A stretch of 64,000 nt of DNA, from the NCBI RefSeq assembly GCF_005938745.2, contig NZ_VCBX02000001.1, positions 186,001 to 250,000 on the forward strand, written 5' to 3'. This document shows positions 1 through 64,000 of the stretch, one piece after another. Both the position numbers and the translations under genes were made by a program. The first letter of the stretch is position 1. Every line of letters begins with the position of its first letter. Below the pieces are notes generated by a model. The model searched no databases and was not told the origin of the DNA. It saw only the letters and a program-made list of their open reading frames with translations. The DNA is from Rhodococcus sp. KBS0724. GTDB taxonomy: Bacteria > Actinomycetota > Actinomycetes > Mycobacteriales > Mycobacteriaceae.

Positions 1-1080
1 TTCTACGTCATCGACGATCTCGGCTCCGGTTGGTGGCTGATCGACGTCGTATACGGCGCATTGATCGAGCCCGCCCAGCTGAATCAGCACTTGTCGTTTG
101 TCGGCGTCGCGACGTTCATGATGTTGACCGGCGCCCTGGTGACGCGGTCCGCGATACGCGATCGGCCCGGCAAATTCCTGACCAACAGATTGAGTCGGCT
201 GGTACCGGCTTTCTGGGTGGCGATTGCGATAGCCATCCTGCTGGTTCGACTCGGCATCAACGGCATGTTCAGCGGTCAGGACGGTATTTCGAATACCCAA
301 GCGCTGATGAGCTTCTTCCTCGGCGGGTTCTTCCTCACACCCGAAGTGGCTGTTCTCGGCGTGACCTGGACGTTGACCGTCCAATTCCTCTTCTACCTTG
401 CCTGCGTCGCGATGCGGCCGATTCTGCGGATGCGGCCGATCATCATGCCGCTCGGCGGGGCCGCGCTGTGCTCGCTGGTGTTGCTCTACAACATTTACGT
501 ACCGATGCCGTACACCGTTCCGATGCTCTCGAAGATCGCGGCGACACTCCCGGCAGTCTTCCTCGGACAGATCATGTACCTCGCGTGGGCGCGACTGGCG
601 CCTGGGCGCTGGCTGATCGTCGCTGTTCTGGCACAGATTCACGTAATCCTCGTGGCCACCGAGTTCCGCGTCTACTGGGCCGGCGAAAACTACTTGTGGA
701 CCATCACGGTCGTCGCCGCCGCCGTGGTCCTCATCGGCCGCTACGACGGTGCTCCGACGCGCTGGGCCGTCGTGAAATGGTTGTCGACACGCAGCTACAT
801 CATCTATCTCGTCCACACGCTGATCCTGTATCGCGTCGTCGAGAACACGACCCCACACGTCGGCCCCACACTCGCCTTCGGCCTGTTCGTTGTTGTCACC
901 GCTGTCGTCGCGGAATTCGGATATCGGTGGGTCGAGCTGCCCGGTGCGCGAACCATCACCGGATGGCGAAACAAGTACTCACGCGTAGAATCAAAGAATG
1001 AGCTGGTACGACGACATTCTGGGGCGAGCGTCCGCACAATCCACCCTGATCAGTCCGCAGGACGCACTGCCAGGACGTGA
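1..1080 (+). CDS. Acyltransferase-3 (OafA/YrhL-like) membrane protein, 5' end missing
   Basis: The reading frame is open from base 1, so the gene starts upstream and the conserved N-terminal catalytic part is not visible. What remains is a chain of roughly eight hydrophobic segments, with the SWFS-like late helices and a C-terminal phrase [13 protein letters not shown] followed by a final helix and RWVELPGA, which is typical of the acyltransferase-3 family. Such proteins transfer acyl groups to sugars or cell-envelope glycans at the membrane. The last 28 codons overlap the start of msrA in another frame. Family is fairly sure; substrate unknown. Confidence 0.75.
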
Positions 1081-1711
1081 GACGGCAATGCCGGTGCCAG
1101 CGGCGCATTACGTGAACGGACATCCGCTCACGCCGCCGTTCCCCGAAGGAATGCAGACCGTCGTAGTCGGTATGGGTTGTTTCTGGGGTGCTGAGAAGGA
1201 GTTCTGGCAGCTTCCGGGCGTCTACAGCACCGCCGCCGGATACGCGGGCGGCTTCACTCCCAATCCCACGTACGAGGAAACCTGCTCGGGACGCACCGGG
1301 CACACCGAAGTAGTGCTGGTTGTCTTCGACCCGGCCGTCATTTCGTACGAGCAGATCCTGGCCCATTTCTGGGAGAACCACGATCCGACGCAGGGGATGC
1401 GTCAAGGAAATGACCAGGGTTCACAGTATCGATCCGCAATTTTCACGACATCCGAGGATCAGGAGCGAATCGCGCACGCGTCTGCTCTGGCATTTGGTAA
1501 ACGATTGACTGATGCCGGATATGGCGCAATTACGACGGAAATAGGTCCGCTGCGTGATTTCTTCTACGCCGAGGACTATCACCAGCAATATCTTGCAAAA
1601 AACCCCGGCGGATATTGCCCGGTCCATGCCACGGGAGTCAGCTGCCCGGTAGGACTATTGCGCCAAGATCAGGTGCCGGCACAGACCGATATTCTTCCGC
1701 CGCACGAATAG
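998..1711 (+). CDS. msrA: Peptide methionine-(S)-S-oxide reductase MsrA
   Basis: Repairs oxidised methionine (S-sulfoxide) in proteins, a cytosolic antioxidant function. The catalytic motif GCFWGAE lies at about residues 60-66 with the nucleophilic Cys61, followed by the family blocks AAGYAGG, NPTYEE, HTE and [15 protein letters not shown]-terminal Cys residues (GYCPVH and VSCPVG) would be the resolving pair. At 237 residues it matches the longer E. coli-type MsrA, whose N-terminus also has the phrase DALPGR..MPVP. That alignment supports the start at 998 even though it produces an 83-bp overlap with the upstream gene; the alternative ATG at 1088 would lose this conserved extension. Confidence 0.95.
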
Positions 1712-1818
1712 TTGGTGTTGGAGGACACATGTGATTCCGATCGTTAATACTTGCAACTAGATCGAAATAAAGGGAATCTCGATAGCAAGAGTGTCTTGTC
1801 GAGAGAACTGAGCGCATC

Positions 1819-2412
1819 ATGTCCGCTAGTACGCGAGCAACAGCGTCGTTGCTCCGACGCACCATTCATGTCGGCCACGATCCGATGGTCAGGCGTAGTG
1901 ATCGCATCGAAGGATTCATGTCCTTCGGCTTGATCGTTCTTGCGATTCTGCTGGTGCCGTTTGCCATCTGGGCAGGCGGCGCAACGGCAGCAAGCCAGAA
2001 TGCCCTGATCGCCGAACAGGCCAGAAACACCCACTCCATTGCCGCCGTCACGACGGGGGACTCGGTCACGTCCAGCATCGCGACCGCCGACTACATTCCT
2101 ACGAACACCGAAACCGCACCAGCTCAATGGAACTGGAACGGGCAGGTGCACCGCGAAGACATCACCGTCGACGCCACCACACCGGCAGGCACTTCCGTCG
2201 ACATCTACGTCGACAACAACGGTGACAGAACCATCGCCCCCATCACGGAGAGCGCGGCCGACGTGGCTGCGGTCGTGACCGGAATCTTCACGTGGTTCAG
2301 CATCATGTCGCTGCTGACCATCGGTTTCATGCTGATTCGGGTGTGGCTCGACCGCAGCCGCGACGCGCAGTGGGATCGGGATCTGCGCGCGTTCCTCGAC
2401 GCACACGGCTAG
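1819..2412 (+). CDS. Two-helix membrane protein, Rv1733c-like
   Basis: A 197-residue protein with a basic N-terminus, a first membrane helix at about residues 33-56, an extracytoplasmic domain of about 90 residues rich in Thr, Ala and Asp, and a second helix at about 148-174 followed by a charged cytoplasmic tail. This layout, including a central stretch of the type VYVD/IYVDNNGDR, resembles the Rv1733c family of actinobacterial membrane proteins, whose biochemical role is not known. It stands alone between msrA and a convergent oxidoreductase gene, with about 107 bp upstream for its own promoter. Function not assigned. Confidence 0.7.
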   Translation: MSASTRATASLLRRTIHVGHDPMVRRSDRIEGFMSFGLIVLAILLVPFAIWAGGATAASQNALIAEQARNTHSIAAVTTGDSVTSSIATADYIPTNTETAPAQWNWNGQVHREDITVDATTPAGTSVDIYVDNNGDRTIAPITESAADVAAVVTGIFTWFSIMSLLTIGFMLIRVWLDRSRDAQWDRDLRAFLDAHG

Positions 2413-2422
2413 AGGCGAAGGC

Positions 2423-3352
2423 CTACGCGATCTGAGGCATGACCTCGCTCGCCACCAATTCGAGGTGGTCGAGATCACTCAGGTCGAGCGTCTGCAGGTA
2501 CATGCGCTCCGAACCGGCCTCGGCAAATGCTCCGAGCTTGTCCACCAGTTCCGACGGCGTTCCCGCCAAGCCGTTTTCACGCAGTTCGTCGACATCTCGC
2601 CCGATGGCAGCGGCTCGCTTGGCGATCTCCGCCTCGTTGCGTCCACAGCACAAGATCAGTGCGTTGGAATACGTCAGCTCGTTCGGGTCCCGGTCGATAT
2701 CGGTGCAAGCCTGACGAACACCGTCGAAGAGCTCCTTGGTCGCGCCGACCGACTGGAACGGGAGATTGAACTCACTGGCAAATCGCGCAGCCAAAGCCGG
2801 AGTCTTCTTCTTACCGACACCGCCCATCAGAATGGGCGGCCCGCCGTCCTGGTACGGCTTCGGCAACGCCGGAGAATTCTTGATCTGCACGTGCTTACCG
2901 TCGTAGTCGAACTGCTCGCCGACGGGAGTGCGCCACAAGCCCGTCACGACGTCGAGAGTTTCCTCGAGCAGTTCGAAGCGGTCCTTCAGCGTCGGAAACG
3001 GAATCCCGTACGCCTCATGCTCCTTTTCGTACCAGCCGGCGCCGATACCGAAGTCGACGCGGCCACCACTCATCTGGTCCACCTGCGCGACGGAGATGGC
3101 GAGCGGGCCGGCGTACCGGAACGTTGCCGACGTGACGAGCGTGCCGAGGCGGATAGTCGACGTCTCGCGGGCAATACCGGCAAGCGTGATCCAGGCGTCG
3201 GTCGGTCCGGGAAGTCCGTCGGAATTCATCGCCAGATAGTGATCGGAACGGAAGAACGCTCCGTACCCGAGCTTTTCGGCCGTCTGGGCCACTGCCAGTA
3301 GTTGTTCGTAAGTAGCGCCCTGTTGGGGTTCGGTGAAGATTCGCAGATCCAT
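2423..3352 (-). CDS. LLM-class F420-dependent oxidoreductase
   Basis: Predicted flavin/F420-dependent oxidoreductase of the luciferase-like monooxygenase superfamily (TIM barrel), the type annotated as TIGR03560. The protein of 309 residues begins MDLRIFTEPQQG and shows the family features YEQLLAVAQTAEKLGYGAFFRSDHY near the N-terminus (split here into its two halves EKLGYGAFFRSDH and the preceding helix), a GTLVTSATFRYAG strand, GRVDFGIGAGWYEKEH and GGPPILMGGVG. The frame is open far upstream, but that extension is Arg-rich and has no family similarity, so the ATG at 3352 was chosen. Substrate unknown. It is 26 bp downstream of the start of a minus-strand membrane protein gene's stop, so the two could be cotranscribed. 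Confidence 0.85.
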   Translation of the reverse strand: MDLRIFTEPQQGATYEQLLAVAQTAEKLGYGAFFRSDHYLAMNSDGLPGPTDAWITLAGIARETSTIRLGTLVTSATFRYAGPLAISVAQVDQMSGGRVDFGIGAGWYEKEHEAYGIPFPTLKDRFELLEETLDVVTGLWRTPVGEQFDYDGKHVQIKNSPALPKPYQDGGPPILMGGVGKKKTPALAARFASEFNLPFQSVGATKELFDGVRQACTDIDRDPNELTYSNALILCCGRNEAEIAKRAAAIGRDVDELRENGLAGTPSELVDKLGAFAEAGSERMYLQTLDLSDLDHLELVASEVMPQIA

Positions 3353-3378
3353 GTGCTCACTCTGCCACTGGCGGTGCG

Positions 3379-5151
3379 TCAGGGCTGTGTGGGGACAACC
3401 ACTCCTACCTGCCCGGCGGCCAGGCACAGTGACAGTCCTGGGGTCCGCGGTGTGACCTTGACGGACTGGCCGTCGCCGACAACCTGCACAAATACCGAGT
3501 GCAGCCCCGCCTTCACAGGGACGGAAACGGCGTCGCCAGTGGTCAAGGACACGTCGATTATTCCGTCTGTGCTCGCGAGGTAGTTGAGCTGAACTGTCCA
3601 ATCCCAGACGGCCAATGGGCCGTCCAACGTCAGTTCTGTCGGCCCGTCGACGCGTGTTCCGCACTGCGGATCTGTGCCTTCGGGGATCCGTCTGGTGAAG
3701 GTGACTTCGCCGTCGATGACATTGCCGCTGTCGTTGATCAGTCGGAGAATCGGTGTGCTGGAGGAAAATTCAGGTCGATCTGGCAGTGGGCCCAGCACGC
3801 TTGATGCCATGTTGTTCGGGTAGGTGACGGGGAGGAGCACCCAGATCGAGACCGGCTGATCGAGCAGCGGCGCATCCGTGTTCTGCGCCAACGACGCTCG
3901 TGCATTCTGCAGGTAGTCACGCGTTGGGCTCTCTCGCCAGAGCGCTACGAACGAGAAAGTCGAGACCAGCGAACTGGCGACAAACAGAACTGAAAGCCCC
4001 ACTGCCAGCGACGCAACAGGCACTGTCGTGCGAGGTGCGGCGCGTCGCGGCGCCGCGAAGTAGAGCGCAATCGCGAGAGCGAACACCGTGGCCGAATCCG
4101 TGAAATATCGCAGGGTCTGCGCCAATTCGTACGTGGTGCCCTCGGCGGTGCGGGTGGCCGTCATCGCAACCACCGACGCCAGGAAATACGCGGCGGCGCA
4201 GATCCAGATCCAGACCGCGCCGTGTCGGGAGCGCACGGTCACCGCTATCGCCGTCAGGAGCATGACCCAGGCGGCAACAACCAGGAACATCGGGGGATCG
4301 GCCCACGCAGGCCCCGGAATCCATCGCTCCCACTGCCACGGCCCACCCAACAATGTCGGAAGCATTCCCAGGGAGGTGCCGTGGTGAAGCAGCGCCGTAG
4401 ACATGCTGCGACCGTTGCCTGTCACCGGCGATTCGACGGTCAGCAGGTACACCGGAATCCAGATCGCGAGCACAACGGCACTCGGAATCCACAGCGCCTT
4501 GGCTTTTTTCACAGCTGTGCGAATCGGCGCCGCATCGGACTGCGTGCGCAAGTACAAGAAAATGAACGCGAAGGCCACGAACGGCACCACCGCCGACTTC
4601 TCGAAGAACAGCAGAGCCACCACAAAAACAGCTGTCCCGGACACGGCATAGCGTCGTCGGCCCGTCCGCACGAGTTGAATCGCGTCGCCGCACACCCACG
4701 CGAGAGCAATCTGCAGGGGAAGTGCGTTGAGCGCCGCAGCCCACCAGGCAAAAGCAGGCAAGGTGAGCGGAATGAACAGATATCCGAGCAACGGAATCAG
4801 CAGCGCCGGGCGCCATCCGAGTACCAGTCGGAGCGTGCGAAGCAGCGCGAGTGATGCCAATGCCTGACCGAGCACGAGCAGCGTCACTGGAAGAGCCCAC
4901 TGATACGGGGCAATTCGCGTCACGAGGCCAGTGAGGAAGAAGGCTGCCGGCATGAAATGACCGTCGTGGTCGTAGAGCAGCAGTTCGCTCGAGAAGAGGG
5001 GGAAGCGCGCTCCACGTCCGATCAGGATGAGATCGTCCCAGTAGAAGTAGTTCGCCGACGCGACCCACGTGCGAACACCGAGTGCAATCGCGATCGACGC
5101 GAGTGCGGTCGGCAGCACGTACCGGGTGGGGCGCGGCATCGGAGGAGTCAT
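3379..5151 (-). CDS. Large polytopic membrane protein, GT-C glycosyltransferase-like
   Basis: A 590-residue protein with an N-terminal helix, a short loop carrying an Asp-Asp pair (NYFYWDDLILIGR, about residues 34-46), about ten further hydrophobic segments and a C-terminal extracytoplasmic domain of about 160 residues containing an isolated Cys pair. An acidic pair in the first extracytoplasmic loop after helix 1 is characteristic of GT-C polyprenyl-phosphate-dependent glycosyltransferases such as the mycobacterial Emb and Aft proteins. I could not tie it to a named member. A perfect 9-bp inverted repeat directly abuts its ATG. It ends 26 bp before the LLM oxidoreductase gene. Class likely, role inferred only. 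Confidence 0.6.
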   Translation of the reverse strand: MTPPMPRPTRYVLPTALASIAIALGVRTWVASANYFYWDDLILIGRGARFPLFSSELLLYDHDGHFMPAAFFLTGLVTRIAPYQWALPVTLLVLGQALASLALLRTLRLVLGWRPALLIPLLGYLFIPLTLPAFAWWAAALNALPLQIALAWVCGDAIQLVRTGRRRYAVSGTAVFVVALLFFEKSAVVPFVAFAFIFLYLRTQSDAAPIRTAVKKAKALWIPSAVVLAIWIPVYLLTVESPVTGNGRSMSTALLHHGTSLGMLPTLLGGPWQWERWIPGPAWADPPMFLVVAAWVMLLTAIAVTVRSRHGAVWIWICAAAYFLASVVAMTATRTAEGTTYELAQTLRYFTDSATVFALAIALYFAAPRRAAPRTTVPVASLAVGLSVLFVASSLVSTFSFVALWRESPTRDYLQNARASLAQNTDAPLLDQPVSIWVLLPVTYPNNMASSVLGPLPDRPEFSSSTPILRLINDSGNVIDGEVTFTRRIPEGTDPQCGTRVDGPTELTLDGPLAVWDWTVQLNYLASTDGIIDVSLTTGDAVSVPVKAGLHSVFVQVVGDGQSVKVTPRTPGLSLCLAAGQVGVVVPTQP

Positions 5152-5173
5152 CGCCTGGCAATGCTGCCAGGCG
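5152..5173 (-). promoter_or_regulatory. Perfect inverted repeat touching a start codon
   Basis: Arms CGCCTGGCA and TGCCAGGCG (9 bp each) are separated by four bases and end exactly at the start codon of the minus-strand membrane protein. In RNA it would form a stable stem-loop in the leader with no Shine-Dalgarno sequence between it and the ATG. It could be an operator or a translational control hairpin; function is inferred. Confidence 0.45.
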
Positions 5174-5309
5174 CCGGGTCGGACTGGATTCTCCGGTGGA
5201 CGCCAGTCGCGAATTCACAGGGAATTCGCCCACTTGTCAAATTCATCCTCGAGCCTGTGCATCGTTCGCTAACACCTGTCAGTAAACCCACAACCCATGA
5301 GCCCTGACC

Positions 5310-5371
5310 TGTGGATAAAGGCCCGTGGATTCATCCCAAGCTGGGGATGAACCTGTGGATAGTGTGGATAA
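5310..5371. promoter_or_regulatory. Cluster of three DnaA-box-like 9-mers
   Basis: TGTGGATAA occurs at 5310-5318 and 5363-5371, each the exact reverse complement of the classical DnaA box TTATCCACA, and TGTGGATAG occurs at 5354-5362 directly abutting the third. All have the same orientation; a weaker CGTGGATTC lies between them at about 5324. No dnaA, dnaN or gyr gene is nearby, so this is not oriC itself; a titration or DnaA-regulated promoter site is possible. Confidence 0.55.
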
Positions 5372-5499
5372 CTCGAGTTTTTCGGTGTCGCAGGTCACAT
5401 TATCGGCACAAAGTCGTACCTGGAGATGAAGTTCAGGTTACGGAACAGCTGCGAAACCATTTGCTGCCGTTACCGATACGGCGTGACAGAATCGAGCGT

Positions 5500-6453
5500 G
5501 TGAACCAGGTACAGGTCTGCGCACGGTGCGCCGCACGATGGCCCGTCGTCGGTCCCGCGGGCAGATGGTGTCCCCGCTGCAGCGGTGTCCTCCTCATGCC
5601 GGTCCGAACCGACGTGTATCTGCCACCCTCCCGTCGAGGCTTCCGGTGGATCGCCCGCAACCCCGGCGAACCACGCGGCGTCGGAGATCCGAGCCCGCCC
5701 CGCGCAGACCCGTCGACGCCCCGATACGACGCCGTTCCGGCGTGGGGACTCACCGATATCGTCGACACCGGCTCCGCCGAGGAGTCACGCGCCGACCGGA
5801 TGGCCGATCGCGTCGGCTCGCTGCTCACGATTGCGACAGTCCTGTATGCGTTGGCGGTCTTCGCAGAACTCGGCCGCTACGCGATCCTGGTGTACAACCA
5901 AACCCGTCTGGTCCCACAACTGCTGTTGACGCTGTCCGACGCCGCTGTCTACTTCACCCAACTCGGAGGGTTGTTTACGGCCGTAGCGGCTGCCGTGGCC
6001 GCGGTGTGCTGGCTGTTGCGTGCCCGCCGCGAGTTGTACGCGCGGGAAATGTGCACCGACCCACGCTCGCGAGGTGAAATCCTGGTCGGCTGCGCAGTGC
6101 CGGTCCTGAATCTCGTGATGGCGCCCGTATATCTGCTCGAACTCGTGCGCCGCGATCCGCGTGGGATCCGGCTGGTCAAGATCTGGTGGGGATTCTGGGC
6201 CTTCAGTGGGTTCCTCCTGGTCGTAAATGCGTACTGGCGCTCGCGGCCCGGCCTCCAGGCAATGGCGGACGGAGTGCTCCTCTCGGCCTTCATCGCCTTG
6301 ATTGCCGCTGCCACCGCCGCGCTCCTGCTGGTGGTGATTCGGCGCATCGAGCACAAGGACTGGCGAGGCGAACCGGACACCACGACAAGATGGGTGCCGG
6401 TTCCACGATCGGTACTGGAAAATTCGGCACCCGAAAAAGCGGCTGCTCGGTGA
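5500..6453 (+). CDS. Zinc-ribbon DUF4328 membrane protein (Rv3843c-type)
   Basis: Starts at a GTG (VNQVQVCARC). The N-terminus has a zinc-ribbon pattern, two CxxC pairs at residues 7-10 and 24-27, followed by a proline-rich linker and about five to six membrane helices typical of DUF4328 (segments around WIARN.., ILVYNQTRLVPQ, NLVMAPVYLLEL, WWGFWAFSGFLL). The protein has 317 residues. The open frame upstream to 5311 is rejected because it runs through the DnaA-box region and lacks similarity. Its stop overlaps the start of the phosphodiesterase gene by 4 bp, the same pairing as Rv3843c with glpQ1 in M. tuberculosis, so cotranscription is very likely. Biochemical role unknown. Confidence 0.85.
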   Translation: MNQVQVCARCAARWPVVGPAGRWCPRCSGVLLMPVRTDVYLPPSRRGFRWIARNPGEPRGVGDPSPPRADPSTPRYDAVPAWGLTDIVDTGSAEESRADRMADRVGSLLTIATVLYALAVFAELGRYAILVYNQTRLVPQLLLTLSDAAVYFTQLGGLFTAVAAAVAAVCWLLRARRELYAREMCTDPRSRGEILVGCAVPVLNLVMAPVYLLELVRRDPRGIRLVKIWWGFWAFSGFLLVVNAYWRSRPGLQAMADGVLLSAFIALIAAATAALLLVVIRRIEHKDWRGEPDTTTRWVPVPRSVLENSAPEKAAAR

Positions 6454-7214
6454 GCCCGGATCGTCGAGGCCCGCTCGTCGTAGCCCATCGCGGCGCGTCG
6501 GCCGCGCGGCCCGAACACACACTTGCCGCCTACGAATTGGCCCTCGAAGAAGGCGCAGACGGGCTCGAGTGCGACGTCCGGCTGACCCGCGACGGCCACC
6601 TCGTCTGTGTCCACGACCGCAAGGTGGACCGCACCTCCAGCGGCACAGGCATCGTCAGCGAGATGACCCTCGATTCCCTGAACGCACTCGACTTCGGATC
6701 AACCGGTGAGCCCGCCGATCTGCTGACCCTGACCGAACTCATCACCTTGGCGCTGGACTTCTCGCGACCGGTGAAACTGTTCATCGAAACCAAACACCCT
6801 GTGCGATACGGCGGACTGGTCGAAGCGAAGCTCCTCGCCGAACTGCACCGCTTCGGCATCGCGTCGCCGCCGTCCGCGGATCATTCGCGGGCCGTCGTGA
6901 TGTCCTTCTCCGCCAGCGCGGTGTGGCGGGTGCGCCGCGCTGCCCCGCTACTCCCGACGGTCCTTCTCGGCGACGCGTCGCGGTATCTTGGCGGCGGAGC
7001 GTCGACGGCTGTGGGGGCGACCGCGATCGGCCCGTCCGTCAAGGCTCTGCGTGAGCACCCCGATCTTGTGGACCGCGCCGCTGCGGCCGGACGCGCAACC
7101 TACTGCTGGACCGTCGACGACAAGGCGGATGTGGATCTGTGCCGTGAACTCGGGGTCAGTTGGGTGGCCACAAACCATCCCGGCCGCACGAAGCAATGGC
7201 TGGGGAGTGCCTAA
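6450..7214 (+). CDS. glpQ1: Glycerophosphodiester phosphodiesterase
   Basis: Hydrolyses glycerophosphodiesters to glycerol-3-phosphate and an alcohol. The 254-residue protein begins VSPDRRGPLVVAHRGAS; the HRG motif, PEHT, the metal-binding DGLECDVRLTRDG stretch, the VHD motif and FIETKHP are all present, so the TIM-barrel active site is intact. There is no signal peptide, suggesting a cytosolic enzyme. The GTG start overlaps the upstream membrane protein's stop (GTGA). The order matches the Rv3843c-glpQ1 pair. Substrate preference within the family is not determined by the sequence. Confidence 0.9.
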   Translation: MSPDRRGPLVVAHRGASAARPEHTLAAYELALEEGADGLECDVRLTRDGHLVCVHDRKVDRTSSGTGIVSEMTLDSLNALDFGSTGEPADLLTLTELITLALDFSRPVKLFIETKHPVRYGGLVEAKLLAELHRFGIASPPSADHSRAVVMSFSASAVWRVRRAAPLLPTVLLGDASRYLGGGASTAVGATAIGPSVKALREHPDLVDRAAAAGRATYCWTVDDKADVDLCRELGVSWVATNHPGRTKQWLGSA

Positions 7215-7244
7215 ACGTGCGGGACGCCGTGTAGTTTTGCCCTC

Positions 7245-8159
7245 GTGGCTAAGAAGAGCAAGAGAAACAGTGGACCGAAGGTAGACAGTGGGCGCGCAGC
7301 GAAGCTCGCCGCCCGCCAAGCAGAGCGCGACGCCGCGTCAGGCGCGGTCAACCGCCCGTTCGAAGGCCTCGCGGCAGAGTGCGACCTGGTTGCCATGCGC
7401 GAATTCGTTCCTTCGGCCACGGCCCCGCTGCCCGTCATCGGCTCGGATCGCCCCGTCACCGTCGCGACGGTTCTCCCCGGCGCTGTTGCCGCACTCGTCC
7501 GCAACGAGGGTGAGACCGCAACCGGATTTGTCGGTGTTCAGGTTCAGGCGCACTCCGCCGATCTGGGTGCAGACCTCGCCGCGTCCGTGACCTGGGTTGC
7601 CGACGCAGCTCCCGGCGACGCGCTCCCCGCTGCTGATCCCGCTGAGGACACTCCGGCCGTCACCGCCGTCGTCGATCCCGCGGCACTGCTCGACATCACG
7701 GTCTACCAGGACTTCAACTGGTGGATCCCCGAAGGAACCGAAACGGATGCCCAGGTCAAGGCCACCGTCGAGCAGGCCAACGCGGCAATCATGCCGTCGG
7801 CTCGCCTCGAAGGTGACGGCCTCGTCGCAGCGTGGTGGGTGGACGCCGGTGAGAAGGCGCACCTGCGTTGGGTTCGTCCCGAAAGCGAAGACGACCTGAT
7901 GCTTGCACTGGCTCGTGTTCACGCTGCCGGTGGACTGAACCTGGGTGAGGGTTCGCGTTACGCGGGATCTTTCCGCACCCACGGTCTGCTGGTTCCGGTC
8001 TTCGACCTGGACCCGGAGAAGCACGCAAACGAGTGGGTTGCGGCAACCGTCGAGTTCGGTGAACGTCTGGCGCAGGCCCTGGCCGTCGACGCGCCTTTGA
8101 CGTCGGCAGAACTGCGTTCGCGTGACGGACTGCGTGGGCGTCAGGTCACGCTGCGCTGA
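7245..8159 (+). CDS. DUF5926 family protein
   Basis: A 304-residue soluble protein with a lysine-rich start (MAKKSKRNSGPK, from a GTG codon) and the well-conserved DUF5926 core, including LDITVYQDFNWWIPEGTE (about residues 145-162) and ARLEGDGLVAAWWVD. The family is widespread in actinobacteria and has no established function; some members are mislabelled SecA-like because they carry a C-terminal SEC-C zinc motif, which this one lacks (it ends in RGRQVTLR). It sits alone between glpQ and a hydrolase gene. No membrane segment or signal peptide. Confidence 0.85.
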   Translation: MAKKSKRNSGPKVDSGRAAKLAARQAERDAASGAVNRPFEGLAAECDLVAMREFVPSATAPLPVIGSDRPVTVATVLPGAVAALVRNEGETATGFVGVQVQAHSADLGADLAASVTWVADAAPGDALPAADPAEDTPAVTAVVDPAALLDITVYQDFNWWIPEGTETDAQVKATVEQANAAIMPSARLEGDGLVAAWWVDAGEKAHLRWVRPESEDDLMLALARVHAAGGLNLGEGSRYAGSFRTHGLLVPVFDLDPEKHANEWVAATVEFGERLAQALAVDAPLTSAELRSRDGLRGRQVTLR

Positions 8160-8208
8160 TAACGCTCCACCTATAGACGTTACGCAGAGTCACGTATAAA
8201 GTTTAGAA

Positions 8209-8997
8209 ATGACTCTGGCGCACGACATTTCCGGTAGCGGTCCCACGCTTGTGCTCGTCCATGGCATTGTCCATCGACGTCAGGCGTGGGATTCGCTTTT
8301 GGATCAGTTGACGCCGTATCGGCGGGTCGTCACTGTCGATCTCCCCGGTCACGGGGACTCTGCGCTGCCCGAACTCGGTTCCGACGTCATGGGTCAGTTG
8401 ATCGACGATGTCAGTGACTTCATCGCAGAGGTGACGCCGGCCGGCGAGCGCGCCCACGTCGCCGGTAACTCTCTCGGCGGGTGGATCTCGCTCTGTCTCG
8501 CGGCCCGCGGCGACGTTGCGTCGGCAACCGCGCTCTCGCCCGCCGGATTCTTTGTCAATCACCTGGATCAGTTGCGTGCGATCGGCACGTTTCAGGCCCT
8601 CCGCGGCACTGCCAAACTTTTCGGCGAGGGGCTGCCGCACGCGTTGCGGTACAAGCTGATTCGCTACCCGGCGCTTGCCGCATTCTTCGCGCATCCGAGC
8701 CGTGTCGGCTACTCGGCGGCCCTGGCCGACTGTCGCTCGCTTGTGTCCAACGAACTGGTCGATCTCGGAGCCGAACTCGATTTCGTGTTGCCGCCGATTG
8801 TGAATCCCGCTGTGCCCGTGACAGTTGCGTGGGGCCGACGCGATCTCATCCTGCCGGTCTATCAGGCCCAGCGCGTGAAAAAGCCCTTCCCGCAAGCAAA
8901 ACTCATAGTTTTGCCTGGGGTCGGGCATGTTCCGATGACCGACTCACCCGATCTGATCAGCTCGATCCTGCTGGCCGGTAGTGAGGTGCGGCGTTAG
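8209..8997 (+). CDS. Alpha/beta-hydrolase
   Basis: A 262-residue alpha/beta-hydrolase fold protein. Seen in order: the oxyanion-loop motif LVHGIVHRR, DLPGHGDS, the nucleophile elbow GNSLGG with Ser88, the acid in AWGRRDLILP and the histidine in GVGHVPMTD, so the catalytic triad is complete. No signal peptide. The substrate cannot be told; lipase/esterase-like or C-C hydrolase activity are options. Its stop codon overlaps the stop of the convergent ferritin gene (TTAG, 8994-8997), leaving no room for a terminator between them. Confidence 0.88.
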   Translation: MTLAHDISGSGPTLVLVHGIVHRRQAWDSLLDQLTPYRRVVTVDLPGHGDSALPELGSDVMGQLIDDVSDFIAEVTPAGERAHVAGNSLGGWISLCLAARGDVASATALSPAGFFVNHLDQLRAIGTFQALRGTAKLFGEGLPHALRYKLIRYPALAAFFAHPSRVGYSAALADCRSLVSNELVDLGAELDFVLPPIVNPAVPVTVAWGRRDLILPVYQAQRVKKPFPQAKLIVLPGVGHVPMTDSPDLISSILLAGSEVRR

Positions 8998-9539
8998 ACA
9001 GCTCCACCGGCAACGGCGGGTGCTCCCGAAGAATCGCCGACGACGCTCATCTCGCGAGAGACAAAGTCTTCGATGTCGAACAGGTTGGTGCCCGCACGAT
9101 CCGCAATGGTGAGAAGTGTTGTCATGCTGGCAACTTCCTCGACCTGCTCCTTGAGGAACCACTGCATGAACTGCTCGCCCAAGTAGTCGCCCTCCTCACG
9201 AGCGGTGCTCGCGAGCTGAACGATCTGCTCGGTGACCGACTTCTCCTGGGTGAGCGCAAGCGCAATGGCTTCCCGGACATCCGTGAAGTCGGACTTGGCG
9301 CCGTCGACACCCGTGAGTTCGACGTTGATGCTGCGATCGAGGAAGTACTGGACGATCATCATCGCGTGATTGCGCTCTTCTACGGCCTGCTTGTAGAAGT
9401 GCTTGGCAAGCTGCGGAAGATCGGCGTAGTCGAAATAAACAGCAGTTGCCGTGTACTGGTGCGAGGCGTTGAATTCGTTGCGAATCTGGTCTCGGAGTAG
9501 CGCATGGAATTTAGTCATGTGTGTGTCACCAGAAGTCAT
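8994..9539 (-). CDS. bfrB: Ferritin, BfrB type
   Basis: Iron-storage ferritin. With the start at 9539 it has 181 residues, the length of M. tuberculosis BfrB, and the first 14 residues align in length (MTSGDTHMTKFHAL). The ferroxidase ligands appear as NEF, EERNHAMM (Glu-Glu and His), QEK and GEQFMQWFLKEQVEE. The C-terminal tail SGAPAVAGG also resembles BfrB. A second ferritin gene lies 90 bp upstream on the same strand. Expression is probably iron-dependent through IdeR in relatives, but only a poor half-site was found here. The in-frame ATG at 9518 is a possible alternative start. Confidence 0.92.
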   Translation of the reverse strand: MTSGDTHMTKFHALLRDQIRNEFNASHQYTATAVYFDYADLPQLAKHFYKQAVEERNHAMMIVQYFLDRSINVELTGVDGAKSDFTDVREAIALALTQEKSVTEQIVQLASTAREEGDYLGEQFMQWFLKEQVEEVASMTTLLTIADRAGTNLFDIEDFVSREMSVVGDSSGAPAVAGGAV

Positions 9540-9629
9540 GAACCCCAAGATAGTGCAGGTCAGAGGCCCTGTCATCCCAGTGCAGCCTTATTGTGGTAAG
9601 CGTTTCCAAACTAATGGAGACCTAATTCT

Positions 9630-10175
9630 TCAGGCTCCGGAACCCGCAATTTTCGGAACCGTGGAATCGGCTGTGGGCGGATTGTTCATCTCGCGTGCCA
9701 CAAAGTTTTCCAAGTGGAAAAGATTATTTCCGGCCCGATCCACGATCGACAACAACGTGGTCATACTCGCCACTTCCTCGACCTGCTCCTTGAGGAACCA
9801 CTGCATGAACTGCTCGCCCAAATAGTCTCCGGTGTCCCGAGCAGTGCGAGCCAGACGAGTGATCTGAGCCGTGACGGTGTGCTCCTGCTCGAGCGCCAAT
9901 TCCACAGGTCCGCGCACGTTTTCGAACTTCGTGACAACCTCGTCGATCCCGGGAACGTCGACGTCGAGATCATTGTCCAGCAAGTACTGGATCATCATCA
10001 TCGCGTGTCCACGTTCTTCGCTCGCCTGGTTGTAGAAGCGCGTCGCCATCTGCGGCAGATCGTGCGAATCGAAGTACACGGCAACCGCGACGTACTGCTG
10101 GGACGCCGTGAACTCGTTGCGGATCTGCTCACGCAGAAGAAGGGTGAATTCGCTCGAGTTCTTCGCCTGTGTCAT
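9630..10175 (-). CDS. Second ferritin paralogue
   Basis: Also 181 residues, clearly homologous to the neighbouring ferritin over its full length, with the conserved ferroxidase residues in NEFTASQQY, EERGHAMMM, QEH and GEQFMQWFLKEQVEE. Differences are spread through the middle and C-terminus, which suggests an old duplication rather than a recent one. Two adjacent ferritins may form mixed or alternative 24-mers, which is inference. The start ATG is preceded by GGAGGT-like bases on the minus strand (reading AACCTGGAGGT before ATG), a strong ribosome-binding site. The LCP gene ends 46 bp upstream. Confidence 0.92.
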   Translation of the reverse strand: MTQAKNSSEFTLLLREQIRNEFTASQQYVAVAVYFDSHDLPQMATRFYNQASEERGHAMMMIQYLLDNDLDVDVPGIDEVVTKFENVRGPVELALEQEHTVTAQITRLARTARDTGDYLGEQFMQWFLKEQVEEVASMTTLLSIVDRAGNNLFHLENFVAREMNNPPTADSTVPKIAGSGA

Positions 10176-10221
10176 ACCTCCAGGTTACTGCGTGAGCGCT
10201 GCTGTCCGGCAGCTACGTCGC

Positions 10222-11589
10222 TCAGCCGGTTGTGATCAATTCCGCAGGAATCTGCTGATCATTGGCGAGCGCGTCGAAGAATTGTGATGCTTTGGTCTTG
10301 TCCCACAGCAGAACGTCACCCGAGCCGTCGACATAGTCGAAACCGCCGACGGGAACCGTTGTGGTTGTCATGCCGCCGCGCAGTGCCCAGGCAAGTGACG
10401 CCAGATTCCAGATGTGGTCACCGTTGTCGACCTGAAGAGACTTCGCCGTGTCGGTGGCCAGGGACCACAACCGGAACGGATTGAGGAACGTCGTAGGACT
10501 GGTGGCCTTCGAGAGCAGTGCCGACATGAACTTGCGCTGATTGTTCATCCGGTCCAGATCGGCCATCGCCGTCGCGCGGGTACGCACGAATCCGAGCGCC
10601 TCCGAACCCGTCAGATCCTGACACCCGGCCGGCAAGTTGATACCGGCAAGCGGATCGTCGATCGGGGAATCGAGGCACACGTTGACGCCGCCGACGGCAT
10701 CGACGATTCCCGCGAAACCGCTGAACCCGATTTCCGCATAGTGGTCGATCCGCAAACCCGTTGCTTCTTCGACGGTCTGCACCAGCAACGGCGCTCCGCC
10801 CCACGCGAAAGCGGCATTGATCTTGTCGGAGCCTTCACCAGGAATCGGTACGTACGAGTCACGCGGAATGCTGACCATCGTGGTTTTCCCACTCTTGGGC
10901 ACATGGACCAGCATGATCGTGTCGGTGCGCTTGGGTCCGGTGTCGCCACCGGTAGCGAGCGCCTGCTCCTGCTCCGGAGTGAGACCGTCGCGGCTGTCCG
11001 AACCCACGATCAACCAGTTCGTGCCAGGAGTATCCGCGACCCGGCCGGCGTAGTCGGGAAGAGCGTCGATCCGATTCAACGAATTGTCGACGTAGAAAAC
11101 CGCGCCGACAAACGCGAGCAGCAGCACCAGCACCGTGATGCCGATGCGCTTGCCCCAATTCTTGCGTCGACGAGGCGCCGACGGCTGCTGCTGACGCGGC
11201 GGTGGCTGGCGGGGTGGTTGGTTCGGCGGTGTCCTTCGCGGCGGGGGCGGGGGAGCTTGACGGTATTGCTGTTCTTGACGGTATTGCTGCGGCTGCCGAT
11301 TTTGCTGTGTTTGCCGATTCTGCTGTGGGTCCCGATACGGCTGTGGTTGCTGCGGCGGGGCCCAGCTGTTGCCACTCTGCTGCGTATTGCGATTCTGCGG
11401 CGGCGGGGCTTGAGACCACGCCCGGTTCTGCGGCGGGTTCTGGGGTGGCTGGTTCTGGGGTGGCCGGCCGTCACGGCGGATGACCTGAGTTCCCTCGGGC
11501 GGGCGCGGCGGCTGTCGCCGCGGCGGCGGACCCTGAGGCGGAGGACCCGGTCGCGGCGGGCGCTGAGGATTTCGGGAGTCGCCGGTCAC
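10222..11589 (-). CDS. LytR-CpsA-Psr (LCP) family cell-wall ligase
   Basis: LCP proteins attach lipid-linked polymers, here probably arabinogalactan, to peptidoglycan outside the membrane. The protein of 455 residues (GTG start, VTGDSRNPQ) has a long cytoplasmic Pro/Gln/Arg-rich tail of about 145 residues with QQYR/QQNR-type repeats, one membrane helix (IGITVLVLLLAFVGAVF) and the LCP domain with GSDSRDGL, KRTDTIMLV, SIPRDSYVPIPG and FVRTRATAMADLDRMNNQ, containing the phosphate-binding arginines. The start at 11589 was preferred to 11643 because the longer form would overlap the upstream gene. Corresponds in position to Rv3840. Confidence 0.9.
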   Translation of the reverse strand: MTGDSRNPQRPPRPGPPPQGPPPRRQPPRPPEGTQVIRRDGRPPQNQPPQNPPQNRAWSQAPPPQNRNTQQSGNSWAPPQQPQPYRDPQQNRQTQQNRQPQQYRQEQQYRQAPPPPPRRTPPNQPPRQPPPRQQQPSAPRRRKNWGKRIGITVLVLLLAFVGAVFYVDNSLNRIDALPDYAGRVADTPGTNWLIVGSDSRDGLTPEQEQALATGGDTGPKRTDTIMLVHVPKSGKTTMVSIPRDSYVPIPGEGSDKINAAFAWGGAPLLVQTVEEATGLRIDHYAEIGFSGFAGIVDAVGGVNVCLDSPIDDPLAGINLPAGCQDLTGSEALGFVRTRATAMADLDRMNNQRKFMSALLSKATSPTTFLNPFRLWSLATDTAKSLQVDNGDHIWNLASLAWALRGGMTTTTVPVGGFDYVDGSGDVLLWDKTKASQFFDALANDQQIPAELITTG

Positions 11590-11605
11590 CAGTTCACGGT
11601 ACCGG

Positions 11606-12421
11606 TCACGGCAACCAACCCACATGATCGCGAAGGAGGGCATAACCGATGAACGCCACCATGTCGATGAGCGCGTGGGCGATGATCAACGGCCACAATC
11701 GGCCCGTTCGCTGCCAGTACCGACCGAAGATCAGTCCCATGACGACGTTGCCGACACCACCACCGAACCCTTGGTACAGGTGATAGCTGCCCCGCAGAAG
11801 GGAAGACGCGAGCAACGACGAGTTCTCGCTCCACCCGAGCATGCGCAGCCTGCTGATCAGATAGGCGACAACTAGAACTTCCTCGGCGCTCGAGTTCGCG
11901 ATCGCCGACAGAATGAGAATCGGGACGCGCCACCAGTGATCGTCGAGGGCACTCGCCTGCACGGTCAGATTGATGTTCAGCGCCTGCGCCGCGAGATAGA
12001 ACAGCAGGCCGGGCAGGCCGATCAAAGCGGCAAGTCCCAAGCCGGGCGCGATGTCGCGTCGTAGTTTCGGTTTGGGAGGAAGCCCGGCCGCGCTCGGGCC
12101 GATTCCCGCCCGCCAGAGCAAGTACAGGCCAAGTGCAGCCCACGCGAACAGTCTTGCCACACTCAGCAATTGGCGGGCCAGATCGATCCAGTCGATAGCT
12201 GCCCGCGACGGATTGAGAGCCACCGTCTGATCGGACAGGGCGACCGGCGTCGCAAGAGATTCGAGGAGCGACAATATGCCGGACAGGCCACTGAGGCCGA
12301 AGGTGACCAGCAGGACGATCGTGATCTCGATCCACACACCGCGGCGCTCGGATGCATCGAGAGCGGGTCCGGCGGGAGCGGGTGGGTTCAACCACGAGCG
12401 GACGGTTTGGCGGGCATTCAC
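11606..12421 (-). CDS. CPBP-family intramembrane protease-like protein
   Basis: About eight hydrophobic segments in 271 residues. The CPBP (Abi/CAAX-like glutamic protease) motifs are seen near the C-terminus: SSAEEVLVVAYL (paired glutamates), LRGSYHLYQGFGG (His in the second motif) and AHALIDMVAF (His). The usual arginine after the glutamate pair (EExxxR) is replaced by Val, a variant I recall from actinobacteria but which weakens a protease claim. GTG start at 12421 lies 10 bp after the DUF2470 gene; the LCP gene follows after 16 bp. Likely part of one minus-strand transcript. Substrate unknown. Confidence 0.8.
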   Translation of the reverse strand: MNARQTVRSWLNPPAPAGPALDASERRGVWIEITIVLLVTFGLSGLSGILSLLESLATPVALSDQTVALNPSRAAIDWIDLARQLLSVARLFAWAALGLYLLWRAGIGPSAAGLPPKPKLRRDIAPGLGLAALIGLPGLLFYLAAQALNINLTVQASALDDHWWRVPILILSAIANSSAEEVLVVAYLISRLRMLGWSENSSLLASSLLRGSYHLYQGFGGGVGNVVMGLIFGRYWQRTGRLWPLIIAHALIDMVAFIGYALLRDHVGWLP

Positions 12422-12431
12422 CCGCGCAACG

Positions 12432-13229
12432 CTATCCGTTGGTGGCGCCGCCCGTGACATGTGAACCGCCGGGGCGCAGTCCGTTGAGGAACGGGCAGCC
12501 GACCAGAATGCGGATCGCGCGAGACAGGGAGATGGCGTCGTCGACGGGGTTGGCAAACGGCATCCAGACGTCCCGGTCGCCGGCGTGGTCCTCGACGCGC
12601 AGATGTAGTCCGTACCGATTGATTCCGAGGGGGCGTACCCGTCCGGTGCGCAGGTACGAGGGAAGTTTGCGTGTGAGCATCTCCACAAGGTCGCTGTGAT
12701 CTTCGTCGAGGTGCTGCAACCATGCCGTTTCCATTTCGCAGAATGGATCGGGGCGCGCTGCGAGCAGGTCTTCCACGGCGACGGGTTCGGCTCCGGACGA
12801 GTCTGCGACAACGGCCGACGCGAGGCTCAATCTCAGCAGTACCGACGTGTGACCGAGGTCGAGGAGTCCGGGGTGCGGGTGTTCGGAGGCGACGTCGTCG
12901 GCCAGTACCCGCGATTCGTAGTCGGGCACCGCGTGCAGTGTGCCGCGCAACCAGACGAGTGAGCGGACAGGTTCGCGTAGGGCCAGCGGCGCATGGTCGG
13001 TGAGCTCCAGCACCGCAGGTAGTCCGCCGTTTCCGGCGCTCCAGGCGAGTGCTGTTGCTGCGGACGAGGAGGGTACGGCCACGACGATGTCGCCATTGGA
13101 TCGCAGGTGGTGCACTGACGTGACGGTTGGTTCGCTGCCTTCGATGGCGAGCACCGCGTCCTGGGCTCGGGCGCAGGCGCTACGTACTCGTTCGGCGGTG
13201 GATGGACCGGTGCTCGTTTTCGTAGCCAT
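12432..13229 (-). CDS. DUF2470 protein, Rv3839-type, probably iron-regulated
   Basis: A 265-residue soluble protein with a C-terminal DUF2470 domain (LDEDHSDLVEML...GINRYGLHLRVED, about residues 170-250), the domain also found in HugZ-like haem-binding proteins. Its position and neighbours match Rv3839, which is known to be IdeR- and iron-repressed in M. tuberculosis. An IdeR-type box lies 43 bp upstream of the ATG, and GAGGGGG precedes the start as ribosome-binding site. A role in iron or haem handling is therefore likely but not proven. Confidence 0.88.
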   Translation of the reverse strand: MATKTSTGPSTAERVRSACARAQDAVLAIEGSEPTVTSVHHLRSNGDIVVAVPSSSAATALAWSAGNGGLPAVLELTDHAPLALREPVRSLVWLRGTLHAVPDYESRVLADDVASEHPHPGLLDLGHTSVLLRLSLASAVVADSSGAEPVAVEDLLAARPDPFCEMETAWLQHLDEDHSDLVEMLTRKLPSYLRTGRVRPLGINRYGLHLRVEDHAGDRDVWMPFANPVDDAISLSRAIRILVGCPFLNGLRPGGSHVTGGATNG

Positions 13230-13255
13230 GCTGCCCCCTCGGTGGGTGTTTCCGA

Positions 13256-13290
13256 TTACCTCATCAGCTGATGAGGTAACCCTAACCTAA
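13256..13290 (-). promoter_or_regulatory. IdeR/DtxR-type iron box overlapped by a 24-bp palindrome
   Basis: TGAGGTAACCCTAACCTAA at 13272-13290 matches 16 of 19 positions of the IdeR/DtxR consensus TTAGGTTAGCCTAACCTAA. It overlaps a perfect palindrome at 13256-13279 whose left arm is TTACCTCATCAG. The site is 43 bp upstream of the DUF2470 gene on the minus strand, where an Fe(II)-IdeR repressor would sit. The second palindrome could be another regulator's operator. Confidence 0.8.
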
Positions 13291-13343
13291 GCTGCTGTGG
13301 TGTGAATCGCAAGACTTTTGCGCAACTCGCCTGAAATCCCCAA

Positions 13344-13366
13344 CTCCACCCGCTACTACGGTGGAG
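13344..13366 (+). promoter_or_regulatory. Hairpin pairing with the ribosome-binding region
   Basis: CTCCACC (13344-13350) pairs perfectly with GGTGGAG (13360-13366), the purine-rich sequence lying just before the GTG start at 13369. Folding would hide the ribosome-binding site of the downstream gene. Confidence 0.4.
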
Positions 13367-13368
13367 CA

Positions 13369-14022
13369 GTGGCCATACCTCTCTCCCTCGGGTTGCCCCC
13401 GAAAAGTTCCCGCGGATTACTCGACGGACTCCTGCTCGGCGCTCCTGGCGAACCCCGTGTTGTCCCCGCATCGGCGCTGCTCGGAGCCGAATCCGCTGGA
13501 CGCGTCGTAGTTCTCCTCGACATCGACCCGACGCGGCTGCGAGCTGACGCCGACGCGTCGTACGAAGCGGTGCGCTTCGATTTGGAGTGCACAACCGAAC
13601 AGATCGGCGACGCCATCGCGCTGCGAGTGCCCGCCCCACTCGCGGTGTACGTCGACGGCGGCGACGAGGTTCTGTCTCCGGCCGAATCTGCTGCGCTGCT
13701 CTGCGAAGGTGGCCGCATTCCTGGCCTCGACTCGGGGCGCTCACCTGCAGAAATCGCCGATTTCCTGGCAGTGCTGGCACACGAATCGGTGGGATTTGTC
13801 GCGCGCGCAGCCGACGCGGACGAGGTCATCGGACTGCTGTGCGGAACCATGGCGGCCCTGCGCGGCGACGATGCCCGCGCTGCGATCCTCGACCCGCAAC
13901 CGGCAAAACTGGCTGCGCTGATCCCCGAAGCCCAGTCCGCGTTGCGCGAGGTTCTCCTCACGATCGAGGTATCCGACCCGAGTTCGGTGGAAACGGCACT
14001 ACGTGCGGCAGGTTTGAGCTGA
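13369..14022 (+). CDS. Hypothetical soluble protein
   Basis: Not recognised. From the GTG at 13369 the 217-residue product starts VAIPLSLGLPPKSSRGLLDG, has no signal peptide or membrane helix, is acidic and Ala/Leu-rich, and contains two plausible beta-rich parts (GRVVVLLDIDPTRLRAD, LAVYVDGGDEVLSP) and a helical C-terminus. It lies 21 bp upstream of pheA on the same strand and is probably cotranscribed with it. A longer version from a TTG at 13318 has no ribosome-binding site and is less likely. Confidence 0.7.
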   Translation: MAIPLSLGLPPKSSRGLLDGLLLGAPGEPRVVPASALLGAESAGRVVVLLDIDPTRLRADADASYEAVRFDLECTTEQIGDAIALRVPAPLAVYVDGGDEVLSPAESAALLCEGGRIPGLDSGRSPAEIADFLAVLAHESVGFVARAADADEVIGLLCGTMAALRGDDARAAILDPQPAKLAALIPEAQSALREVLLTIEVSDPSSVETALRAAGLS

Positions 14023-14043
14023 TCGTTGCGTAACCTTTGAGGC

Positions 14044-14958
14044 GTGCCAAAAATCGCGTATTTCGGTCCGTCGGGAACCTTCACGGAGATAGCGCTCGCC
14101 CAGTTCGAGGCAGCGGGCGTCTTCGACGAGCTGGTCGAACGGGTGCCTGCCGGTAGCCCACCCTCGACGCTCGACCTGGTTCGTGACGGCGTTGTCGACG
14201 GCGCCGTGGTGCCGTTCGAGAACTCGGTGGAAGGCGGTGTCGCGCCGACGCTGGACTCTCTCGCCTTGGGTTCGCCGCTGCAGATCGTGGCCGAGACCGA
14301 GATCGAGGTGAGCTTCTCCATCCTCGTTCGTGACGGCGTCACCGCGGATCAGGTGCGCACTATCGGCGCCTACCCGCACGCAAGCGCTCAGGTCCGCGGA
14401 TGGATCGCGGCCAATCTCCCCAACGCGGAAGTTGTGATTTCCTCATCCAATGCCGGTGCCGCGCTGGACGTGCAGGCCGGAACCGTCGACGCCGGTGTGT
14501 CCACCGCCTTGGCCGGGCAGATGCTCGGATTGGCAAGCCTCGCCGACAATGTCGCAGACGTAGGCGGCGCCGTGACGCGATTCGTGCTGGTCACCAAACC
14601 TGCGCCGGTACCGGCCAGGACCGGCGCAGACCGCACCGCGTTGGTGCTCCACCTGGACAACGCTCCCGGATCGCTGGTTCAGGCGCTCTCCGAATTTGCC
14701 GCTCGCGGAATCGATTTGACGCGAATCGAATCCCGTCCGATGCGCACGGAGCTCGGAACCTACCGATTCTTCGTCGACTGTGTCGGACACATCGAGGACT
14801 CGCTGGTGGCCGAAGCGATGCGCGCGTTGTATCGAAAATCCGGAGTCCGCTTCCTGGGATCGTGGGCGACCGCGAATTCGACCGGACCCCAACCGCCTTC
14901 GGATGACAAGGCAATAGCGTGGATCGAAGACATCAAGAGCGGAGAGGGAGAACGATGA
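14044..14958 (+). CDS. pheA: Prephenate dehydratase
   Basis: Converts prephenate to phenylpyruvate in phenylalanine synthesis. The 304-residue protein (GTG start) has the periplasmic-binding-like catalytic part with AYFGPSGTFTE, VPFENSVEGGV and the catalytic VTRFVLV motif at about residue 177, and a C-terminal ACT regulatory domain with ALVLHLDNAPGSLVQAL and the phenylalanine-binding ESRP motif, so feedback inhibition by Phe is expected. It overlaps the next gene by 4 bp (ATGA). The order pheA-phosphatase equals Rv3838c-Rv3837c. Confidence 0.97.
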   Translation: MPKIAYFGPSGTFTEIALAQFEAAGVFDELVERVPAGSPPSTLDLVRDGVVDGAVVPFENSVEGGVAPTLDSLALGSPLQIVAETEIEVSFSILVRDGVTADQVRTIGAYPHASAQVRGWIAANLPNAEVVISSSNAGAALDVQAGTVDAGVSTALAGQMLGLASLADNVADVGGAVTRFVLVTKPAPVPARTGADRTALVLHLDNAPGSLVQALSEFAARGIDLTRIESRPMRTELGTYRFFVDCVGHIEDSLVAEAMRALYRKSGVRFLGSWATANSTGPQPPSDDKAIAWIEDIKSGEGER

Positions 14959-15623
14959 CCGGCAGGCTCATCCTCGTTCGGCACGGCCAGACCGAAGCCA
15001 ACGTCGCCAAGCGACTCGACACCGCATTGCCCGGAGCTAAACTCACTCCAGAAGGGCTGGCGCAGGCCGAAGTTCTCGGCAAGGGGCTGGCCGTCGCACC
15101 GCCACTGGCCTTGGTGTCGTCCTTGGCGTTGCGAGCCAGGCAGACAGCGGGATTCGTGGAACAAGCGTCCGGGGTCTCGCTGGACGTGCGAGACGGTTTG
15201 CACGAAGTGCAGGCAGGTGACCTCGAAGATCGCACCGACGAAGACGCCCACCGGTTGTTTGTCGAAACCTTCCATCACTGGCACACCGGCAACCTCGGTG
15301 CCCGCATACCCGGTGGTGAAACCGGCTACGACGTGTTGGAACGGTATGTCCCCGTGGTCAACTCGCTGCGTGACGAGTTCCTCGAAGGATCGCCGGGGGC
15401 CGGCGATATTGTCGTTGTGAGCCACGGCGCCGCCATCAGGCTTGTTGCAGCCCAGCTCGCGGGCATCCCGGGACTGTTCGCGGCGAACAATCACCTCGCG
15501 AACACCGAAAGCGTCGAACTGCTGCCGCGCGCCGACGGCGGTTGGGAATGTCTGCGCTGGGGGACGGTGAACCCACCGTTCGAGCACCGGCTCATCCCGG
15601 GTGCCGACGACGTGATGGGCTGA
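14955..15623 (+). CDS. Histidine phosphatase (phosphoglycerate-mutase family)
   Basis: A 222-residue member of the histidine-phosphatase superfamily: the RHG motif is in LVRHGQTEANVAKR, the second conserved region in ALRARQTA, the catalytic acid region in LHEVQAGDLED and the second histidine in VSHGAAIRLV. Although annotated as phosphoglycerate mutase in relatives (Rv3837c), true glycolytic activity is doubtful; a small-molecule phosphatase is more likely. Its ATG overlaps pheA's stop (ATGA), implying translational coupling. It converges on the minus-strand acyltransferase 9 bp downstream. Confidence 0.9.
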   Translation: MTGRLILVRHGQTEANVAKRLDTALPGAKLTPEGLAQAEVLGKGLAVAPPLALVSSLALRARQTAGFVEQASGVSLDVRDGLHEVQAGDLEDRTDEDAHRLFVETFHHWHTGNLGARIPGGETGYDVLERYVPVVNSLRDEFLEGSPGAGDIVVVSHGAAIRLVAAQLAGIPGLFAANNHLANTESVELLPRADGGWECLRWGTVNPPFEHRLIPGADDVMG

Positions 15624-15632
15624 CGCGCCAGC

Positions 15633-17702
15633 TCACCACCAGGTTGTCGCTGATCCCAACTGACGGCCGAGCTCCGGCTCCAAGGTACGGACGTAGCTTG
15701 CCGTCAGGTGGTGGGAATCGTGGTACAGCAACACATTTCCCTCGACCACTCGGCACAGGTCGGGGCCGCAGACGCCGTCGCTCAGATCCAGTAGTCGTAC
15801 GTTGGACAGCTCCGCAATTGCATCCCACGCCGGGTTGATGTCACTGAGCATGTCTGCCCGCGGCAAGGCACAATGATCCGCTGAGGTAGCGGTTGCGAGG
15901 CAGTCGATGGCACGATACGGAACACCGTCGTGGTGCAGCCACGGAGTATCGCGGATGGCCAGAACCTGAACGCCGTTCTGCTCCAGCTCCTGCCACACGT
16001 CGACATAGGCTTCGGGCGTCACGTCGCCGGGACCGTCCGGACTGGGCCGACTGGCTGTGGTGAACACGAAATCGGGTGTGGTGGCGGCAAGTCGGTCGAG
16101 GACCGCGCTCGACCACGGCGCACAATCCGGTACGTCGCTGACGTCGGGGCTCTCACCCGCGACCAGTGGACAACCCATCTTCAGATACGTGTCGACCCGA
16201 AAACCATTGCTGCGGCCCAGTTCGTCGAGTGCGGTGATCCAGTGTTCGGAATGGGATCCGCCGGCCAGGGCAATCGTGCGCTCGGCGGTCACGTCGCCGT
16301 ACGTGCAGGTCACGATGTCGATCTGCTGGAAATCCGAGATGCAGCCGTCGAGTGTCGTTATCGGAAGATCCAGTGGCGCATCGAAAATGGACGGAACCAT
16401 CGACGCTTTCGGGGCCGAGACGCCGTCGGTCAACGTCAATGCGCCGGGGTGGGTGGGGATGTCGAGGGTATCGGCGGCGCGCTGACCCGTGCTCTGGCTT
16501 CCCACGTAGGCCTGCCAACCGAACATCCCGGTGACGATGACCGCGGCACCAACCACGGACGCCAACAGGATCGGCCTCCGTGCCGGAGCGTTGCGTTCGA
16601 TCGGTACCTCGACAGCCATCCGCAAGCCGTAGGCCAGCGCGAGTGATGTGGCGATAATCAATGTCCCGCCGACAAATCCGGCTTCCGGGCGACCCGTGAC
16701 GACCAGGGCGAACACCAGGATCGGCCAGTGCACCAGGTACAGCGTGAAGGCGAAGGAACCCAACTGCGAGAGGGCGGGGTGCGCGAGAATCTGTGCGGTC
16801 CAGGTCTTGTCGCCTTCGCCTGCCCCGCTGACGATCAGTGCGAGCGCCGCGGTGGTGGGCACCAGGGTCCACGGGCCGGGGAATTGCTCGGCGCCGTCGA
16901 GAAAGAACCCGCACAGCAGAATCGACGCCAGTCCGGCGATGCCGAGAGCTGTTCTCAGCGCAAGCGGCCAGGCCCCGACCCGCGTGATATTCCAGCGCGT
17001 CAGCATCAAAGCCGCGAGTGCGCCCACCGACGGCTCCCACAGCCGGGCTGCGGAGTCGTAGTAGTTCCAGGCTTGATCGTGGCCGGACATCACTGCGGCA
17101 TAGGTAAACGACACGACGGCAAATGCGCCGAATACCAGCGTCAGTGTCGGCCGGAGAAGTTCTGGGCGAGTGCGTGATACGCACGACGCGACCACCAGCA
17201 CCACTGAGATGGCCACCAGATAGAACTGACCCTGCACAGCCATCGACCACAGGTGTTGGAGCGGAGACACTGAACCGTCGGCCGCCAAATAGTCGCTCGA
17301 CGTGAATGCAAGCTGCCAATTCTGGAAGAAGCCGAGAACAGCTGTCAGCTCGTCGGCGAGGCCGGCCCATCGGGTGCGAGGCAACAGCGCCAGGGCCGCT
17401 GCCGCAGTCAGGAACGTCACTGCCGCGATCGGCGGGAACAGTCTGACAAATACCCGTTTGAGCGCGGGCAGGGGATTGAGGGAGCCACCGGCCTCGGCGC
17501 GGCGAACCAGTGAACCGACAAAGAAGTAGCCGGACAGAACCAGGAAGACGTCGACCCCGCCGGACACCTTGCCGAACCACACATGGAAGACCACCACCAA
17601 GGCGATAGCGAGTCCCCGAAGCCCGTTCAGGTCTTCGCGGTACTGCCGTGTTTTCGGTTTGTGCGGTGACTCGACGGTGGTGGCGGGGGTGGGCAAAGGC
17701 AT
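15633..17702 (-). CDS. Acyltransferase-3 / SGNH two-domain membrane protein
   Basis: A 689-residue OafA-type O-acyltransferase. The N-terminus has the acyltransferase-3 signature (LNGLRGLAIALVVVFHVWF, GGVDVFLVLSGYF) and about ten membrane helices to residue 400; the C-terminal extracytoplasmic SGNH-like domain has a nucleophile-type motif ALAGGSHSEHW, an N/D-rich middle and DSHHLTASY with the Asp-His pair. Such fusions O-acylate cell-envelope glycans or lipids, moving the acyl group across the membrane. It starts 40 bp after the EspG gene, so it may be expressed with the PE/PPE/EspG trio. The acceptor is unknown. Confidence 0.9.
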   Translation of the reverse strand: MPLPTPATTVESPHKPKTRQYREDLNGLRGLAIALVVVFHVWFGKVSGGVDVFLVLSGYFFVGSLVRRAEAGGSLNPLPALKRVFVRLFPPIAAVTFLTAAAALALLPRTRWAGLADELTAVLGFFQNWQLAFTSSDYLAADGSVSPLQHLWSMAVQGQFYLVAISVVLVVASCVSRTRPELLRPTLTLVFGAFAVVSFTYAAVMSGHDQAWNYYDSAARLWEPSVGALAALMLTRWNITRVGAWPLALRTALGIAGLASILLCGFFLDGAEQFPGPWTLVPTTAALALIVSGAGEGDKTWTAQILAHPALSQLGSFAFTLYLVHWPILVFALVVTGRPEAGFVGGTLIIATSLALAYGLRMAVEVPIERNAPARRPILLASVVGAAVIVTGMFGWQAYVGSQSTGQRAADTLDIPTHPGALTLTDGVSAPKASMVPSIFDAPLDLPITTLDGCISDFQQIDIVTCTYGDVTAERTIALAGGSHSEHWITALDELGRSNGFRVDTYLKMGCPLVAGESPDVSDVPDCAPWSSAVLDRLAATTPDFVFTTASRPSPDGPGDVTPEAYVDVWQELEQNGVQVLAIRDTPWLHHDGVPYRAIDCLATATSADHCALPRADMLSDINPAWDAIAELSNVRLLDLSDGVCGPDLCRVVEGNVLLYHDSHHLTASYVRTLEPELGRQLGSATTWW

Positions 17703-17742
17703 GCTGGGTGAAGGCTCCGGGCGTCTAGGGGATCGCTCTAGG

Positions 17743-18570
17743 CTACCGGGAGATGGACGCGGGTGATTCGGACAGCAGTTCTATCAGCGAATTCACCGCC
17801 TGACGGAGCCGTTGGGGTGTGCCGGAACTGATCGAACTCCACTGCGTGCCGTCGGCCGACGTACTTGACGACGCGACAATTCGGCCACGAGCGGTGTTGA
17901 AGACCGACACCACTCCGGCGGGAAGGTTCTCGGTGCCGATGCCACGCGGGATGCCGACAATTTCGGTGAAGGACGTACAGGTGACAATCGCACTGCCAAG
18001 TTGACCCGCCTCGGCGGGTGGTACGCCGGCCTGAGTCAGAGCGGCGCCGACGGTGTCTACGTCGGGTCCGGCATTCAGTGCGGCGCTCAGCAGGTCGGTG
18101 GGTGCGTTGATCACGGCAATCGGCATGGCGTCTGACGGGCCGAGTACGCGCACAACCGCATCTGCCGGATTCAGGCCTCTGCTCAGTGTGAGTGATCTGC
18201 TTGTGTCGTTGAAAGATGCTTCCACGCACAGTGATTCGTCGGCGGCGACGCACACCCGGGTAAGTGTTCCTTGGTTGTGGCTGCGGAGCGCAAGTTCCCA
18301 TACGGGACGAGTCAGGGTGCGCAGTGCCGTGGCAACGCCATGATGAATCTCGCCACCGGGGAGGAGATCGCGCGCGGTCAAAGATGTTGCTGCACTATGC
18401 ATTGCGGCATCACGTTCGCTGACCGAACCCCAGAGGGCGGTGCCACCGAGCACCACCGGGAGCACATCGAGGCCAAGACGCTCGCGGGCGTACTCGACCT
18501 CCTCCGGCGTCAGGTCGACGGAAGGGAAAGCGTCTGTGTTGGTGGCTATTCCGAGATCAAGGGCACTCAT
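17743..18570 (-). CDS. EspG-family ESX chaperone
   Basis: A 275-residue protein matching the EspG family: MSALDLGIATNTDAFP start, an early beta strand with VDLTPEEVEYARERLG, and the internal two-fold layout of beta sheets (VCVAADESLCVEASF; RIVASSSTSADGTQWSSIS near the end). EspG proteins are cytosolic chaperones that bind the hydrophobic tip of PPE proteins and deliver PE-PPE pairs to their own type VII (ESX) secretion system. Its ATG overlaps the PPE gene's stop by 4 bp, the strongest possible sign of a shared function with that gene. No ESX core gene is in the window. Confidence 0.82.
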   Translation of the reverse strand: MSALDLGIATNTDAFPSVDLTPEEVEYARERLGLDVLPVVLGGTALWGSVSERDAAMHSAATSLTARDLLPGGEIHHGVATALRTLTRPVWELALRSHNQGTLTRVCVAADESLCVEASFNDTSRSLTLSRGLNPADAVVRVLGPSDAMPIAVINAPTDLLSAALNAGPDVDTVGAALTQAGVPPAEAGQLGSAIVTCTSFTEIVGIPRGIGTENLPAGVVSVFNTARGRIVASSSTSADGTQWSSISSGTPQRLRQAVNSLIELLSESPASISR

Positions 18571-19796
18571 AGGTGTGCGTCCAGACCGGCGGCGCCGATC
18601 ACCGCGGTGATGACGGTGCGTCCATCGGCAAAATGCTCGAAGTGCTTGAGATAGTCGGGGGTGTCGTGGAAATTGGTGTCGTCGTCTGCCGCAGCATGGC
18701 GACCACTGGCGACGGGGCCGGTTCCGGAACTCGGCGTAGCGCGGACTGCGTCGGTGCGAACGGAGTCGGAGCGGATGGCGTCGGAGATAGCCGGGTTCAC
18801 TGCTCCCGATGCCGCGCGCGGCGTGATCTGGCCGTCAGAACTGCCCGAACTCCCCGACAGCCCTGCGCTGGCCGACTGTGCGCCGACGGGTGTTGTGGCC
18901 GCCGCTGCGGTGGTGGCTGCCGCATGCCGCCCGGCGCTGTTGCCCCCGGTCAGTGCGGTCCTGGTAGCCGCCGATACTGGCGAACTCAGGAGTGATGTTG
19001 CGCCCGCGCCCAGTCCGCCGCCTGCGCCGAGGGCCGCCGATACGGCGCCAGCCGCTGCGGTAGCCGTTGTTGCGGCTGCCGTCGTTGTGGAGGTGGCTCC
19101 GCCCAATACGGCGCCGAGATGAGAGGCGGCCGCGGTGACAGCAGGATTGGAGAGCACGGAGGTGATTGCGGCCGCGGCAGTGCGGACCGGCTCGATAAAT
19201 GCGTTGACGGTCTGTTCGGCGACGGTGACATTCCGCTGGGAGCCTTGGCCGGTGACATCGGACATGGTGATGGACGGCGGTGGCTCGAACTCGTCCCGCA
19301 CGGAGAGGGGAGCGGTAGCGGAATCGTAGGTTTCCATGGCCGCCGCAGCGCGAAGTTTGAGCTGCTCTGCAGCCAGTTCAGCCACCGCAGCCGATCCGGT
19401 GAGGGCGCCGCCGAGCGTGTACGCGGCCAGCTTTGCTGATTCGACGGCCGCGATTTCCGGTAGCGACGGCATGGCGATAGCCGCGACGGTGTACGTCGCC
19501 GACTGAACCTGTGCTTTGCCGCCGGTCTTCTGGGCGAGCATGGAAGAGCGTGCTGCCCACTCCTCGAACGGCTTGAACTTGGCGAGAGCGGCATCGGCGG
19601 CCTCGCCCGTCCAGCCGGTTCGCAGATTTGCCATCACTCGGCTGACCGTCGACGCCGTGTCTGCGAGTCCGGCCGACACTGCCGTCCAGGCCCCGCCCGC
19701 GACGCTGAGTGGGACTGGGCCCGCGCCGGCGATCAACGCAGCCGAATTGGGTGCTGCGCCGCGTGGATACCAGATGACGCCGGTGATGCCGACCAT
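18567..19796 (-). CDS. PPE-domain protein
   Basis: 409 residues. The N-terminal about 180 residues are helical with a helix-turn-helix WxG motif (TGWTGEAADAA, Trp62), as in PPE proteins, followed by a low-complexity Ala/Thr/Ser/Gly region and a distinct acidic C-terminus (DDDTNFHDTPDYLKHFEHF). A PE gene precedes and an EspG gene follows. A strong GGGGGGAAG ribosome-binding site precedes the ATG at 19796. The canonical Pro-Pro-Glu tripeptide is not present at the N-terminus, so this is a PPE-like member as seen outside mycobacteria. Expected to be secreted with the PE partner through an ESX system. Confidence 0.8.
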   Translation of the reverse strand: MVGITGVIWYPRGAAPNSAALIAGAGPVPLSVAGGAWTAVSAGLADTASTVSRVMANLRTGWTGEAADAALAKFKPFEEWAARSSMLAQKTGGKAQVQSATYTVAAIAMPSLPEIAAVESAKLAAYTLGGALTGSAAVAELAAEQLKLRAAAAMETYDSATAPLSVRDEFEPPPSITMSDVTGQGSQRNVTVAEQTVNAFIEPVRTAAAAITSVLSNPAVTAAASHLGAVLGGATSTTTAAATTATAAAGAVSAALGAGGGLGAGATSLLSSPVSAATRTALTGGNSAGRHAAATTAAAATTPVGAQSASAGLSGSSGSSDGQITPRAASGAVNPAISDAIRSDSVRTDAVRATPSSGTGPVASGRHAAADDDTNFHDTPDYLKHFEHFADGRTVITAVIGAAGLDAHL

Positions 19797-19853
19797 TGTT
19801 CTTCCCCCCAGAAGTGAAAATGTGCGAAGTAGTGACGTGCCTGCGGACGAGAA

Positions 19854-20153
19854 TCAGATGGGCGCCGAAGCCAGATCCGCCTGCGTCCGGTTGTCCTCGA
19901 ATTCATAGACGGCGGCATAGCGTCGTAGCGCAGCGGCTGCGTCCTCGAGTTCGACAACAGCGCGGTCGGCTGACGATGCCAAGCTCTCGGACGTCGAATT
20001 GAAACTGCTCGCGGCGCTGGTGGACACTTCGTCGGAGCCGGAAGGCAGGACTTGCCGGGCCGGTTTGGTGGACGCGACGACTCCGCGCAGCCGTGCGGCT
20101 CCGGCTTCGAGTTCGAGTGCAGCGGTAATGAGGGCGTGAGGATCGACGTGCAT
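19854..20153 (-). CDS. PE-like protein with type VII secretion signal
   Basis: 99 residues from the ATG at 20153, the size of a lone PE domain; AGGAG lies 8 bases upstream. The product MHVDPHALITAALELEAGAA... forms two predicted helices and ends with YEFED at residues 83-87, which fits the general ESX export motif YxxxD/E placed just after the second helix. The Pro-Glu pair itself is absent. 57 bp separate it from the PPE gene, giving the usual PE-PPE order. The longer frame to 20198 lacks a ribosome-binding site. Confidence 0.8.
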   Translation of the reverse strand: MHVDPHALITAALELEAGAARLRGVVASTKPARQVLPSGSDEVSTSAASSFNSTSESLASSADRAVVELEDAAAALRRYAAVYEFEDNRTQADLASAPI

Positions 20154-20184
20154 GTGCCGAACTCCTAGGTGACCAGGTCGAATG

Positions 20185-20211
20185 AGGTACGGGGTCAAAC
20201 TCCCCGCACCT
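20185..20211 (-). terminator. Hairpin between metallopeptidase and PE genes
   Basis: AGGTACGGGG and CCCCGCACCT can pair over 10 positions with one mismatch (a G-U pair on the minus strand) around a 7-base loop. It lies between two minus-strand genes and may end the upstream transcript or act in the PE leader; there is no T run. Confidence 0.4.
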
Positions 20212-20262
20212 ACTTTGATGCCTGGCGGCGGCTATCGGTTCCCTCGAAAACGGACTGGTTTC

Positions 20263-20613
20263 TCAACCCCACCCGAGTTCGTGCAGGCGGTCCTCTTCGA
20301 TTCCGAAATAGTGAGCGATCTCGTGGATGACCGTGACCGCAACCTCGTGCACGACCTCTTCTTCGGAGTCGCAGATGTCGAGGATCGCGTCGCGGTAGAT
20401 GGTCACCGTGTCCGGCAGGTATCCGCCGTACTGAGAATCGCGCTCGGTGAGGGCAATGCCCTGGTACAGCCCGAGAAGACCCGGTTCCTCGGGGTCACGA
20501 GGTTCGACAAGGACAACAACATTGTCGATGGCTTTTGCCAATTCCGGCGGAATGAGATCGAGTGCCTCGCCGACCAGGTCTTCGAACCGGTCGTCGTTCA
20601 TGGTTACCGTCAT
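20263..20613 (-). CDS. Small zinc metallopeptidase-like protein (Rv3836-type)
   Basis: 116 residues with the zincin motif HEIAHYFGIEEDRLHELGW near the C-terminus: the HExxH histidines and a downstream Glu suggest a bound zinc. The N-terminus (FEDLVGEALDLIPPELA) and LYQGIALTER are typical of the family once grouped as COG3824. Protease activity is assumed from the fold only. It starts 3 bp after the stop of the septum-formation-domain gene on the same strand, the same pairing as Rv3835-Rv3836. A second in-frame ATG at 20601 is possible. Confidence 0.9.
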   Translation of the reverse strand: MTVTMNDDRFEDLVGEALDLIPPELAKAIDNVVVLVEPRDPEEPGLLGLYQGIALTERDSQYGGYLPDTVTIYRDAILDICDSEEEVVHEVAVTVIHEIAHYFGIEEDRLHELGWG

Positions 20614-20616
20614 GGC

Positions 20617-21741
20617 TTACGACGGCGGGGACGCGCCGGGCAACGGTGTCGGCACTGACCGACCTTCCGGTGCGGCTGGCGGCGGGACCGGAGCCGCACC
20701 GTTGATCAGGATCTCGCCTTTGGCGCTGCCGGTGATGGTCGCGAACCCGCCCGTGTCGACTTCCTTGCCGACCGAGCAGTTGACGCGCCGGCTGCCGGCC
20801 AGCCAGCTTTCCAGGGCGATGTTGTCCCAGAACAGTGTCAGCGTCTTGTCGCGCAACGCGTCCGCCGTACCCAGGTATTCGTTGGCGGCCTGTGTGCAGA
20901 CCCCTTCGAGATAGGCGTCCTGATCCTCTACCGACGGCATACCGGCGGGAAACTGTGTGCCCAGGTCGATCACCGAGATGACCTCGTACGCGTGGGGGTT
21001 CGCGCAACTCACGGGGTCGGTCGGAAGATTCTGGTTGATGCCGATGCAGGTTCCGACGTCCCAGACATTCGACTGATCCTGATCGGCTACCCGGCCGGTG
21101 AACGGCAGAAGTTCGCCGGTTGTGGTCGAGAACTGCAGGCCACAGCGCAACGAACGGTCACCCGACGTCCAGGAAGATTCGCTCGGGAACATCAGTCCGA
21201 CGCTGAACTTGCCCTTCGGATCGAACCGCGAGCCGAGGTAGGAGTTCACGATCGGAGTGCAGTGCTCGTCGCGCAGTTCCGCGAACCGCAGCGCGCCCGG
21301 GTACCGCGATCCCGGGCCGAACTCCGCGCCCGGGAACACCGACAAATCGAGTGGGCCGGCAACCTCGAAGCGGTGCTCGGTATCGCACGAGACGATGGAC
21401 ATGTCGGTGCGATCACCACCGGATGCCGTCGCGGGCGTCCAGTTCAGGCAATCGCCCGCACCGGCAGACGTGAAGGCGTTTTCTTCGACCGATTTGGTCG
21501 ACTGAGAGCCGATTCCGCCGACCGTGGCAGCCGGCTTGTCGCCACTGTTCATGCCGCCGGAAATCGCGATCGTCGCGATGGCAGCAACAACCGCGCCCAC
21601 CGCAACAGCAGCCAGAACGCGTCTGGTGCGGTTCGCTGAGACGGTCTTCTTCCCCGGAGAGGCCGTCGGGCCCGCCGGATCGGACGGCTTCTCGATCTTG
21701 TCTTCAGACATCGATCCCATCATGCCTGTTTTCCATGCCAT
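20617..21741 (-). CDS. Membrane-anchored septum-formation-domain protein (Rv3835-type)
   Basis: 374 residues: a short charged cytoplasmic N-terminus, one membrane helix (VLAAVAVGAVVAAIATIAISGG, about residues 42-63, quoted here in part as VLAAVAVGAVVAAIATIA), and an extracytoplasmic part with two copies of the septum-formation domain, each with paired Cys (GDCLNW..SCDTEH and GTCIGIN..SCANPHAYEV), ending in a Pro-rich tail. GAAGG six bases before the ATG at 21741 supports that start; ATG 21711 is an alternative. Corresponds to Rv3835; a cell-division link is inferred from the domain name only. Confidence 0.85.
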   Translation of the reverse strand: MAWKTGMMGSMSEDKIEKPSDPAGPTASPGKKTVSANRTRRVLAAVAVGAVVAAIATIAISGGMNSGDKPAATVGGIGSQSTKSVEENAFTSAGAGDCLNWTPATASGGDRTDMSIVSCDTEHRFEVAGPLDLSVFPGAEFGPGSRYPGALRFAELRDEHCTPIVNSYLGSRFDPKGKFSVGLMFPSESSWTSGDRSLRCGLQFSTTTGELLPFTGRVADQDQSNVWDVGTCIGINQNLPTDPVSCANPHAYEVISVIDLGTQFPAGMPSVEDQDAYLEGVCTQAANEYLGTADALRDKTLTLFWDNIALESWLAGSRRVNCSVGKEVDTGGFATITGSAKGEILINGAAPVPPPAAPEGRSVPTPLPGASPPS

Positions 21742-21793
21742 ACCGAACCTTCACGGCAAAACGTTTACGTCCGAAGCAGGTATTTTATGGACT

Positions 21794-22189
21794 ATGACCG
21801 AAGAATCCGGGCTCGAACCCGAAGCCGTCGAACTCGCCGGACGTCTCTTCGACATGGCGCGGACCGGCGACGCAGCGTCTCTGGCGTCGTACATCGACGC
21901 CGGAATTCCGGTGGATCTGACCAACAGCAGCGGCGACACGCTGGTGATGTTGGCCGCATATCACGGCCACGTTGATGCCGTCGTTGCTCTGATCGAGCGT
22001 GGCGCCGACGTCAATCGGGCCAACGACAAGAACCAGACACCTCTTGCCGGTGCCGTCTTCAAGGGTGAGGACGCCGTCGTAAAAGCACTGGTGAGCGGGG
22101 GAGCTGACCCACGCGGCGGGCATCCGAGCGCTATCGACGCGGCCCGGATGTTCGGACGCGAGGATTATCTTTCGCTGCTGGAATCCTGA
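21794..22189 (+). CDS. Ankyrin-repeat protein
   Basis: 131 residues made mostly of three ankyrin repeats, visible as NSSGDTLVMLAAYHGHVDAV, ERGADVNRANDKNQTPLAGA and SGGADPRGGHPSAIDAARMF with their conserved GAD and TPL/TLVMLA positions. Ankyrin proteins bind other proteins; the partner is unknown. It is divergent from the Rv3835-type gene, sharing a 52-bp promoter region, and is followed after 67 bp by serS on the same strand. No signal peptide. Confidence 0.88.
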   Translation: MTEESGLEPEAVELAGRLFDMARTGDAASLASYIDAGIPVDLTNSSGDTLVMLAAYHGHVDAVVALIERGADVNRANDKNQTPLAGAVFKGEDAVVKALVSGGADPRGGHPSAIDAARMFGREDYLSLLES

Positions 22190-22256
22190 GCGTCGCCCGG
22201 AGCCGCCCTGGACGTGACCGTTGGCGACCTGGGGAGAGTGGGTAAAGTTCCTAGTC

Positions 22257-23510
22257 GTGATTGACCTCAAGTTCCTCCGCGAGAATCCCGAAATCGTCCG
22301 CGAGTCGCAGCGCACCCGTGGAGAAGATCCCGGACTGGTCGACGCTCTGCTCGAAGCTGACGCGTCCCGACGCGCCGCTGTGCTGACCGGAGACAACCTC
22401 CGCGCCGAGCAAAAGGCGTTCGGCAAGAAGGTCGGAGCGGCATCTCCGGAGGAGCGTCCCGCACTGCTCGCGGGGTCCAAGGAACTTGCCGCCAAGGTCA
22501 AGGAAGCCGAAGCCGCGCAGCACGAGGCGCAGGCCGCGCTCGACGCCGCGCATCGCGCGATCTCCAACGTCGTGCAGGAAGGCGCTCCGGCCGGCGGTGA
22601 AGACGACTACATCGTCCTCGAGACTGTCGGCGACATTCCGTCGTTCGACTTCGAGCCGAAGGATCACCTCGAGCTTGGTGAGTCGCTGAACCTCATCGAC
22701 ATGGAGCGTGGCGCGAAGGTCTCGGGCTCGCGTTTCTACTTCATGACCGGGTACGGCGCGATGCTTCAGCTCGGCCTGCTGCAGCTCGCCGCGCAGAAGG
22801 CGATTGCCAACGGTTTCACGATGATGATCCCGCCGGTGCTCGTGCGTCCCGAGATCATGGCCGGTACCGGCTTCCTCGGCGCTCACTCCGACGAGATCTA
22901 CCACCTCGAGGAAGACGACCTCTACCTCGTCGGCACCTCCGAGGTTCCGATGGCCGGTTACCACTCGGGTGAAATTCTCGAACTCAACGAAGGCCCGAAG
23001 CGCTACGCCGGCTGGTCCTCGTGCTTCCGTCGTGAAGCAGGCAGCTACGGCAAGGACACCCGCGGCATCATCCGCGTCCACCAGTTCGACAAGGTCGAAA
23101 TGTTTACTTACTGCCGACCGGAGGACGCCGACGCCGAGCATCAGCGTCTCCTGCGCTGGGAGCGGGACATGTTGGACGCCATGGAGATTCCGTACCGCGT
23201 TATCGACGTTGCCGGTGGTGACCTCGGTTCCTCGGCCGCCCGTAAGTTCGACTGCGAAGCATGGGTTCCGACGCAGCAGGCGTACCGCGAGCTGACGTCG
23301 ACGTCCAACTGCACCACGTTCCAGGCGCGACGGTTGAGTGTTCGGTACCGCGACGAGAACGGCAAGCCGCAGACGGCCGCCACCCTCAACGGCACCCTCG
23401 CCACGACGCGCTGGATCGTGTCGATCCTCGAAAACCACCAGCAGGCCGACGGCACCGTTCGCGTGCCGGCAGCACTGGTTCCGTTTGTCGGCACGGACGT
23501 GCTTCGCTGA
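22257..23510 (+). CDS. serS: Seryl-tRNA synthetase
   Basis: Charges tRNA-Ser with serine. 417 residues from the GTG start ([18 protein letters not shown]). The N-terminal coiled-coil arm (about residues 30-100) binds the long variable arm of tRNA-Ser; class II motif 2 is in [19 protein letters not shown] and motif 3 in [20 protein letters not shown]. Full length for the family. In M. tuberculosis the orthologue is Rv3834c, consistent with the neighbouring genes. A strong terminator hairpin follows the stop. Confidence 0.98.
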
Positions 23511-23874
23511 CGCGCTGAGACCATCAGAACAGGGCCGCGACGGACTTCGTCGCGGCCCTTTCTCATACTTTCGGATGAGTTAGTTGAAAATTTTCTCCGA
23601 AATATTGACGATCCAAAAATTTTTGTCAGAGGCTAGAAGCGCAACCAAATTTGTTGTTGCAAAGCCATTTTAGTGGCTGTTTTTCTCCGAAGTACGGCTA
23701 TTGGTCTCAATTTTCCAGTCGGCGTTCGCTGATTGGAGGGTGGGTTTCGGGGTGAATTGGACATGTGTCCTGCCAAAAGTAGTACACGTACTAGTTTCTT
23801 CGCTATGTTGTGACGGCGCGCACACGTTATGTCCGAATCCACTGCTCATGTTTGCCCTTCCGAAGGAAGTGCCC
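23511..23874. other. Intergenic region, AT-rich (364 bp)
   Basis: Contains the serS terminator, then about 130 bp strikingly richer in A and T than its surroundings (23575-23700), a short hairpin AGCCA/TGGCT followed by GTTTTT at 23664-23684, and an inverted repeat TAGTAC-AC-GTACTA at 23780-23793. This must include the promoter of the Ig-like protein gene. No coding signal. Confidence 0.7.
23531..23563 (+). terminator. Terminator of serS
   Basis: Perfect 12-bp stem AGGGCCGCGACG/CGTCGCGGCCCT with a 5-base loop, followed by TTCTC, 20 bp after the serS stop. Confidence 0.85.
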
Positions 23875-26514
23875 ATGTCCCAAATCTCTCAGTTGCGGCG
23901 ATTCGCCGTGCCCATAACCGGAACCGCAATGGTGGCCGGAATGCTGCTGGTCGGCGCGCCGGCGTCAGCGGCTCCTGTTACGACGAGCTTTTCTACTGCG
24001 TGCGAGGCAAAGGCTTCACTTGCAACGGTCGACAAGATGACGGCCAGTTCGGTCACTGTCGATGCGCCTACTACCGTATTGCCCGGCGAGACATTCACTT
24101 TCAGAATGCAGACGAATGGGCAGTCCTATCCGAATTCCGATTCGGGGGCGACGACGACAAACTTGTCGAGATTGAAGAACGACTTCAAGATCCCCGACAA
24201 CGCGACGTTTGTCAGTGCCGCAATTGTTGCCGGCACGTCGTTCAACCTGGACCTTGTTGCGCCAAGCGTAATCCGAATCAACGATGCGGGCAGTCCAGAT
24301 GCTGCCGGGCCGTACCTGAGGATCTCGGGTAATAACGAGGTGATCGGCAACGCGCCGAATTCGAAGAACAATTCCGAGGGCGGTATCCGTGCGCCCAAGA
24401 CCAAGAAAAATCTTGACGGGACGACCAACGCGAACGGTGACAGCTGGCTCCGTATGCCGGCAATTGACGTGACGATGGTCGCGGGTCCGTCGGGCGTGAT
24501 TCAGCCGAAGGTCAGGACAGACGGTGACGCGGCAAATTACGGCAATGACAAGAACTTCAGTACACAGTTGGCTCAGGCCAGTGTGCCGCTCTTTGGCAAG
24601 CAATGGGCGGCTACAAGGTGCAGTCCGCGCGATGCAAAGGGAAATGCGACCCTGAACGCGGGCGCAGGTCCGTTGGCCACCATCACTATTGAGTCTGCTG
24701 CGGTCGATATCGAGACGACGACGTCACTCTCGGTTCCGGCTACTGCAATTACGGGTACTGCTGTTGATTTGACTGCGACGGTTGCTCCTTCGGATGCTGT
24801 TGGCAGCGTGCAGTTCAAGTCGAATGGTGTGGCGATCGGTTCTCCGGTGACTGTTGCCGGTGGGTCTGCTGTGCTGTCGCATGCGTTCGATGCTGCTGGT
24901 GCGCAGAGCATTACGGCTGACTTCACTGCCGGTGCAGGGTTTGTGAGTTCGTCGGCGTCGGCTCAGACGGTGACTGTTTCGGATCCGGCTCCGGTGGATG
25001 TGGAGACCACGACGTCACTCTCGGTTCCTGCCACGGCGATTACGGGTACGGCTGTTGATTTGACTGCGACGGTTGCTCCTTCGGATGCTGTGGGCACGGT
25101 GCAGTTCAAGTCGAATGGTGTGGCGATTGGTTCTCCGGTGGCTGTGTCTGCTGGTGTTGCGACGTTGAATCATGCGTTCGATGCTGCTGGTGCGCAGAGC
25201 ATTACGGCTGATTTCACTGCCGGTGCAGGGTTTGTCGGTTCCTCGGCGTCGGCTCAGATGGTGACTGTGTCTGATCCGGATCCGGTGGATGTGGAGACGA
25301 CGACGTCACTCTCGGTTCCTGCTACTGCGATTACGGGTGCGGCGGTTGATTTGACTGCGACGGTTGCGCCTTCGGATGCTGTGGGCAGTGTGCAGTTCAA
25401 GTCGAATGGTGTGGCGATTGGTTCTCCGGTGGCTGTGTCTGCTGGTGTTGCGACGTTGAATCATGCGTTCGATGCTGCTGGTGCGCAGAGTATTACGGCT
25501 GACTTCACTGCCGGTGCAGGGTTTGTGAGTTCCTCGGCGTCGGCTCAGACGGTGACTGTCTCGGATCCGGCTCCGGTGGATGTGGAGACGACGACGTCAC
25601 TCTCGGTTCCTGCTACTGCGATTACGGGTGCGGCGGTTGATTTGACTGCGACGGTTGCGCCTTCGGATGCTGTGGGCAGTGTGCAGTTCAAGTCGAATGG
25701 TGTGGCGATTGGTTCTCCGGTGGCTGTGTCTGCTGGTGTTGCGACGTTGAATCATGCGTTCGATGCTGCTGGTGCGCAGAGTATTACGGCTGACTTCACC
25801 GCGGGTGCAGGGTTTGTGAGTTCCTCGGCGTCGGCTCAGACGGTGACTGTTTCTGATCCGGCTCCGGTGGAGAAGGCAACGAAGACAGTTCTGAGTGTTC
25901 AGGGTGAAGCCAAGGTTGGACTCCCCGTGGATCTCTTCGCGACGGTGTCCGAGGATCCCTCGAATGACGTTGTGCCGTCCGGCGGAACTGTTCAGTTCAA
26001 GATCGGTGGAGTCGATCAGGGCGCCCCGGTTGCAGTTGTTGACGGAGTTGCCAAGCTGCCGCACGTATTCGGAGCAGAAGGCACCTTTGCAGTCTCGGCC
26101 GTATTCAGCGGCTCCGGAGTGTTCACTTCATCCACTGCTGAGTCCGTCGACGTCAATGTGACGGTTCCGACGGTCTCGGATGTCGAGAGCTCGACGTCGT
26201 TGACGGCGCCGTCTTCGGCAAAGGTCGGCACCTCGGTGCAGCTGAAGGCTGTGGTCAGTTCTTCCGGCGCGACGTCGGGAACCGTCCAGTTCTTCGACGG
26301 AACTACTCCGATCGGAATGGCGGTTGATGTTGTGGGTGGGCAGGCCGTGCTGAGCCACACCTTCACCACGACCGGCAACCATTCGATCACCGCGGTGTAC
26401 AGCGGAGCCCAGGGCGTTACGGGTTCCACGTCGACCGCATCGGTTGTGAACGTCGGTAACGGGGGCGGTGACTTCGGTTCGCTCGGATCGCTGTCGCTGC
26501 CGTTCGGTTCCTGA
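23875..26514 (+). CDS. Large secreted protein with tandem bacterial Ig-like repeats
   Basis: 879 residues from the ATG at 23875, preceded by the ribosome-binding site CGAAGGAAG. A Sec signal peptide ends near APASAAP (about residue 30). Residues 31-276 form a unique N-terminal domain with two Cys; residues 277-664 are four 97-residue Ig-like modules with motifs VDLTATVAPSDAVG, VQFKSNGVAIGSPV and HAFDAAGAQSITADF; two diverged modules follow; the tail is GGGDFGSLGSLSLPFGS. Modules of this type (Big_3_5) form stalks in cell-surface adhesins. No LPxTG or lipobox is visible, so how it stays at the surface is unknown. The repeats use more T-ending codons than neighbouring genes. Confidence 0.85.
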   Translation: MSQISQLRRFAVPITGTAMVAGMLLVGAPASAAPVTTSFSTACEAKASLATVDKMTASSVTVDAPTTVLPGETFTFRMQTNGQSYPNSDSGATTTNLSRLKNDFKIPDNATFVSAAIVAGTSFNLDLVAPSVIRINDAGSPDAAGPYLRISGNNEVIGNAPNSKNNSEGGIRAPKTKKNLDGTTNANGDSWLRMPAIDVTMVAGPSGVIQPKVRTDGDAANYGNDKNFSTQLAQASVPLFGKQWAATRCSPRDAKGNATLNAGAGPLATITIESAAVDIETTTSLSVPATAITGTAVDLTATVAPSDAVGSVQFKSNGVAIGSPVTVAGGSAVLSHAFDAAGAQSITADFTAGAGFVSSSASAQTVTVSDPAPVDVETTTSLSVPATAITGTAVDLTATVAPSDAVGTVQFKSNGVAIGSPVAVSAGVATLNHAFDAAGAQSITADFTAGAGFVGSSASAQMVTVSDPDPVDVETTTSLSVPATAITGAAVDLTATVAPSDAVGSVQFKSNGVAIGSPVAVSAGVATLNHAFDAAGAQSITADFTAGAGFVSSSASAQTVTVSDPAPVDVETTTSLSVPATAITGAAVDLTATVAPSDAVGSVQFKSNGVAIGSPVAVSAGVATLNHAFDAAGAQSITADFTAGAGFVSSSASAQTVTVSDPAPVEKATKTVLSVQGEAKVGLPVDLFATVSEDPSNDVVPSGGTVQFKIGGVDQGAPVAVVDGVAKLPHVFGAEGTFAVSAVFSGSGVFTSSTAESVDVNVTVPTVSDVESSTSLTAPSSAKVGTSVQLKAVVSSSGATSGTVQFFDGTTPIGMAVDVVGGQAVLSHTFTTTGNHSITAVYSGAQGVTGSTSTASVVNVGNGGGDFGSLGSLSLPFGS
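24703..25866 (+). repeat. Four tandem 291-bp repeats
   Basis: Units at 24703-24993, 24994-25284, 25285-25575 and 25576-25866, each exactly 97 codons, so copy-number change keeps the frame. Units 3 and 4 differ at only four bases by eye (two near 25800, two near 25853 in unit 4), which points to recent duplication or gene conversion. Confidence 0.95.
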
Positions 26515-26529
26515 TTCCCCGATGATGTG

Positions 26530-26561
26530 ATGCCCCTTGCGCCTATAGGTGCAAGGGGCAT
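26530..26561 (+). terminator. Terminator after the first Ig-like gene
   Basis: 11-bp stem ATGCCCCTTGC/GCAAGGGGCAT around a 10-base loop, 16 bp after the stop codon; no T run, as often in actinobacteria. Confidence 0.75.
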
Positions 26562-26708
26562 TGCCCGGCGCGCTGGGTGGCCGCTCCCCCGACTCTTGAT
26601 CACCCTCTGCTGCACAGCAGATTCGGCTCTAACTCAACTGCTGTTGTGGCACTGGCTGCGGTGGTTGTTCCGTTCAGTCAGTGCATCGCACAGAGAGGCT
26701 CGAAATCT

Positions 26709-29003
26709 ATGAAAAACAAGAAGTTACGTCGGCTGTTAGCCGCCGCCAGCACCGCCGCGATAGCGGTGGGTTTCGCCACGTCGTTCGGCGTCATGGCCGC
26801 ATCCGCTGCGCCCGTGAGCGCATCGACGACATCCGGCAGTTGGACATTCAACCGCACGATCAGCAACGGTACGCCCGTCCCTGGCGACACAATCACCGTC
26901 ACGAACAACATTCGCTGGAACGGTGGTCTCGCTCCGACCATCAGCGCCTTCAAGGACATTCACCCGGATTGCCTCACCTACGTCGCGGATTCGTCACGAG
27001 TCAGCGGTAAGGGTGTCACCACGGATTCGACCAACTCCACCTATGTACGCATGACAGGATCGTGGATCCGCAGCGCCGTCGATCGGAACATCGACTACAC
27101 GGTGACGTATACCGTCGGCCAGAACTGCGCCCGCGACGTCGCACTGATAACGGGAGCCGGCATCAGTGCGAACCAGAGTTTGGGCTCTGAAACCGCCAAT
27201 GCCGGTCCGTCCATCACAGTTGCAAAAGCTGCGACGCAGACCAGCCTCGCCGTAGCGCCTGCGCCGCAAGCTAATCGGTCCTCGACCCTGACGGCCACCG
27301 TCACAACAGGTGCCACCGGAAACGTCGACTTTTTCAACGGCGGCAACCTCCTAGGTACTGGCACGATCGCTAACGGGACAGCTACCTACGCGTGGACCCC
27401 GACCGGCGCGGACGCCGGCCAGCCGTACGCGATCACCGCGAAGTACCTCAGCGACGCCACCAATGCGGTATCGACCTCGGCCCCGCAAACCGGAACTGTG
27501 GCAGCTGCGCCGACCGTACCGGCTGCCCCGACTGAAGTCACGGTGAACCCGGCTTCTGTCGTTGTCGGCGGAACTGTGACGGTTTCCGGTAAGGCTGAGG
27601 CCAATTCGGAGGTCACTGTCATAGCTGGTGACAAGACGTGCAAGGTTACTGCAAATGCTGCCGGGGCTTTCAGCTGTGACATCACCACCAGCGAGCCCGG
27701 CACTCTGACCGTGACTGCTGTTGCGGCCAATACTGTTGGTGTCGGGCCGATCTCGGCCCCAGTCACTGTTGAAGTGTCGGCCCCGGCTGATGTTGATACG
27801 ACGCTTGGTTTGATGGTTCCGTCTGTTGCGACGACGGGTGTTGCTGTTGATTTGACGGCGACGGTTGCTCCGGCGAACGCGGTGGGTACGGTGCAGTTCC
27901 AGGACAACGGTGTCGATATTGGTTCGGCGGTGAGTGTTGTCGGTGGTGTCGGGACTCTCTCGCATGCGTTCGGTTCTGCTGGTGCGCATTCGATTACGGC
28001 GAGTTTCACTGCGGGTGCGGGTTTCAATGATTCGGTTGCTACTGAGAAGACGGTGACGGTTTCTGATCCTGTTGCGGTTGATGTTGATACGACGCTTGGT
28101 TTGACGGTTCCGCCTGTTGCGACGACGGGTGTTGCTGTTGATCTGACGGCGGCTGTGACTCCGGCTTCAGCTGCGGGTTCGGTGTCGTTCAAGGTTGCGG
28201 GTGCCGAGGTTGGTACTGCTTCTGTGTCGAATGGTGTTGCGACGCTTTCGCACACGTTTGCTGTTGCGGGCGTGCAGTCGGTGACGGCGGATTTCTCGGG
28301 TGCGGGTTTTGTGGCCTCGAGTGCGGGCCCGTCGCCGGTGACGGTTTCTGATGCAGCGGTGGTCGACACGAGTTCGACAACGGTGCTCAGTGTTGCCGGT
28401 GAAGCGAAGGTCGGTGTGGAACTGGATCTTTCCGCTGCTGTTGCCGGTCAGCCTTCAGGTGATCCGGCTCCGTCGGGCGGCACGGTCGCCTTCAAGGTTG
28501 ACGGTGTCAGCGTCGGTTCGGTTCCTGTGGTTAACGGTGTGGCGACGATGCCGCACACGTTCAACGCCGTCGGCACGGTTACGGTGACTGCTGTGTACAG
28601 CGGTTCCGGTACGTTGGCTGGCTCGACATCGAACGCGGCGACGGTCAATGTGACTGTCGAGGCGCCGACTGACGTGGATACGACAACAACGTTGAATGCT
28701 CCGGCATCTGGCGTTGTAGGTGAAAATGTTCAGTTGAAGGCCAACGTGTCTCCGCTGGGCAGTGTCGGTACGGTGCAGTTCTTCGAGGGCAATGTGCCGT
28801 TGGGCGCGGCGGTGGATGTGGTCAACGGTGTCGCTGTTCTTGATCACGCCTTCGCCACTGCGGGTAATCATTCGATCACGGCGGTGTTCAGCGGTGGTCC
28901 CGGGATGAAGGCGTCGGAATCTGCCGGGGCGACGATCAACGTGACCGAAGCGGAGACGGGAACCGGTGGATCGGGTTCTCTGGGTAGTATCTTCGGCTCG
29001 TAG
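26709..29003 (+). CDS. Second large secreted Ig-like repeat protein
   Basis: 764 residues from the ATG at 26709 (MKNKKLRRLLAAAS), with a signal peptide cleaved near MAASAAPV. The N-terminal domain (about residues 36-180) resembles DUF11-type surface modules (TRTISNG-like phrase, VPGDTITVTNNIRW, two Cys), then come about six Ig-like modules of more varied sequence (VDLTATVAPANAVG, VDLTAAVTPASAAG, KVDGVSVGSVPVVNG). It ends TGGSGSLGSIFGS, the same kind of tail as the upstream paralogue. The pair probably arose by duplication and module shuffling and likely decorates the cell surface. No sorting signal seen. Confidence 0.85.
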   Translation: MKNKKLRRLLAAASTAAIAVGFATSFGVMAASAAPVSASTTSGSWTFNRTISNGTPVPGDTITVTNNIRWNGGLAPTISAFKDIHPDCLTYVADSSRVSGKGVTTDSTNSTYVRMTGSWIRSAVDRNIDYTVTYTVGQNCARDVALITGAGISANQSLGSETANAGPSITVAKAATQTSLAVAPAPQANRSSTLTATVTTGATGNVDFFNGGNLLGTGTIANGTATYAWTPTGADAGQPYAITAKYLSDATNAVSTSAPQTGTVAAAPTVPAAPTEVTVNPASVVVGGTVTVSGKAEANSEVTVIAGDKTCKVTANAAGAFSCDITTSEPGTLTVTAVAANTVGVGPISAPVTVEVSAPADVDTTLGLMVPSVATTGVAVDLTATVAPANAVGTVQFQDNGVDIGSAVSVVGGVGTLSHAFGSAGAHSITASFTAGAGFNDSVATEKTVTVSDPVAVDVDTTLGLTVPPVATTGVAVDLTAAVTPASAAGSVSFKVAGAEVGTASVSNGVATLSHTFAVAGVQSVTADFSGAGFVASSAGPSPVTVSDAAVVDTSSTTVLSVAGEAKVGVELDLSAAVAGQPSGDPAPSGGTVAFKVDGVSVGSVPVVNGVATMPHTFNAVGTVTVTAVYSGSGTLAGSTSNAATVNVTVEAPTDVDTTTTLNAPASGVVGENVQLKANVSPLGSVGTVQFFEGNVPLGAAVDVVNGVAVLDHAFATAGNHSITAVFSGGPGMKASESAGATINVTEAETGTGGSGSLGSIFGS

Positions 29004-29036
29004 GCAGAAGGTGATCGTTCTTCGCCCGTAACATGA

Positions 29037-29072
29037 AGTGGGGCTGCAGGTCTGATGACCTGCAGCCCCACT
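29037..29072. terminator. Bidirectional terminator between convergent genes
   Basis: Perfect 16-bp stem AGTGGGGCTGCAGGTC with its reverse complement and a 4-base loop (TGAT), 33 bp after the Ig-like gene and 16 bp before the end of the MBL-Rieske gene. Confidence 0.9.
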
Positions 29073-29088
29073 CTCGGCTATGTCGGGG

Positions 29089-30636
29089 TTAGAGCTTTCG
29101 GGTGCGCAGCTCGTGTCCCTTGGACGTCTTGCATGCGCCGGTCTCGAGATCCCACTGCCAGCCGTGCAGGTTGCACGTGAGCTTGTTGCCTTCCACCACA
29201 CCGAATTTGGTGAGATCGGCCTTCAGGTGCGGGCAACGACGCTGAATCTCGTAGCCGCCCAGTTCGATGGACGCGGTGTCGTCGTGTGCTTCGGAGAACC
29301 AGCCGTCGGCGTAGACGATGCGCTCGTCGGTGAGGCACTTGAAGAACGTGTAGAGGAACTCGTTGTACCCGCCTACACGCCACGCCTGGAAGCGGGTGGA
29401 GAGGAAGATGGTGTTGACCCAGTCGGGTTCGTCGTCGCGCAGGACTGTGCGAACCAACTCGGGTGCAATACGGAATCCGTAGCGGTACTTGCCTTCACCC
29501 TCGATGGGCTCGCGGACCAGGCGCTTCGGGAAGTCGAGAACTACCGTCTCGTCACCCATGACAAGTCCGACCGGGTAGCCGATACCGTCGCAGATGACGT
29601 CCGATTGCGCCATGATGGGCTCGAACTTCGCCTTGATCGCTTCGAGGAGCGGTTCGCCCTCGGCCGGCGCCCACGACGCCTTCTCGGCGGCGAGCACGGG
29701 AGCCATCTTCTTGGCCATGTTCTCGATGTACTCGGCCTTGTTCGAGAAAATCTTGTCGACCTCGTCATCCGGAATCGGATGGGACAGAACAGCTTCGCTG
29801 CCATGAATGTCCACCACGGAACCGGGGATCATCAGCAGACCACCGTTGTTGCCGTGGATGCGCATCTGCTCGAGGAACACGATCTGGTCGGGGAAGATGT
29901 TTCCCTCGTCGTCGTGATCGTCGTTGAGGTCACGCAGAGCGTCGTCGAGGAAAACCGGCGGGCCGGCCGACGGGACGACCCAGGTGGCGTCGACCTGCTC
30001 GATGTAGCTACGGCAGCGGTCCATGCCGCGCTGACGCTTCTGCTTGCCGAAGTTGCGCTTGGTGCCCTTCGGGATGTCGTAGACCATCGGGTACCAGATG
30101 GCGCCCGAGTACTGCAGAAGGTGGATGTCGATCTTGCCGAACTGCTCGCCGAGGACGTCCATGTCGACCGGGCGCGCGTCGTTCATGTTGAAGCACGTGG
30201 TCTCGCCGTCGGAAATCACGATGCCTGAATCGCCGATCGGGCCGTCGGCCGGGGCGCGCAGGGCGATGATCATGATCTCCAGGTCACCCTTGGGGCCCGA
30301 GACGGTGTGCTTGACGGAATCCTCGGTTTCGAAGAACTTGTGGAAACCGAGCTTCTCGAGCTCACGCTTGAGGTCCGGGACCGGGTAGTCCGGCAGCAGC
30401 ACCGTGGCGTCCTTGTTGACGTGCTTGCTCAGGTTTTCGGGATCGAAATGATCCTTGTGAAGGTGCGAGACGTACAGGTAATCGCAATTACCGATGGCGT
30501 CCCAATCCAACTCCGAGTTATCCGGGAACGGGAACCACGACGCAAAATACGCGGGGTTGACCCACGGATCGCACAGGATCGAGCCTGCGGTCGTCTGAAT
30601 GTGGAATCCGGCGTGACCGACGCTGGTGACCTGCAC
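29089..30636 (-). CDS. Metallo-beta-lactamase-fold / Rieske [2Fe-2S] fusion (Rv3818-type)
   Basis: 515 residues. The N-terminal half has the metallo-beta-lactamase motif SHLHKDHFD (about residues 57-65) with further His/Asp, as in UlaG/RomA-like hydrolases. The C-terminus is a Rieske domain: CPHLKADL and, 17 residues later, CNLHGWQWDLETG, giving the Cys-x-His and Cys-x2-His cluster ligands. A similar fusion, Rv3818, is found at the same place in M. tuberculosis. It is predicted to be cytosolic (no signal peptide) and to combine hydrolase or oxygenase-like chemistry with electron transfer, but the reaction is not known. Confidence 0.9.
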   Translation of the reverse strand: MQVTSVGHAGFHIQTTAGSILCDPWVNPAYFASWFPFPDNSELDWDAIGNCDYLYVSHLHKDHFDPENLSKHVNKDATVLLPDYPVPDLKRELEKLGFHKFFETEDSVKHTVSGPKGDLEIMIIALRAPADGPIGDSGIVISDGETTCFNMNDARPVDMDVLGEQFGKIDIHLLQYSGAIWYPMVYDIPKGTKRNFGKQKRQRGMDRCRSYIEQVDATWVVPSAGPPVFLDDALRDLNDDHDDEGNIFPDQIVFLEQMRIHGNNGGLLMIPGSVVDIHGSEAVLSHPIPDDEVDKIFSNKAEYIENMAKKMAPVLAAEKASWAPAEGEPLLEAIKAKFEPIMAQSDVICDGIGYPVGLVMGDETVVLDFPKRLVREPIEGEGKYRYGFRIAPELVRTVLRDDEPDWVNTIFLSTRFQAWRVGGYNEFLYTFFKCLTDERIVYADGWFSEAHDDTASIELGGYEIQRRCPHLKADLTKFGVVEGNKLTCNLHGWQWDLETGACKTSKGHELRTRKL

Positions 30637-30803
30637 TGGTATGCCTCCTGAAAATGTGCTGAGCGACGGTACCAGGGTAGGCCCTCCGCGCAGCGGGTTC
30701 GATCAGGCAACCCCTCAGCACCGCAGATAACCCGACGTCACCACGGGAAACACGCGCCCACGCGGTGGGTCAGATCACGGGTTCACCGATAGGCTGGGAA
30801 CCT

Positions 30804-31559
30804 GTGGACCCCGTATACAGAACAGTCATCGGCATCGCCCGTACCGTCTTCGCGTTCGAAGGCCTGAAGTTCTCGGTTCAAGGCGATCGGAATATCCCCG
30901 CTACCGGTGGAGCGGTGATCGCGATCAACCACACCGGGTACATGGACTTCACCTACGCGGGTCTGCCGGCGCGCACCCCGAAGCGGTACATCCGGTTCAT
31001 GGCCAAGAAGGAAGTTTTCGACAACAAGATTTCCGGGCCCATCATGCGAGCCCTCAAGCACATCCCCGTCGACCGCGGCGCGGGTGCTGATTCCTACAAG
31101 GCAGCCGTCGACTTCCTCAAGCGCGGAGAACTGGTTGGCGTGTATCCCGAGGCCACGATCAGCCGGAGCTTCGAGATCAAGGAATTCAAGTCCGGTGCGG
31201 CCCGCATGGCGATCGAGGCGGGTGTCCCGATCATCCCCGTCGCGATCTGGGGCGCGCAGCGCGTGTGGACCAAGGGGTATCCGAAGCGGCTGGGCCGCAC
31301 CAATACTCCGATCTCCATCGCTGTCGGTGAGCCCATCCAGCCTTTCGAGCCGGCTAGCGAGCTGACGGCCAAGCTGCGCACGACGATGCAGGAACTGCTG
31401 CTCGAAGCTCAGAAGGGTTACGAGCATCCCGCCGGCGAGTACTGGGTACCCGCACGATTGGGTGGCAGCGCTCCCACCCTCGAACAGGCAGACAAGATGG
31501 ACGCCGAAGAAGCCGAGGCCAAGGCAAAAGCACGCGAGGCCCGCAAGTCGGAAGGCTGA
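30804..31559 (+). CDS. 1-acylglycerol-3-phosphate-type acyltransferase
   Basis: 251 residues from a GTG (VDPVYRTVIGIA). PlsC-family motifs: NHTGYMDF (HX4D catalytic motif, about residues 45-52), a VDRGAG region, YPEATISRSFEIKEFKSG (acceptor-binding, normally EGTRS) and VPIIPVAIWG. Makes phosphatidic acid or acylates a related polar lipid at the membrane. It is one of two tandem paralogues (4 bp apart), as in the Rv3814c-Rv3816c group of M. tuberculosis. Acceptor specificity cannot be read from the sequence. Confidence 0.92.
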   Translation: MDPVYRTVIGIARTVFAFEGLKFSVQGDRNIPATGGAVIAINHTGYMDFTYAGLPARTPKRYIRFMAKKEVFDNKISGPIMRALKHIPVDRGAGADSYKAAVDFLKRGELVGVYPEATISRSFEIKEFKSGAARMAIEAGVPIIPVAIWGAQRVWTKGYPKRLGRTNTPISIAVGEPIQPFEPASELTAKLRTTMQELLLEAQKGYEHPAGEYWVPARLGGSAPTLEQADKMDAEEAEAKAKAREARKSEG

Positions 31560-31563
31560 GCCC

Positions 31564-32298
31564 GTGACCGCCGAACCCGTGTACACGGCAGTCGAGACCA
31601 CCGCGCGTGTTCTCTGCTGTCTACAGGGTCTGGCGGTCACCCGAACCGGCACCGAGAACGTTCCGCATACCGGCGGAGCGGTGATCGCGATCAACCACAC
31701 GAGCTACCTGGACTTCATCCACGCGGCCCTTGCCGTGCGCGAGTCGAAGCGGAAGCTTCGGGTGATGGCCAAAACGGAATTGGCGAACAACAAGGTTCTC
31801 GCGTTCCTCATGCGGGGGTGTGGCGTCATCGAAGTGGATCGCTCGGCGGGTGCATCGGCCTTCCAGGCAGGGGTCGACGCATTGCGCCGTGGCGAATTGG
31901 TTGGCGTGTATCCCGAGGCGACAATCAGTCGGAGTTTCGAGATCAAGGAATTCAAGTCCGGTGCTGCCCGGATGGCCATCGAAGCGAAGGCGCCGATCAT
32001 TCCGGTGATTGTCTGGGGTGCACAGCGGGTGGTGACAAAGGGTGGTCCGAAGAATCTGGGCCGCAACCACTTTCCCATTTCCGTGGAGGTTGGTACGCCA
32101 ATTGATCCGGTAGAGCCGGCAGACGCACTCACCGAGATTCTGCGGATTGAGATGGACGCCATCTTGCGTCACGCTCAGGATGGGTTTGCCCATGAGCCGG
32201 GTGCGTACTGGGTCCCGCGTCGGCTCGGTGGAGGAGCGCCCACTCCGGAGGAAGCTGCCGCGATGGATGCAGCGGAGCGGGCGAAGCGGGCTGGATGA
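31564..32298 (+). CDS. Second PlsC-type acyltransferase
   Basis: 244 residues from a GTG, 4 bp after the first acyltransferase. It has NHTSYLDF (HX4D), VDRSAGASAFQAG, YPEATISRSFEIKEFKSG and IIPVIVWGAQR. The stretch around the acceptor motif is almost identical at DNA level to the first gene, including a 29-base identical run, showing gene duplication or conversion. It ends the conserved block: the next orthologous neighbour (Cof-type hydrolase) is found only after the IS/defence island. Confidence 0.92.
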   Translation: MTAEPVYTAVETTARVLCCLQGLAVTRTGTENVPHTGGAVIAINHTSYLDFIHAALAVRESKRKLRVMAKTELANNKVLAFLMRGCGVIEVDRSAGASAFQAGVDALRRGELVGVYPEATISRSFEIKEFKSGAARMAIEAKAPIIPVIVWGAQRVVTKGGPKNLGRNHFPISVEVGTPIDPVEPADALTEILRIEMDAILRHAQDGFAHEPGAYWVPRRLGGGAPTPEEAAAMDAAERAKRAG

Positions 32299-32461
32299 TT
32301 CAAACCGCGATTGAATTGTCACGCAGACATCTTTGATGTCACTTGGCGCGGCTACTCCGGATCAGATCCGACTGCAAATCGATCGTCAGCGCGAGTGCGC
32401 CGATGAACATCAAGGTCTCCGGAAACTCCGGTGCGATTCAGGGGTCAATATTGAAGTGGGC

Positions 32462-33773
32462 GGTTTCTATCGGTCGTCGCAACACTTCTCCCTAGAATCT
32501 GGAGTTTGTGTTGTCGTCATCTCGTCGTGTGAAGAAGGGGCCGGGGCGTCGTCCGCAGTCGGCCAAGCGTCAGCGGTTCATGGAGCTCCGCGGCCGCGGG
32601 TGGAGCATTCTCGCGGCTGCCCGTGAGGTCGGTGTATCCCGAACCACCGGAAACAACTGGTCGCGCGGCTACAAGACCTACCGCAACGGTGCGGCCGTGG
32701 GGTTCGTACCTGCTTTGGAGCGGCTGGCGGTACGTGAGATCAGTGCCCGGTTTCTGTCCCAAGACGAACGCATCGAGATCGCCGATCTACGCCGTGCGGG
32801 ACTGAGTATCCGAGCGATCGCAGGCCGGTTGGGGCGGTCGCCCTCGACGATCTCGCGCGAACTTCGCCGGAACGCAGTCACGGGCAACGATTATCGGCCG
32901 TTCGAGGCCCACCGACGTGCCACGGCCCGACGAGCCCGGCGGCATCGGCGACGTCTGGAGATCACACCAGAATTACAGCGGGTCGTGGCGGAACTGTTGT
33001 CGCAGCGGTGGAGTCCGCAGCAGATCAGCCGGCATCTGCGGGCGCGATTCCCGGACGAGCCGCGGATGTGGTTGTGCCACGAGAGCATCTATCGGGCCAT
33101 CTACCAGCCCGGATCGCTTTTACTGCGGCCCTCTCCGCTGGCCCCGCAGCGGCGGTCACCGCTGCGCACCGGCCGTGATCACCGGCGTGCTCAGCGGCGC
33201 GGAGAGCTACGCCGCCCGCGATTCGAGCAGCCGATGCTCACCATTCATCAACGGCCATTCCCTCCCGAGGACCGTTCGCAAGCTGGGCACTGGGAAGGTG
33301 ACTTAATCACCGGCGCCCACAACCAATCCGCGATCGGCACGCTCGTCGAGCGCCAGACACGGATGGTTCGGTTGCTGCATCTTCCCTTCCGCGACGGCGA
33401 TTCTCTCCATGCGGCGCTGACCGCGCGGATGCGCGATCTGCCGGCGGCGTTACTGCGGTCGATCACCTGGGATCAGGGCTCCGAAATGGCCCGTCACACT
33501 ACGATCGCGCGATCGCTGGGCGCACCGGTCTACTTCTGCGATTCACGTTCCCCGTGGCAGCGCGGTTCGAACGAGAACGCCAACGGACTGTTGCGTGACT
33601 ACTTCCCGAAGGGAACAGACCTCGCCATCCACTCGCCGGAGCATCTGCTGGCCGTTGAGAACGAACTCAACAGCCGTCCCAGGGTCGTCCTCCAAGACCG
33701 TTGTCCGACAGAGTTGTTCACGGCTCTACTAGAGTCACAGAATCCGTCGGTGTTGCGACGTTGACTAGAACCC
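32462..33773 (+). mobile_element. IS30-family insertion sequence
   Basis: About 1.31 kb. Imperfect terminal inverted repeats were found by eye: 32462-32485 (starting GGTTTCTA, ending CGTCGCAACAC) against the reverse complement of 33750-33773 (GGGTTCTA...CGTCGCAACAC), 18 of 24 positions matching. The right repeat contains the transposase stop codon. No clear target-site duplication is visible in the few bases on either side, so exact ends are approximate. Confidence 0.75.
32508..33764 (+). CDS. IS30-family transposase
   Basis: 418 residues from a GTG. An N-terminal helix-turn-helix (GWSILAAAREVGVSRTTGNNW) quoted in part as AAREVGVSRTTGNNW, a second HTH (LSIRAIAGRLGRSPSTISRE) and the rve/DDE catalytic core with Asp265 (HWEGDLI), Asp322 (TWDQGSEM) and Glu356 (NENANGLLRDYFPKG) are all present, so the enzyme looks intact and the element may be active. 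Catalyses cut-and-copy transposition of the element. It interrupts the conserved order between the acyltransferase and HAD hydrolase genes, just downstream of a defence gene pair. Confidence 0.95.
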   Translation: MLSSSRRVKKGPGRRPQSAKRQRFMELRGRGWSILAAAREVGVSRTTGNNWSRGYKTYRNGAAVGFVPALERLAVREISARFLSQDERIEIADLRRAGLSIRAIAGRLGRSPSTISRELRRNAVTGNDYRPFEAHRRATARRARRHRRRLEITPELQRVVAELLSQRWSPQQISRHLRARFPDEPRMWLCHESIYRAIYQPGSLLLRPSPLAPQRRSPLRTGRDHRRAQRRGELRRPRFEQPMLTIHQRPFPPEDRSQAGHWEGDLITGAHNQSAIGTLVERQTRMVRLLHLPFRDGDSLHAALTARMRDLPAALLRSITWDQGSEMARHTTIARSLGAPVYFCDSRSPWQRGSNENANGLLRDYFPKGTDLAIHSPEHLLAVENELNSRPRVVLQDRCPTELFTALLESQNPSVLRR

Positions 33774-33985
33774 AAGGTGCCGTACTTTGATCAGTTTTCA
33801 CCTGCCGTCGACAGGGGTTCGACACCGTCCTCTGAAAAGTTCTGCTGTGATGGTCGCCGTAGCGCGAAGCACGGCCCTGCCGATGCAGCCCAGATCGCGG
33901 GACACTCAGCGTCTCATGCCAATCCGCGAGGGTTGTCCGCCCTCGGCATTGGACGTGTCGCCGTACGTGGATTCCTCCCAATCCT

Positions 33986-35071
33986 TCATGGAACCCAGAC
34001 CGGGTAGGGGCTCTGTCCAGGGGTATCGAGGATGATCCCGACGCTTTGCTCCGCGCGAGTCACCGCCACGTAGAAGTTGGCTGCTTGCTGATGTTTGAGG
34101 ACGGTCCCTTTCTGGAGGAACTGAGTGATCGGGCCGGTCGGGTAGATCAGCACGCGTTCGCGTCCGAGCCCCTTGGCTTTGCCGAAGTTCATGAATCCCA
34201 GGTGCTCGAACGACTTGCCTGTCCCGGCAGAGTGCCGCAACGGGAGCGGTGAGTACCTCTCCATGTAGACATCGACATGCTCAGATTTGATGAGAAAAAT
34301 TCCGTCATGCCCGGTCGCCCGCTCGTTCATCGAGATTGTGGGCTCGAATCCCCATTCTTCTTCGAACATGGAATCGGCCAGCGATGCGATTGCCGACGAG
34401 CACCGCCATGTCTGGCATCGTTGGTCTATTTTTAGTCGCCTGGATTTTTCATCGGCTTTGAACTTTTTCCAGATCCCCATGTACATGAACTTCTTGTTCT
34501 TGCGTTCACGTTCGTTCGTTGCCAAGATGGCTTGTCTGATATCTCCCACCATGTTGACCGGGATACTCGACTTCATCAGCAGGTTCAGTATCTCCAGGTC
34601 GTAACCGCACAGGTCTTGAACTTCGTCGATGAAGATCCGGTCGTAGATTCGTGCAAGCCTGCGGATACCTGCGCCAGCTGATGCCTCTTCAACACGGACC
34701 GCCAATTGTGGGAGGTGGACCTTTCTCGCTTCTCCGTGCTCGTTGAAGTATCGTGGCCAGTCCTCGACTTTGGAGTACTGCTGCGGCGGACTGTTGAAGT
34801 CGAATCCTTTGCTGCGTGCCCCTTCGTAGAGAAAGGGCAGGAAGGGGCGAACGAAGTTGCCTAGGAGGAACGAAAACCATCCACTGACTTCGATATTGGG
34901 ATGGTCGCCGGCAAATCGTGCCAGACGATCGCGTAACTCAGTCTGGTTAACGGAGGTATAAGTGAGGATCAAGATGCGCTCAGCCCGATCCGCGGCCGCG
35001 CACTCGTCCACGATTCCCTGGGTCTTACGCGATCCAGCCACCGCGAGGGTGAGGTGATTATTCGCTGCCAT
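33986..35071 (-). CDS. Small UvrD-like helicase, GajB-like
   Basis: 361 residues from the ATG at 35071. Superfamily 1 helicase motifs in order: a deviant Walker A AVAGSRKTQ (residues 10-18; Arg replaces the usual Gly), motif Ia TYTSVNQTELRDR, Walker B FIDEVQDL (147-154), motif III MVGDIRQAI, motif V-like FGKAKGLGRERVLI and motif VI YVAVTRAEQS. Only about 360 residues are present against about 490 for typical GajB, so the 1B/2B subdomains are reduced or missing, but the core reaches motif VI and is not obviously truncated. It overlaps the OLD-family gene by 14 bp. Together they resemble Gabija; the phage-defence role is inferred. Confidence 0.8.
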   Translation of the reverse strand: MAANNHLTLAVAGSRKTQGIVDECAAADRAERILILTYTSVNQTELRDRLARFAGDHPNIEVSGWFSFLLGNFVRPFLPFLYEGARSKGFDFNSPPQQYSKVEDWPRYFNEHGEARKVHLPQLAVRVEEASAGAGIRRLARIYDRIFIDEVQDLCGYDLEILNLLMKSSIPVNMVGDIRQAILATNERERKNKKFMYMGIWKKFKADEKSRRLKIDQRCQTWRCSSAIASLADSMFEEEWGFEPTISMNERATGHDGIFLIKSEHVDVYMERYSPLPLRHSAGTGKSFEHLGFMNFGKAKGLGRERVLIYPTGPITQFLQKGTVLKHQQAANFYVAVTRAEQSVGIILDTPGQSPYPVWVP

Positions 35072-36671
35072 GAATGAACTCGATCGCCTCCGTGAAGTAC
35101 TTTGGCGGTGCCAGGACATCATCGCTCTCAGCGATTCGCAGCGCAGCCTCAGTCTTGTTGTTGGTCATCCAGGTCTCCAGGTTCGCCCTGTCCGTCACAC
35201 CCAGCACCTTTCGCATCCGACTTTCGTCTGGGTTCGCAGTTAGCACTTGGGGCTCGAGCGTATGGCCCAGTGATACATCGCCGATGAACACGCGCCGCGA
35301 AACTTCGTCGGTGAGATAGCTGATTTCGTCGAGGAGTTCGGCAGGGTCACTGCCGTCGTTGTCTCGGAGTGCGGCGCAGCGCTTGTCGAGAGCTTTGGCA
35401 AGTTCGAGACAGCGTTTGAGTGCGAGGCCTCGCATGCTGATGACGTCTACGCCGTCTTCAATCGGCCGCTGGCCACGGGCGTCCAGGTAGAATTTCTCGA
35501 ACAGTATTTCGTCCGAAGGGCCCTCCACCAGTACAAAGCGATCGGCGAGCACCATCCGGAGAGTGTCGTACCCCGGGAGTTTCTTGTAGTAGGCCACGGT
35601 ATCGTCGGGGAGCTCGTCCAACGAAATAGCTCGACCGTCGGAGATGAACATGAGCCCGTTCAAACCGAGGCGATTCAGCACAAACGAACTGTGGGTGGTG
35701 ACGAACAGTTGCTGACCGTCACTGGCGAGCGTTTCAATTCGACGCAGGAGCGCGTTCAGGCTGGTATGCGATAGATGATTCTCCGGCTCCTCGATCATCA
35801 CTACGTGCGCCGAGCTAGCTTGATTTCCCATCGCGAGCGCGATTTTGATTGCTGCTTGTTGCCCTTGGCCGGCCATCCCGAAGGGGAGCTCAGCAACGTG
35901 CGGGACGACGCTGGTGTCCCAGGAACCTCGTGCGGACTGGTCCATCGCCAGAGAAAGGCGCTTGTCGCCAAGCGCACCCTCGAGCTGCGAGATCTTGTCA
36001 TTTACTTCTTGCAGATGTTCGACCGTCATAGTTTCCTTGACGGAGCGGAAGGCGAGGGAAACGGCAGCTTTCTGCTGTGTCTCTAAGTGGTCGCTGAGGA
36101 TTTGTCGCAGATGGAAATCGACCCCGTTGCTTGACCGAATCGTCCGGGAATCGATGATTGCAGTGGTCAGTTCCTTCGGGCGCGTAGTGAGCACGACGTC
36201 ACCGAAAGAGCGCCAATCCACCATGTAGTACTCAACAGGCAGTATCGAACTGTCGGACTTGAGATGAGCCTCAGTCTCCATGGAATACTCCGGATTTGGC
36301 GCTACTCGAAGGCAGACGCCCGCGCACTCCCGTGTGGGCACCTCAGAGTTGTTCGCCCCGAACAACTTACGTTGGAAATCATCTCGATCACACAGAAAGA
36401 CCTCGATGGTGATCTCCGGTGGCGCAACAGGTTTACCTTCTTCTCGAGCGCGGAAGAACTCGATGACATCTTGTTGGTTGAACCAGAAGGGGTTCAGTTC
36501 CTCTGCAGCAGTTCGACCGTTGACGCGGCCGGTCAGTGCTAGACCGATGGCCTCCAGCAGGGTCGATTTCCCGGACTCGTTCTCACCTACAAGAATGTTG
36601 AAGCGAGGGTGTGGTGCGAACGTGAATTCGCGGAACTTGCGGTATCCGCTGATGCGAATCTTTTCGATCAC
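35058..36671 (-). CDS. OLD-family ATPase/TOPRIM nuclease, GajA-like
   Basis: 537 residues. N-terminal ABC-type ATPase: Walker A GENESGKST (29-37), a signature-like MAGQGQQA (about 266-273), Walker B VVMIEEPENHL with Glu294/295, and the H-loop TTHSSF (His327). C-terminal TOPRIM: FVLVEGPSDEILFEKFY (Glu383), RDNDGSD (about 436-442), TLEPQVL and the late NKTEAAL motif typical of class 2 OLD/GajA. Such proteins nick or cut DNA. Upstream and cotranscribed with the UvrD-like gene (14-bp overlap), the gene order of Gabija gajA-gajB. Base composition is visibly lower in GC than the flanking core genes, suggesting transfer. Confidence 0.88.
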   Translation of the reverse strand: MIEKIRISGYRKFREFTFAPHPRFNILVGENESGKSTLLEAIGLALTGRVNGRTAAEELNPFWFNQQDVIEFFRAREEGKPVAPPEITIEVFLCDRDDFQRKLFGANNSEVPTRECAGVCLRVAPNPEYSMETEAHLKSDSSILPVEYYMVDWRSFGDVVLTTRPKELTTAIIDSRTIRSSNGVDFHLRQILSDHLETQQKAAVSLAFRSVKETMTVEHLQEVNDKISQLEGALGDKRLSLAMDQSARGSWDTSVVPHVAELPFGMAGQGQQAAIKIALAMGNQASSAHVVMIEEPENHLSHTSLNALLRRIETLASDGQQLFVTTHSSFVLNRLGLNGLMFISDGRAISLDELPDDTVAYYKKLPGYDTLRMVLADRFVLVEGPSDEILFEKFYLDARGQRPIEDGVDVISMRGLALKRCLELAKALDKRCAALRDNDGSDPAELLDEISYLTDEVSRRVFIGDVSLGHTLEPQVLTANPDESRMRKVLGVTDRANLETWMTNNKTEAALRIAESDDVLAPPKYFTEAIEFIHGSE

Positions 36672-37224
36672 GACGCCAGATCCCTATCGGATTCGATGGG
36701 ATGTCCGTAATTGCGGACTGATTCGACTTGGGGGTGAAACGAGATGACTTGGAGCGTGGCCATGCTGCCGTTATCTCCTCTTCACACCGAGGTGTGTTCG
36801 CAGGTTTATTTACAAGCTCGCGTTGAACTTAGCGTTGCCCTCCGACACGACCGGCTGGGATCGGCGGGCGGGCTGTCGGTGGACCTGCAGCTAGCGAAAT
36901 TTCAGTATCCGCGCGCAGTGATTCTCGAAGAATCACGGAACGGAGACCGTGAGTCACTGGAAAACTAGCTCTGCTCATCAAATGTCGAGCTAAACGTGCC
37001 GAGCCTTGCGGATTCGAAGACGGGCCGTCGACAAACCATCGGTTTTCGACACCCGGACAGTCGATGCAATCGTGCACGTCGATTCAGTCGGCAACTCGTG
37101 TCGAAAATCTATGTCGGATTACCGCGTTAATAACCATTTCCGACAGATTCGATCAAAAATCGTCGGAGTGTCCGATGAGGAGGCGCTGAGCGAGACCGTC
37201 GTACCTCACAGGCACAATGGCGGG
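36672..37224. other. Intergenic region beside the defence genes (553 bp)
   Basis: Divergent spacer between the OLD-family gene and the HAD hydrolase. It contains a perfect 8-bp hairpin GTGATTCT-CGA-AGAATCAC at 36918-36936. Small open frames (for example 36744-36968) have no ribosome-binding site or recognisable product. No tRNA or attachment site was recognised, so how the island arrived is not shown. Confidence 0.6.
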
Positions 37225-38064
37225 GTGAGCCCAGAGCGTCCGACCAGCCCAGCCCGCCCAACTCTTGTCGCGACAGATGTCGACGGCACGTTGATCAACG
37301 AGGATGAGTTGGTCAGTGCTCGCACCCGCGAAGTGATTCATGCCGTCGTGGAATCGGGAACACCGTTTCTGCTGGCAACCGGTCGTCCGCCGCGCTGGAT
37401 TTCACCGGTCGTCGAAAGCCTGGGATACGCACCTTTGGCGGTCTGCGCTAACGGCGCAGTTGTCTACGACAGTTACGCAGACCGCGTGCTCAGCGCCGCA
37501 ACTCTGTCGGTGGAGGCGCTCATCGAACTTTCGGGGCTGGCGCTCAGCGTGCTTCCCGGTGCCGGCCTGGCAGCCGAACGAGTGGGGGAGAGCGCCCACG
37601 ACGCGGCTACCCCACAATTTGTCAGCTCCCCGGACTACGAACATGCGTGGCTCAACCCCGACAACACGGAGATGTCCGAGGACGATGTCCTGGCGGTGCC
37701 CGCCGTGAAACTGCTGATCCGTCGGCCGGGAATGACAAGCACCGCAATGTACGACGCCCTCGCCCCGCACGTCGGATCGCTGGCAGACATGACGTACTCC
37801 ACGGAGAACGGGCTGATCGAACTCTCGGCGCCGGGCATCACGAAGGCGTCGGGCCTCGTGGCCGCGGCGAAGCAGTTCGGGTTCGACTTGTCCGGATTGG
37901 TGGCGTTCGGCGATATGCCCAACGACATTCCGATGCTCGCGATGGCGGATCTGGGCGTCGCGATGGGCAACGCTCACCCCGAGGCGAAGGCAGCAGCCGA
38001 CGAAGTTACCGAGACCAATTCGCAGCATGGGGTCGCAAAAGTCCTCGAGCGCTGGTGGTCGTAA
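37225..38064 (+). CDS. Cof-type HAD hydrolase (Rv3813c-type)
   Basis: 279 residues from a GTG (VSPERPTSP). HAD phosphatase motif I is ATDVDGTLI (nucleophile Asp), motif II is in LLATGRPPRW, a C2-type cap occupies the middle, motif III is KASGL and motif IV is FGDMPNDIPML. Dephosphorylates sugar phosphates or similar small molecules; the substrate is not predictable. The frame stays open upstream to 37006 but without similarity. Its last codons form the left arm of a terminator hairpin. Confidence 0.92.
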   Translation: MSPERPTSPARPTLVATDVDGTLINEDELVSARTREVIHAVVESGTPFLLATGRPPRWISPVVESLGYAPLAVCANGAVVYDSYADRVLSAATLSVEALIELSGLALSVLPGAGLAAERVGESAHDAATPQFVSSPDYEHAWLNPDNTEMSEDDVLAVPAVKLLIRRPGMTSTAMYDALAPHVGSLADMTYSTENGLIELSAPGITKASGLVAAAKQFGFDLSGLVAFGDMPNDIPMLAMADLGVAMGNAHPEAKAAADEVTETNSQHGVAKVLERWWS

Positions 38065-38085
38065 AACCCACCAGCGCCCGAGGAC
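38041..38085. terminator. Bidirectional terminator overlapping a gene end
   Basis: 17 of 18 positions pair between 38041-38058 and 38068-38085 (arm ends GTCCTCG and CGAGGAC), loop of about 9 bases. It spans the HAD hydrolase stop and serves the convergent amidase gene as well. Confidence 0.85.
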
Positions 38086-38097
38086 TTGTCGCAGGAT

Positions 38098-39996
38098 TTA
38101 TCCCACGGCATTCAGAATCTGTGTGACTACACCGGTGATCTGGTTGAAGATCAGGGCGCCGTTCTCGAAGTCGCTGCGGAAGCCGTCCGGGATCGAGTAT
38201 TCGTCCGAGATGGGGAGTCCGAGGGAACCGAGATCTGATCCGTAGCTCTGCCACGCCTTGAAGATCTCGCCGATCACGGTGTACACGCCTCCGTTGGGGG
38301 AGGTGTAGATCGCGCCGTTCTCGAACAACGCTCCCAGATTGCCGAACTTGGCCTGCAGTTCTCCGGTGAGCGCCTCACCGAGACGGCCGAGGTCGCCGCC
38401 TTCGGCGATCCACTTCTGTGCGAGCGGAGAATTGTCGGTCAACTTCAGAACCTGGTTGACCAGGTCCGTCACGGAAGATCCGGCGCCGGCCACGGTGTCG
38501 GCCGGTGTGGTCGGCTTGGGCTGCACAGGAGTGTTGACGGGATTGGCCGGCGCAGTTACTCCGTTGGCTGCATTGGCTGCGATCTGGCGGATTTCACCCA
38601 TGCGGGAGTACCCGGCGTCACCCGGGCAGGCGGTGCTGCCGACGTCACGGTGAGCGAAGATGATCGGCAAATCGACTGCAGCACCCTGCGGGTACGGCGT
38701 GTACGGCGTGCCTTCGGAGTACATGGTGGTGCGTCCGAGCGGGTTGAGTCCGGCCAACTTGAGTCGCCACCCGAGGAACTGACCAACCGAATTCAGCATC
38801 GCCGACGACGGCTGAACGGTGGAGTAGTCACCCATCATCGCGATACCGACGGTGTTCTCGTTGAAACCACCGGCATGTGCACCCTGGACGGGCTTGTCCA
38901 GACCGCCTGCGCGGCCTTCGAAGATCTGGCCGTACTTGTCGACGAGGACGTTGTATCCGACGTCGCACCAGCCGAGTGTCTGTGCGTGGTAGGCGTAGAT
39001 CGAACGGACGATCCCAGCCGACTCGGCCTTCGTGTAGTTGTTGACACCCGCGGTGTGGTGCACGGTGGCACCGCCGAGGCCGTCGTCGTACGTTGGGTTG
39101 CCGCAGCGCAAGCCTTCGTCCGCACCCCACTGCGCGCGAGTGATCACTGCGGGACCGCCGGTGGAGAACGGCGCCGCAACTGCCTGCAGATTGTCGTCCG
39201 ACGGGCTTGTGCCCGGATCGATGAGCACGGCCGTGACCTCGTCAGCGGTGGTCTCGACCTGGCGAAGCGGCTTCGATACCGATGCCGGGGTGTAACCGAG
39301 TTCGCCTTCGGGAGCCGGGGCGGCCTCAGTGGTGGGCGCAACCTCTGCCGGTGCCGATGAGGCGGGCGCGGGTGCTGCATCGGTTGCCGGTGTGTCACGC
39401 GGCGTCAGGATCTGGATGGCCTTGGTGAGTCCGACGTAGAGGGGTTCGGTGGCGGAGAGAGTCTTTGTCGTTTGTTCGGCGTCGATGGCGTCGGGGGAGA
39501 ACCACGGGCCCCAGATGCCGTCCTCGGACAGTGCGCGGATCTTGGACTGCGCCGAGTCGACGGTGTCCGAGGTCAACGCGACCATGCTGAACGGGGCGTC
39601 GCGAGTGAGTTGCTTGACCACAGCGCCGGGGAATTCCTCATTCTGAACAGGCGTTTCCGTCGGCGCGGCCGGATCGGCCGGTGCCGGCAGAAGCTCCGTC
39701 GGAATCGTGATTCCGGGAGGCAGCGCGATGTCGGTGGGGATCAGTGCCTTCAGATCGCCGAGGTTGATGTCGGGCAGATCGAGCCCCGTCAGTTCCTTGA
39801 GCGGAATGACGATGTCGGGAACCGACGCGAGCAGAACCTGCGAGATCTGGGTGGGCACCGCCACGGACGACGTTTCGTTTGCCGAGCGGACGTCAGGCGT
39901 GTCGTTGGTGAGGCCGTATACCGCAAAAGGACTTGCGACAGCCAGTGCGGCTACGGCCCCAAGTACGAATGAGGGCTTCGGTCGACGGTGTGGCAA
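38098..39996 (-). CDS. Secreted peptidoglycan amidase with LGFP repeats (Rv3811-type)
   Basis: 632 residues. Signal peptide or anchor at about 8-30, an Ala/Pro-rich linker, then a PGRP/amidase-2 domain at about 287-460 with zinc ligands in ATVHHTAGV (His313/314), AHRDVGS (His449) and CPGD (Cys457), cutting the MurNAc-L-Ala bond. The C-terminal 120 residues carry LGFP-type repeats (LGRLGEALTGEL, SLGLPISDEY, DFENGALIFN), thought to bind the mycolyl-arabinogalactan layer. Matches Rv3811 by content and position. Probably acts in cell-wall remodelling outside the membrane. Confidence 0.92.
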   Translation of the reverse strand: MPHRRPKPSFVLGAVAALAVASPFAVYGLTNDTPDVRSANETSSVAVPTQISQVLLASVPDIVIPLKELTGLDLPDINLGDLKALIPTDIALPPGITIPTELLPAPADPAAPTETPVQNEEFPGAVVKQLTRDAPFSMVALTSDTVDSAQSKIRALSEDGIWGPWFSPDAIDAEQTTKTLSATEPLYVGLTKAIQILTPRDTPATDAAPAPASSAPAEVAPTTEAAPAPEGELGYTPASVSKPLRQVETTADEVTAVLIDPGTSPSDDNLQAVAAPFSTGGPAVITRAQWGADEGLRCGNPTYDDGLGGATVHHTAGVNNYTKAESAGIVRSIYAYHAQTLGWCDVGYNVLVDKYGQIFEGRAGGLDKPVQGAHAGGFNENTVGIAMMGDYSTVQPSSAMLNSVGQFLGWRLKLAGLNPLGRTTMYSEGTPYTPYPQGAAVDLPIIFAHRDVGSTACPGDAGYSRMGEIRQIAANAANGVTAPANPVNTPVQPKPTTPADTVAGAGSSVTDLVNQVLKLTDNSPLAQKWIAEGGDLGRLGEALTGELQAKFGNLGALFENGAIYTSPNGGVYTVIGEIFKAWQSYGSDLGSLGLPISDEYSIPDGFRSDFENGALIFNQITGVVTQILNAVG

Positions 39997-40327
39997 GGGA
40001 TGACTCCTCGGTTGTAGTTACTTACGAGCGAATTTCAGGGCCGGTAACGGCCTCGAACAGAATCGTCCGGAACTGGATCCGAGCAGGTCGGAGGCCATGT
40101 TGCGCGGATCAACTCCATCTTTCGGTCGCATATGTCTGCAACTCGTGATGCGGATGTGACTCGTGTGACTGGTGTTGCTAAGTCCAGGCACTCTTGCCAC
40201 ACTAGTCACAAGAGTCCATAACGCTCAACCTTAGGGTGAGACTTTAACTGAATCGTTGTGGACTGGACCGCGTGCGGAGAACCGACTTCGCAACCCCGTG
40301 AGTCCGGCGGTGTTGAGGAGAACGTGG
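39997..40327. promoter_or_regulatory. Divergent promoter region with 9-bp direct repeats (331 bp)
   Basis: Between the amidase and SpoIID genes, both cell-wall enzymes read outward. It contains tandem GTGACTCGT (40156-40164) and GTGACTGGT (40165-40173), and an inverted partner ACACTAGTCAC at 40199-40209 matching GTGACTGGTGT in 10 of 11 positions. This looks like a binding site for a dimeric regulator controlling both genes; the regulator is not known. Confidence 0.5.
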
Positions 40328-41881
40328 ATGGCGAAGAGCGAGCGAAGCGGAACTGCAGGTAAAATGCCTGTTAGACGCCGTTTCTTGGTGAGTGGCCCCG
40401 GTCGACGCCGTTCCGTGATGCGCATCTCCGTGATGGGACTGATTCCCGCTCTGGCGCTCGGAATTGCCGTCGGAGGTATCGGGACTCTCTACCAAGACGA
40501 CCAGTCTGTTATGCCCGTAGTCTCCGCCGACACTCAATTCACACTCTCGGGCCACGGCAACGGCCACGGCCGCGGCATGGGCCAATGGGGCGCCTACGGC
40601 TACGCAAAAAACCAGGGTTGGTCCGGCGAGCGAATTCTCAGCCACTACTACGGCGGCACCGTCCTCGACTCCATGCCGGCCGCTCAGATGAGCGTTCGGC
40701 TGACGGCCCACGACGACGAGACCCTCGACGTGTACTCCGCCGCCGGCCTGGTCGTGAACGGGCAGCGCACCGCACCTGGTGAAGCCGCCCACCTGACCGC
40801 ACTTCCCGGCGGCGGCGCCAGTGTCGTCGTCACCAGCGGCTGCGGCGGCGGTGTCGTCTGGGAAGCGGTCACGGACCATCCGTGGGTGGATCCGGTCGAT
40901 TTGTCTCCGGACCGGCCGGCCGGCCAGTTCTTGACGATGTGCGACGACAACGCCCCGTATCGCGGCGCCCTTGGTGTCGTGCTCGACAACGGTGCGGCGC
41001 GCACGGTCAACCTGCTCGACATGGAGGACTACCTCCTCGGGGTCGTGCCGGTAGAGGCGAAGGCTGAATGGGCCGATTCCGGTGGGGCAGAGGCACTGCG
41101 GGCTCAAGCCGTCGCCGCGCGGTCGTATGCCGCCGTCGAGCATCGCAGCTCCTACGCCGACACGTGCGATACCCAGAACTGCCAGGTCTACGGCGGCGCA
41201 GGCAAGGAAGATCCGCGAACCACCGATGCCGTGCGCAGCACCACAGGCGCCGTTCTCTCACGCGACGGCGACATCGTTGCTACCGAATTCTCCTCGTCCA
41301 CAGGCGGTTACAGCTCAGGTGGCGCCTTCCCGGCCGTGGCAGACGAAGGTGACACCATCTCGCCCAATCACGACTGGACGCAGATGTTTTCCGCGGGCGA
41401 GATCGCGGAGGCCTTCGGGGTCGGTGAATTGACGTCACTGAAGGTTCTCTCGCGAAACGGCCTCGGCGTCGACGGCGGCCGCGTCACCGCTCTCGAAGTT
41501 GTCGGAACAAAGGCAACTGTCGGTGTCACGGGAATGCAGGCAAGGGTGAAATTGGGGCTGAAATCCGACTGGTTCACTATCGGAGACGGCGCTGGTGTGG
41601 TAGAGAGTCCGGTATCGGAAACTGTAGCGCCAGAACTAAACTCGCAAATTACCGATTCGTCCGGTACGGTTGTCGAGACGCCGATCGAGGCAAAGTATCA
41701 GGAGTACGGTGGCGCCACCGGCACTCTCGGTGCCCCGGTCGGGCCGGAGATGCAATTGCCCTCCGAGGCAGGCACCTTCCGCGTCTTCGAAAACGGAACC
41801 ATCATCTGGACCGAGATTTTGGGTGCGCAGGTAGTTGATGCCAACGTGCTCCGCGAGTGGATACCGACGGATATGAGCTAG
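40328..41881 (+). CDS. SpoIID/LytB-domain cell-wall protein with LGFP tail
   Basis: 517 residues from the ATG at 40328, with GAGGAG seven bases upstream. An N-terminal membrane anchor (ISVMGLIPALALGIAVGG) is followed by the SpoIID signature GHGNGHGRGMGQWGAYGYA and GGTVLDS, the core DYLLGVVPVEAKAEW with AVAARSYA, and the EFSSSTGGYS motif. SpoIID proteins are lytic transglycosylase-like enzymes acting on peptidoglycan glycan strands. The last 60 residues contain an LGFP-like unit (EYGGATGTLGAPVGPE). No orthologue sits here in M. tuberculosis as far as I know. Confidence 0.9.
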   Translation: MAKSERSGTAGKMPVRRRFLVSGPGRRRSVMRISVMGLIPALALGIAVGGIGTLYQDDQSVMPVVSADTQFTLSGHGNGHGRGMGQWGAYGYAKNQGWSGERILSHYYGGTVLDSMPAAQMSVRLTAHDDETLDVYSAAGLVVNGQRTAPGEAAHLTALPGGGASVVVTSGCGGGVVWEAVTDHPWVDPVDLSPDRPAGQFLTMCDDNAPYRGALGVVLDNGAARTVNLLDMEDYLLGVVPVEAKAEWADSGGAEALRAQAVAARSYAAVEHRSSYADTCDTQNCQVYGGAGKEDPRTTDAVRSTTGAVLSRDGDIVATEFSSSTGGYSSGGAFPAVADEGDTISPNHDWTQMFSAGEIAEAFGVGELTSLKVLSRNGLGVDGGRVTALEVVGTKATVGVTGMQARVKLGLKSDWFTIGDGAGVVESPVSETVAPELNSQITDSSGTVVETPIEAKYQEYGGATGTLGAPVGPEMQLPSEAGTFRVFENGTIIWTEILGAQVVDANVLREWIPTDMS

Positions 41882-41912
41882 GGGAAGATCGGTCGATATC
41901 CACCTCGCACAA

Positions 41913-41965
41913 AAACGATTCTGTCGGGCCTCGCCGCAATCCGGTGTAGGCCCGACAGGTCGTTT
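41913..41965. terminator. Bidirectional terminator
   Basis: Perfect 11-bp stem CTGTCGGGCCT/AGGCCCGACAG, extended by AAACGA/TCGTTT on the outside, between the convergent SpoIID and PucR genes. Confidence 0.88.
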
Positions 41966-41976
41966 ACGGCCGGAAA

Positions 41977-43470
41977 TCAGATGGTGGGGGCGTCGCCGAG
42001 CAGTCGATATTCGAGCCACAGTTCGGCGCGTTCGGTCGGGGAGCTGAGATCGAGTTGCAGGAGGCTCTCGATGCGAGCGAGTCTGCTGCGCAACGTATGT
42101 CGATGAATGTTCAGTGCGGTAGCCGCGGTGTCGCCGACTCCGTTGTGGGCCAGCCACATGGCCAAGGTGCGGTAGAGGTCGCTGCCGCCCTTTGCTTCGA
42201 GTAGTGGCCGCAGATGGGCGGCCGCGAAAGCCGACGACCGATCCTGATCGAGAAACGCCGACAATCCACTTTCGGAGAGTTCCGCAAACCGCATCGACGG
42301 TAGGTTTCGCGCACTAGCCTCCGCCGCTGCCTGCGCGGCCTGCCGTCTGGCGCGCGAAAGATCGTCCCACCACAACATGTCCGACACGCCGACGGTTACG
42401 TCGATACCTTTGACGCGAGCGAGAATTCGGCCACTGTCCGTGGCCGAGACAACGGCGATGAGCGCGCCGTCGGTGATGCCGAAGGCCAAATCGCGGCTGA
42501 GGCCGTCGAGCAATGAGACGGACACGCTCTCGAGCAGGCCGACGGGGCCCGCGACGTGAAAGACCTGAAAGGGCTCGACCGGAAATCCGCCCCACAGTTC
42601 TCCGGAAATGTTGCGCGCGAGCGTATTCTGGCCCTCGAAGAGCTGATGCATCGCTACCGTGCGCAAGTGATTCATCGTCAGTTGCGCATCTCGGGTGCGG
42701 GCCGTCATCAATGTCAGCAGGGAAGCCGCGGCAATCACGATGCCCTGATTCAGTGATCCGACGGCGCCGGGGCAGCCGGCGACGAGGTATCCCATCAGCT
42801 TGCCCCGTGACGTAGTCAGCGGATGAGAGATGACGTCCTCGTTCTCGCTCGTGACAAAGCTGACCTCCATCGGGCGGGTATCGCGCTCGGGGGCGGTGCG
42901 CTCGATTCCCGCGGCCGCGGCGGTGTGCGATATCTCGACGGTGTGCCCTGCCGAGTCCAGCAGGGCTGCCCATCCTCCGATCAATTCCGCGACCCGGCGC
43001 ACGACTGCCCGCGTTCCGTTGACCGTCACGGCGGCTTGGAGCAGTCGACGCACACTCTGATAGTTGTTGCGCAGGGCTTTCATGTCGTCCTCGGACTGCG
43101 CCCGAGACACCGTTTTTGTCAGTGCGATGAACGGCGTTCGCAAAGGGACGTCGAGAAGCGGCACGTTGAAACGGGTGGCCGCATCCACAAGAGCCTGCGG
43201 TACTTCCTCGTATCCGAGGCCGGTTCCGAAACCGATTCCCGCAATTCCGACGCCTACCAGGGTCCGCACGAATCGGGTCGTCCCGGCGGCCGTCATGGGT
43301 AGTGACACTCCGGTGATGAGGAGTAGTTCACCGCCGTCGAGGAAGGGCGTCGGGTCGGGTAGTTCGGAGACATGTGCCCAGGTCAGGGTGCGATCGAGCT
43401 GATCGTGTCCGGCCAGGACACGCAGGCCGAACTGTTCGGTCGCGCAGAGCTGACGCAGGGTGATCGGCAT
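41977..43470 (-). CDS. PucR-family transcriptional regulator
   Basis: 497 residues from the ATG at 43470 (MPITLRQLC). N-terminal PucR/purine-catabolism sensor domain (AHVSELPDPTPFLDGGELLLITG, quoted as SELPDPTPFLDGGELLL), a central GGDEF-like region and a C-terminal HTH_30 DNA-binding domain (LNIHRHTLRSRLARIESLL). Such regulators usually activate catabolic genes when sensing their substrate. It is divergent from the amino-acid permease gene (155 bp apart), which is its most likely target. The effector is unknown. Confidence 0.92.
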   Translation of the reverse strand: MPITLRQLCATEQFGLRVLAGHDQLDRTLTWAHVSELPDPTPFLDGGELLLITGVSLPMTAAGTTRFVRTLVGVGIAGIGFGTGLGYEEVPQALVDAATRFNVPLLDVPLRTPFIALTKTVSRAQSEDDMKALRNNYQSVRRLLQAAVTVNGTRAVVRRVAELIGGWAALLDSAGHTVEISHTAAAAGIERTAPERDTRPMEVSFVTSENEDVISHPLTTSRGKLMGYLVAGCPGAVGSLNQGIVIAAASLLTLMTARTRDAQLTMNHLRTVAMHQLFEGQNTLARNISGELWGGFPVEPFQVFHVAGPVGLLESVSVSLLDGLSRDLAFGITDGALIAVVSATDSGRILARVKGIDVTVGVSDMLWWDDLSRARRQAAQAAAEASARNLPSMRFAELSESGLSAFLDQDRSSAFAAAHLRPLLEAKGGSDLYRTLAMWLAHNGVGDTAATALNIHRHTLRSRLARIESLLQLDLSSPTERAELWLEYRLLGDAPTI

Positions 43471-43625
43471 GGGTCCAGTCTGGCACCTTGTTCGCGCCAC
43501 TATGTAGTGCCTGCGGTCACGTTTGTACAAAGTGGAGCCTGTCGCGACGGGGTTCGAGGTCCGACACTGACGCTAGCCAAAAAGCGTCACCCAAATCCCA
43601 CCGAAGAATCCCACAAGGAGTTTCG

Positions 43626-45068
43626 ATGTCCAGTACGGACCAACCCGCGCTTCAGCACACGCTGAAGAAGCGGCACCTGTCGATGATCGCGATCGCGGGC
43701 GTCATCGGGGCCGGACTGTTTGTCGGCTCCGGCGTGGCGATCCAGGAAACGGGCCCCGGCGTCCTGATTTCCTACGCACTTGCCGGCGTCGTTGTCATCC
43801 TCGTGATGCGCATGCTCGGCGAGATGTCGGCAGCATCCCCGGAAACCGGGTCGTTCTCCTCGTACGCAGACAAGGCCATCGGCCGCTGGGCCGGCTTCTC
43901 CATCGGCTGGCTGTACGCGTGGTTCTGGATCATCGTCCTCGGAATCGAAGCCACCGCAGGCGCTCTCATCATGAACCGCTGGGTGCCGGGAGTTCCGCAA
44001 TGGACCTGGGCACTGATTCTGATGATCGTGCTGACCTTGACCAACATCATCTCGGTCAAGTCGTTCGGTGAGTTCGAGTTCTGGTTCGCATCCATCAAAG
44101 TTGTTGCCATCGTGGCGTTCCTCGGAATGGGCGTCGTAGCGATCTGCGGATGGATGCCCGGCGTCGAAGCACCAGGCATGACCAACCTGACCGGCCACGG
44201 CGGATTCCTGCCCAACGGCACGGGAGCGATGCTCGCCGCAGTCCTTGTGGTGGTGTTCTCGTTCTTCGGAGCGGAAATCGCCACGATTGCCGCTGGTGAA
44301 TCGGCCAACCCGCTGGAAGCTGTTCGCGCAGCCGTCAAATCCGTCGTGTGGCGAATCCTCATCTTCTACATCGGCTCGATCGCCGTTGTCGTCACGCTGC
44401 TGCCGTGGGACAGCGCATCTGTCGCCTTGAGCCCGTACGTCGCCGTCATGGACTCGTACGGCATCCCGGCTGCAGGCAACATCATGGACGTCGTCGTGCT
44501 CACCTCAGTCCTGTCCTGCCTGAACTCCGGCCTGTACACCGCAAGCCGCATGATCTTCTCCCTCGCCGGCCGCGGCGACGCCCCGAAGTCGCTCTCCCGC
44601 ATCGAGAAGACCGGCGTCCCGATGCGCGCCGTGCTGGTCTCCACCATCGTCGGATTCCTGACCGTCGGCATGAACTACCTGTCCCCGGACAAGGTCTTCC
44701 TGTTCCTGGTGAACTCCTCCGGTGCGATCGCGCTCTTCGTCTGGCTCGTTATCTCCGTGTCCCAGTTGCGAACCCGTCGCAAGCTCGAAGCGTCTGGCCA
44801 GGAACTGGAACTGAAGATGTGGCTGTTCCCGTACCTCACCTACGCCACCATTGCCGCGATCATCGCGCTCTGCATCGGAATGATCGTTCTCGACTCGACG
44901 CGTAGTCAGATGTTCGTGTCCCTGGGCCTGGCGGCGATCCTCGTGGGGATCGGGCTCTACCGCTACCGCAACGACGACAAGAGTGAGGCCGCGCCGGCGG
45001 AGGTAACCCCAACGGTGGAAGTCGCAACGGTGGAAGTCTCAACGGTGGAAGTCTCAACAAAGGCCTGA
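43626..45068 (+). CDS. Amino-acid permease (APC family, GABA-permease-like)
   Basis: 480 residues, 12 predicted membrane helices, preceded by the strong ribosome-binding site AAGGAG. The N-terminus has the family signature KKRHLSMIAIAGVIGAGLFVGSG and PGVLISYALAG, with FSFFGAEIATIAAGES later, as in GabP/AnsP-type transporters for GABA, proline or other amino acids. The C-terminal tail carries three imperfect VEV(A/S)T repeats. Divergently arranged with the PucR regulator. The exact substrate is not determined. Confidence 0.93.
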   Translation: MSSTDQPALQHTLKKRHLSMIAIAGVIGAGLFVGSGVAIQETGPGVLISYALAGVVVILVMRMLGEMSAASPETGSFSSYADKAIGRWAGFSIGWLYAWFWIIVLGIEATAGALIMNRWVPGVPQWTWALILMIVLTLTNIISVKSFGEFEFWFASIKVVAIVAFLGMGVVAICGWMPGVEAPGMTNLTGHGGFLPNGTGAMLAAVLVVVFSFFGAEIATIAAGESANPLEAVRAAVKSVVWRILIFYIGSIAVVVTLLPWDSASVALSPYVAVMDSYGIPAAGNIMDVVVLTSVLSCLNSGLYTASRMIFSLAGRGDAPKSLSRIEKTGVPMRAVLVSTIVGFLTVGMNYLSPDKVFLFLVNSSGAIALFVWLVISVSQLRTRRKLEASGQELELKMWLFPYLTYATIAAIIALCIGMIVLDSTRSQMFVSLGLAAILVGIGLYRYRNDDKSEAAPAEVTPTVEVATVEVSTVEVSTKA

Positions 45069-45163
45069 CGCCTACGTCCCCATCTGCGCGATACTTAGAT
45101 GTCCTAGTATCGGCCACGGACCGAGAATTTCGAGCGCCGTGCGCACAGCAGATGGGGACAATC

Positions 45164-46345
<1,182 letters not shown>

Positions 46346-46347
46346 TC

Positions 46348-47499
46348 ATGGGAACCAAGCGCAAGCCGTCGTGGTACGACGACGAGATCACCGCAGTCGC
46401 AGAACTGGCCCGCGGATTTTTCGATCGTGAGCTGATTGCGAAGCGCGAGCAATGGGACGCCCAGCATCGCGTCGACCGGTCCGTGTGGCTCGAAGCCGGC
46501 AAGCTCGGCCTGCTGTGCTGCTCCATCCCCGAGGAATACGGCGGGGGCGGCGGAACCTTCGCGCACGATCTCGCAGTCTTCGAGGCGCAGGGGTATTGCG
46601 GCGACTACGCGCTTGGTAACTCCGTGCACAGCGGCATCGTCGCGCACTACGTGCTCGAGTACGGCAACGAAGAGCAGAAGAAGGCCTGGCTGCCGGGCAT
46701 GGCGACGGGTGAAATCCTCGGTGCCATCGGAATGACCGAGCCGGGAACAGGTTCCGACCTCAAGGCCATCACCACATCGGCTATCCGCGACGGTGACCAC
46801 TACGTGGTGAACGGGTCGAAGACCTTCATCACCAACGGTGGCAGCGCCGACATGATCGTGCTCGCGGTCAAGACCGATCCCAAGGCCGGCGCCAAGGGCG
46901 TTTCGCTCCTGATCGTCGATCTTCGTGACTGCGAAGGCTTTGCCGTCGGCCGCGTGCTCGACAAGGTCGGCCAGCACGGAGCCGACACGTCCGAGCTCTC
47001 GTTCACCGACGTCCGCGTTCCCGTCTCGAACCTCCTCGGTGAGTCCGAAGGCCTCGGTTTCGGTCAGCTGATGGCGCAGTTGGTGCAGGAACGCCTCATC
47101 ATCGGCGCTCAGGCCATCGGCACCATCGAACGGGCCGTCGAAGAGACCGTCGCCTACACCAAAGCGCGTCAAGCGTTCGGGCACAGCCTCTTCGAGTTCC
47201 AGAACACGGCATTCGAACTGGCCGAGTGCCAGACGATCGCACGCACCTGCCGGGTGTTCCTCGACAACTGCATCGAGGATCACCTCAACGGTGAACTCGA
47301 CGGTGCGGACGCAGCGATGGTCAAGTACTGGCTCACCGAGCAGCAGTGTGCCGTCGTCGATCGTTGTGTTCAGCTCTACGGCGGCTACGGCTACATGCGC
47401 GAGTACCCGATCGCGCGCATGTACGAAGACTCCCGCGTGCAGAAGATCTACGCCGGCGCCAACGAAGTGATGAAGGGAATCATCGCTAAGAGCCTGTAG
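46348..47499 (+). CDS. Acyl-CoA dehydrogenase
   Basis: 383 residues. FAD-dependent alpha,beta-desaturation of acyl-CoA. Family signatures: GAIGMTEPGTGSDL (FAD binding), KTFITNGGSADM, TKARQAFGHSLFEFQN and the C-terminal YGGYGYMREYPIARMYEDSR with GANEVMKGI. The start at 46348 directly follows the thiolase stop, implying cotranscription; together they could serve fatty-acid, branched-chain or amino-acid-derived acyl-CoA breakdown, in line with the adjacent permease and regulator. Confidence 0.95.
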   Translation: MGTKRKPSWYDDEITAVAELARGFFDRELIAKREQWDAQHRVDRSVWLEAGKLGLLCCSIPEEYGGGGGTFAHDLAVFEAQGYCGDYALGNSVHSGIVAHYVLEYGNEEQKKAWLPGMATGEILGAIGMTEPGTGSDLKAITTSAIRDGDHYVVNGSKTFITNGGSADMIVLAVKTDPKAGAKGVSLLIVDLRDCEGFAVGRVLDKVGQHGADTSELSFTDVRVPVSNLLGESEGLGFGQLMAQLVQERLIIGAQAIGTIERAVEETVAYTKARQAFGHSLFEFQNTAFELAECQTIARTCRVFLDNCIEDHLNGELDGADAAMVKYWLTEQQCAVVDRCVQLYGGYGYMREYPIARMYEDSRVQKIYAGANEVMKGIIAKSL

Positions 47500-47510
47500 A
47501 CGCCAGCTCT

Positions 47511-47548
47511 CGAGGACGCCCTGGCCATCTCACTCCAGGGCGTCTTCG
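47511..47548. terminator. Bidirectional terminator overlapping a gene end
   Basis: CGAGGACGCCCTGG pairs with CCAGGGCGTCTTCG (one G-U) around a 10-base loop, covering the end of the convergent DUF3558 lipoprotein gene. Confidence 0.85.
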
Positions 47549-48096
47549 ATTACGGTGGCGGCAGAACGGACGCGAGAACACATGCTGGCGCGACTGACGT
47601 AGGTGTCGTCTTCCCTGATGACCACGATGCTGTTGTCCATCATGTCCAGGACGATCACGCAGCCGGGTTCGAACTCCTCCTCGGATTGGGTGAGAACAAA
47701 TGCCTGATGTGTGCCGATGGTGATTTCTCTGCTGTCGGCTGAGACTTCCTGCGAAAGGCGCGCTGCAAAGGGGGCGGTGGCAACGTCGTAGCTCGCGATT
47801 CGCAACTCGAAATCCGGGCCACGCCACGCGCAGTCGTCCAGCAGCGTGGTAGCCGATTCCATCGACCGCTCAGCGGTGGACTTGTCGACGTTCAACTCCG
47901 TCGCGACGTCGTCGGGAATGTTGCACAGACCCTCGTCGGCTGCTGGTTCGGGGGACGGTGTGATGCTGGTAGGGGACTGTTCGAGCGTGGCCGTTGCCGC
48001 CTGCGCCCTCGCAGTCCCTTCGACGCTGCGACCACATCCGGTCACCACCGAGACCAGAATGGTCGCCAGCATCAGCGCTCCGACTATGCGTGTCAT
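47530..48096 (-). CDS. DUF3558-type lipoprotein
   Basis: 188 residues from the ATG at 48096. A lipoprotein signal peptide ends in the lipobox VVTGC (Cys about residue 20), followed by a Thr/Ser/Pro-rich spacer and a DUF3558-like domain with paired Cys (LCNIPDD..DDCAWRG and a late MCSRVRSAATVIEDAL). DUF3558 proteins are surface lipoproteins of unknown function common in actinobacteria. It points away from glf, with which it shares a 139-bp divergent spacer. Confidence 0.82.
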   Translation of the reverse strand: MTRIVGALMLATILVSVVTGCGRSVEGTARAQAATATLEQSPTSITPSPEPAADEGLCNIPDDVATELNVDKSTAERSMESATTLLDDCAWRGPDFELRIASYDVATAPFAARLSQEVSADSREITIGTHQAFVLTQSEEEFEPGCVIVLDMMDNSIVVIREDDTYVSRASMCSRVRSAATVIEDALE

Positions 48097-48196
48097 CTTC
48101 GGGCCCCACCTCCCGCTGCCCACCCGGGCAGCCCACGGGCTTGGACGTATCGAACCGGGGTGTCGGTTCCACAGCGGGTGTGATCACGACTGCTAA

Positions 48197-51340
<3,144 letters not shown>

Positions 51341-51360
<20 letters not shown>

Positions 51361-51859
51361 AGTACGGATTCTGGCCGGAATTCAGTCCACCGTCGGGCAG
51401 GTGCCGGGAGCAGTGAAGGTTGCCCGCGGCATGTCCCACTTCGGTGAGCACTCCCTCGGGTGGATCGCGATCGCTGCCGTCGGTGCTGCCGTAGACAAGC
51501 CGCGTCGCCGTGAATGGGCCGGTGCTGCCGTCGGCGCCTTCGGCGCGCACGCCGCGTCGGTCGTGATCAAGCGTGTCGTCCGGCGCAAACGCCCGTCCGA
51601 TCCGTCGTTGCAGGTCAACGTCTCGACGCCGAGCAAGCTGAGCTTCCCGTCCTCGCACGCCACGTCGACGACGGCGGCGGCTGTCCTGATCGGTCGACTC
51701 ACCGGGCTACCCTTACCGGCGTTGCTTGTGCCCCCGATGATGCTTTCGCGCCTGGTTCTGGGAGTTCATTACCCGACCGACGTGCTTGCCGGTGCGGCAC
51801 TGGGCGCCGCATCCGCGGCGCTGGTGCATAAGGCCGAACAGAAATATGGAGAGAAATGA
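51341..51859 (+). CDS. PAP2-family phosphatase (Rv3807c-type)
   Basis: 172 residues, GTG start with AAGG upstream. Acid-phosphatase motifs KRVVRRKRP, PSSHAT and SRLVLGVHYPTDVLAG are all seen. In M. tuberculosis the equivalent Rv3807c is the proposed phosphatase that removes the 5-phosphate from decaprenyl-phosphoryl-phosphoribose, between the UbiA and DprE steps. Overlaps glfT2 by 20 bp and ubiA by 4 bp. Several membrane helices; active site predicted on the extracytoplasmic side. Role inferred from position and family. Confidence 0.9.
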
Positions 51860-52761
51860 GCGAGGAAGCGGCCACGGTCAGCGGACCCCCTAAGTCCCTG
51901 CCCGCCGGCATCGTCAAGGCGCTCCGCCCGCGTCAGTGGGTCAAGAACGTTCTTGTGCTCGCCGCGCCCATCGCGGCCGGCACAGCCACCGAAGTCGACG
52001 TGCTCCTGCCCGTCGCGCTGGCATTTGTCGTGTTCTGCATGGCGGCGTCCGGCATCTACCTCGTCAACGACGCGATGGACGTCGAGGCAGACCGAGCGCA
52101 CCCCACCAAGCGCTTCCGCCCCATCGCGGCCGGAGTTCTGCCCGTCAACATCGCGTACGGCATGGCCGTGGTGCTGCTGGCCGGTTCGATCGGTCTCTCG
52201 TTCTTCGCCAACTGGCAACTCGCCGTGGTCATGGGCGTGTACATCGTCATCCAGCTTGCGTACTGCTTCGGTTTGAAGCATCAGGCCGTCATCGACATCT
52301 GCATCGTGTCGTCCGGATTCCTGTTGCGCGCCATAGCCGGTGGTGTGGCAGCCGAGATCGAGCTGTCGCAGTGGTTCCTGCTGATGATGGCATTCGGTTC
52401 ACTGTTCATGGCCGCCGGAAAGCGGTACGCCGAACTGAAACTGGCCGAACGTACCGGTGCCAAGATCCGCAAGTCGCTCGAGAGCTACACGATGACCTAC
52501 CTGCGCTTCGTGTGGACGATGGCCGCGACGGCACTCGTCCTCTGCTACGGACTGTGGGCCTTCCAACAGGACGACATCAAGGGCACCAACTGGTACGCCA
52601 TTTCGATGGTCCCCTTCACCGTTGCCGTGCTCCGGTACGCCGTGGACGTCGATGGCGGCGAAGCCGGCGAACCCGAGGAAATCGCGCTCGGTGACCGGGT
52701 TCTGCAATTCCTCGCAGTGGCGTGGATCGGAGTAGTGGGTGTCGCTGTCTACATCGTCTGA
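51856..52761 (+). CDS. ubiA: Decaprenyl-phosphate phosphoribosyltransferase
   Basis: Integral-membrane UbiA-superfamily enzyme that transfers phosphoribose from PRPP to decaprenyl phosphate, the first committed step to the arabinose donor DPA. 301 residues, about nine helices. The first Asp motif is NDAMDVEADRAHPTKRFRPI and a second conserved region is in DICIVSSGFLLRAIAGG, which takes the place of the usual second Asp motif in this subgroup. Overlaps its neighbours on both sides (ATGA with PAP2; 23 bp with aftB). Rv3806c equivalent. Confidence 0.95.
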   Translation: MSEEAATVSGPPKSLPAGIVKALRPRQWVKNVLVLAAPIAAGTATEVDVLLPVALAFVVFCMAASGIYLVNDAMDVEADRAHPTKRFRPIAAGVLPVNIAYGMAVVLLAGSIGLSFFANWQLAVVMGVYIVIQLAYCFGLKHQAVIDICIVSSGFLLRAIAGGVAAEIELSQWFLLMMAFGSLFMAAGKRYAELKLAERTGAKIRKSLESYTMTYLRFVWTMAATALVLCYGLWAFQQDDIKGTNWYAISMVPFTVAVLRYAVDVDGGEAGEPEEIALGDRVLQFLAVAWIGVVGVAVYIV

Positions 52762-54655
52762 GCCGGCCACCGAAGCCGACCAGGTCGCCGACACCGCGGC
52801 ACCGAGCACCACCCCTACCCGAGTAGTTTTCCTCGGCGGGGTGGTGCTTGCTGCCGTCCTCACGTTCTGGGGTGCGTGGGAGCGCCGATGGATCGCCGAC
52901 GACGGACTCATAGTCCTGCGGACAGTGCGAAATCTCCTGGCCGGTAACGGTCCCGTCTTCAACGCCGGTGAACGCGTCGAGGCGAATACGAGTACCGCGT
53001 GGACATACATCGTCTACGCCTTCGGTTGGCTGACACAGATCCGACTCGAATATGTCGTCCTCGCAATCGCTTTGGTGCTCACGACCGCAGCCGTGGTCTT
53101 GGCGATGCTCGGAACGGCCCGCCTGTACCGCGATATGCGCCCAGGCGTCGGCGGGACGGTTTTCCTCGTTCCTGCCGGTGTTCTCGTCTACATTGCCGTG
53201 CCGCCCGCCCGAGATTTTGCGACGTCCGGACTCGAGACGTGCCTGGTGATCTTCTGGATCGCGCTGCTGTGGTTGCTGATGGTTCGGTGGGCCCAGGCGT
53301 CAGTGCCGTCGACGGTGTCGATTCTGGTCCTTTCCTTTGTTGCCGGACTCGGGCCACTCGTGCGCCCGGAGATGGCGATCCCTGGTGCTCTGGCGCTGAT
53401 GATGATCGTCGTCTCCGCCGGTCTGACGTGGAAGGTCCGCGCGCTGATCGTGGTTGTCGCCGGGCTCGTTCCGGTGGCGTACCAGATCTGGCGTATGGGC
53501 TACTACGGACTTCCGTACCCCAACACCGCGGTCTCGAAGGATGCCGGCGGCGCAAAGTGGTCGCAAGGATTTGCCTACCTGTGGAATCTCGTCGGACCGT
53601 ACTTGCTGTGGTTGCCGCTGCTGTTCCTCCTGGCCGGCGCGCTGATTATCTTTGCGATCGGCAGGACCGAGCGCACGTCCGTGGCCCAGGCGGTGTCAGG
53701 TTCACGCTGGGTGCGGTTGCAGGCATGGCTGCGCACCCCACGCGCTGTTGTCACGTTCATTCTCGGTAGCGGCCTGATCCTGGGTGTGTATTCGGTTCGA
53801 GTCGGTGGCGACTTCATGCACGGCCGCGTCCTGCTCCCCGTGCTGTTCTGCCTTCTGATCCCGGTGGCGGTTATTCCGCTTCGGGTTCCGGCGCGAACGG
53901 CATTCGGCCGGAACCGGGACACCGCGATCTTCGGCGTCTCCGCAGTGTTGTGGTTGGGAACCATAGTGTGGGCAGCCGCCGCGGCCAACACGACCGGCAT
54001 GCCCGAGGGATCGATCGTCGGACGCTCGGGCATCGTCGACGAGCGTGCGTTCTACGCCCTCAACACCGGTCACGAGCATCCGATCCGAGCCGAGGATTAC
54101 CTCGACTACCCCTGGATGCGAGCAATGGTCGAAACCATCGCAGACACCCCGGACGGTGGACTACTCATTCCGTCTCCCAGTTACAACGCGTGGTTCGTCG
54201 TTCCGCCGCCAGGGCCGATCGACGAACCGGGTGAGCACGTCGTTTTCTTCCTGAACCTCGGTATGACAAGCATGAATGTCGGACTCGATGTTCGCGTGCT
54301 CGATCAGATGGGGTTGGCGTACCCGCTCGCCGCGCACACGGAGAGGTTGGAAGACGGCCGTATCGGCCACGACAAGAACCTGTATCCGGACTGGGTGGTT
54401 GCGGACACCGGGATGATCGACGTCCACCCGTGGCTGCCCTTCTTCCTCGACGAGGAATGGGTAGCTGACGCGAAGCTGGCGCTGACCTGCCCGGAAACGC
54501 AGGAGTTGCTTACCTCCTACCGCAGTGAATTGACGTGGGCGCGATTCAAGCAGAACTTCCGTCAGGCATTCGACTTGGCGCAGTATCGATTCGATCGAGT
54601 GCCCGCCTACGAACTACAACGATGTGGTCTTGTGCCACTTGAAACCCAAAAGTGA
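52739..54655 (+). CDS. aftB: Terminal beta-(1->2) arabinofuranosyltransferase AftB
   Basis: GT-C membrane glycosyltransferase adding the terminal beta-1,2 arabinofuranose to arabinan from decaprenyl-phosphoryl-arabinose. 638 residues, GTG start inside ubiA. A cytoplasmic N-terminus, about ten helices, the acidic pair in the first external loop (RRWIADDGLIVLR) and a C-terminal external domain from about residue 420. Equivalent of Rv3805c. Last gene of the overlapping run; no terminator hairpin was recognised just after it. Confidence 0.93.
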   Translation: MSLSTSSEPATEADQVADTAAPSTTPTRVVFLGGVVLAAVLTFWGAWERRWIADDGLIVLRTVRNLLAGNGPVFNAGERVEANTSTAWTYIVYAFGWLTQIRLEYVVLAIALVLTTAAVVLAMLGTARLYRDMRPGVGGTVFLVPAGVLVYIAVPPARDFATSGLETCLVIFWIALLWLLMVRWAQASVPSTVSILVLSFVAGLGPLVRPEMAIPGALALMMIVVSAGLTWKVRALIVVVAGLVPVAYQIWRMGYYGLPYPNTAVSKDAGGAKWSQGFAYLWNLVGPYLLWLPLLFLLAGALIIFAIGRTERTSVAQAVSGSRWVRLQAWLRTPRAVVTFILGSGLILGVYSVRVGGDFMHGRVLLPVLFCLLIPVAVIPLRVPARTAFGRNRDTAIFGVSAVLWLGTIVWAAAAANTTGMPEGSIVGRSGIVDERAFYALNTGHEHPIRAEDYLDYPWMRAMVETIADTPDGGLLIPSPSYNAWFVVPPPGPIDEPGEHVVFFLNLGMTSMNVGLDVRVLDQMGLAYPLAAHTERLEDGRIGHDKNLYPDWVVADTGMIDVHPWLPFFLDEEWVADAKLALTCPETQELLTSYRSELTWARFKQNFRQAFDLAQYRFDRVPAYELQRCGLVPLETQK

Positions 54656-54971
54656 TGCGGATCACTGTGCCGCGGGAGAATGCATGTTGCGATCCCGTAA
54701 CGCTCCCGTGATCGGCACCGATGTATCCGAAGACGATTCACCTACCCGAAATGCTCCCGTGAGCACCAGGGGAGAAGCGCCCGGTGGCTGAGATCCATTT
54801 GTCACAACCAAACCTGTGGCATAGGGTCCACCGAGCGCAGTGTGACTGGAACGAGGTCCGCTGCCAGTCTGGTTTGTCCAGGCTGGCGCACATACCTGTT
54901 CCCCGACGGAATCCGTCGGTACTTCCTCTCTCGAGGGGAGCTACCGCAGACGAAGAGAGAGAGCAGTATCC
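54656..54971 (+). promoter_or_regulatory. Leader/promoter region of the first mycolyltransferase (316 bp)
   Basis: Holds a repeated 10-mer GCTCCCGTGA at 54702-54711 and 54753-54762 and a hairpin CCGACGG-AAT-CCGTCGG at 54903-54919 in the probable leader. GAGAGAGAG precedes the ATG. No small gene recognised. Confidence 0.5.
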
Positions 54972-55982
54972 ATGCGATTTGCCCCGACGAGGCTGACACA
55001 GCGCCTCAAGCACCGAGCACTTGCCATCGGTGCGGCAGCACTCGTGCTTCCCCTTGCCGCAGGCGTCGCCGGTAGCGCAGTTGCTACCGCTGCTCCCGCG
55101 CACGCAGCGCCGGTTCAGACCGCGCCGTGGGGCGGATTCGAAGAACTGTGGGTACCCTCCACAATGGGCAACATCAAGGTCCAGGTCCAGTGGGCCGCTC
55201 GCGGCGGAAACGCTGCCCTCTATTTGCTCGACGGCCTCCGCGCTCGTGACGACGCCAATGCGTGGTCCTTCGAGACCAACGCTCTCGAGCAGTACCGCAA
55301 CGACAACATCACTCTCGTGATGCCCGTCGGCGGACAGTCCAGCTTCTACACCGACTGGTACGCACCCTCGAACTTCAACGGTCAGCAGATGACCTACAAG
55401 TGGGAGACCTTCCTCACGGAAGAGCTGCCCAACTTCCTCGAGAACTACGGCGTCTCGCGCAACAACAACGCTGTCCTCGGCCTGTCGATGGGTGGAAGTG
55501 CCGCACTGACACTCGCTGCGTACCACCGCGACCAGTTCAAGTTCGCCGGCTCGCTGTCGGGTTACCTGAACATCTCGGCTCCCGGTATGCGTGAAGCAAT
55601 CCGCGTCGCGATGCTCGATGCCGGCCGCTTCAACGTCGACTCCATGTGGGGACCCCCGTGGAGCCCGGCATGGCTGCGCAACGACCCGTTCGTCTTCGCG
55701 CCTCGCCTCCAGGGCCTGTCGATGTACATCTCCGCAGCAAGCGGTTTGACCGGTAAGTACGACAACCCCAAGGGCTTGGTCGGCTACTACAACACGGCAA
55801 ACGCCATGGGCCTCGAAGCACTTGCGCTGGCCAACACCCGGGCATTCCAGATCCGGATGAACACGCTCGGTATTCCGGCCACCTACAGCTTCCCGTCCAA
55901 CGGCACCCACTCGTGGGCGTACTGGTCCGAGGAACTGTTCAAGGCCCGCGGCCAGATTCTCGACACCATGAACGCCTGGTGA
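54972..55982 (+). CDS. Secreted mycolyltransferase (antigen 85 type)
   Basis: Transfers mycolic acids from trehalose monomycolate to arabinogalactan or another trehalose. 336 residues with a signal peptide ending near PAHAAP (about 46). The alpha/beta-hydrolase core shows LYLLDGLRA, VGGQSSFYTDW, the nucleophile GLSMGG (Ser172) and the histidine in NGTHSWAYW near the end. Own leader region and a strong terminator. One of two such genes here, placed as fbpA/fbpD are in M. tuberculosis. Confidence 0.96.
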   Translation: MRFAPTRLTQRLKHRALAIGAAALVLPLAAGVAGSAVATAAPAHAAPVQTAPWGGFEELWVPSTMGNIKVQVQWAARGGNAALYLLDGLRARDDANAWSFETNALEQYRNDNITLVMPVGGQSSFYTDWYAPSNFNGQQMTYKWETFLTEELPNFLENYGVSRNNNAVLGLSMGGSAALTLAAYHRDQFKFAGSLSGYLNISAPGMREAIRVAMLDAGRFNVDSMWGPPWSPAWLRNDPFVFAPRLQGLSMYISAASGLTGKYDNPKGLVGYYNTANAMGLEALALANTRAFQIRMNTLGIPATYSFPSNGTHSWAYWSEELFKARGQILDTMNAW

Positions 55983-56013
55983 CCATGCTTCACCGCAAGA
56001 CTTAATACAGACA

Positions 56014-56057
56014 AGTGCCGTTCCGGACTTCCGCGAGGAAGACCGGAACGGCACTTC
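56014..56057 (+). terminator. Terminator of the first mycolyltransferase
   Basis: Perfect 14-bp stem AAGTGCCGTTCCGG with its complement, plus an inner CTTCC/GGAAG stem with GCGA loop, followed by CTGTTTT. Confidence 0.93.
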
Positions 56058-56223
56058 TGTTTTGCAGGGGATGCCGTAAACAGGAACATCGGTAACAATT
56101 GCACCACCAGTAACAGCGCGGCAACACCTAGGCGGAGTCGTTTCCGTGTAGAAAGAGTTTCGACAGGGCTCTGGTCGCCGAGGTGGTGTGCGAGGCAGAG
56201 ATGCCTCGCCGCGTAGGCACTGA

Positions 56224-56291
56224 ACACGTGAGATACCGAGCACGTGAAGACACCGAGTACGTGAGACACCGGGTAGTAAGACACGCGGACC
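56224..56291 (+). repeat. Tandem 17-bp degenerate repeats upstream of a mycolyltransferase
   Basis: Units at 56224-56240, 56241-56257, 56258-56274 and a weaker fourth at 56275-56291; consensus about NACGTGAGACACCGAGN. The 17-bp period excludes coding. It ends 27 bp before the ATG at 56318 within the 335-bp intergenic region 55983-56317, whose left part is the preceding terminator. Confidence 0.75.
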
Positions 56292-56317
56292 GGAAGTAAG
56301 GGAAAGAGAGTGAACTC

Positions 56318-58204
56318 ATGCGAGTAGGCCTTGCCAAGCGGGACCGCAGTCGGTCCTTCGGGACCTATCGAACCAAGGTCGTCGGAGCGTTGGCAGCTCT
56401 GCTGGTTCTGCCGATCGCAGCAGGCCTGACCACGGCGGGCACTGCTGCCGCTGCGCCGAGTCCGGCTCTCACCGCGCCCGCCGCAACCCAGAACCAGGGC
56501 GGCGCCACCGTCGGCAAGGTCGAATGGCTCAGCGAGCGCCGGGTCGCACTCTGGATCAACTCCCCGTCGATGGGAATCCCCATTCAGGTCCAGATTCTTC
56601 TGGCCCGTGACTGGAACGTGAACCCGTCGGCCACCTTCCCGTCTGTCTGGATGCTCGACGGCCTTCGCGCCACGGACATCGAAAACGGCTGGACCGCCGA
56701 AACCGATGCCGAGTCGTTCTACGCGGACAAGAACGTCAACGTGATTCTCCCCGTCGGCGGACAGTCCAGCTTCTACTCCGACTGGCTCGAAGCCGACAAC
56801 GGTGTGTTCTACCAGTGGGAAACGTTCCTCACCAAGGAACTTCCGTCCATCCTCGAGAATGATTGGCGCACAACGCAGACCCGCGGAGTGGTCGGTCTCT
56901 CCATGGGTGGCACCGCCGCGATGTCTCTTGCCGCGCGCAACCCCGGATTCTTCAAGTTCGCCGCATCGCTCTCCGGCATCCTCACCACGACGTCCCTCGG
57001 AATGCCGCAGGCAATCCAGTTCGCGATGAACGACGCAGGCAAGTTCAACTCCGCAGCAATGTGGGGCCCGCCGTCGAACCCGCAGTGGGCTGCCCACGAT
57101 CCGTACACCCAGGCCGACAAGCTCAAGGGCGTCAGCCTGTACGTCTCGAGCGGTAGCGGCACCACCGGACCGTACGATCAGCCGTCGGGAATCCCCGGTG
57201 TCAGCACCAACTACGCCGGCATGGGCCTCGAGATTCTTGCGCGCCTGACCTCGCAGACGTTTGCGACCAAGCTCAACTCGCTCGGCATTCCCGCGCAGAT
57301 CAATTACCGTCCGTCCGGCACGCACTCGTGGCCGTACTGGCAGTTCGAGCTTCATCAGCTGTGGCCGCAGCTCGCCAACGCGCTCGGCACCGAGGTCGAG
57401 AAGCCGGCGTGTGGCGCTTCGGGTGCCATCGCGGCAACCGCAGCGGCAAACAGCTGGATCGGTGACTGCGTCACTGCCGAGTACAGCGTCGCGGGTGGCC
57501 TGGCTCAGGACTTCCGCAACGGTCGCATCTACTGGACCTCCGCCACGGGCGCGAACCCCATCGCGGGCCGTATCGCCGGCGAATACATGAATACCGGCGC
57601 AGCTGCCGGTCCGCTCGGCTTCCCGACCACCGCTGAACTCGGAACCCCGGACGGTCAGGGACGGTTCAACCACTTCCAGAACGGCTCCATCTACTGGACC
57701 TGGTGGACCGGCGCCCACGCCATCCGCGGAGCGATCCTTTCCGAATGGGCCGCGCAGGGTTACGAGGGTGGACCGCTCAAGTACCCCACCGCAGCGGAGA
57801 TCGCGACCCCCGGCAAGGCCGGCAACGTACAGGGCTTCGAAATCGGCGCTATGTACAACAGTGCAAACGGCACGTACGCCGTGCTCGGCATGATCATGGG
57901 CAAGTACGGCGAACTCGGTTGGGAAAACGGCTGGCTCGGGTTCCCGAAGTCCAACGAAGTGGGGATCAAGGACAACGGTCGCTTCACGGAGTTCGACGGC
58001 GGCAACATCTACTGGAGCCCCGCAACGGGTGCCTGGTCCGTCGCCAACGGCCCGATCTTCGACGCTTGGAAGAGCGTGGGCTACGAAACCGGCAAGCTCG
58101 GATACCCGCTCAGTGACAAGTTCGACATCGCCGGTGGAACTCAGCAGAACTTCCAGTTCGGCTGGATCACGGTGATCGACGGCAAGACCGAGATTCACCC
58201 GTAG
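56318..58204 (+). CDS. Mycolyltransferase with C-terminal LGFP repeats
   Basis: 628 residues: signal peptide to about 45 (AGTAAAAPSP), antigen-85-type mycolyltransferase domain to about 375 with VWMLDGLRA, VGGQSSFYSDW, GLSMGG (Ser195) and SGTHSWPYW, then four to five LGFP repeats (AGPLGFPTTAELGTPDG, GGPLKYPTAAEIATPG, NGWLGFPKSNEVG, TGKLGYPLSDKF) to the end. This is the layout of corynebacterial PS1/Cop1-type proteins; the repeats probably anchor the enzyme in the cell wall. Preceded by 17-bp tandem repeats and followed by a hairpin. Confidence 0.96.
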   Translation: MRVGLAKRDRSRSFGTYRTKVVGALAALLVLPIAAGLTTAGTAAAAPSPALTAPAATQNQGGATVGKVEWLSERRVALWINSPSMGIPIQVQILLARDWNVNPSATFPSVWMLDGLRATDIENGWTAETDAESFYADKNVNVILPVGGQSSFYSDWLEADNGVFYQWETFLTKELPSILENDWRTTQTRGVVGLSMGGTAAMSLAARNPGFFKFAASLSGILTTTSLGMPQAIQFAMNDAGKFNSAAMWGPPSNPQWAAHDPYTQADKLKGVSLYVSSGSGTTGPYDQPSGIPGVSTNYAGMGLEILARLTSQTFATKLNSLGIPAQINYRPSGTHSWPYWQFELHQLWPQLANALGTEVEKPACGASGAIAATAAANSWIGDCVTAEYSVAGGLAQDFRNGRIYWTSATGANPIAGRIAGEYMNTGAAAGPLGFPTTAELGTPDGQGRFNHFQNGSIYWTWWTGAHAIRGAILSEWAAQGYEGGPLKYPTAAEIATPGKAGNVQGFEIGAMYNSANGTYAVLGMIMGKYGELGWENGWLGFPKSNEVGIKDNGRFTEFDGGNIYWSPATGAWSVANGPIFDAWKSVGYETGKLGYPLSDKFDIAGGTQQNFQFGWITVIDGKTEIHP

Positions 58205-58222
58205 GACGCAACGTACGACACA

Positions 58223-58276
58223 CAACGCACGGCGGGCGGGCCCGATCACGGATCGGTGCCTGCCCGCTGTGCGTTG
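58223..58276 (+). terminator. Terminator of the LGFP mycolyltransferase
   Basis: Long stem from CAACGCAC (58223) to GTGCGTTG (58276) with GCGGGC/GCCCGC inside, small mismatches and a short loop at about 58248-58250. Confidence 0.82.
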
Positions 58277-58322
58277 CGTAACCTGATGATGGACTTTCGA
58301 CTGAAGGCAAGGACGGACATTG

Positions 58323-58874
58323 ATGTCGCTTTTCTCGGGTAACCGAAATACTTTTGCGCGCGCGATCGCAGTGGGCTCGCTGACACTGATCACCGGTGGG
58401 ATGCTCGTCGCTTGTGGAAGTGACGACTCGACGGTCACCTCCACCCCGCCCACGACGTCCGCCGCGGCATCATCGTCGGCTGCGAGCAGTTCGGCATCCG
58501 CGAGCGCGACCACAACGGCGTCCGCAGCGCCCACCAGTCCCGGAGCGGCAGCAACAGCTCCGCCGGAGCAGCCGCAGAGCATCGAGGGCTTCCCAGGTCC
58601 GACAGAAGTAGAGGTCAGTCCCGAAGCGCAGGCGTTCCTCGACGGTCTGAAGGCCAAGGGAATTACGCCAGAGGGTGACGGCAGCATCGCGGTCAACACG
58701 GCCAATTACATCTGTGCCGCCAACGCTCAGGGAACGTCGGACGAGGAGATCCTTGCTTTGGTGACGGCTGTCGTGGGTTCCGCGTCGACGGATGGCACCG
58801 CGATCACGTCCGAGCAGGCCACAGCGAATGCTCAGGTCTACATCGATGTCGCCAACGCCACATTCTGCAAATAA
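58323..58874 (+). CDS. DUF732-type lipoprotein
   Basis: 183 residues from the ATG at 58323 (AAGGA upstream). Lipoprotein signal with lipobox GMLVAC, then a low-complexity Ala/Ser/Thr/Pro linker and a small C-terminal domain with two Cys (NYICAANAQG and NATFCK) typical of DUF732, a family of exported actinobacterial proteins without known function. It lies directly upstream (no gap) of the cutinase-like gene, with which it is surely cotranscribed. Confidence 0.82.
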   Translation: MSLFSGNRNTFARAIAVGSLTLITGGMLVACGSDDSTVTSTPPTTSAAASSSAASSSASASATTTASAAPTSPGAAATAPPEQPQSIEGFPGPTEVEVSPEAQAFLDGLKAKGITPEGDGSIAVNTANYICAANAQGTSDEEILALVTAVVGSASTDGTAITSEQATANAQVYIDVANATFCK

Positions 58875-59831
58875 ATGATGGCGCGAGGCGGAAAGCGTCG
58901 GGGTTGCCTGATCCCGCTGCTGATCATTCTGGTGGTCGCAGCCGTGGTGATCGGCGGTTGGTACATCCTTGCCGGGCGGGTGCCGACACCCGAGCCGTTG
59001 CCACCAGGACCGGAGAAGCCGGCGTCGCAGCCGGCTAGTTGCCCCGATGTCCAGGTAGTTGCCATCCCCGGAACGTGGGAGTCCAGCGCTACCGACGACC
59101 CGTACGCGCCATCGGCAAATCCGGCTTCGTTGATGCTCAACGTCACGGGGCCGTTGCAGAATCAGTTCGACGCTTCACGTGCGGACGTCTATACGGTTCC
59201 GTACGTTGCGCAGTTCTCGAATCCGGTGGCGTTTCCGCCGGACGGGCAACAGTCGTACAACAACAGCCGAGCTGCGGGAACTACTGCCACCAACGACTTT
59301 CTGGTGCAGCGGCATGCCGAGTGCCCGCTGACGAGTTACGTGCTCACCGGCTTTTCGCAGGGTGCGGTCATCGCTGGTGACGTTGCCGCGAGTATCGGCA
59401 ACGGTACCGGCGCAGTGCCGGCCGATCTTGTGCTCGGTGTCGGCTTGATCGCGGACGGGCGTCGTGATCCCGCGTATGGAATTACCGTTGGCCCGAGCGT
59501 TGCCGGCGTGGGTGCCGAGTTGTCGCTGAACGGTTTGAAGTTGCCTGGTCTGACGATGACGGGTGCCCGTGAGGGTGGGTTCGGCAAACTGAACGATCGC
59601 ACCTATCAGATCTGTGCACCGAGTGACGGAATCTGTGACGCGCCGGCAGGAGCCTTGAATCCCGGGAACCTTCTGACGTCGCTGCCCCGCTTGACGGAGT
59701 ACTACAACAATCCTGTGCATGCGCTGTACAACACCTTCCAAGTTGATCCGGAGGGCACGACGGCGACCCAATGGATGGCACAGTGGGCAGCGGACAAAAT
59801 TAACGGTGCGCCGACGCCGCCGCACAGTTGA
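58875..59831 (+). CDS. Cutinase-like membrane-anchored esterase (Rv3802c-type)
   Basis: 318 residues. N-terminal helix (LIPLLIILVVAAVVIGGW) anchors it outside the membrane; the cutinase fold follows with CPDVQVVAIPGTWESS, the nucleophile in GFSQGAVIAGD (Ser161), Cys pairs and the late Asp/His region (ICAPSDGICD, VHALYN). The M. tuberculosis equivalent Rv3802c has phospholipase/thioesterase activity and is essential, placed next to the mycolate condensation genes as here. It begins immediately after the DUF732 gene's stop. Confidence 0.93.
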   Translation: MMARGGKRRGCLIPLLIILVVAAVVIGGWYILAGRVPTPEPLPPGPEKPASQPASCPDVQVVAIPGTWESSATDDPYAPSANPASLMLNVTGPLQNQFDASRADVYTVPYVAQFSNPVAFPPDGQQSYNNSRAAGTTATNDFLVQRHAECPLTSYVLTGFSQGAVIAGDVAASIGNGTGAVPADLVLGVGLIADGRRDPAYGITVGPSVAGVGAELSLNGLKLPGLTMTGAREGGFGKLNDRTYQICAPSDGICDAPAGALNPGNLLTSLPRLTEYYNNPVHALYNTFQVDPEGTTATQWMAQWAADKINGAPTPPHS

Positions 59832-60428
59832 TCCTTTTTGTCGGGTTGGGGTGCGTGGGCAGGTACTCTGCTGGATTGGTCGTGGCAAAGTGCGACCACC
59901 GCTCGCCTGGTCCTCTAAAGTGCTGTCACGAACGTGACTGGCGAGTAAGTTCGGATGTTCAAGCCTGTTGACAACGGAGGAGTGATTCATGGGTTCCACC
60001 CATAGCCTTGGTGCGCGCCGCGCGCCCCGGCTCGCAGTTCGCTGCAGGGTGGGAATGATCACAACTCCAGGTCATGGCCTCCCGCGGGCTGCTGCCGTGG
60101 AGCGCACGCGCGGTGCCCCGGAGCCGCCAGGCTCTCCGTGCCTGGCACGTGGCACTTTCGAGGAGCGTGAGTCGGCTGCGTCGATGCAGCTGGGCGGGAT
60201 CGCGTCGATCGGATCCTCGCTCGCCACGATCCCCGAGGCCGAGCACACGCGGCGATGCGGATGATGCCGATCTGTAACATATCGATGGTTTGGGATCGAT
60301 GAAGTGATTCAGGTGAGTTGCGCACGTAGTGCGATTCGATTGATTGACGATATACCCGAGAGAGCGAAGGAAGTCTGGGGCGCAAGCATGACCAAAAATG
60401 CTTGTGTGATCGCTTCGGAGGAGATGGA
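59832..60428. other. Long region upstream of fadD32 (597 bp)
   Basis: Contains an inverted repeat GTCACG-AA-CGTGAC at 59925-59938, a possible small gene at 59989-60264, ATCGATG direct repeats near 60284 and 60297, a hairpin CAAGCAT/ATGCTTG at 60383-60404 and a 14-codon frame that overlaps the fadD32 start. No RNA gene recognised. Confidence 0.6.
59989..60264 (+). CDS. Possible small basic protein of unknown function
   Basis: 91 residues (MGSTHSLGARRAPRL...), Arg-rich, no signal peptide or membrane helix, no family recognised. The only strong support is a near-ideal ribosome-binding site, GGAGGAG, seven bases before the ATG, with TTGACA further upstream. Codon third positions are only moderately GC-rich. 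It may instead be a leader or chance frame in the fadD32 promoter region. Confidence 0.35.
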   Translation: MGSTHSLGARRAPRLAVRCRVGMITTPGHGLPRAAAVERTRGAPEPPGSPCLARGTFEERESAASMQLGGIASIGSSLATIPEAEHTRRCG

Positions 60429-60432
60429 ATGA
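60388..60432 (+). CDS. Possible 14-codon leader peptide overlapping fadD32
   Basis: Encodes [14 protein letters not shown]; its stop codon overlaps the fadD32 ATG (ATGA) and its start lies in a 7-bp hairpin (60383-60404). It could couple translation of fadD32, or be chance. Confidence 0.3.
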
Positions 60433-62318
60433 ACGCGCTGTTCGATGGTTTTCTCGACGAGAAGGGCCGGATTCGCCTGAAAGAGGGCTTCACTCTGGTC
60501 GACTACGTCGAGCAACACTCGCGTGTGAACGCGGACGAGCTCGCGTACCGCTACATCGATTACTCGCGTGAGCGTGACGGTGAAGCGCAGGAGCTGACGT
60601 GGCACCAGTTCGGTGTGCGTCTGCGCGCTGTTGCCGCCCGCCTCCAGCAGGTCACCAAGCCTGGCGACCGCGTGGCGATCCTGGCACCTCAGGGTCTCGA
60701 CTACGTCATTTCGTTCTTCGCGGCCATCCAGGCCGGTTCCATCGCCGTTCCGCTCTTCGATCCGGACGAGCCCGGCCACTCCGATCGCCTGCACGCCGTC
60801 CTCGGGGACTGTAAGCCGTCGGCAATTCTGACTGCCGGATCGTCGGCCGCCGGCGTCCGCGCGTTGTTCCGTTCGCTGCCCGCCGCCGAACGGCCGCGGA
60901 TCATCGCCGTCGACGCCATTCCCGATACCGTCGGCGAAACCTGGGTTCGCCCGGACATCGGCTTCGACGACATCGCCTACCTGCAGTACACGTCGGGTTC
61001 GACGCGAGTTCCGGCCGGCGTGGAGATCACTCACCGCGCTGTCGGTACCAATGCACTGCAGATGGTCGACTCCATCGAGCTCACCGAAGATTCACGCGGC
61101 GTCACCTGGCTGCCCCTGTTCCACGACATGGGTCTGCTGACGGTCATCCTGCCTGCGTTCGGTGGCAAGTACATCACCATCATGAGTCCACGCGCCTTCG
61201 TTCAGCGGCCCAACCGCTGGATCAAGGAACTCGCTGCGGCCTCGGACGGCGCAGGCACCTTCGCGGCCGCCCCCAACTTCGCTTTCGAGCATGCCGCTGC
61301 CCGTGGTCTGCCCAAGGACGGCGAGCACCTCGACCTGAGCAACGTCATCGGCCTGATCAACGGCAGTGAGCCGGTCACGACGGCGTCGATGCGCAAGTTC
61401 AACGAAGCGTTTGCGCCGTACGGTCTGCCCAAGACGGCGATCAAGCCGTCGTACGGCATGGCCGAGGCGACGCTTTTCGTGTCCTCGACCAAGCATTCCG
61501 ACGAGGCCAAGGTCATCTACGTCGACCGCAACGAGCTCAACAACGGCCGCATGGTTCTCGTCGATCAGTACGCCGACAACGCCATCGCGCAGGTGTCGTG
61601 TGGATACGTCTCCCGCAGCCAGTGGGCCGCCATCGTCGACCCCGAAACGCAAACCGAAGTTCCGGACAATCACGTCGGCGAGATCTGGTTGCACGGCGAG
61701 AACATCGGTGTCGGTTACTGGGGTCGCCCCGAAGAGACCGCCGAGACGTTCCACAACACGCTGATCAACCGCCTGTCGGAAGACAGTCACACCGACGATC
61801 TGCCGTTGGACGCCCACTGGATGCGTACCGGCGACTACGGCGTCTACGTCGACGGCGAGCTGTACATCACCGGTCGCGTCAAGGACCTCGTGATCGTCGA
61901 CGGCCGCAATCACTACCCGCAGGATCTCGAGTCTTCCGCTCAGGACGCCAGCCCCGCATTGCGTCCGGGATTCATCGCGGCGTTTGCCGTTCCGGCAAAC
62001 CAGTTGCCTGCCGTCGTCTTCTCGAATTCCCACTCGGGTCTGTCGTTCGACGACGACGATTCCTCGGAGCAGTTGGTCATCGTCGCCGAGCGTGCGCCCG
62101 GTGCCGGTAAAGCCGACCCGCAGCCGATCGCGGATACGGTCCGTGCCGCGATTTCCACTCGTCACGGTGTGACCGCACGCGACATCCTGCTTGTTCCGGC
62201 CGGTTCCATTCCTCGCACGTCCAGCGGCAAGATCGCCCGCCGCGCGTGCAAGGCAAGCTACATCGAGGGAACGCTGCGTGGTGGCTATCAGCAGACGGCA
62301 TTCCCCGATAGCGTTTGA
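60429..62318 (+). CDS. fadD32: Long-chain fatty-acyl-AMP ligase FadD32
   Basis: Activates the meromycolic acid as acyl-AMP and loads it on Pks13. 629 residues from the ATG at 60429, with GGAGGAG just upstream. Adenylation motifs: [42 protein letters not shown] and [18 protein letters not shown], with the FAAL-type insertion before the C-terminal domain. Size and sequence follow the M. tuberculosis protein (637 residues) closely. pks13 follows after 37 bp. Confidence 0.97.
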
Positions 62319-62355
62319 GGAACATCCCCTTCATGATCGGTAGCTTGGTGAGTTG

Positions 62356-64000
62356 ATGGTTGAACAAGATGGTGCGCAGGACAGTTCCGTAGACGTGAGC
62401 GCTGCTGGTGATGCGAGCGGTGTCGACATGAGCGTTGCGCAGCTCCGCGAGTGGTTGCGCAACTGGATCGCCGACGCGACCGGTCAGCCGGCCGGCGCGA
62501 TCACGGACGATCGTCCGATGGAGGAGTTCGGGCTCGCATCACGTGATGCGGTTGCCCTGAGCGGCGACATCGAGGATCTGCTCGGAATCACATTGACCGC
62601 GACCGTTGCGTATCAACACCCGACCATCGCGTCACTGGCTACACGCATCATCGAGGGTGAGCCCGAGGTGCCGGAGGAGAGCGTCGACGCGTCGTACTAC
62701 GCGTCAGGCGCCGGCACGGATGCCCATGACATTGCCATCGTCGGCTTGTCGACCCGGTTCCCCGGTGCCGGACATACCCCGTCGCAGATGTGGGAGATGC
62801 TGGCCGCGGGCCGCGACGGCATCAGTGACCTGCCGGACGATCGTTGGGCCGAGTTCAAGTCCGATCCCGCCCTCAAGGCCGCGATCGAGAATGCCAACAC
62901 CAAGGGCGGCTACCTCGACGACGTCAAGGGATTCGACGCGGAGTTCTTCGCGATGTCCCCGCTCGAGGTCGTCAACGTGGATCCGCAGCAGCGCCTCGCT
63001 CTCGAATTGACGTGGGAAGCGCTCGAGCATGCGCACATTCCCGCGAGCGATCTCAAAGGCAAGCAGGTCGGTGTCTTCATCGGCAGTTCCGCCAACGACT
63101 ACCAGCTGCTCGCGGTAAGCGACCCCACGAACGCGCACCCGTATGCGCTGACGGGAACGTCGACGGCTGTCGTCGCGAACCGTGTCTCGTACTTCTTCGA
63201 TTTCCGCGGGCCGTCCATCGCGTTGGACACCGCGTGCTCGTCTTCGCTGGTCGCGGTGCACGAGGCTGTGCGCTCGCTACGCAGCGGTGATTCCAACATC
63301 GCGCTTGCCGGCGGCATCAACATGCTGCTGGCCCCTCCCGGAACTCTCGGGTTCGATCAAATCGGCATGCTCGCTCCCGACGGAAAACTTCGCGCCTTCT
63401 CGGCGCAGGCGCAGGGAATCGTTCGCAGTGAGGGCGGCGGACTTGTCGTGCTCAAGCGTCTCGAAGACGCCGAGCGTGACGGGGATTCCATCCTCGCGGT
63501 CATCGCCGGTTCGGCCGTCAACCAGGATGGTCGCTCCAACGGACTGCTCGCGCCCAACCCGGACGCCCAGGCAGACGTGCTGCGTTTTGCGTACCGCGAC
63601 GCCGGCATTCTGCCCAGCACCGTCGACTACATCGAAGCTCACGGCACGGGCACCGATCTCGGTGATCCCATCGAGGCCGACGCGCTCAGCCGGGTTGTCG
63701 GGCGTGGACGTGACGACAACAAGCCGGCACTGCTCGGCAGCGCAAAGACCAACTTCGGACACCTCGAGGCAGCAGCCGGCGCCGCCGGCCTGATCAAGGT
63801 TGTCCTGGCGATGCAGGAAAACAAGATTCCCGCGACGCTCAACTACCTGGGCCCGAACCCGCACATCGATTTCGAGAAGGCACACCTGCAGGTGACGCCC
63901 GAGGCCACCGACTGGCCGCGCTACACCGGTAAGGCCATTGCCGGTGTGTCCGGCTTCGGTTTCGGTGGAACCAACGCGCACGTAGTTGTTCGCGAGTACG
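62356..64000 (+). CDS. pks13: Polyketide synthase Pks13, 3' end missing
   Basis: Condenses the meromycolyl chain with carboxyacyl-CoA to give the mycolate beta-ketoester. The frame runs off the window. Seen: an N-terminal acyl-carrier domain with the phosphopantetheine serine in EEFGLASRDAVA (Ser62), then the ketosynthase with IVGLSTRFPGAG, the active Cys in DTACSSSL (about residue 294), EAHGTGTDLGDP and NFGHLEAAAG, ending just after SGFGFGGTNAHVVV. The expected acyltransferase, second carrier and thioesterase domains would lie beyond. ATG at 62356 is 37 bp after fadD32. Confidence 0.97.
   Translation, partial: MVEQDGAQDSSVDVSAAGDASGVDMSVAQLREWLRNWIADATGQPAGAITDDRPMEEFGLASRDAVALSGDIEDLLGITLTATVAYQHPTIASLATRIIEGEPEVPEESVDASYYASGAGTDAHDIAIVGLSTRFPGAGHTPSQMWEMLAAGRDGISDLPDDRWAEFKSDPALKAAIENANTKGGYLDDVKGFDAEFFAMSPLEVVNVDPQQRLALELTWEALEHAHIPASDLKGKQVGVFIGSSANDYQLLAVSDPTNAHPYALTGTSTAVVANRVSYFFDFRGPSIALDTACSSSLVAVHEAVRSLRSGDSNIALAGGINMLLAPPGTLGFDQIGMLAPDGKLRAFSAQAQGIVRSEGGGLVVLKRLEDAERDGDSILAVIAGSAVNQDGRSNGLLAPNPDAQADVLRFAYRDAGILPSTVDYIEAHGTGTDLGDPIEADALSRVVGRGRDDNKPALLGSAKTNFGHLEAAAGAAGLIKVVLAMQENKIPATLNYLGPNPHIDFEKAHLQVTPEATDWPRYTGKAIAGVSGFGFGGTNAHVVVREY

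Follow-up and report, generated by a model that had tools for sequence, protein, structure and literature searches.

Two overlapping genes in Rhodococcus sp. KBS0724 encode an OLD-family nuclease and a UvrD-like motor. They raise the question of whether this pair is an anti-phage system of the Gabija kind, and if so, how closely it follows the well-studied system of Bacillus cereus. The window analysed here is the whole stretch of 64,000 nucleotides in which the pair lies, and all coordinates refer to it. We consider it quite probable that these two genes form an anti-phage system of the Gabija kind, compact in build and gained by horizontal transfer, which works by the GajA/GajB mechanism proposed below. 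Most likely, the system is of an ordinary Gabija kind and differs in its details, as a compact variant that has been little studied.

Identity of the gene pair

The gene gajA (35058-36671, minus strand, GTG start) encodes an OLD-family ABC ATPase with a TOPRIM nuclease, 537 aa in length, and gajB (33986-35071, minus strand) encodes a compact UvrD-like SF1 motor of 361 aa without a 2B subdomain. The motifs from which the initial annotation had recognised the pair were all found in the translations: GENESGKST, EEPENHL, VEGPSDE, DNDGSD and NKTEAAL in the 537-aa ORF 35058-36671(-), and DEVQDL and VTRAEQS in the ORF 33986-35122(-). The latter is the longest gajB ORF, and its ATG at 35122 was preferred by the ORF finder. 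This start adds 17 residues to GajB that lie outside the best PADLOC profile, position 2 of which corresponds to residue 21 of the long ORF, the fourth residue of the short one. Because the profile begins near the ATG at 35071 and leaves the 17 upstream residues uncovered, this ATG is likely the gajB start. With it, the end of gajA and the start of gajB overlap by the 14 bp first described (35058-35071, minus strand, coordinates from the ORFs), and translational coupling is presumed.

The profile search that had been suggested as a check was run with PADLOC, and both proteins were assigned to GajA and GajB, not to DNA-repair families. GajA matched PDLC00098 (E 2.1e-195, residues 1-533) and GajB matched PDLC00140 near full-length (E 8.3e-118), both well outside the range of chance, so that the proposed order of a GajA followed by a GajB was borne out. 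The two best models for each protein were among the GajA/GajB sub-models PDLC00098, PDLC00102, PDLC00140 and PDLC00148, from which no difference was seen here; the clade to which the pair belongs is already labelled Gabija in PADLOC. GajA also matched PDLC00078, a GajA model of intermediate score, at 134 bits. In Pfam, AAA_15, AAA_21 and OLD-like_TOPRIM were all over cut-off for GajA, as was the UvrD-helicase domain for GajB. None of the NCBIfam models shown reached its cut-off for either protein, which leaves that library silent rather than in favour. A place in unrelated DNA-repair families, the outcome that the initial annotation had set against its own reading, was rejected: the RecF and UvrD models scored far under their cut-offs (recF 42.9 vs 172 bits, uvrD 14.4 vs 1144.45 bits), as did AddA.

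The architecture is that of Gabija, with an ABC ATPase fused to an OLD-type TOPRIM in GajA and an adjoining SF1 protein of the UvrD/PcrA/Rep kind in the order A-B. Class 1 OLD nucleases are encoded by single genes without a helicase partner, unlike the locus here; the class 1 OLD of Thermus scotoductus (PDB 6p74), described in the available text of PMC10568477 as stand-alone and without such a partner, is 22% identical. The pairing is also well conserved. Among the best 80 of 104 GajB relatives in genome contigs, which span many bacterial groups and two archaeal MAGs, 78 loci have a GajA-like ORF on the strand that carries gajB, and for 77 of them the gajB frame opens before the last gajA sense codon or at most 60 bases after it. 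The two loci without GajA are one whose contig starts at the helicase (L058) and one with no match at E 1e-5 (L050). The sole exception to abutting or overlapping frames, L087 from Gracilibacteria, consists of short fragments only, probably because these bacteria read TGA as a residue.

A compact GajB without 2B

The helicase motifs of GajB comprise the P-loop AGSRKT (R15 codon at 35027-35029, minus strand), DEVQD, GDIRQ, WR (motif IV), KG (motif V) and TRA (motif VI). Across 194 sequences, motif II, motif III and the motif IV Arg show no variation. From the motif IV Arg to the motif V Lys there are 76 residues, compared with 197-204 in four plasmid-borne relatives of the B. cereus type; in the predicted structure, a 24-residue coil link (280-303, with one short strand) stands at the expected place of 2B. 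Thus, of the four GajB subdomains of the B. cereus type (1A, 1B, 2A and 2B), 2B is absent. In B. cereus GajB, the N-terminal half (1A/1B) is reported to bind GajA and the CTR (224-416) is reported not to (available text of PMC10822852); the part kept in the compact GajB therefore includes the binding part.

The P-loop reads GSRKT rather than GSGKT, a Gly-to-Arg change before the Lys that departs from the canonical Walker A sequence GxxxxGK[ST] of the B. cereus type. In 196 aligned sequences, the window included, this residue is Arg in 87, Gly in 107, His in one and a gap in one (two GajB ORFs shorter than 300 aa and four of 120 homologues shorter than 340 aa were left out). A protein search reported 2855 GajB relatives at E 0.001; the best 120 of them have 80 Arg, 36 Gly and four sequences without a readable loop. 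The P-loop Arg also occurs in records of Oxalobacteraceae, Acidobacteriaceae, Verrucomicrobia, Chitinophagaceae, Onishia, Stenotrophomonas and Saccharibacteria. A quick tree, inferred with the trait columns left out, needs at least eight changes between Arg and Gly, four of which are forced by well-supported branches. The 87 Arg sequences show no variation in the P-loop Lys and Thr, in motifs II and III or in the motif IV Arg; the motif V Lys and the motif VI Arg are each kept in 86 of them, the two deviations being a different residue and a gap. Because the catalytic motifs are kept, the sequences favour a site that still works, though with a changed loop, over decay.

In raw counts, the P-loop Arg seemed to covary strongly with R218, W222 and W240 of GajB; this did not survive once the tree was considered. 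Since only four independent pairs fall on supported branches, no significance is possible and no compensating residue is claimed. A literature search found no description of ATPase or nucleotide-sensing chemistry with an Arg before the P-loop Lys for SF1 helicases. Likewise, no GajB without 2B or with a P-loop Arg was found described in the titles and abstract openings searched, which is no proof of absence.

The GajA nuclease

By alignment, the active-site codons of GajA on the minus strand are those of E383 (35523-35525), D437 and D439 (35355-35363) and K506 (35154-35156). All four residues are invariant in a 35-sequence alignment; across 80 sequences, the window included, the columns of E383, D439 and K506 hold no other residue, with one or two gaps each. 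E383, D437 and D439 thus form the intact Glu/DxD TOPRIM site expected of Gabija, matching that described for B. cereus GajA (E379, D432/D434; PMC10781630). The AlphaFold2 model of GajA has a pLDDT of 80.6, and the presumed dimerisation insert (about residues 170-270) has means of 47-66 per ten residues.

The TOPRIM stretch from the DxD to the Lys is 66 residues long here and 64-88 in compact GajA proteins (78 of 80 measurable), compared with 106-117 in four plasmid-borne relatives of the B. cereus type, so the TOPRIM insert is 40-51 residues shorter than in that type. A helical TOPRIM insert about 50 aa longer than in class 1 is a trait of class 2 OLD nucleases. However, the same stretch measures 39, 85 and 112 residues in three OLD proteins without an annotated UvrD partner, and length alone is therefore no marker of OLD class.

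A clade apart from the B. cereus type

The Gabija of B. cereus VD045 (PDB 8sm3, 8jqb, 8u7i) consists of a GajA of 578 aa and a GajB of 494 aa, in contrast to 537 and 361 aa here. The two systems have in common the pairing of an OLD ATPase-TOPRIM with a UvrD-like protein, the TOPRIM Glu/DxD, the helicase motifs and the GajA-binding 1A/1B half; the pair here differs in lacking the GajB 2B, in the shorter TOPRIM stretch and in the P-loop GSRKT. In single-sequence comparison, B. cereus GajA was matched at just E 3.3e-4, and B. cereus GajB gave no match to the GajB here at 0.01.

Phylogenetic trees were built from 23 compact forms (19 of the 80 loci, one further congeneric copy, the window, a Rhodococcus qingshengii plasmid and an E. 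coli plasmid) and a small comparison set of four B. cereus-type pairs and two other UvrD-linked pairs, with three OLD proteins without an annotated UvrD partner, one of them from an unannotated record, added in the GajA tree only. The 23 compact forms make up one side of a branch in both trees, with support of 100/99 for GajA and 99/99 for GajB and recovery in 200 of 200 bootstrap trees in each case. The pair thus belongs, by sequence, to a compact clade apart from the B. cereus type in both trees. The inner groups of the two trees are similar by eye. The forks nearest the drawn GajA root are weak (73/46), and several comparison rows have long branches. The E. coli IncF plasmid pair (NZ_CP054165; an AAA ATPase and a helicase UvrD, 520 and 340 aa) is compact, falls within the clade in both trees and has its best PADLOC matches among the same four sub-models. 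It differs in its GajA identity of about 30% and in being plasmid-borne beside toxin-antitoxin genes.

Distribution and kinship

GajA relatives were found in two of 28 genomes of the genus, its own included (E 1e-20), and GajA of this kind in eight of 401 family genomes (E 1e-40, both genus genomes included), one of them with an internal stop. The pair is therefore not core among its relatives; presence in all of them at this site was what the initial annotation had named as evidence against its reading. The second copy in the genus (G001) is 45% identical and lies at C1:4518926, away from the HAD locus of that genome at C1:2965196. Closer GajA kin occurs on a Corynebacterium plasmid (72% identical), and two Rhodococcus plasmid copies are 48-49% identical. 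Within genome contigs only, the nearest named copies are those of Brevibacterium and Nesterenkonia (58-65% identical); a copy in an Oxalobacteraceae genome is 50-55% identical (55% for GajA). This mixed-host kinship, with a Corynebacterium plasmid at 72% against a congeneric copy at 45%, favours horizontal transfer. Among the best 120 of 2855 relatives, GajB is 68-73% identical to Rhodococcus and Gordonia proteins, including one in Rhodococcus with 73% identity over 91% of its length. To judge from these sequences, close relatives in Rhodococcus, Gordonia and Corynebacterium soften the kinship argument for transfer without removing it.

On a wider scale, GajA relatives were found on 1,715 of 72,556 plasmid records (E 1e-20), mostly of Klebsiella (784) and Escherichia (661); those sampled were about 30% identical. 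A phage-borne origin was considered and rejected: a search of 50,697 phage records at E 1e-8 gave a GajB relative in just two, with 24% identity.

The inserted segment

The initial annotation had taken the pair for an insertion by comparison with M. tuberculosis; in place of that species, congeneric genomes served for the judgement here. The pair lies in an inserted segment of about 4.9 kb (32293-37182; bounds by eye and approximate) between an acyltransferase-family gene (31567-32298, plus strand; Pfam Acyltransferase E 4.3e-32; start unsettled), whose last codon and stop fall at the insertion point, and a gene for a HAD-family hydrolase (37225-38064, plus strand; Pfam Hydrolase_3 E 1.6e-54; start inferred). 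G+C is 0.546-0.588 in windows covering 33500-36999, as against 0.60-0.67 outside the insert. The HAD gene is present in 26 of 28 genus genomes, its own included (E 1e-50), and the junction could be scored in 24 of the 25 others; in one, the contig begins too near. In 22 of the 24, the acyltransferase match ends 59-136 bp ahead of the HAD match, all distances being counted between the facing ends of the two protein matches, and the pair is absent from this junction in all 24. In the remaining two genomes the distance is 914 bp (G012) and 976 bp (G002). The G012 junction holds an unrelated lipoprotein gene with Ltp repeats (Pfam PF07553), the G002 junction holds DNA closely similar to the G012 insert, and both have, by eye, a short copy of the acyltransferase gene end at the far side. 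Counting the gene pair here and the insert of G012 and G002, unrelated cargo has entered this junction on at least two occasions.

Inside the insert and outside both gajA and gajB lies an IS30-family insertion sequence (32458-33813, plus strand, ends approximate; transposase 32508-33764, NCBIfam NF033563, E 4.5e-81). The element probably moved recently, since two further copies with 100% identity were reported on contig C2. Two stretches of the IS element match plasmids of R. erythropolis and R. qingshengii at 92-93%. Apart from the IS30 transposase, no recombinase that could have placed the island was recognised in the insert. A tRNA-type attachment site was discarded, there being no tRNA in the 64-kb window, and an RNA element in the insert gave no Rfam match at gathering thresholds.

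The part of the insert upstream of gajA (36672-37182) is presumed to hold the gajA promoter; one 82-aa ORF (36829-37077) lies wholly within it. A consensus scan found no promoter-like site in 36672-37182. The promoter and terminator scans were uninformative, with four promoter-like sites against 1.2 expected and none just upstream of gajA.

Defence role and proposed mechanism

Within 5 kb of 76 loci, 140 of the 351 neighbouring ORFs were scanned, and 247 PADLOC models were matched among them at E 1e-20; the ORFs were picked greedily, and some are not genes. Restriction-modification subunits and methyltransferases make up most of the 25 models listed, with MADS and Druantia-type models besides, each found in one or two of the 140; six of the 140 ORFs matched a phage integrase. 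On the R. qingshengii plasmid, the pair lies next to type I restriction genes, with methyltransferase, specificity-subunit and DEAD/DEAH genes coming after it. None of the 41 window ORFs outside the insert matched PADLOC at E 1e-20, a control consisting of one unmatched region of one genome. The neighbourhoods favour a defence role with weak support, because this control is unmatched. The earlier reading as a Gabija-like defence pair was upheld, the assignment to Gabija families by profile and phage defence itself by inference from homology, conserved active sites and neighbourhoods.

By analogy with studied systems, a GajA-GajB complex with nuclease and ATPase activity and DNA-end sensing may operate at this locus. 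GajA would assemble via its ABC-ATPase/dimerisation part, and its TOPRIM site (E383, D437/D439, K506) would cut DNA. GajB, with 1A, 1B and 2A a minimal SF1 motor lacking the 2B lid, would dock on the GajA ATPase via its 1A/1B half, sense or move on DNA ends or ssDNA by means of its ATPase, and license or direct GajA cleavage of invading DNA. We favour a motor on a GajA tetramer that would sense DNA ends or ssDNA, end-targeting being the best fit for a PcrA-like core. Known Gabija systems assemble GajA and GajB 4:4, and their protection against phage depends on both genes. The Gabija of Pseudomonas aeruginosa is reported to keep linear phage DNA that RecBCD does not hold from circularising (PMC12407980).

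Alternative explanations differ mainly in how far they depart from this reading. One, which overlaps with the defence role and which we regard as possible though somewhat doubtful, is that the compact OLD-UvrD module originated separately from the B. cereus Gabija and has a working rule of its own, such as a small OLD nuclease fed by an active translocase or helicase that is directed to ends; the PADLOC label would then join several pairings of OLD and helicase. However, the comparison set is small, support for the forks that would root the tree is weak (73/46), PADLOC includes GajA models with intermediate scores (PDLC00078, 134 bits), and the two-gene order and overlap are the same. In a stronger form, the clade would be a separate OLD-helicase immune system under PADLOC's Gabija label, with a GajB that is an unlocked minimal SF1 motor without the regulatory 2B lid and with an Arg-type ATP site found in most of the closest relatives and scattered in other phyla; this we consider unlikely.

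The pair might also be inactive, either because the P-loop Arg makes a dead ATPase or because the system has been decaying since the IS30 element arrived. GSRKT in place of GSGKT would fit this, and mutants of the ATPase site are reported to abolish defence in other Gabija systems (PMC10822852, PMC12407980). Yet both frames are open and the IS30 element lies outside them, Arg occupies 80 of the 116 readable P-loops among the best 120 of 2855 relatives and recurs in distant phyla, and the motif II, III and IV-Arg residues are invariant wherever it occurs in the alignment, all of which makes inactivity very unlikely. A housekeeping or DNA-repair OLD/UvrD pair without a defence role would have precedent in OLD proteins with other functions, such as archaeal Cran1 (PMC12796447), but it is hardly to be expected of genes with so sparse a distribution in genus and family, a G+C below that of the flanks, plasmid carriage of relatives and scores far under the cut-offs of the NCBIfam repair models.

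Implications

The role of GajB in B. cereus, whether helicase, translocase, nucleotidase or scaffold, is disputed. The available text of PMC10681800 reports no helicase, DNA-binding, ATPase or translocase activity, whereas PMC10822852 reports ATPase activity and finds both ATPase sites to be required. A GajB that naturally lacks 2B, is nearer to the PcrA/Rep fold and carries a P-loop variant offers a direct probe of which GajB parts matter. The sequences suggest that two or more well-separated architectures share the Gabija label, and results from B. cereus should therefore not be carried over unchecked. It is known already that Gabija is common (PMC9090908) and occurs in a Rhodococcus, R. erythropolis NI86/21 carrying two Gabija pairs by DefenseFinder (PMC12915292); the missing 2B and the unusual P-loop are of moderate interest. 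The IS30 element, the missing 2B, the shorter TOPRIM insert and the non-canonical GajB P-loop had all been overlooked in the initial annotation.

Relatives of the compact gajA-gajB pair (35058-36671 and 33986-35071, both on the minus strand) are found on plasmids. A search of plasmid records returned a GajA relative in more than 1,400 Klebsiella and Escherichia records, and in many of those sampled a UvrD helicase was annotated under the same match. In the one such record inspected, the E. coli IncF plasmid NZ_CP054165, the compact pair (520 and 340 aa) is adjoined by toxin-antitoxin genes. On the R. qingshengii plasmid NZ_CP077418, the compact pair is followed by genes of methyltransferase, specificity subunit and DEAD/DEAH helicase type, a set that resembles that of a type I restriction system. 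In a Gracilibacteria MAG (L087), standard-code translation of the pair yields only short fragments; TGA is probably read as a residue in this group.

The acyltransferase-HAD junction (32298/37183 in the window) is a small integration hot spot. An unrelated gene occupies this junction in two congeners, G012 and G002 (loci L090 and L092). The G012 cargo is an Ltp-repeat lipoprotein (PF07553), the G002 cargo DNA is closely similar to it, and in both genomes the end of the acyltransferase gene recurs as a short copy at the far side of the cargo.

The window's IS30-family element (32458-33813) recurs twice on contig C2 of this genome, with a reported identity of 100%. To its left, a 36-bp stretch (32405-32440) matches two places on C2 at 92-94% identity and is possibly a remnant of another mobile element.
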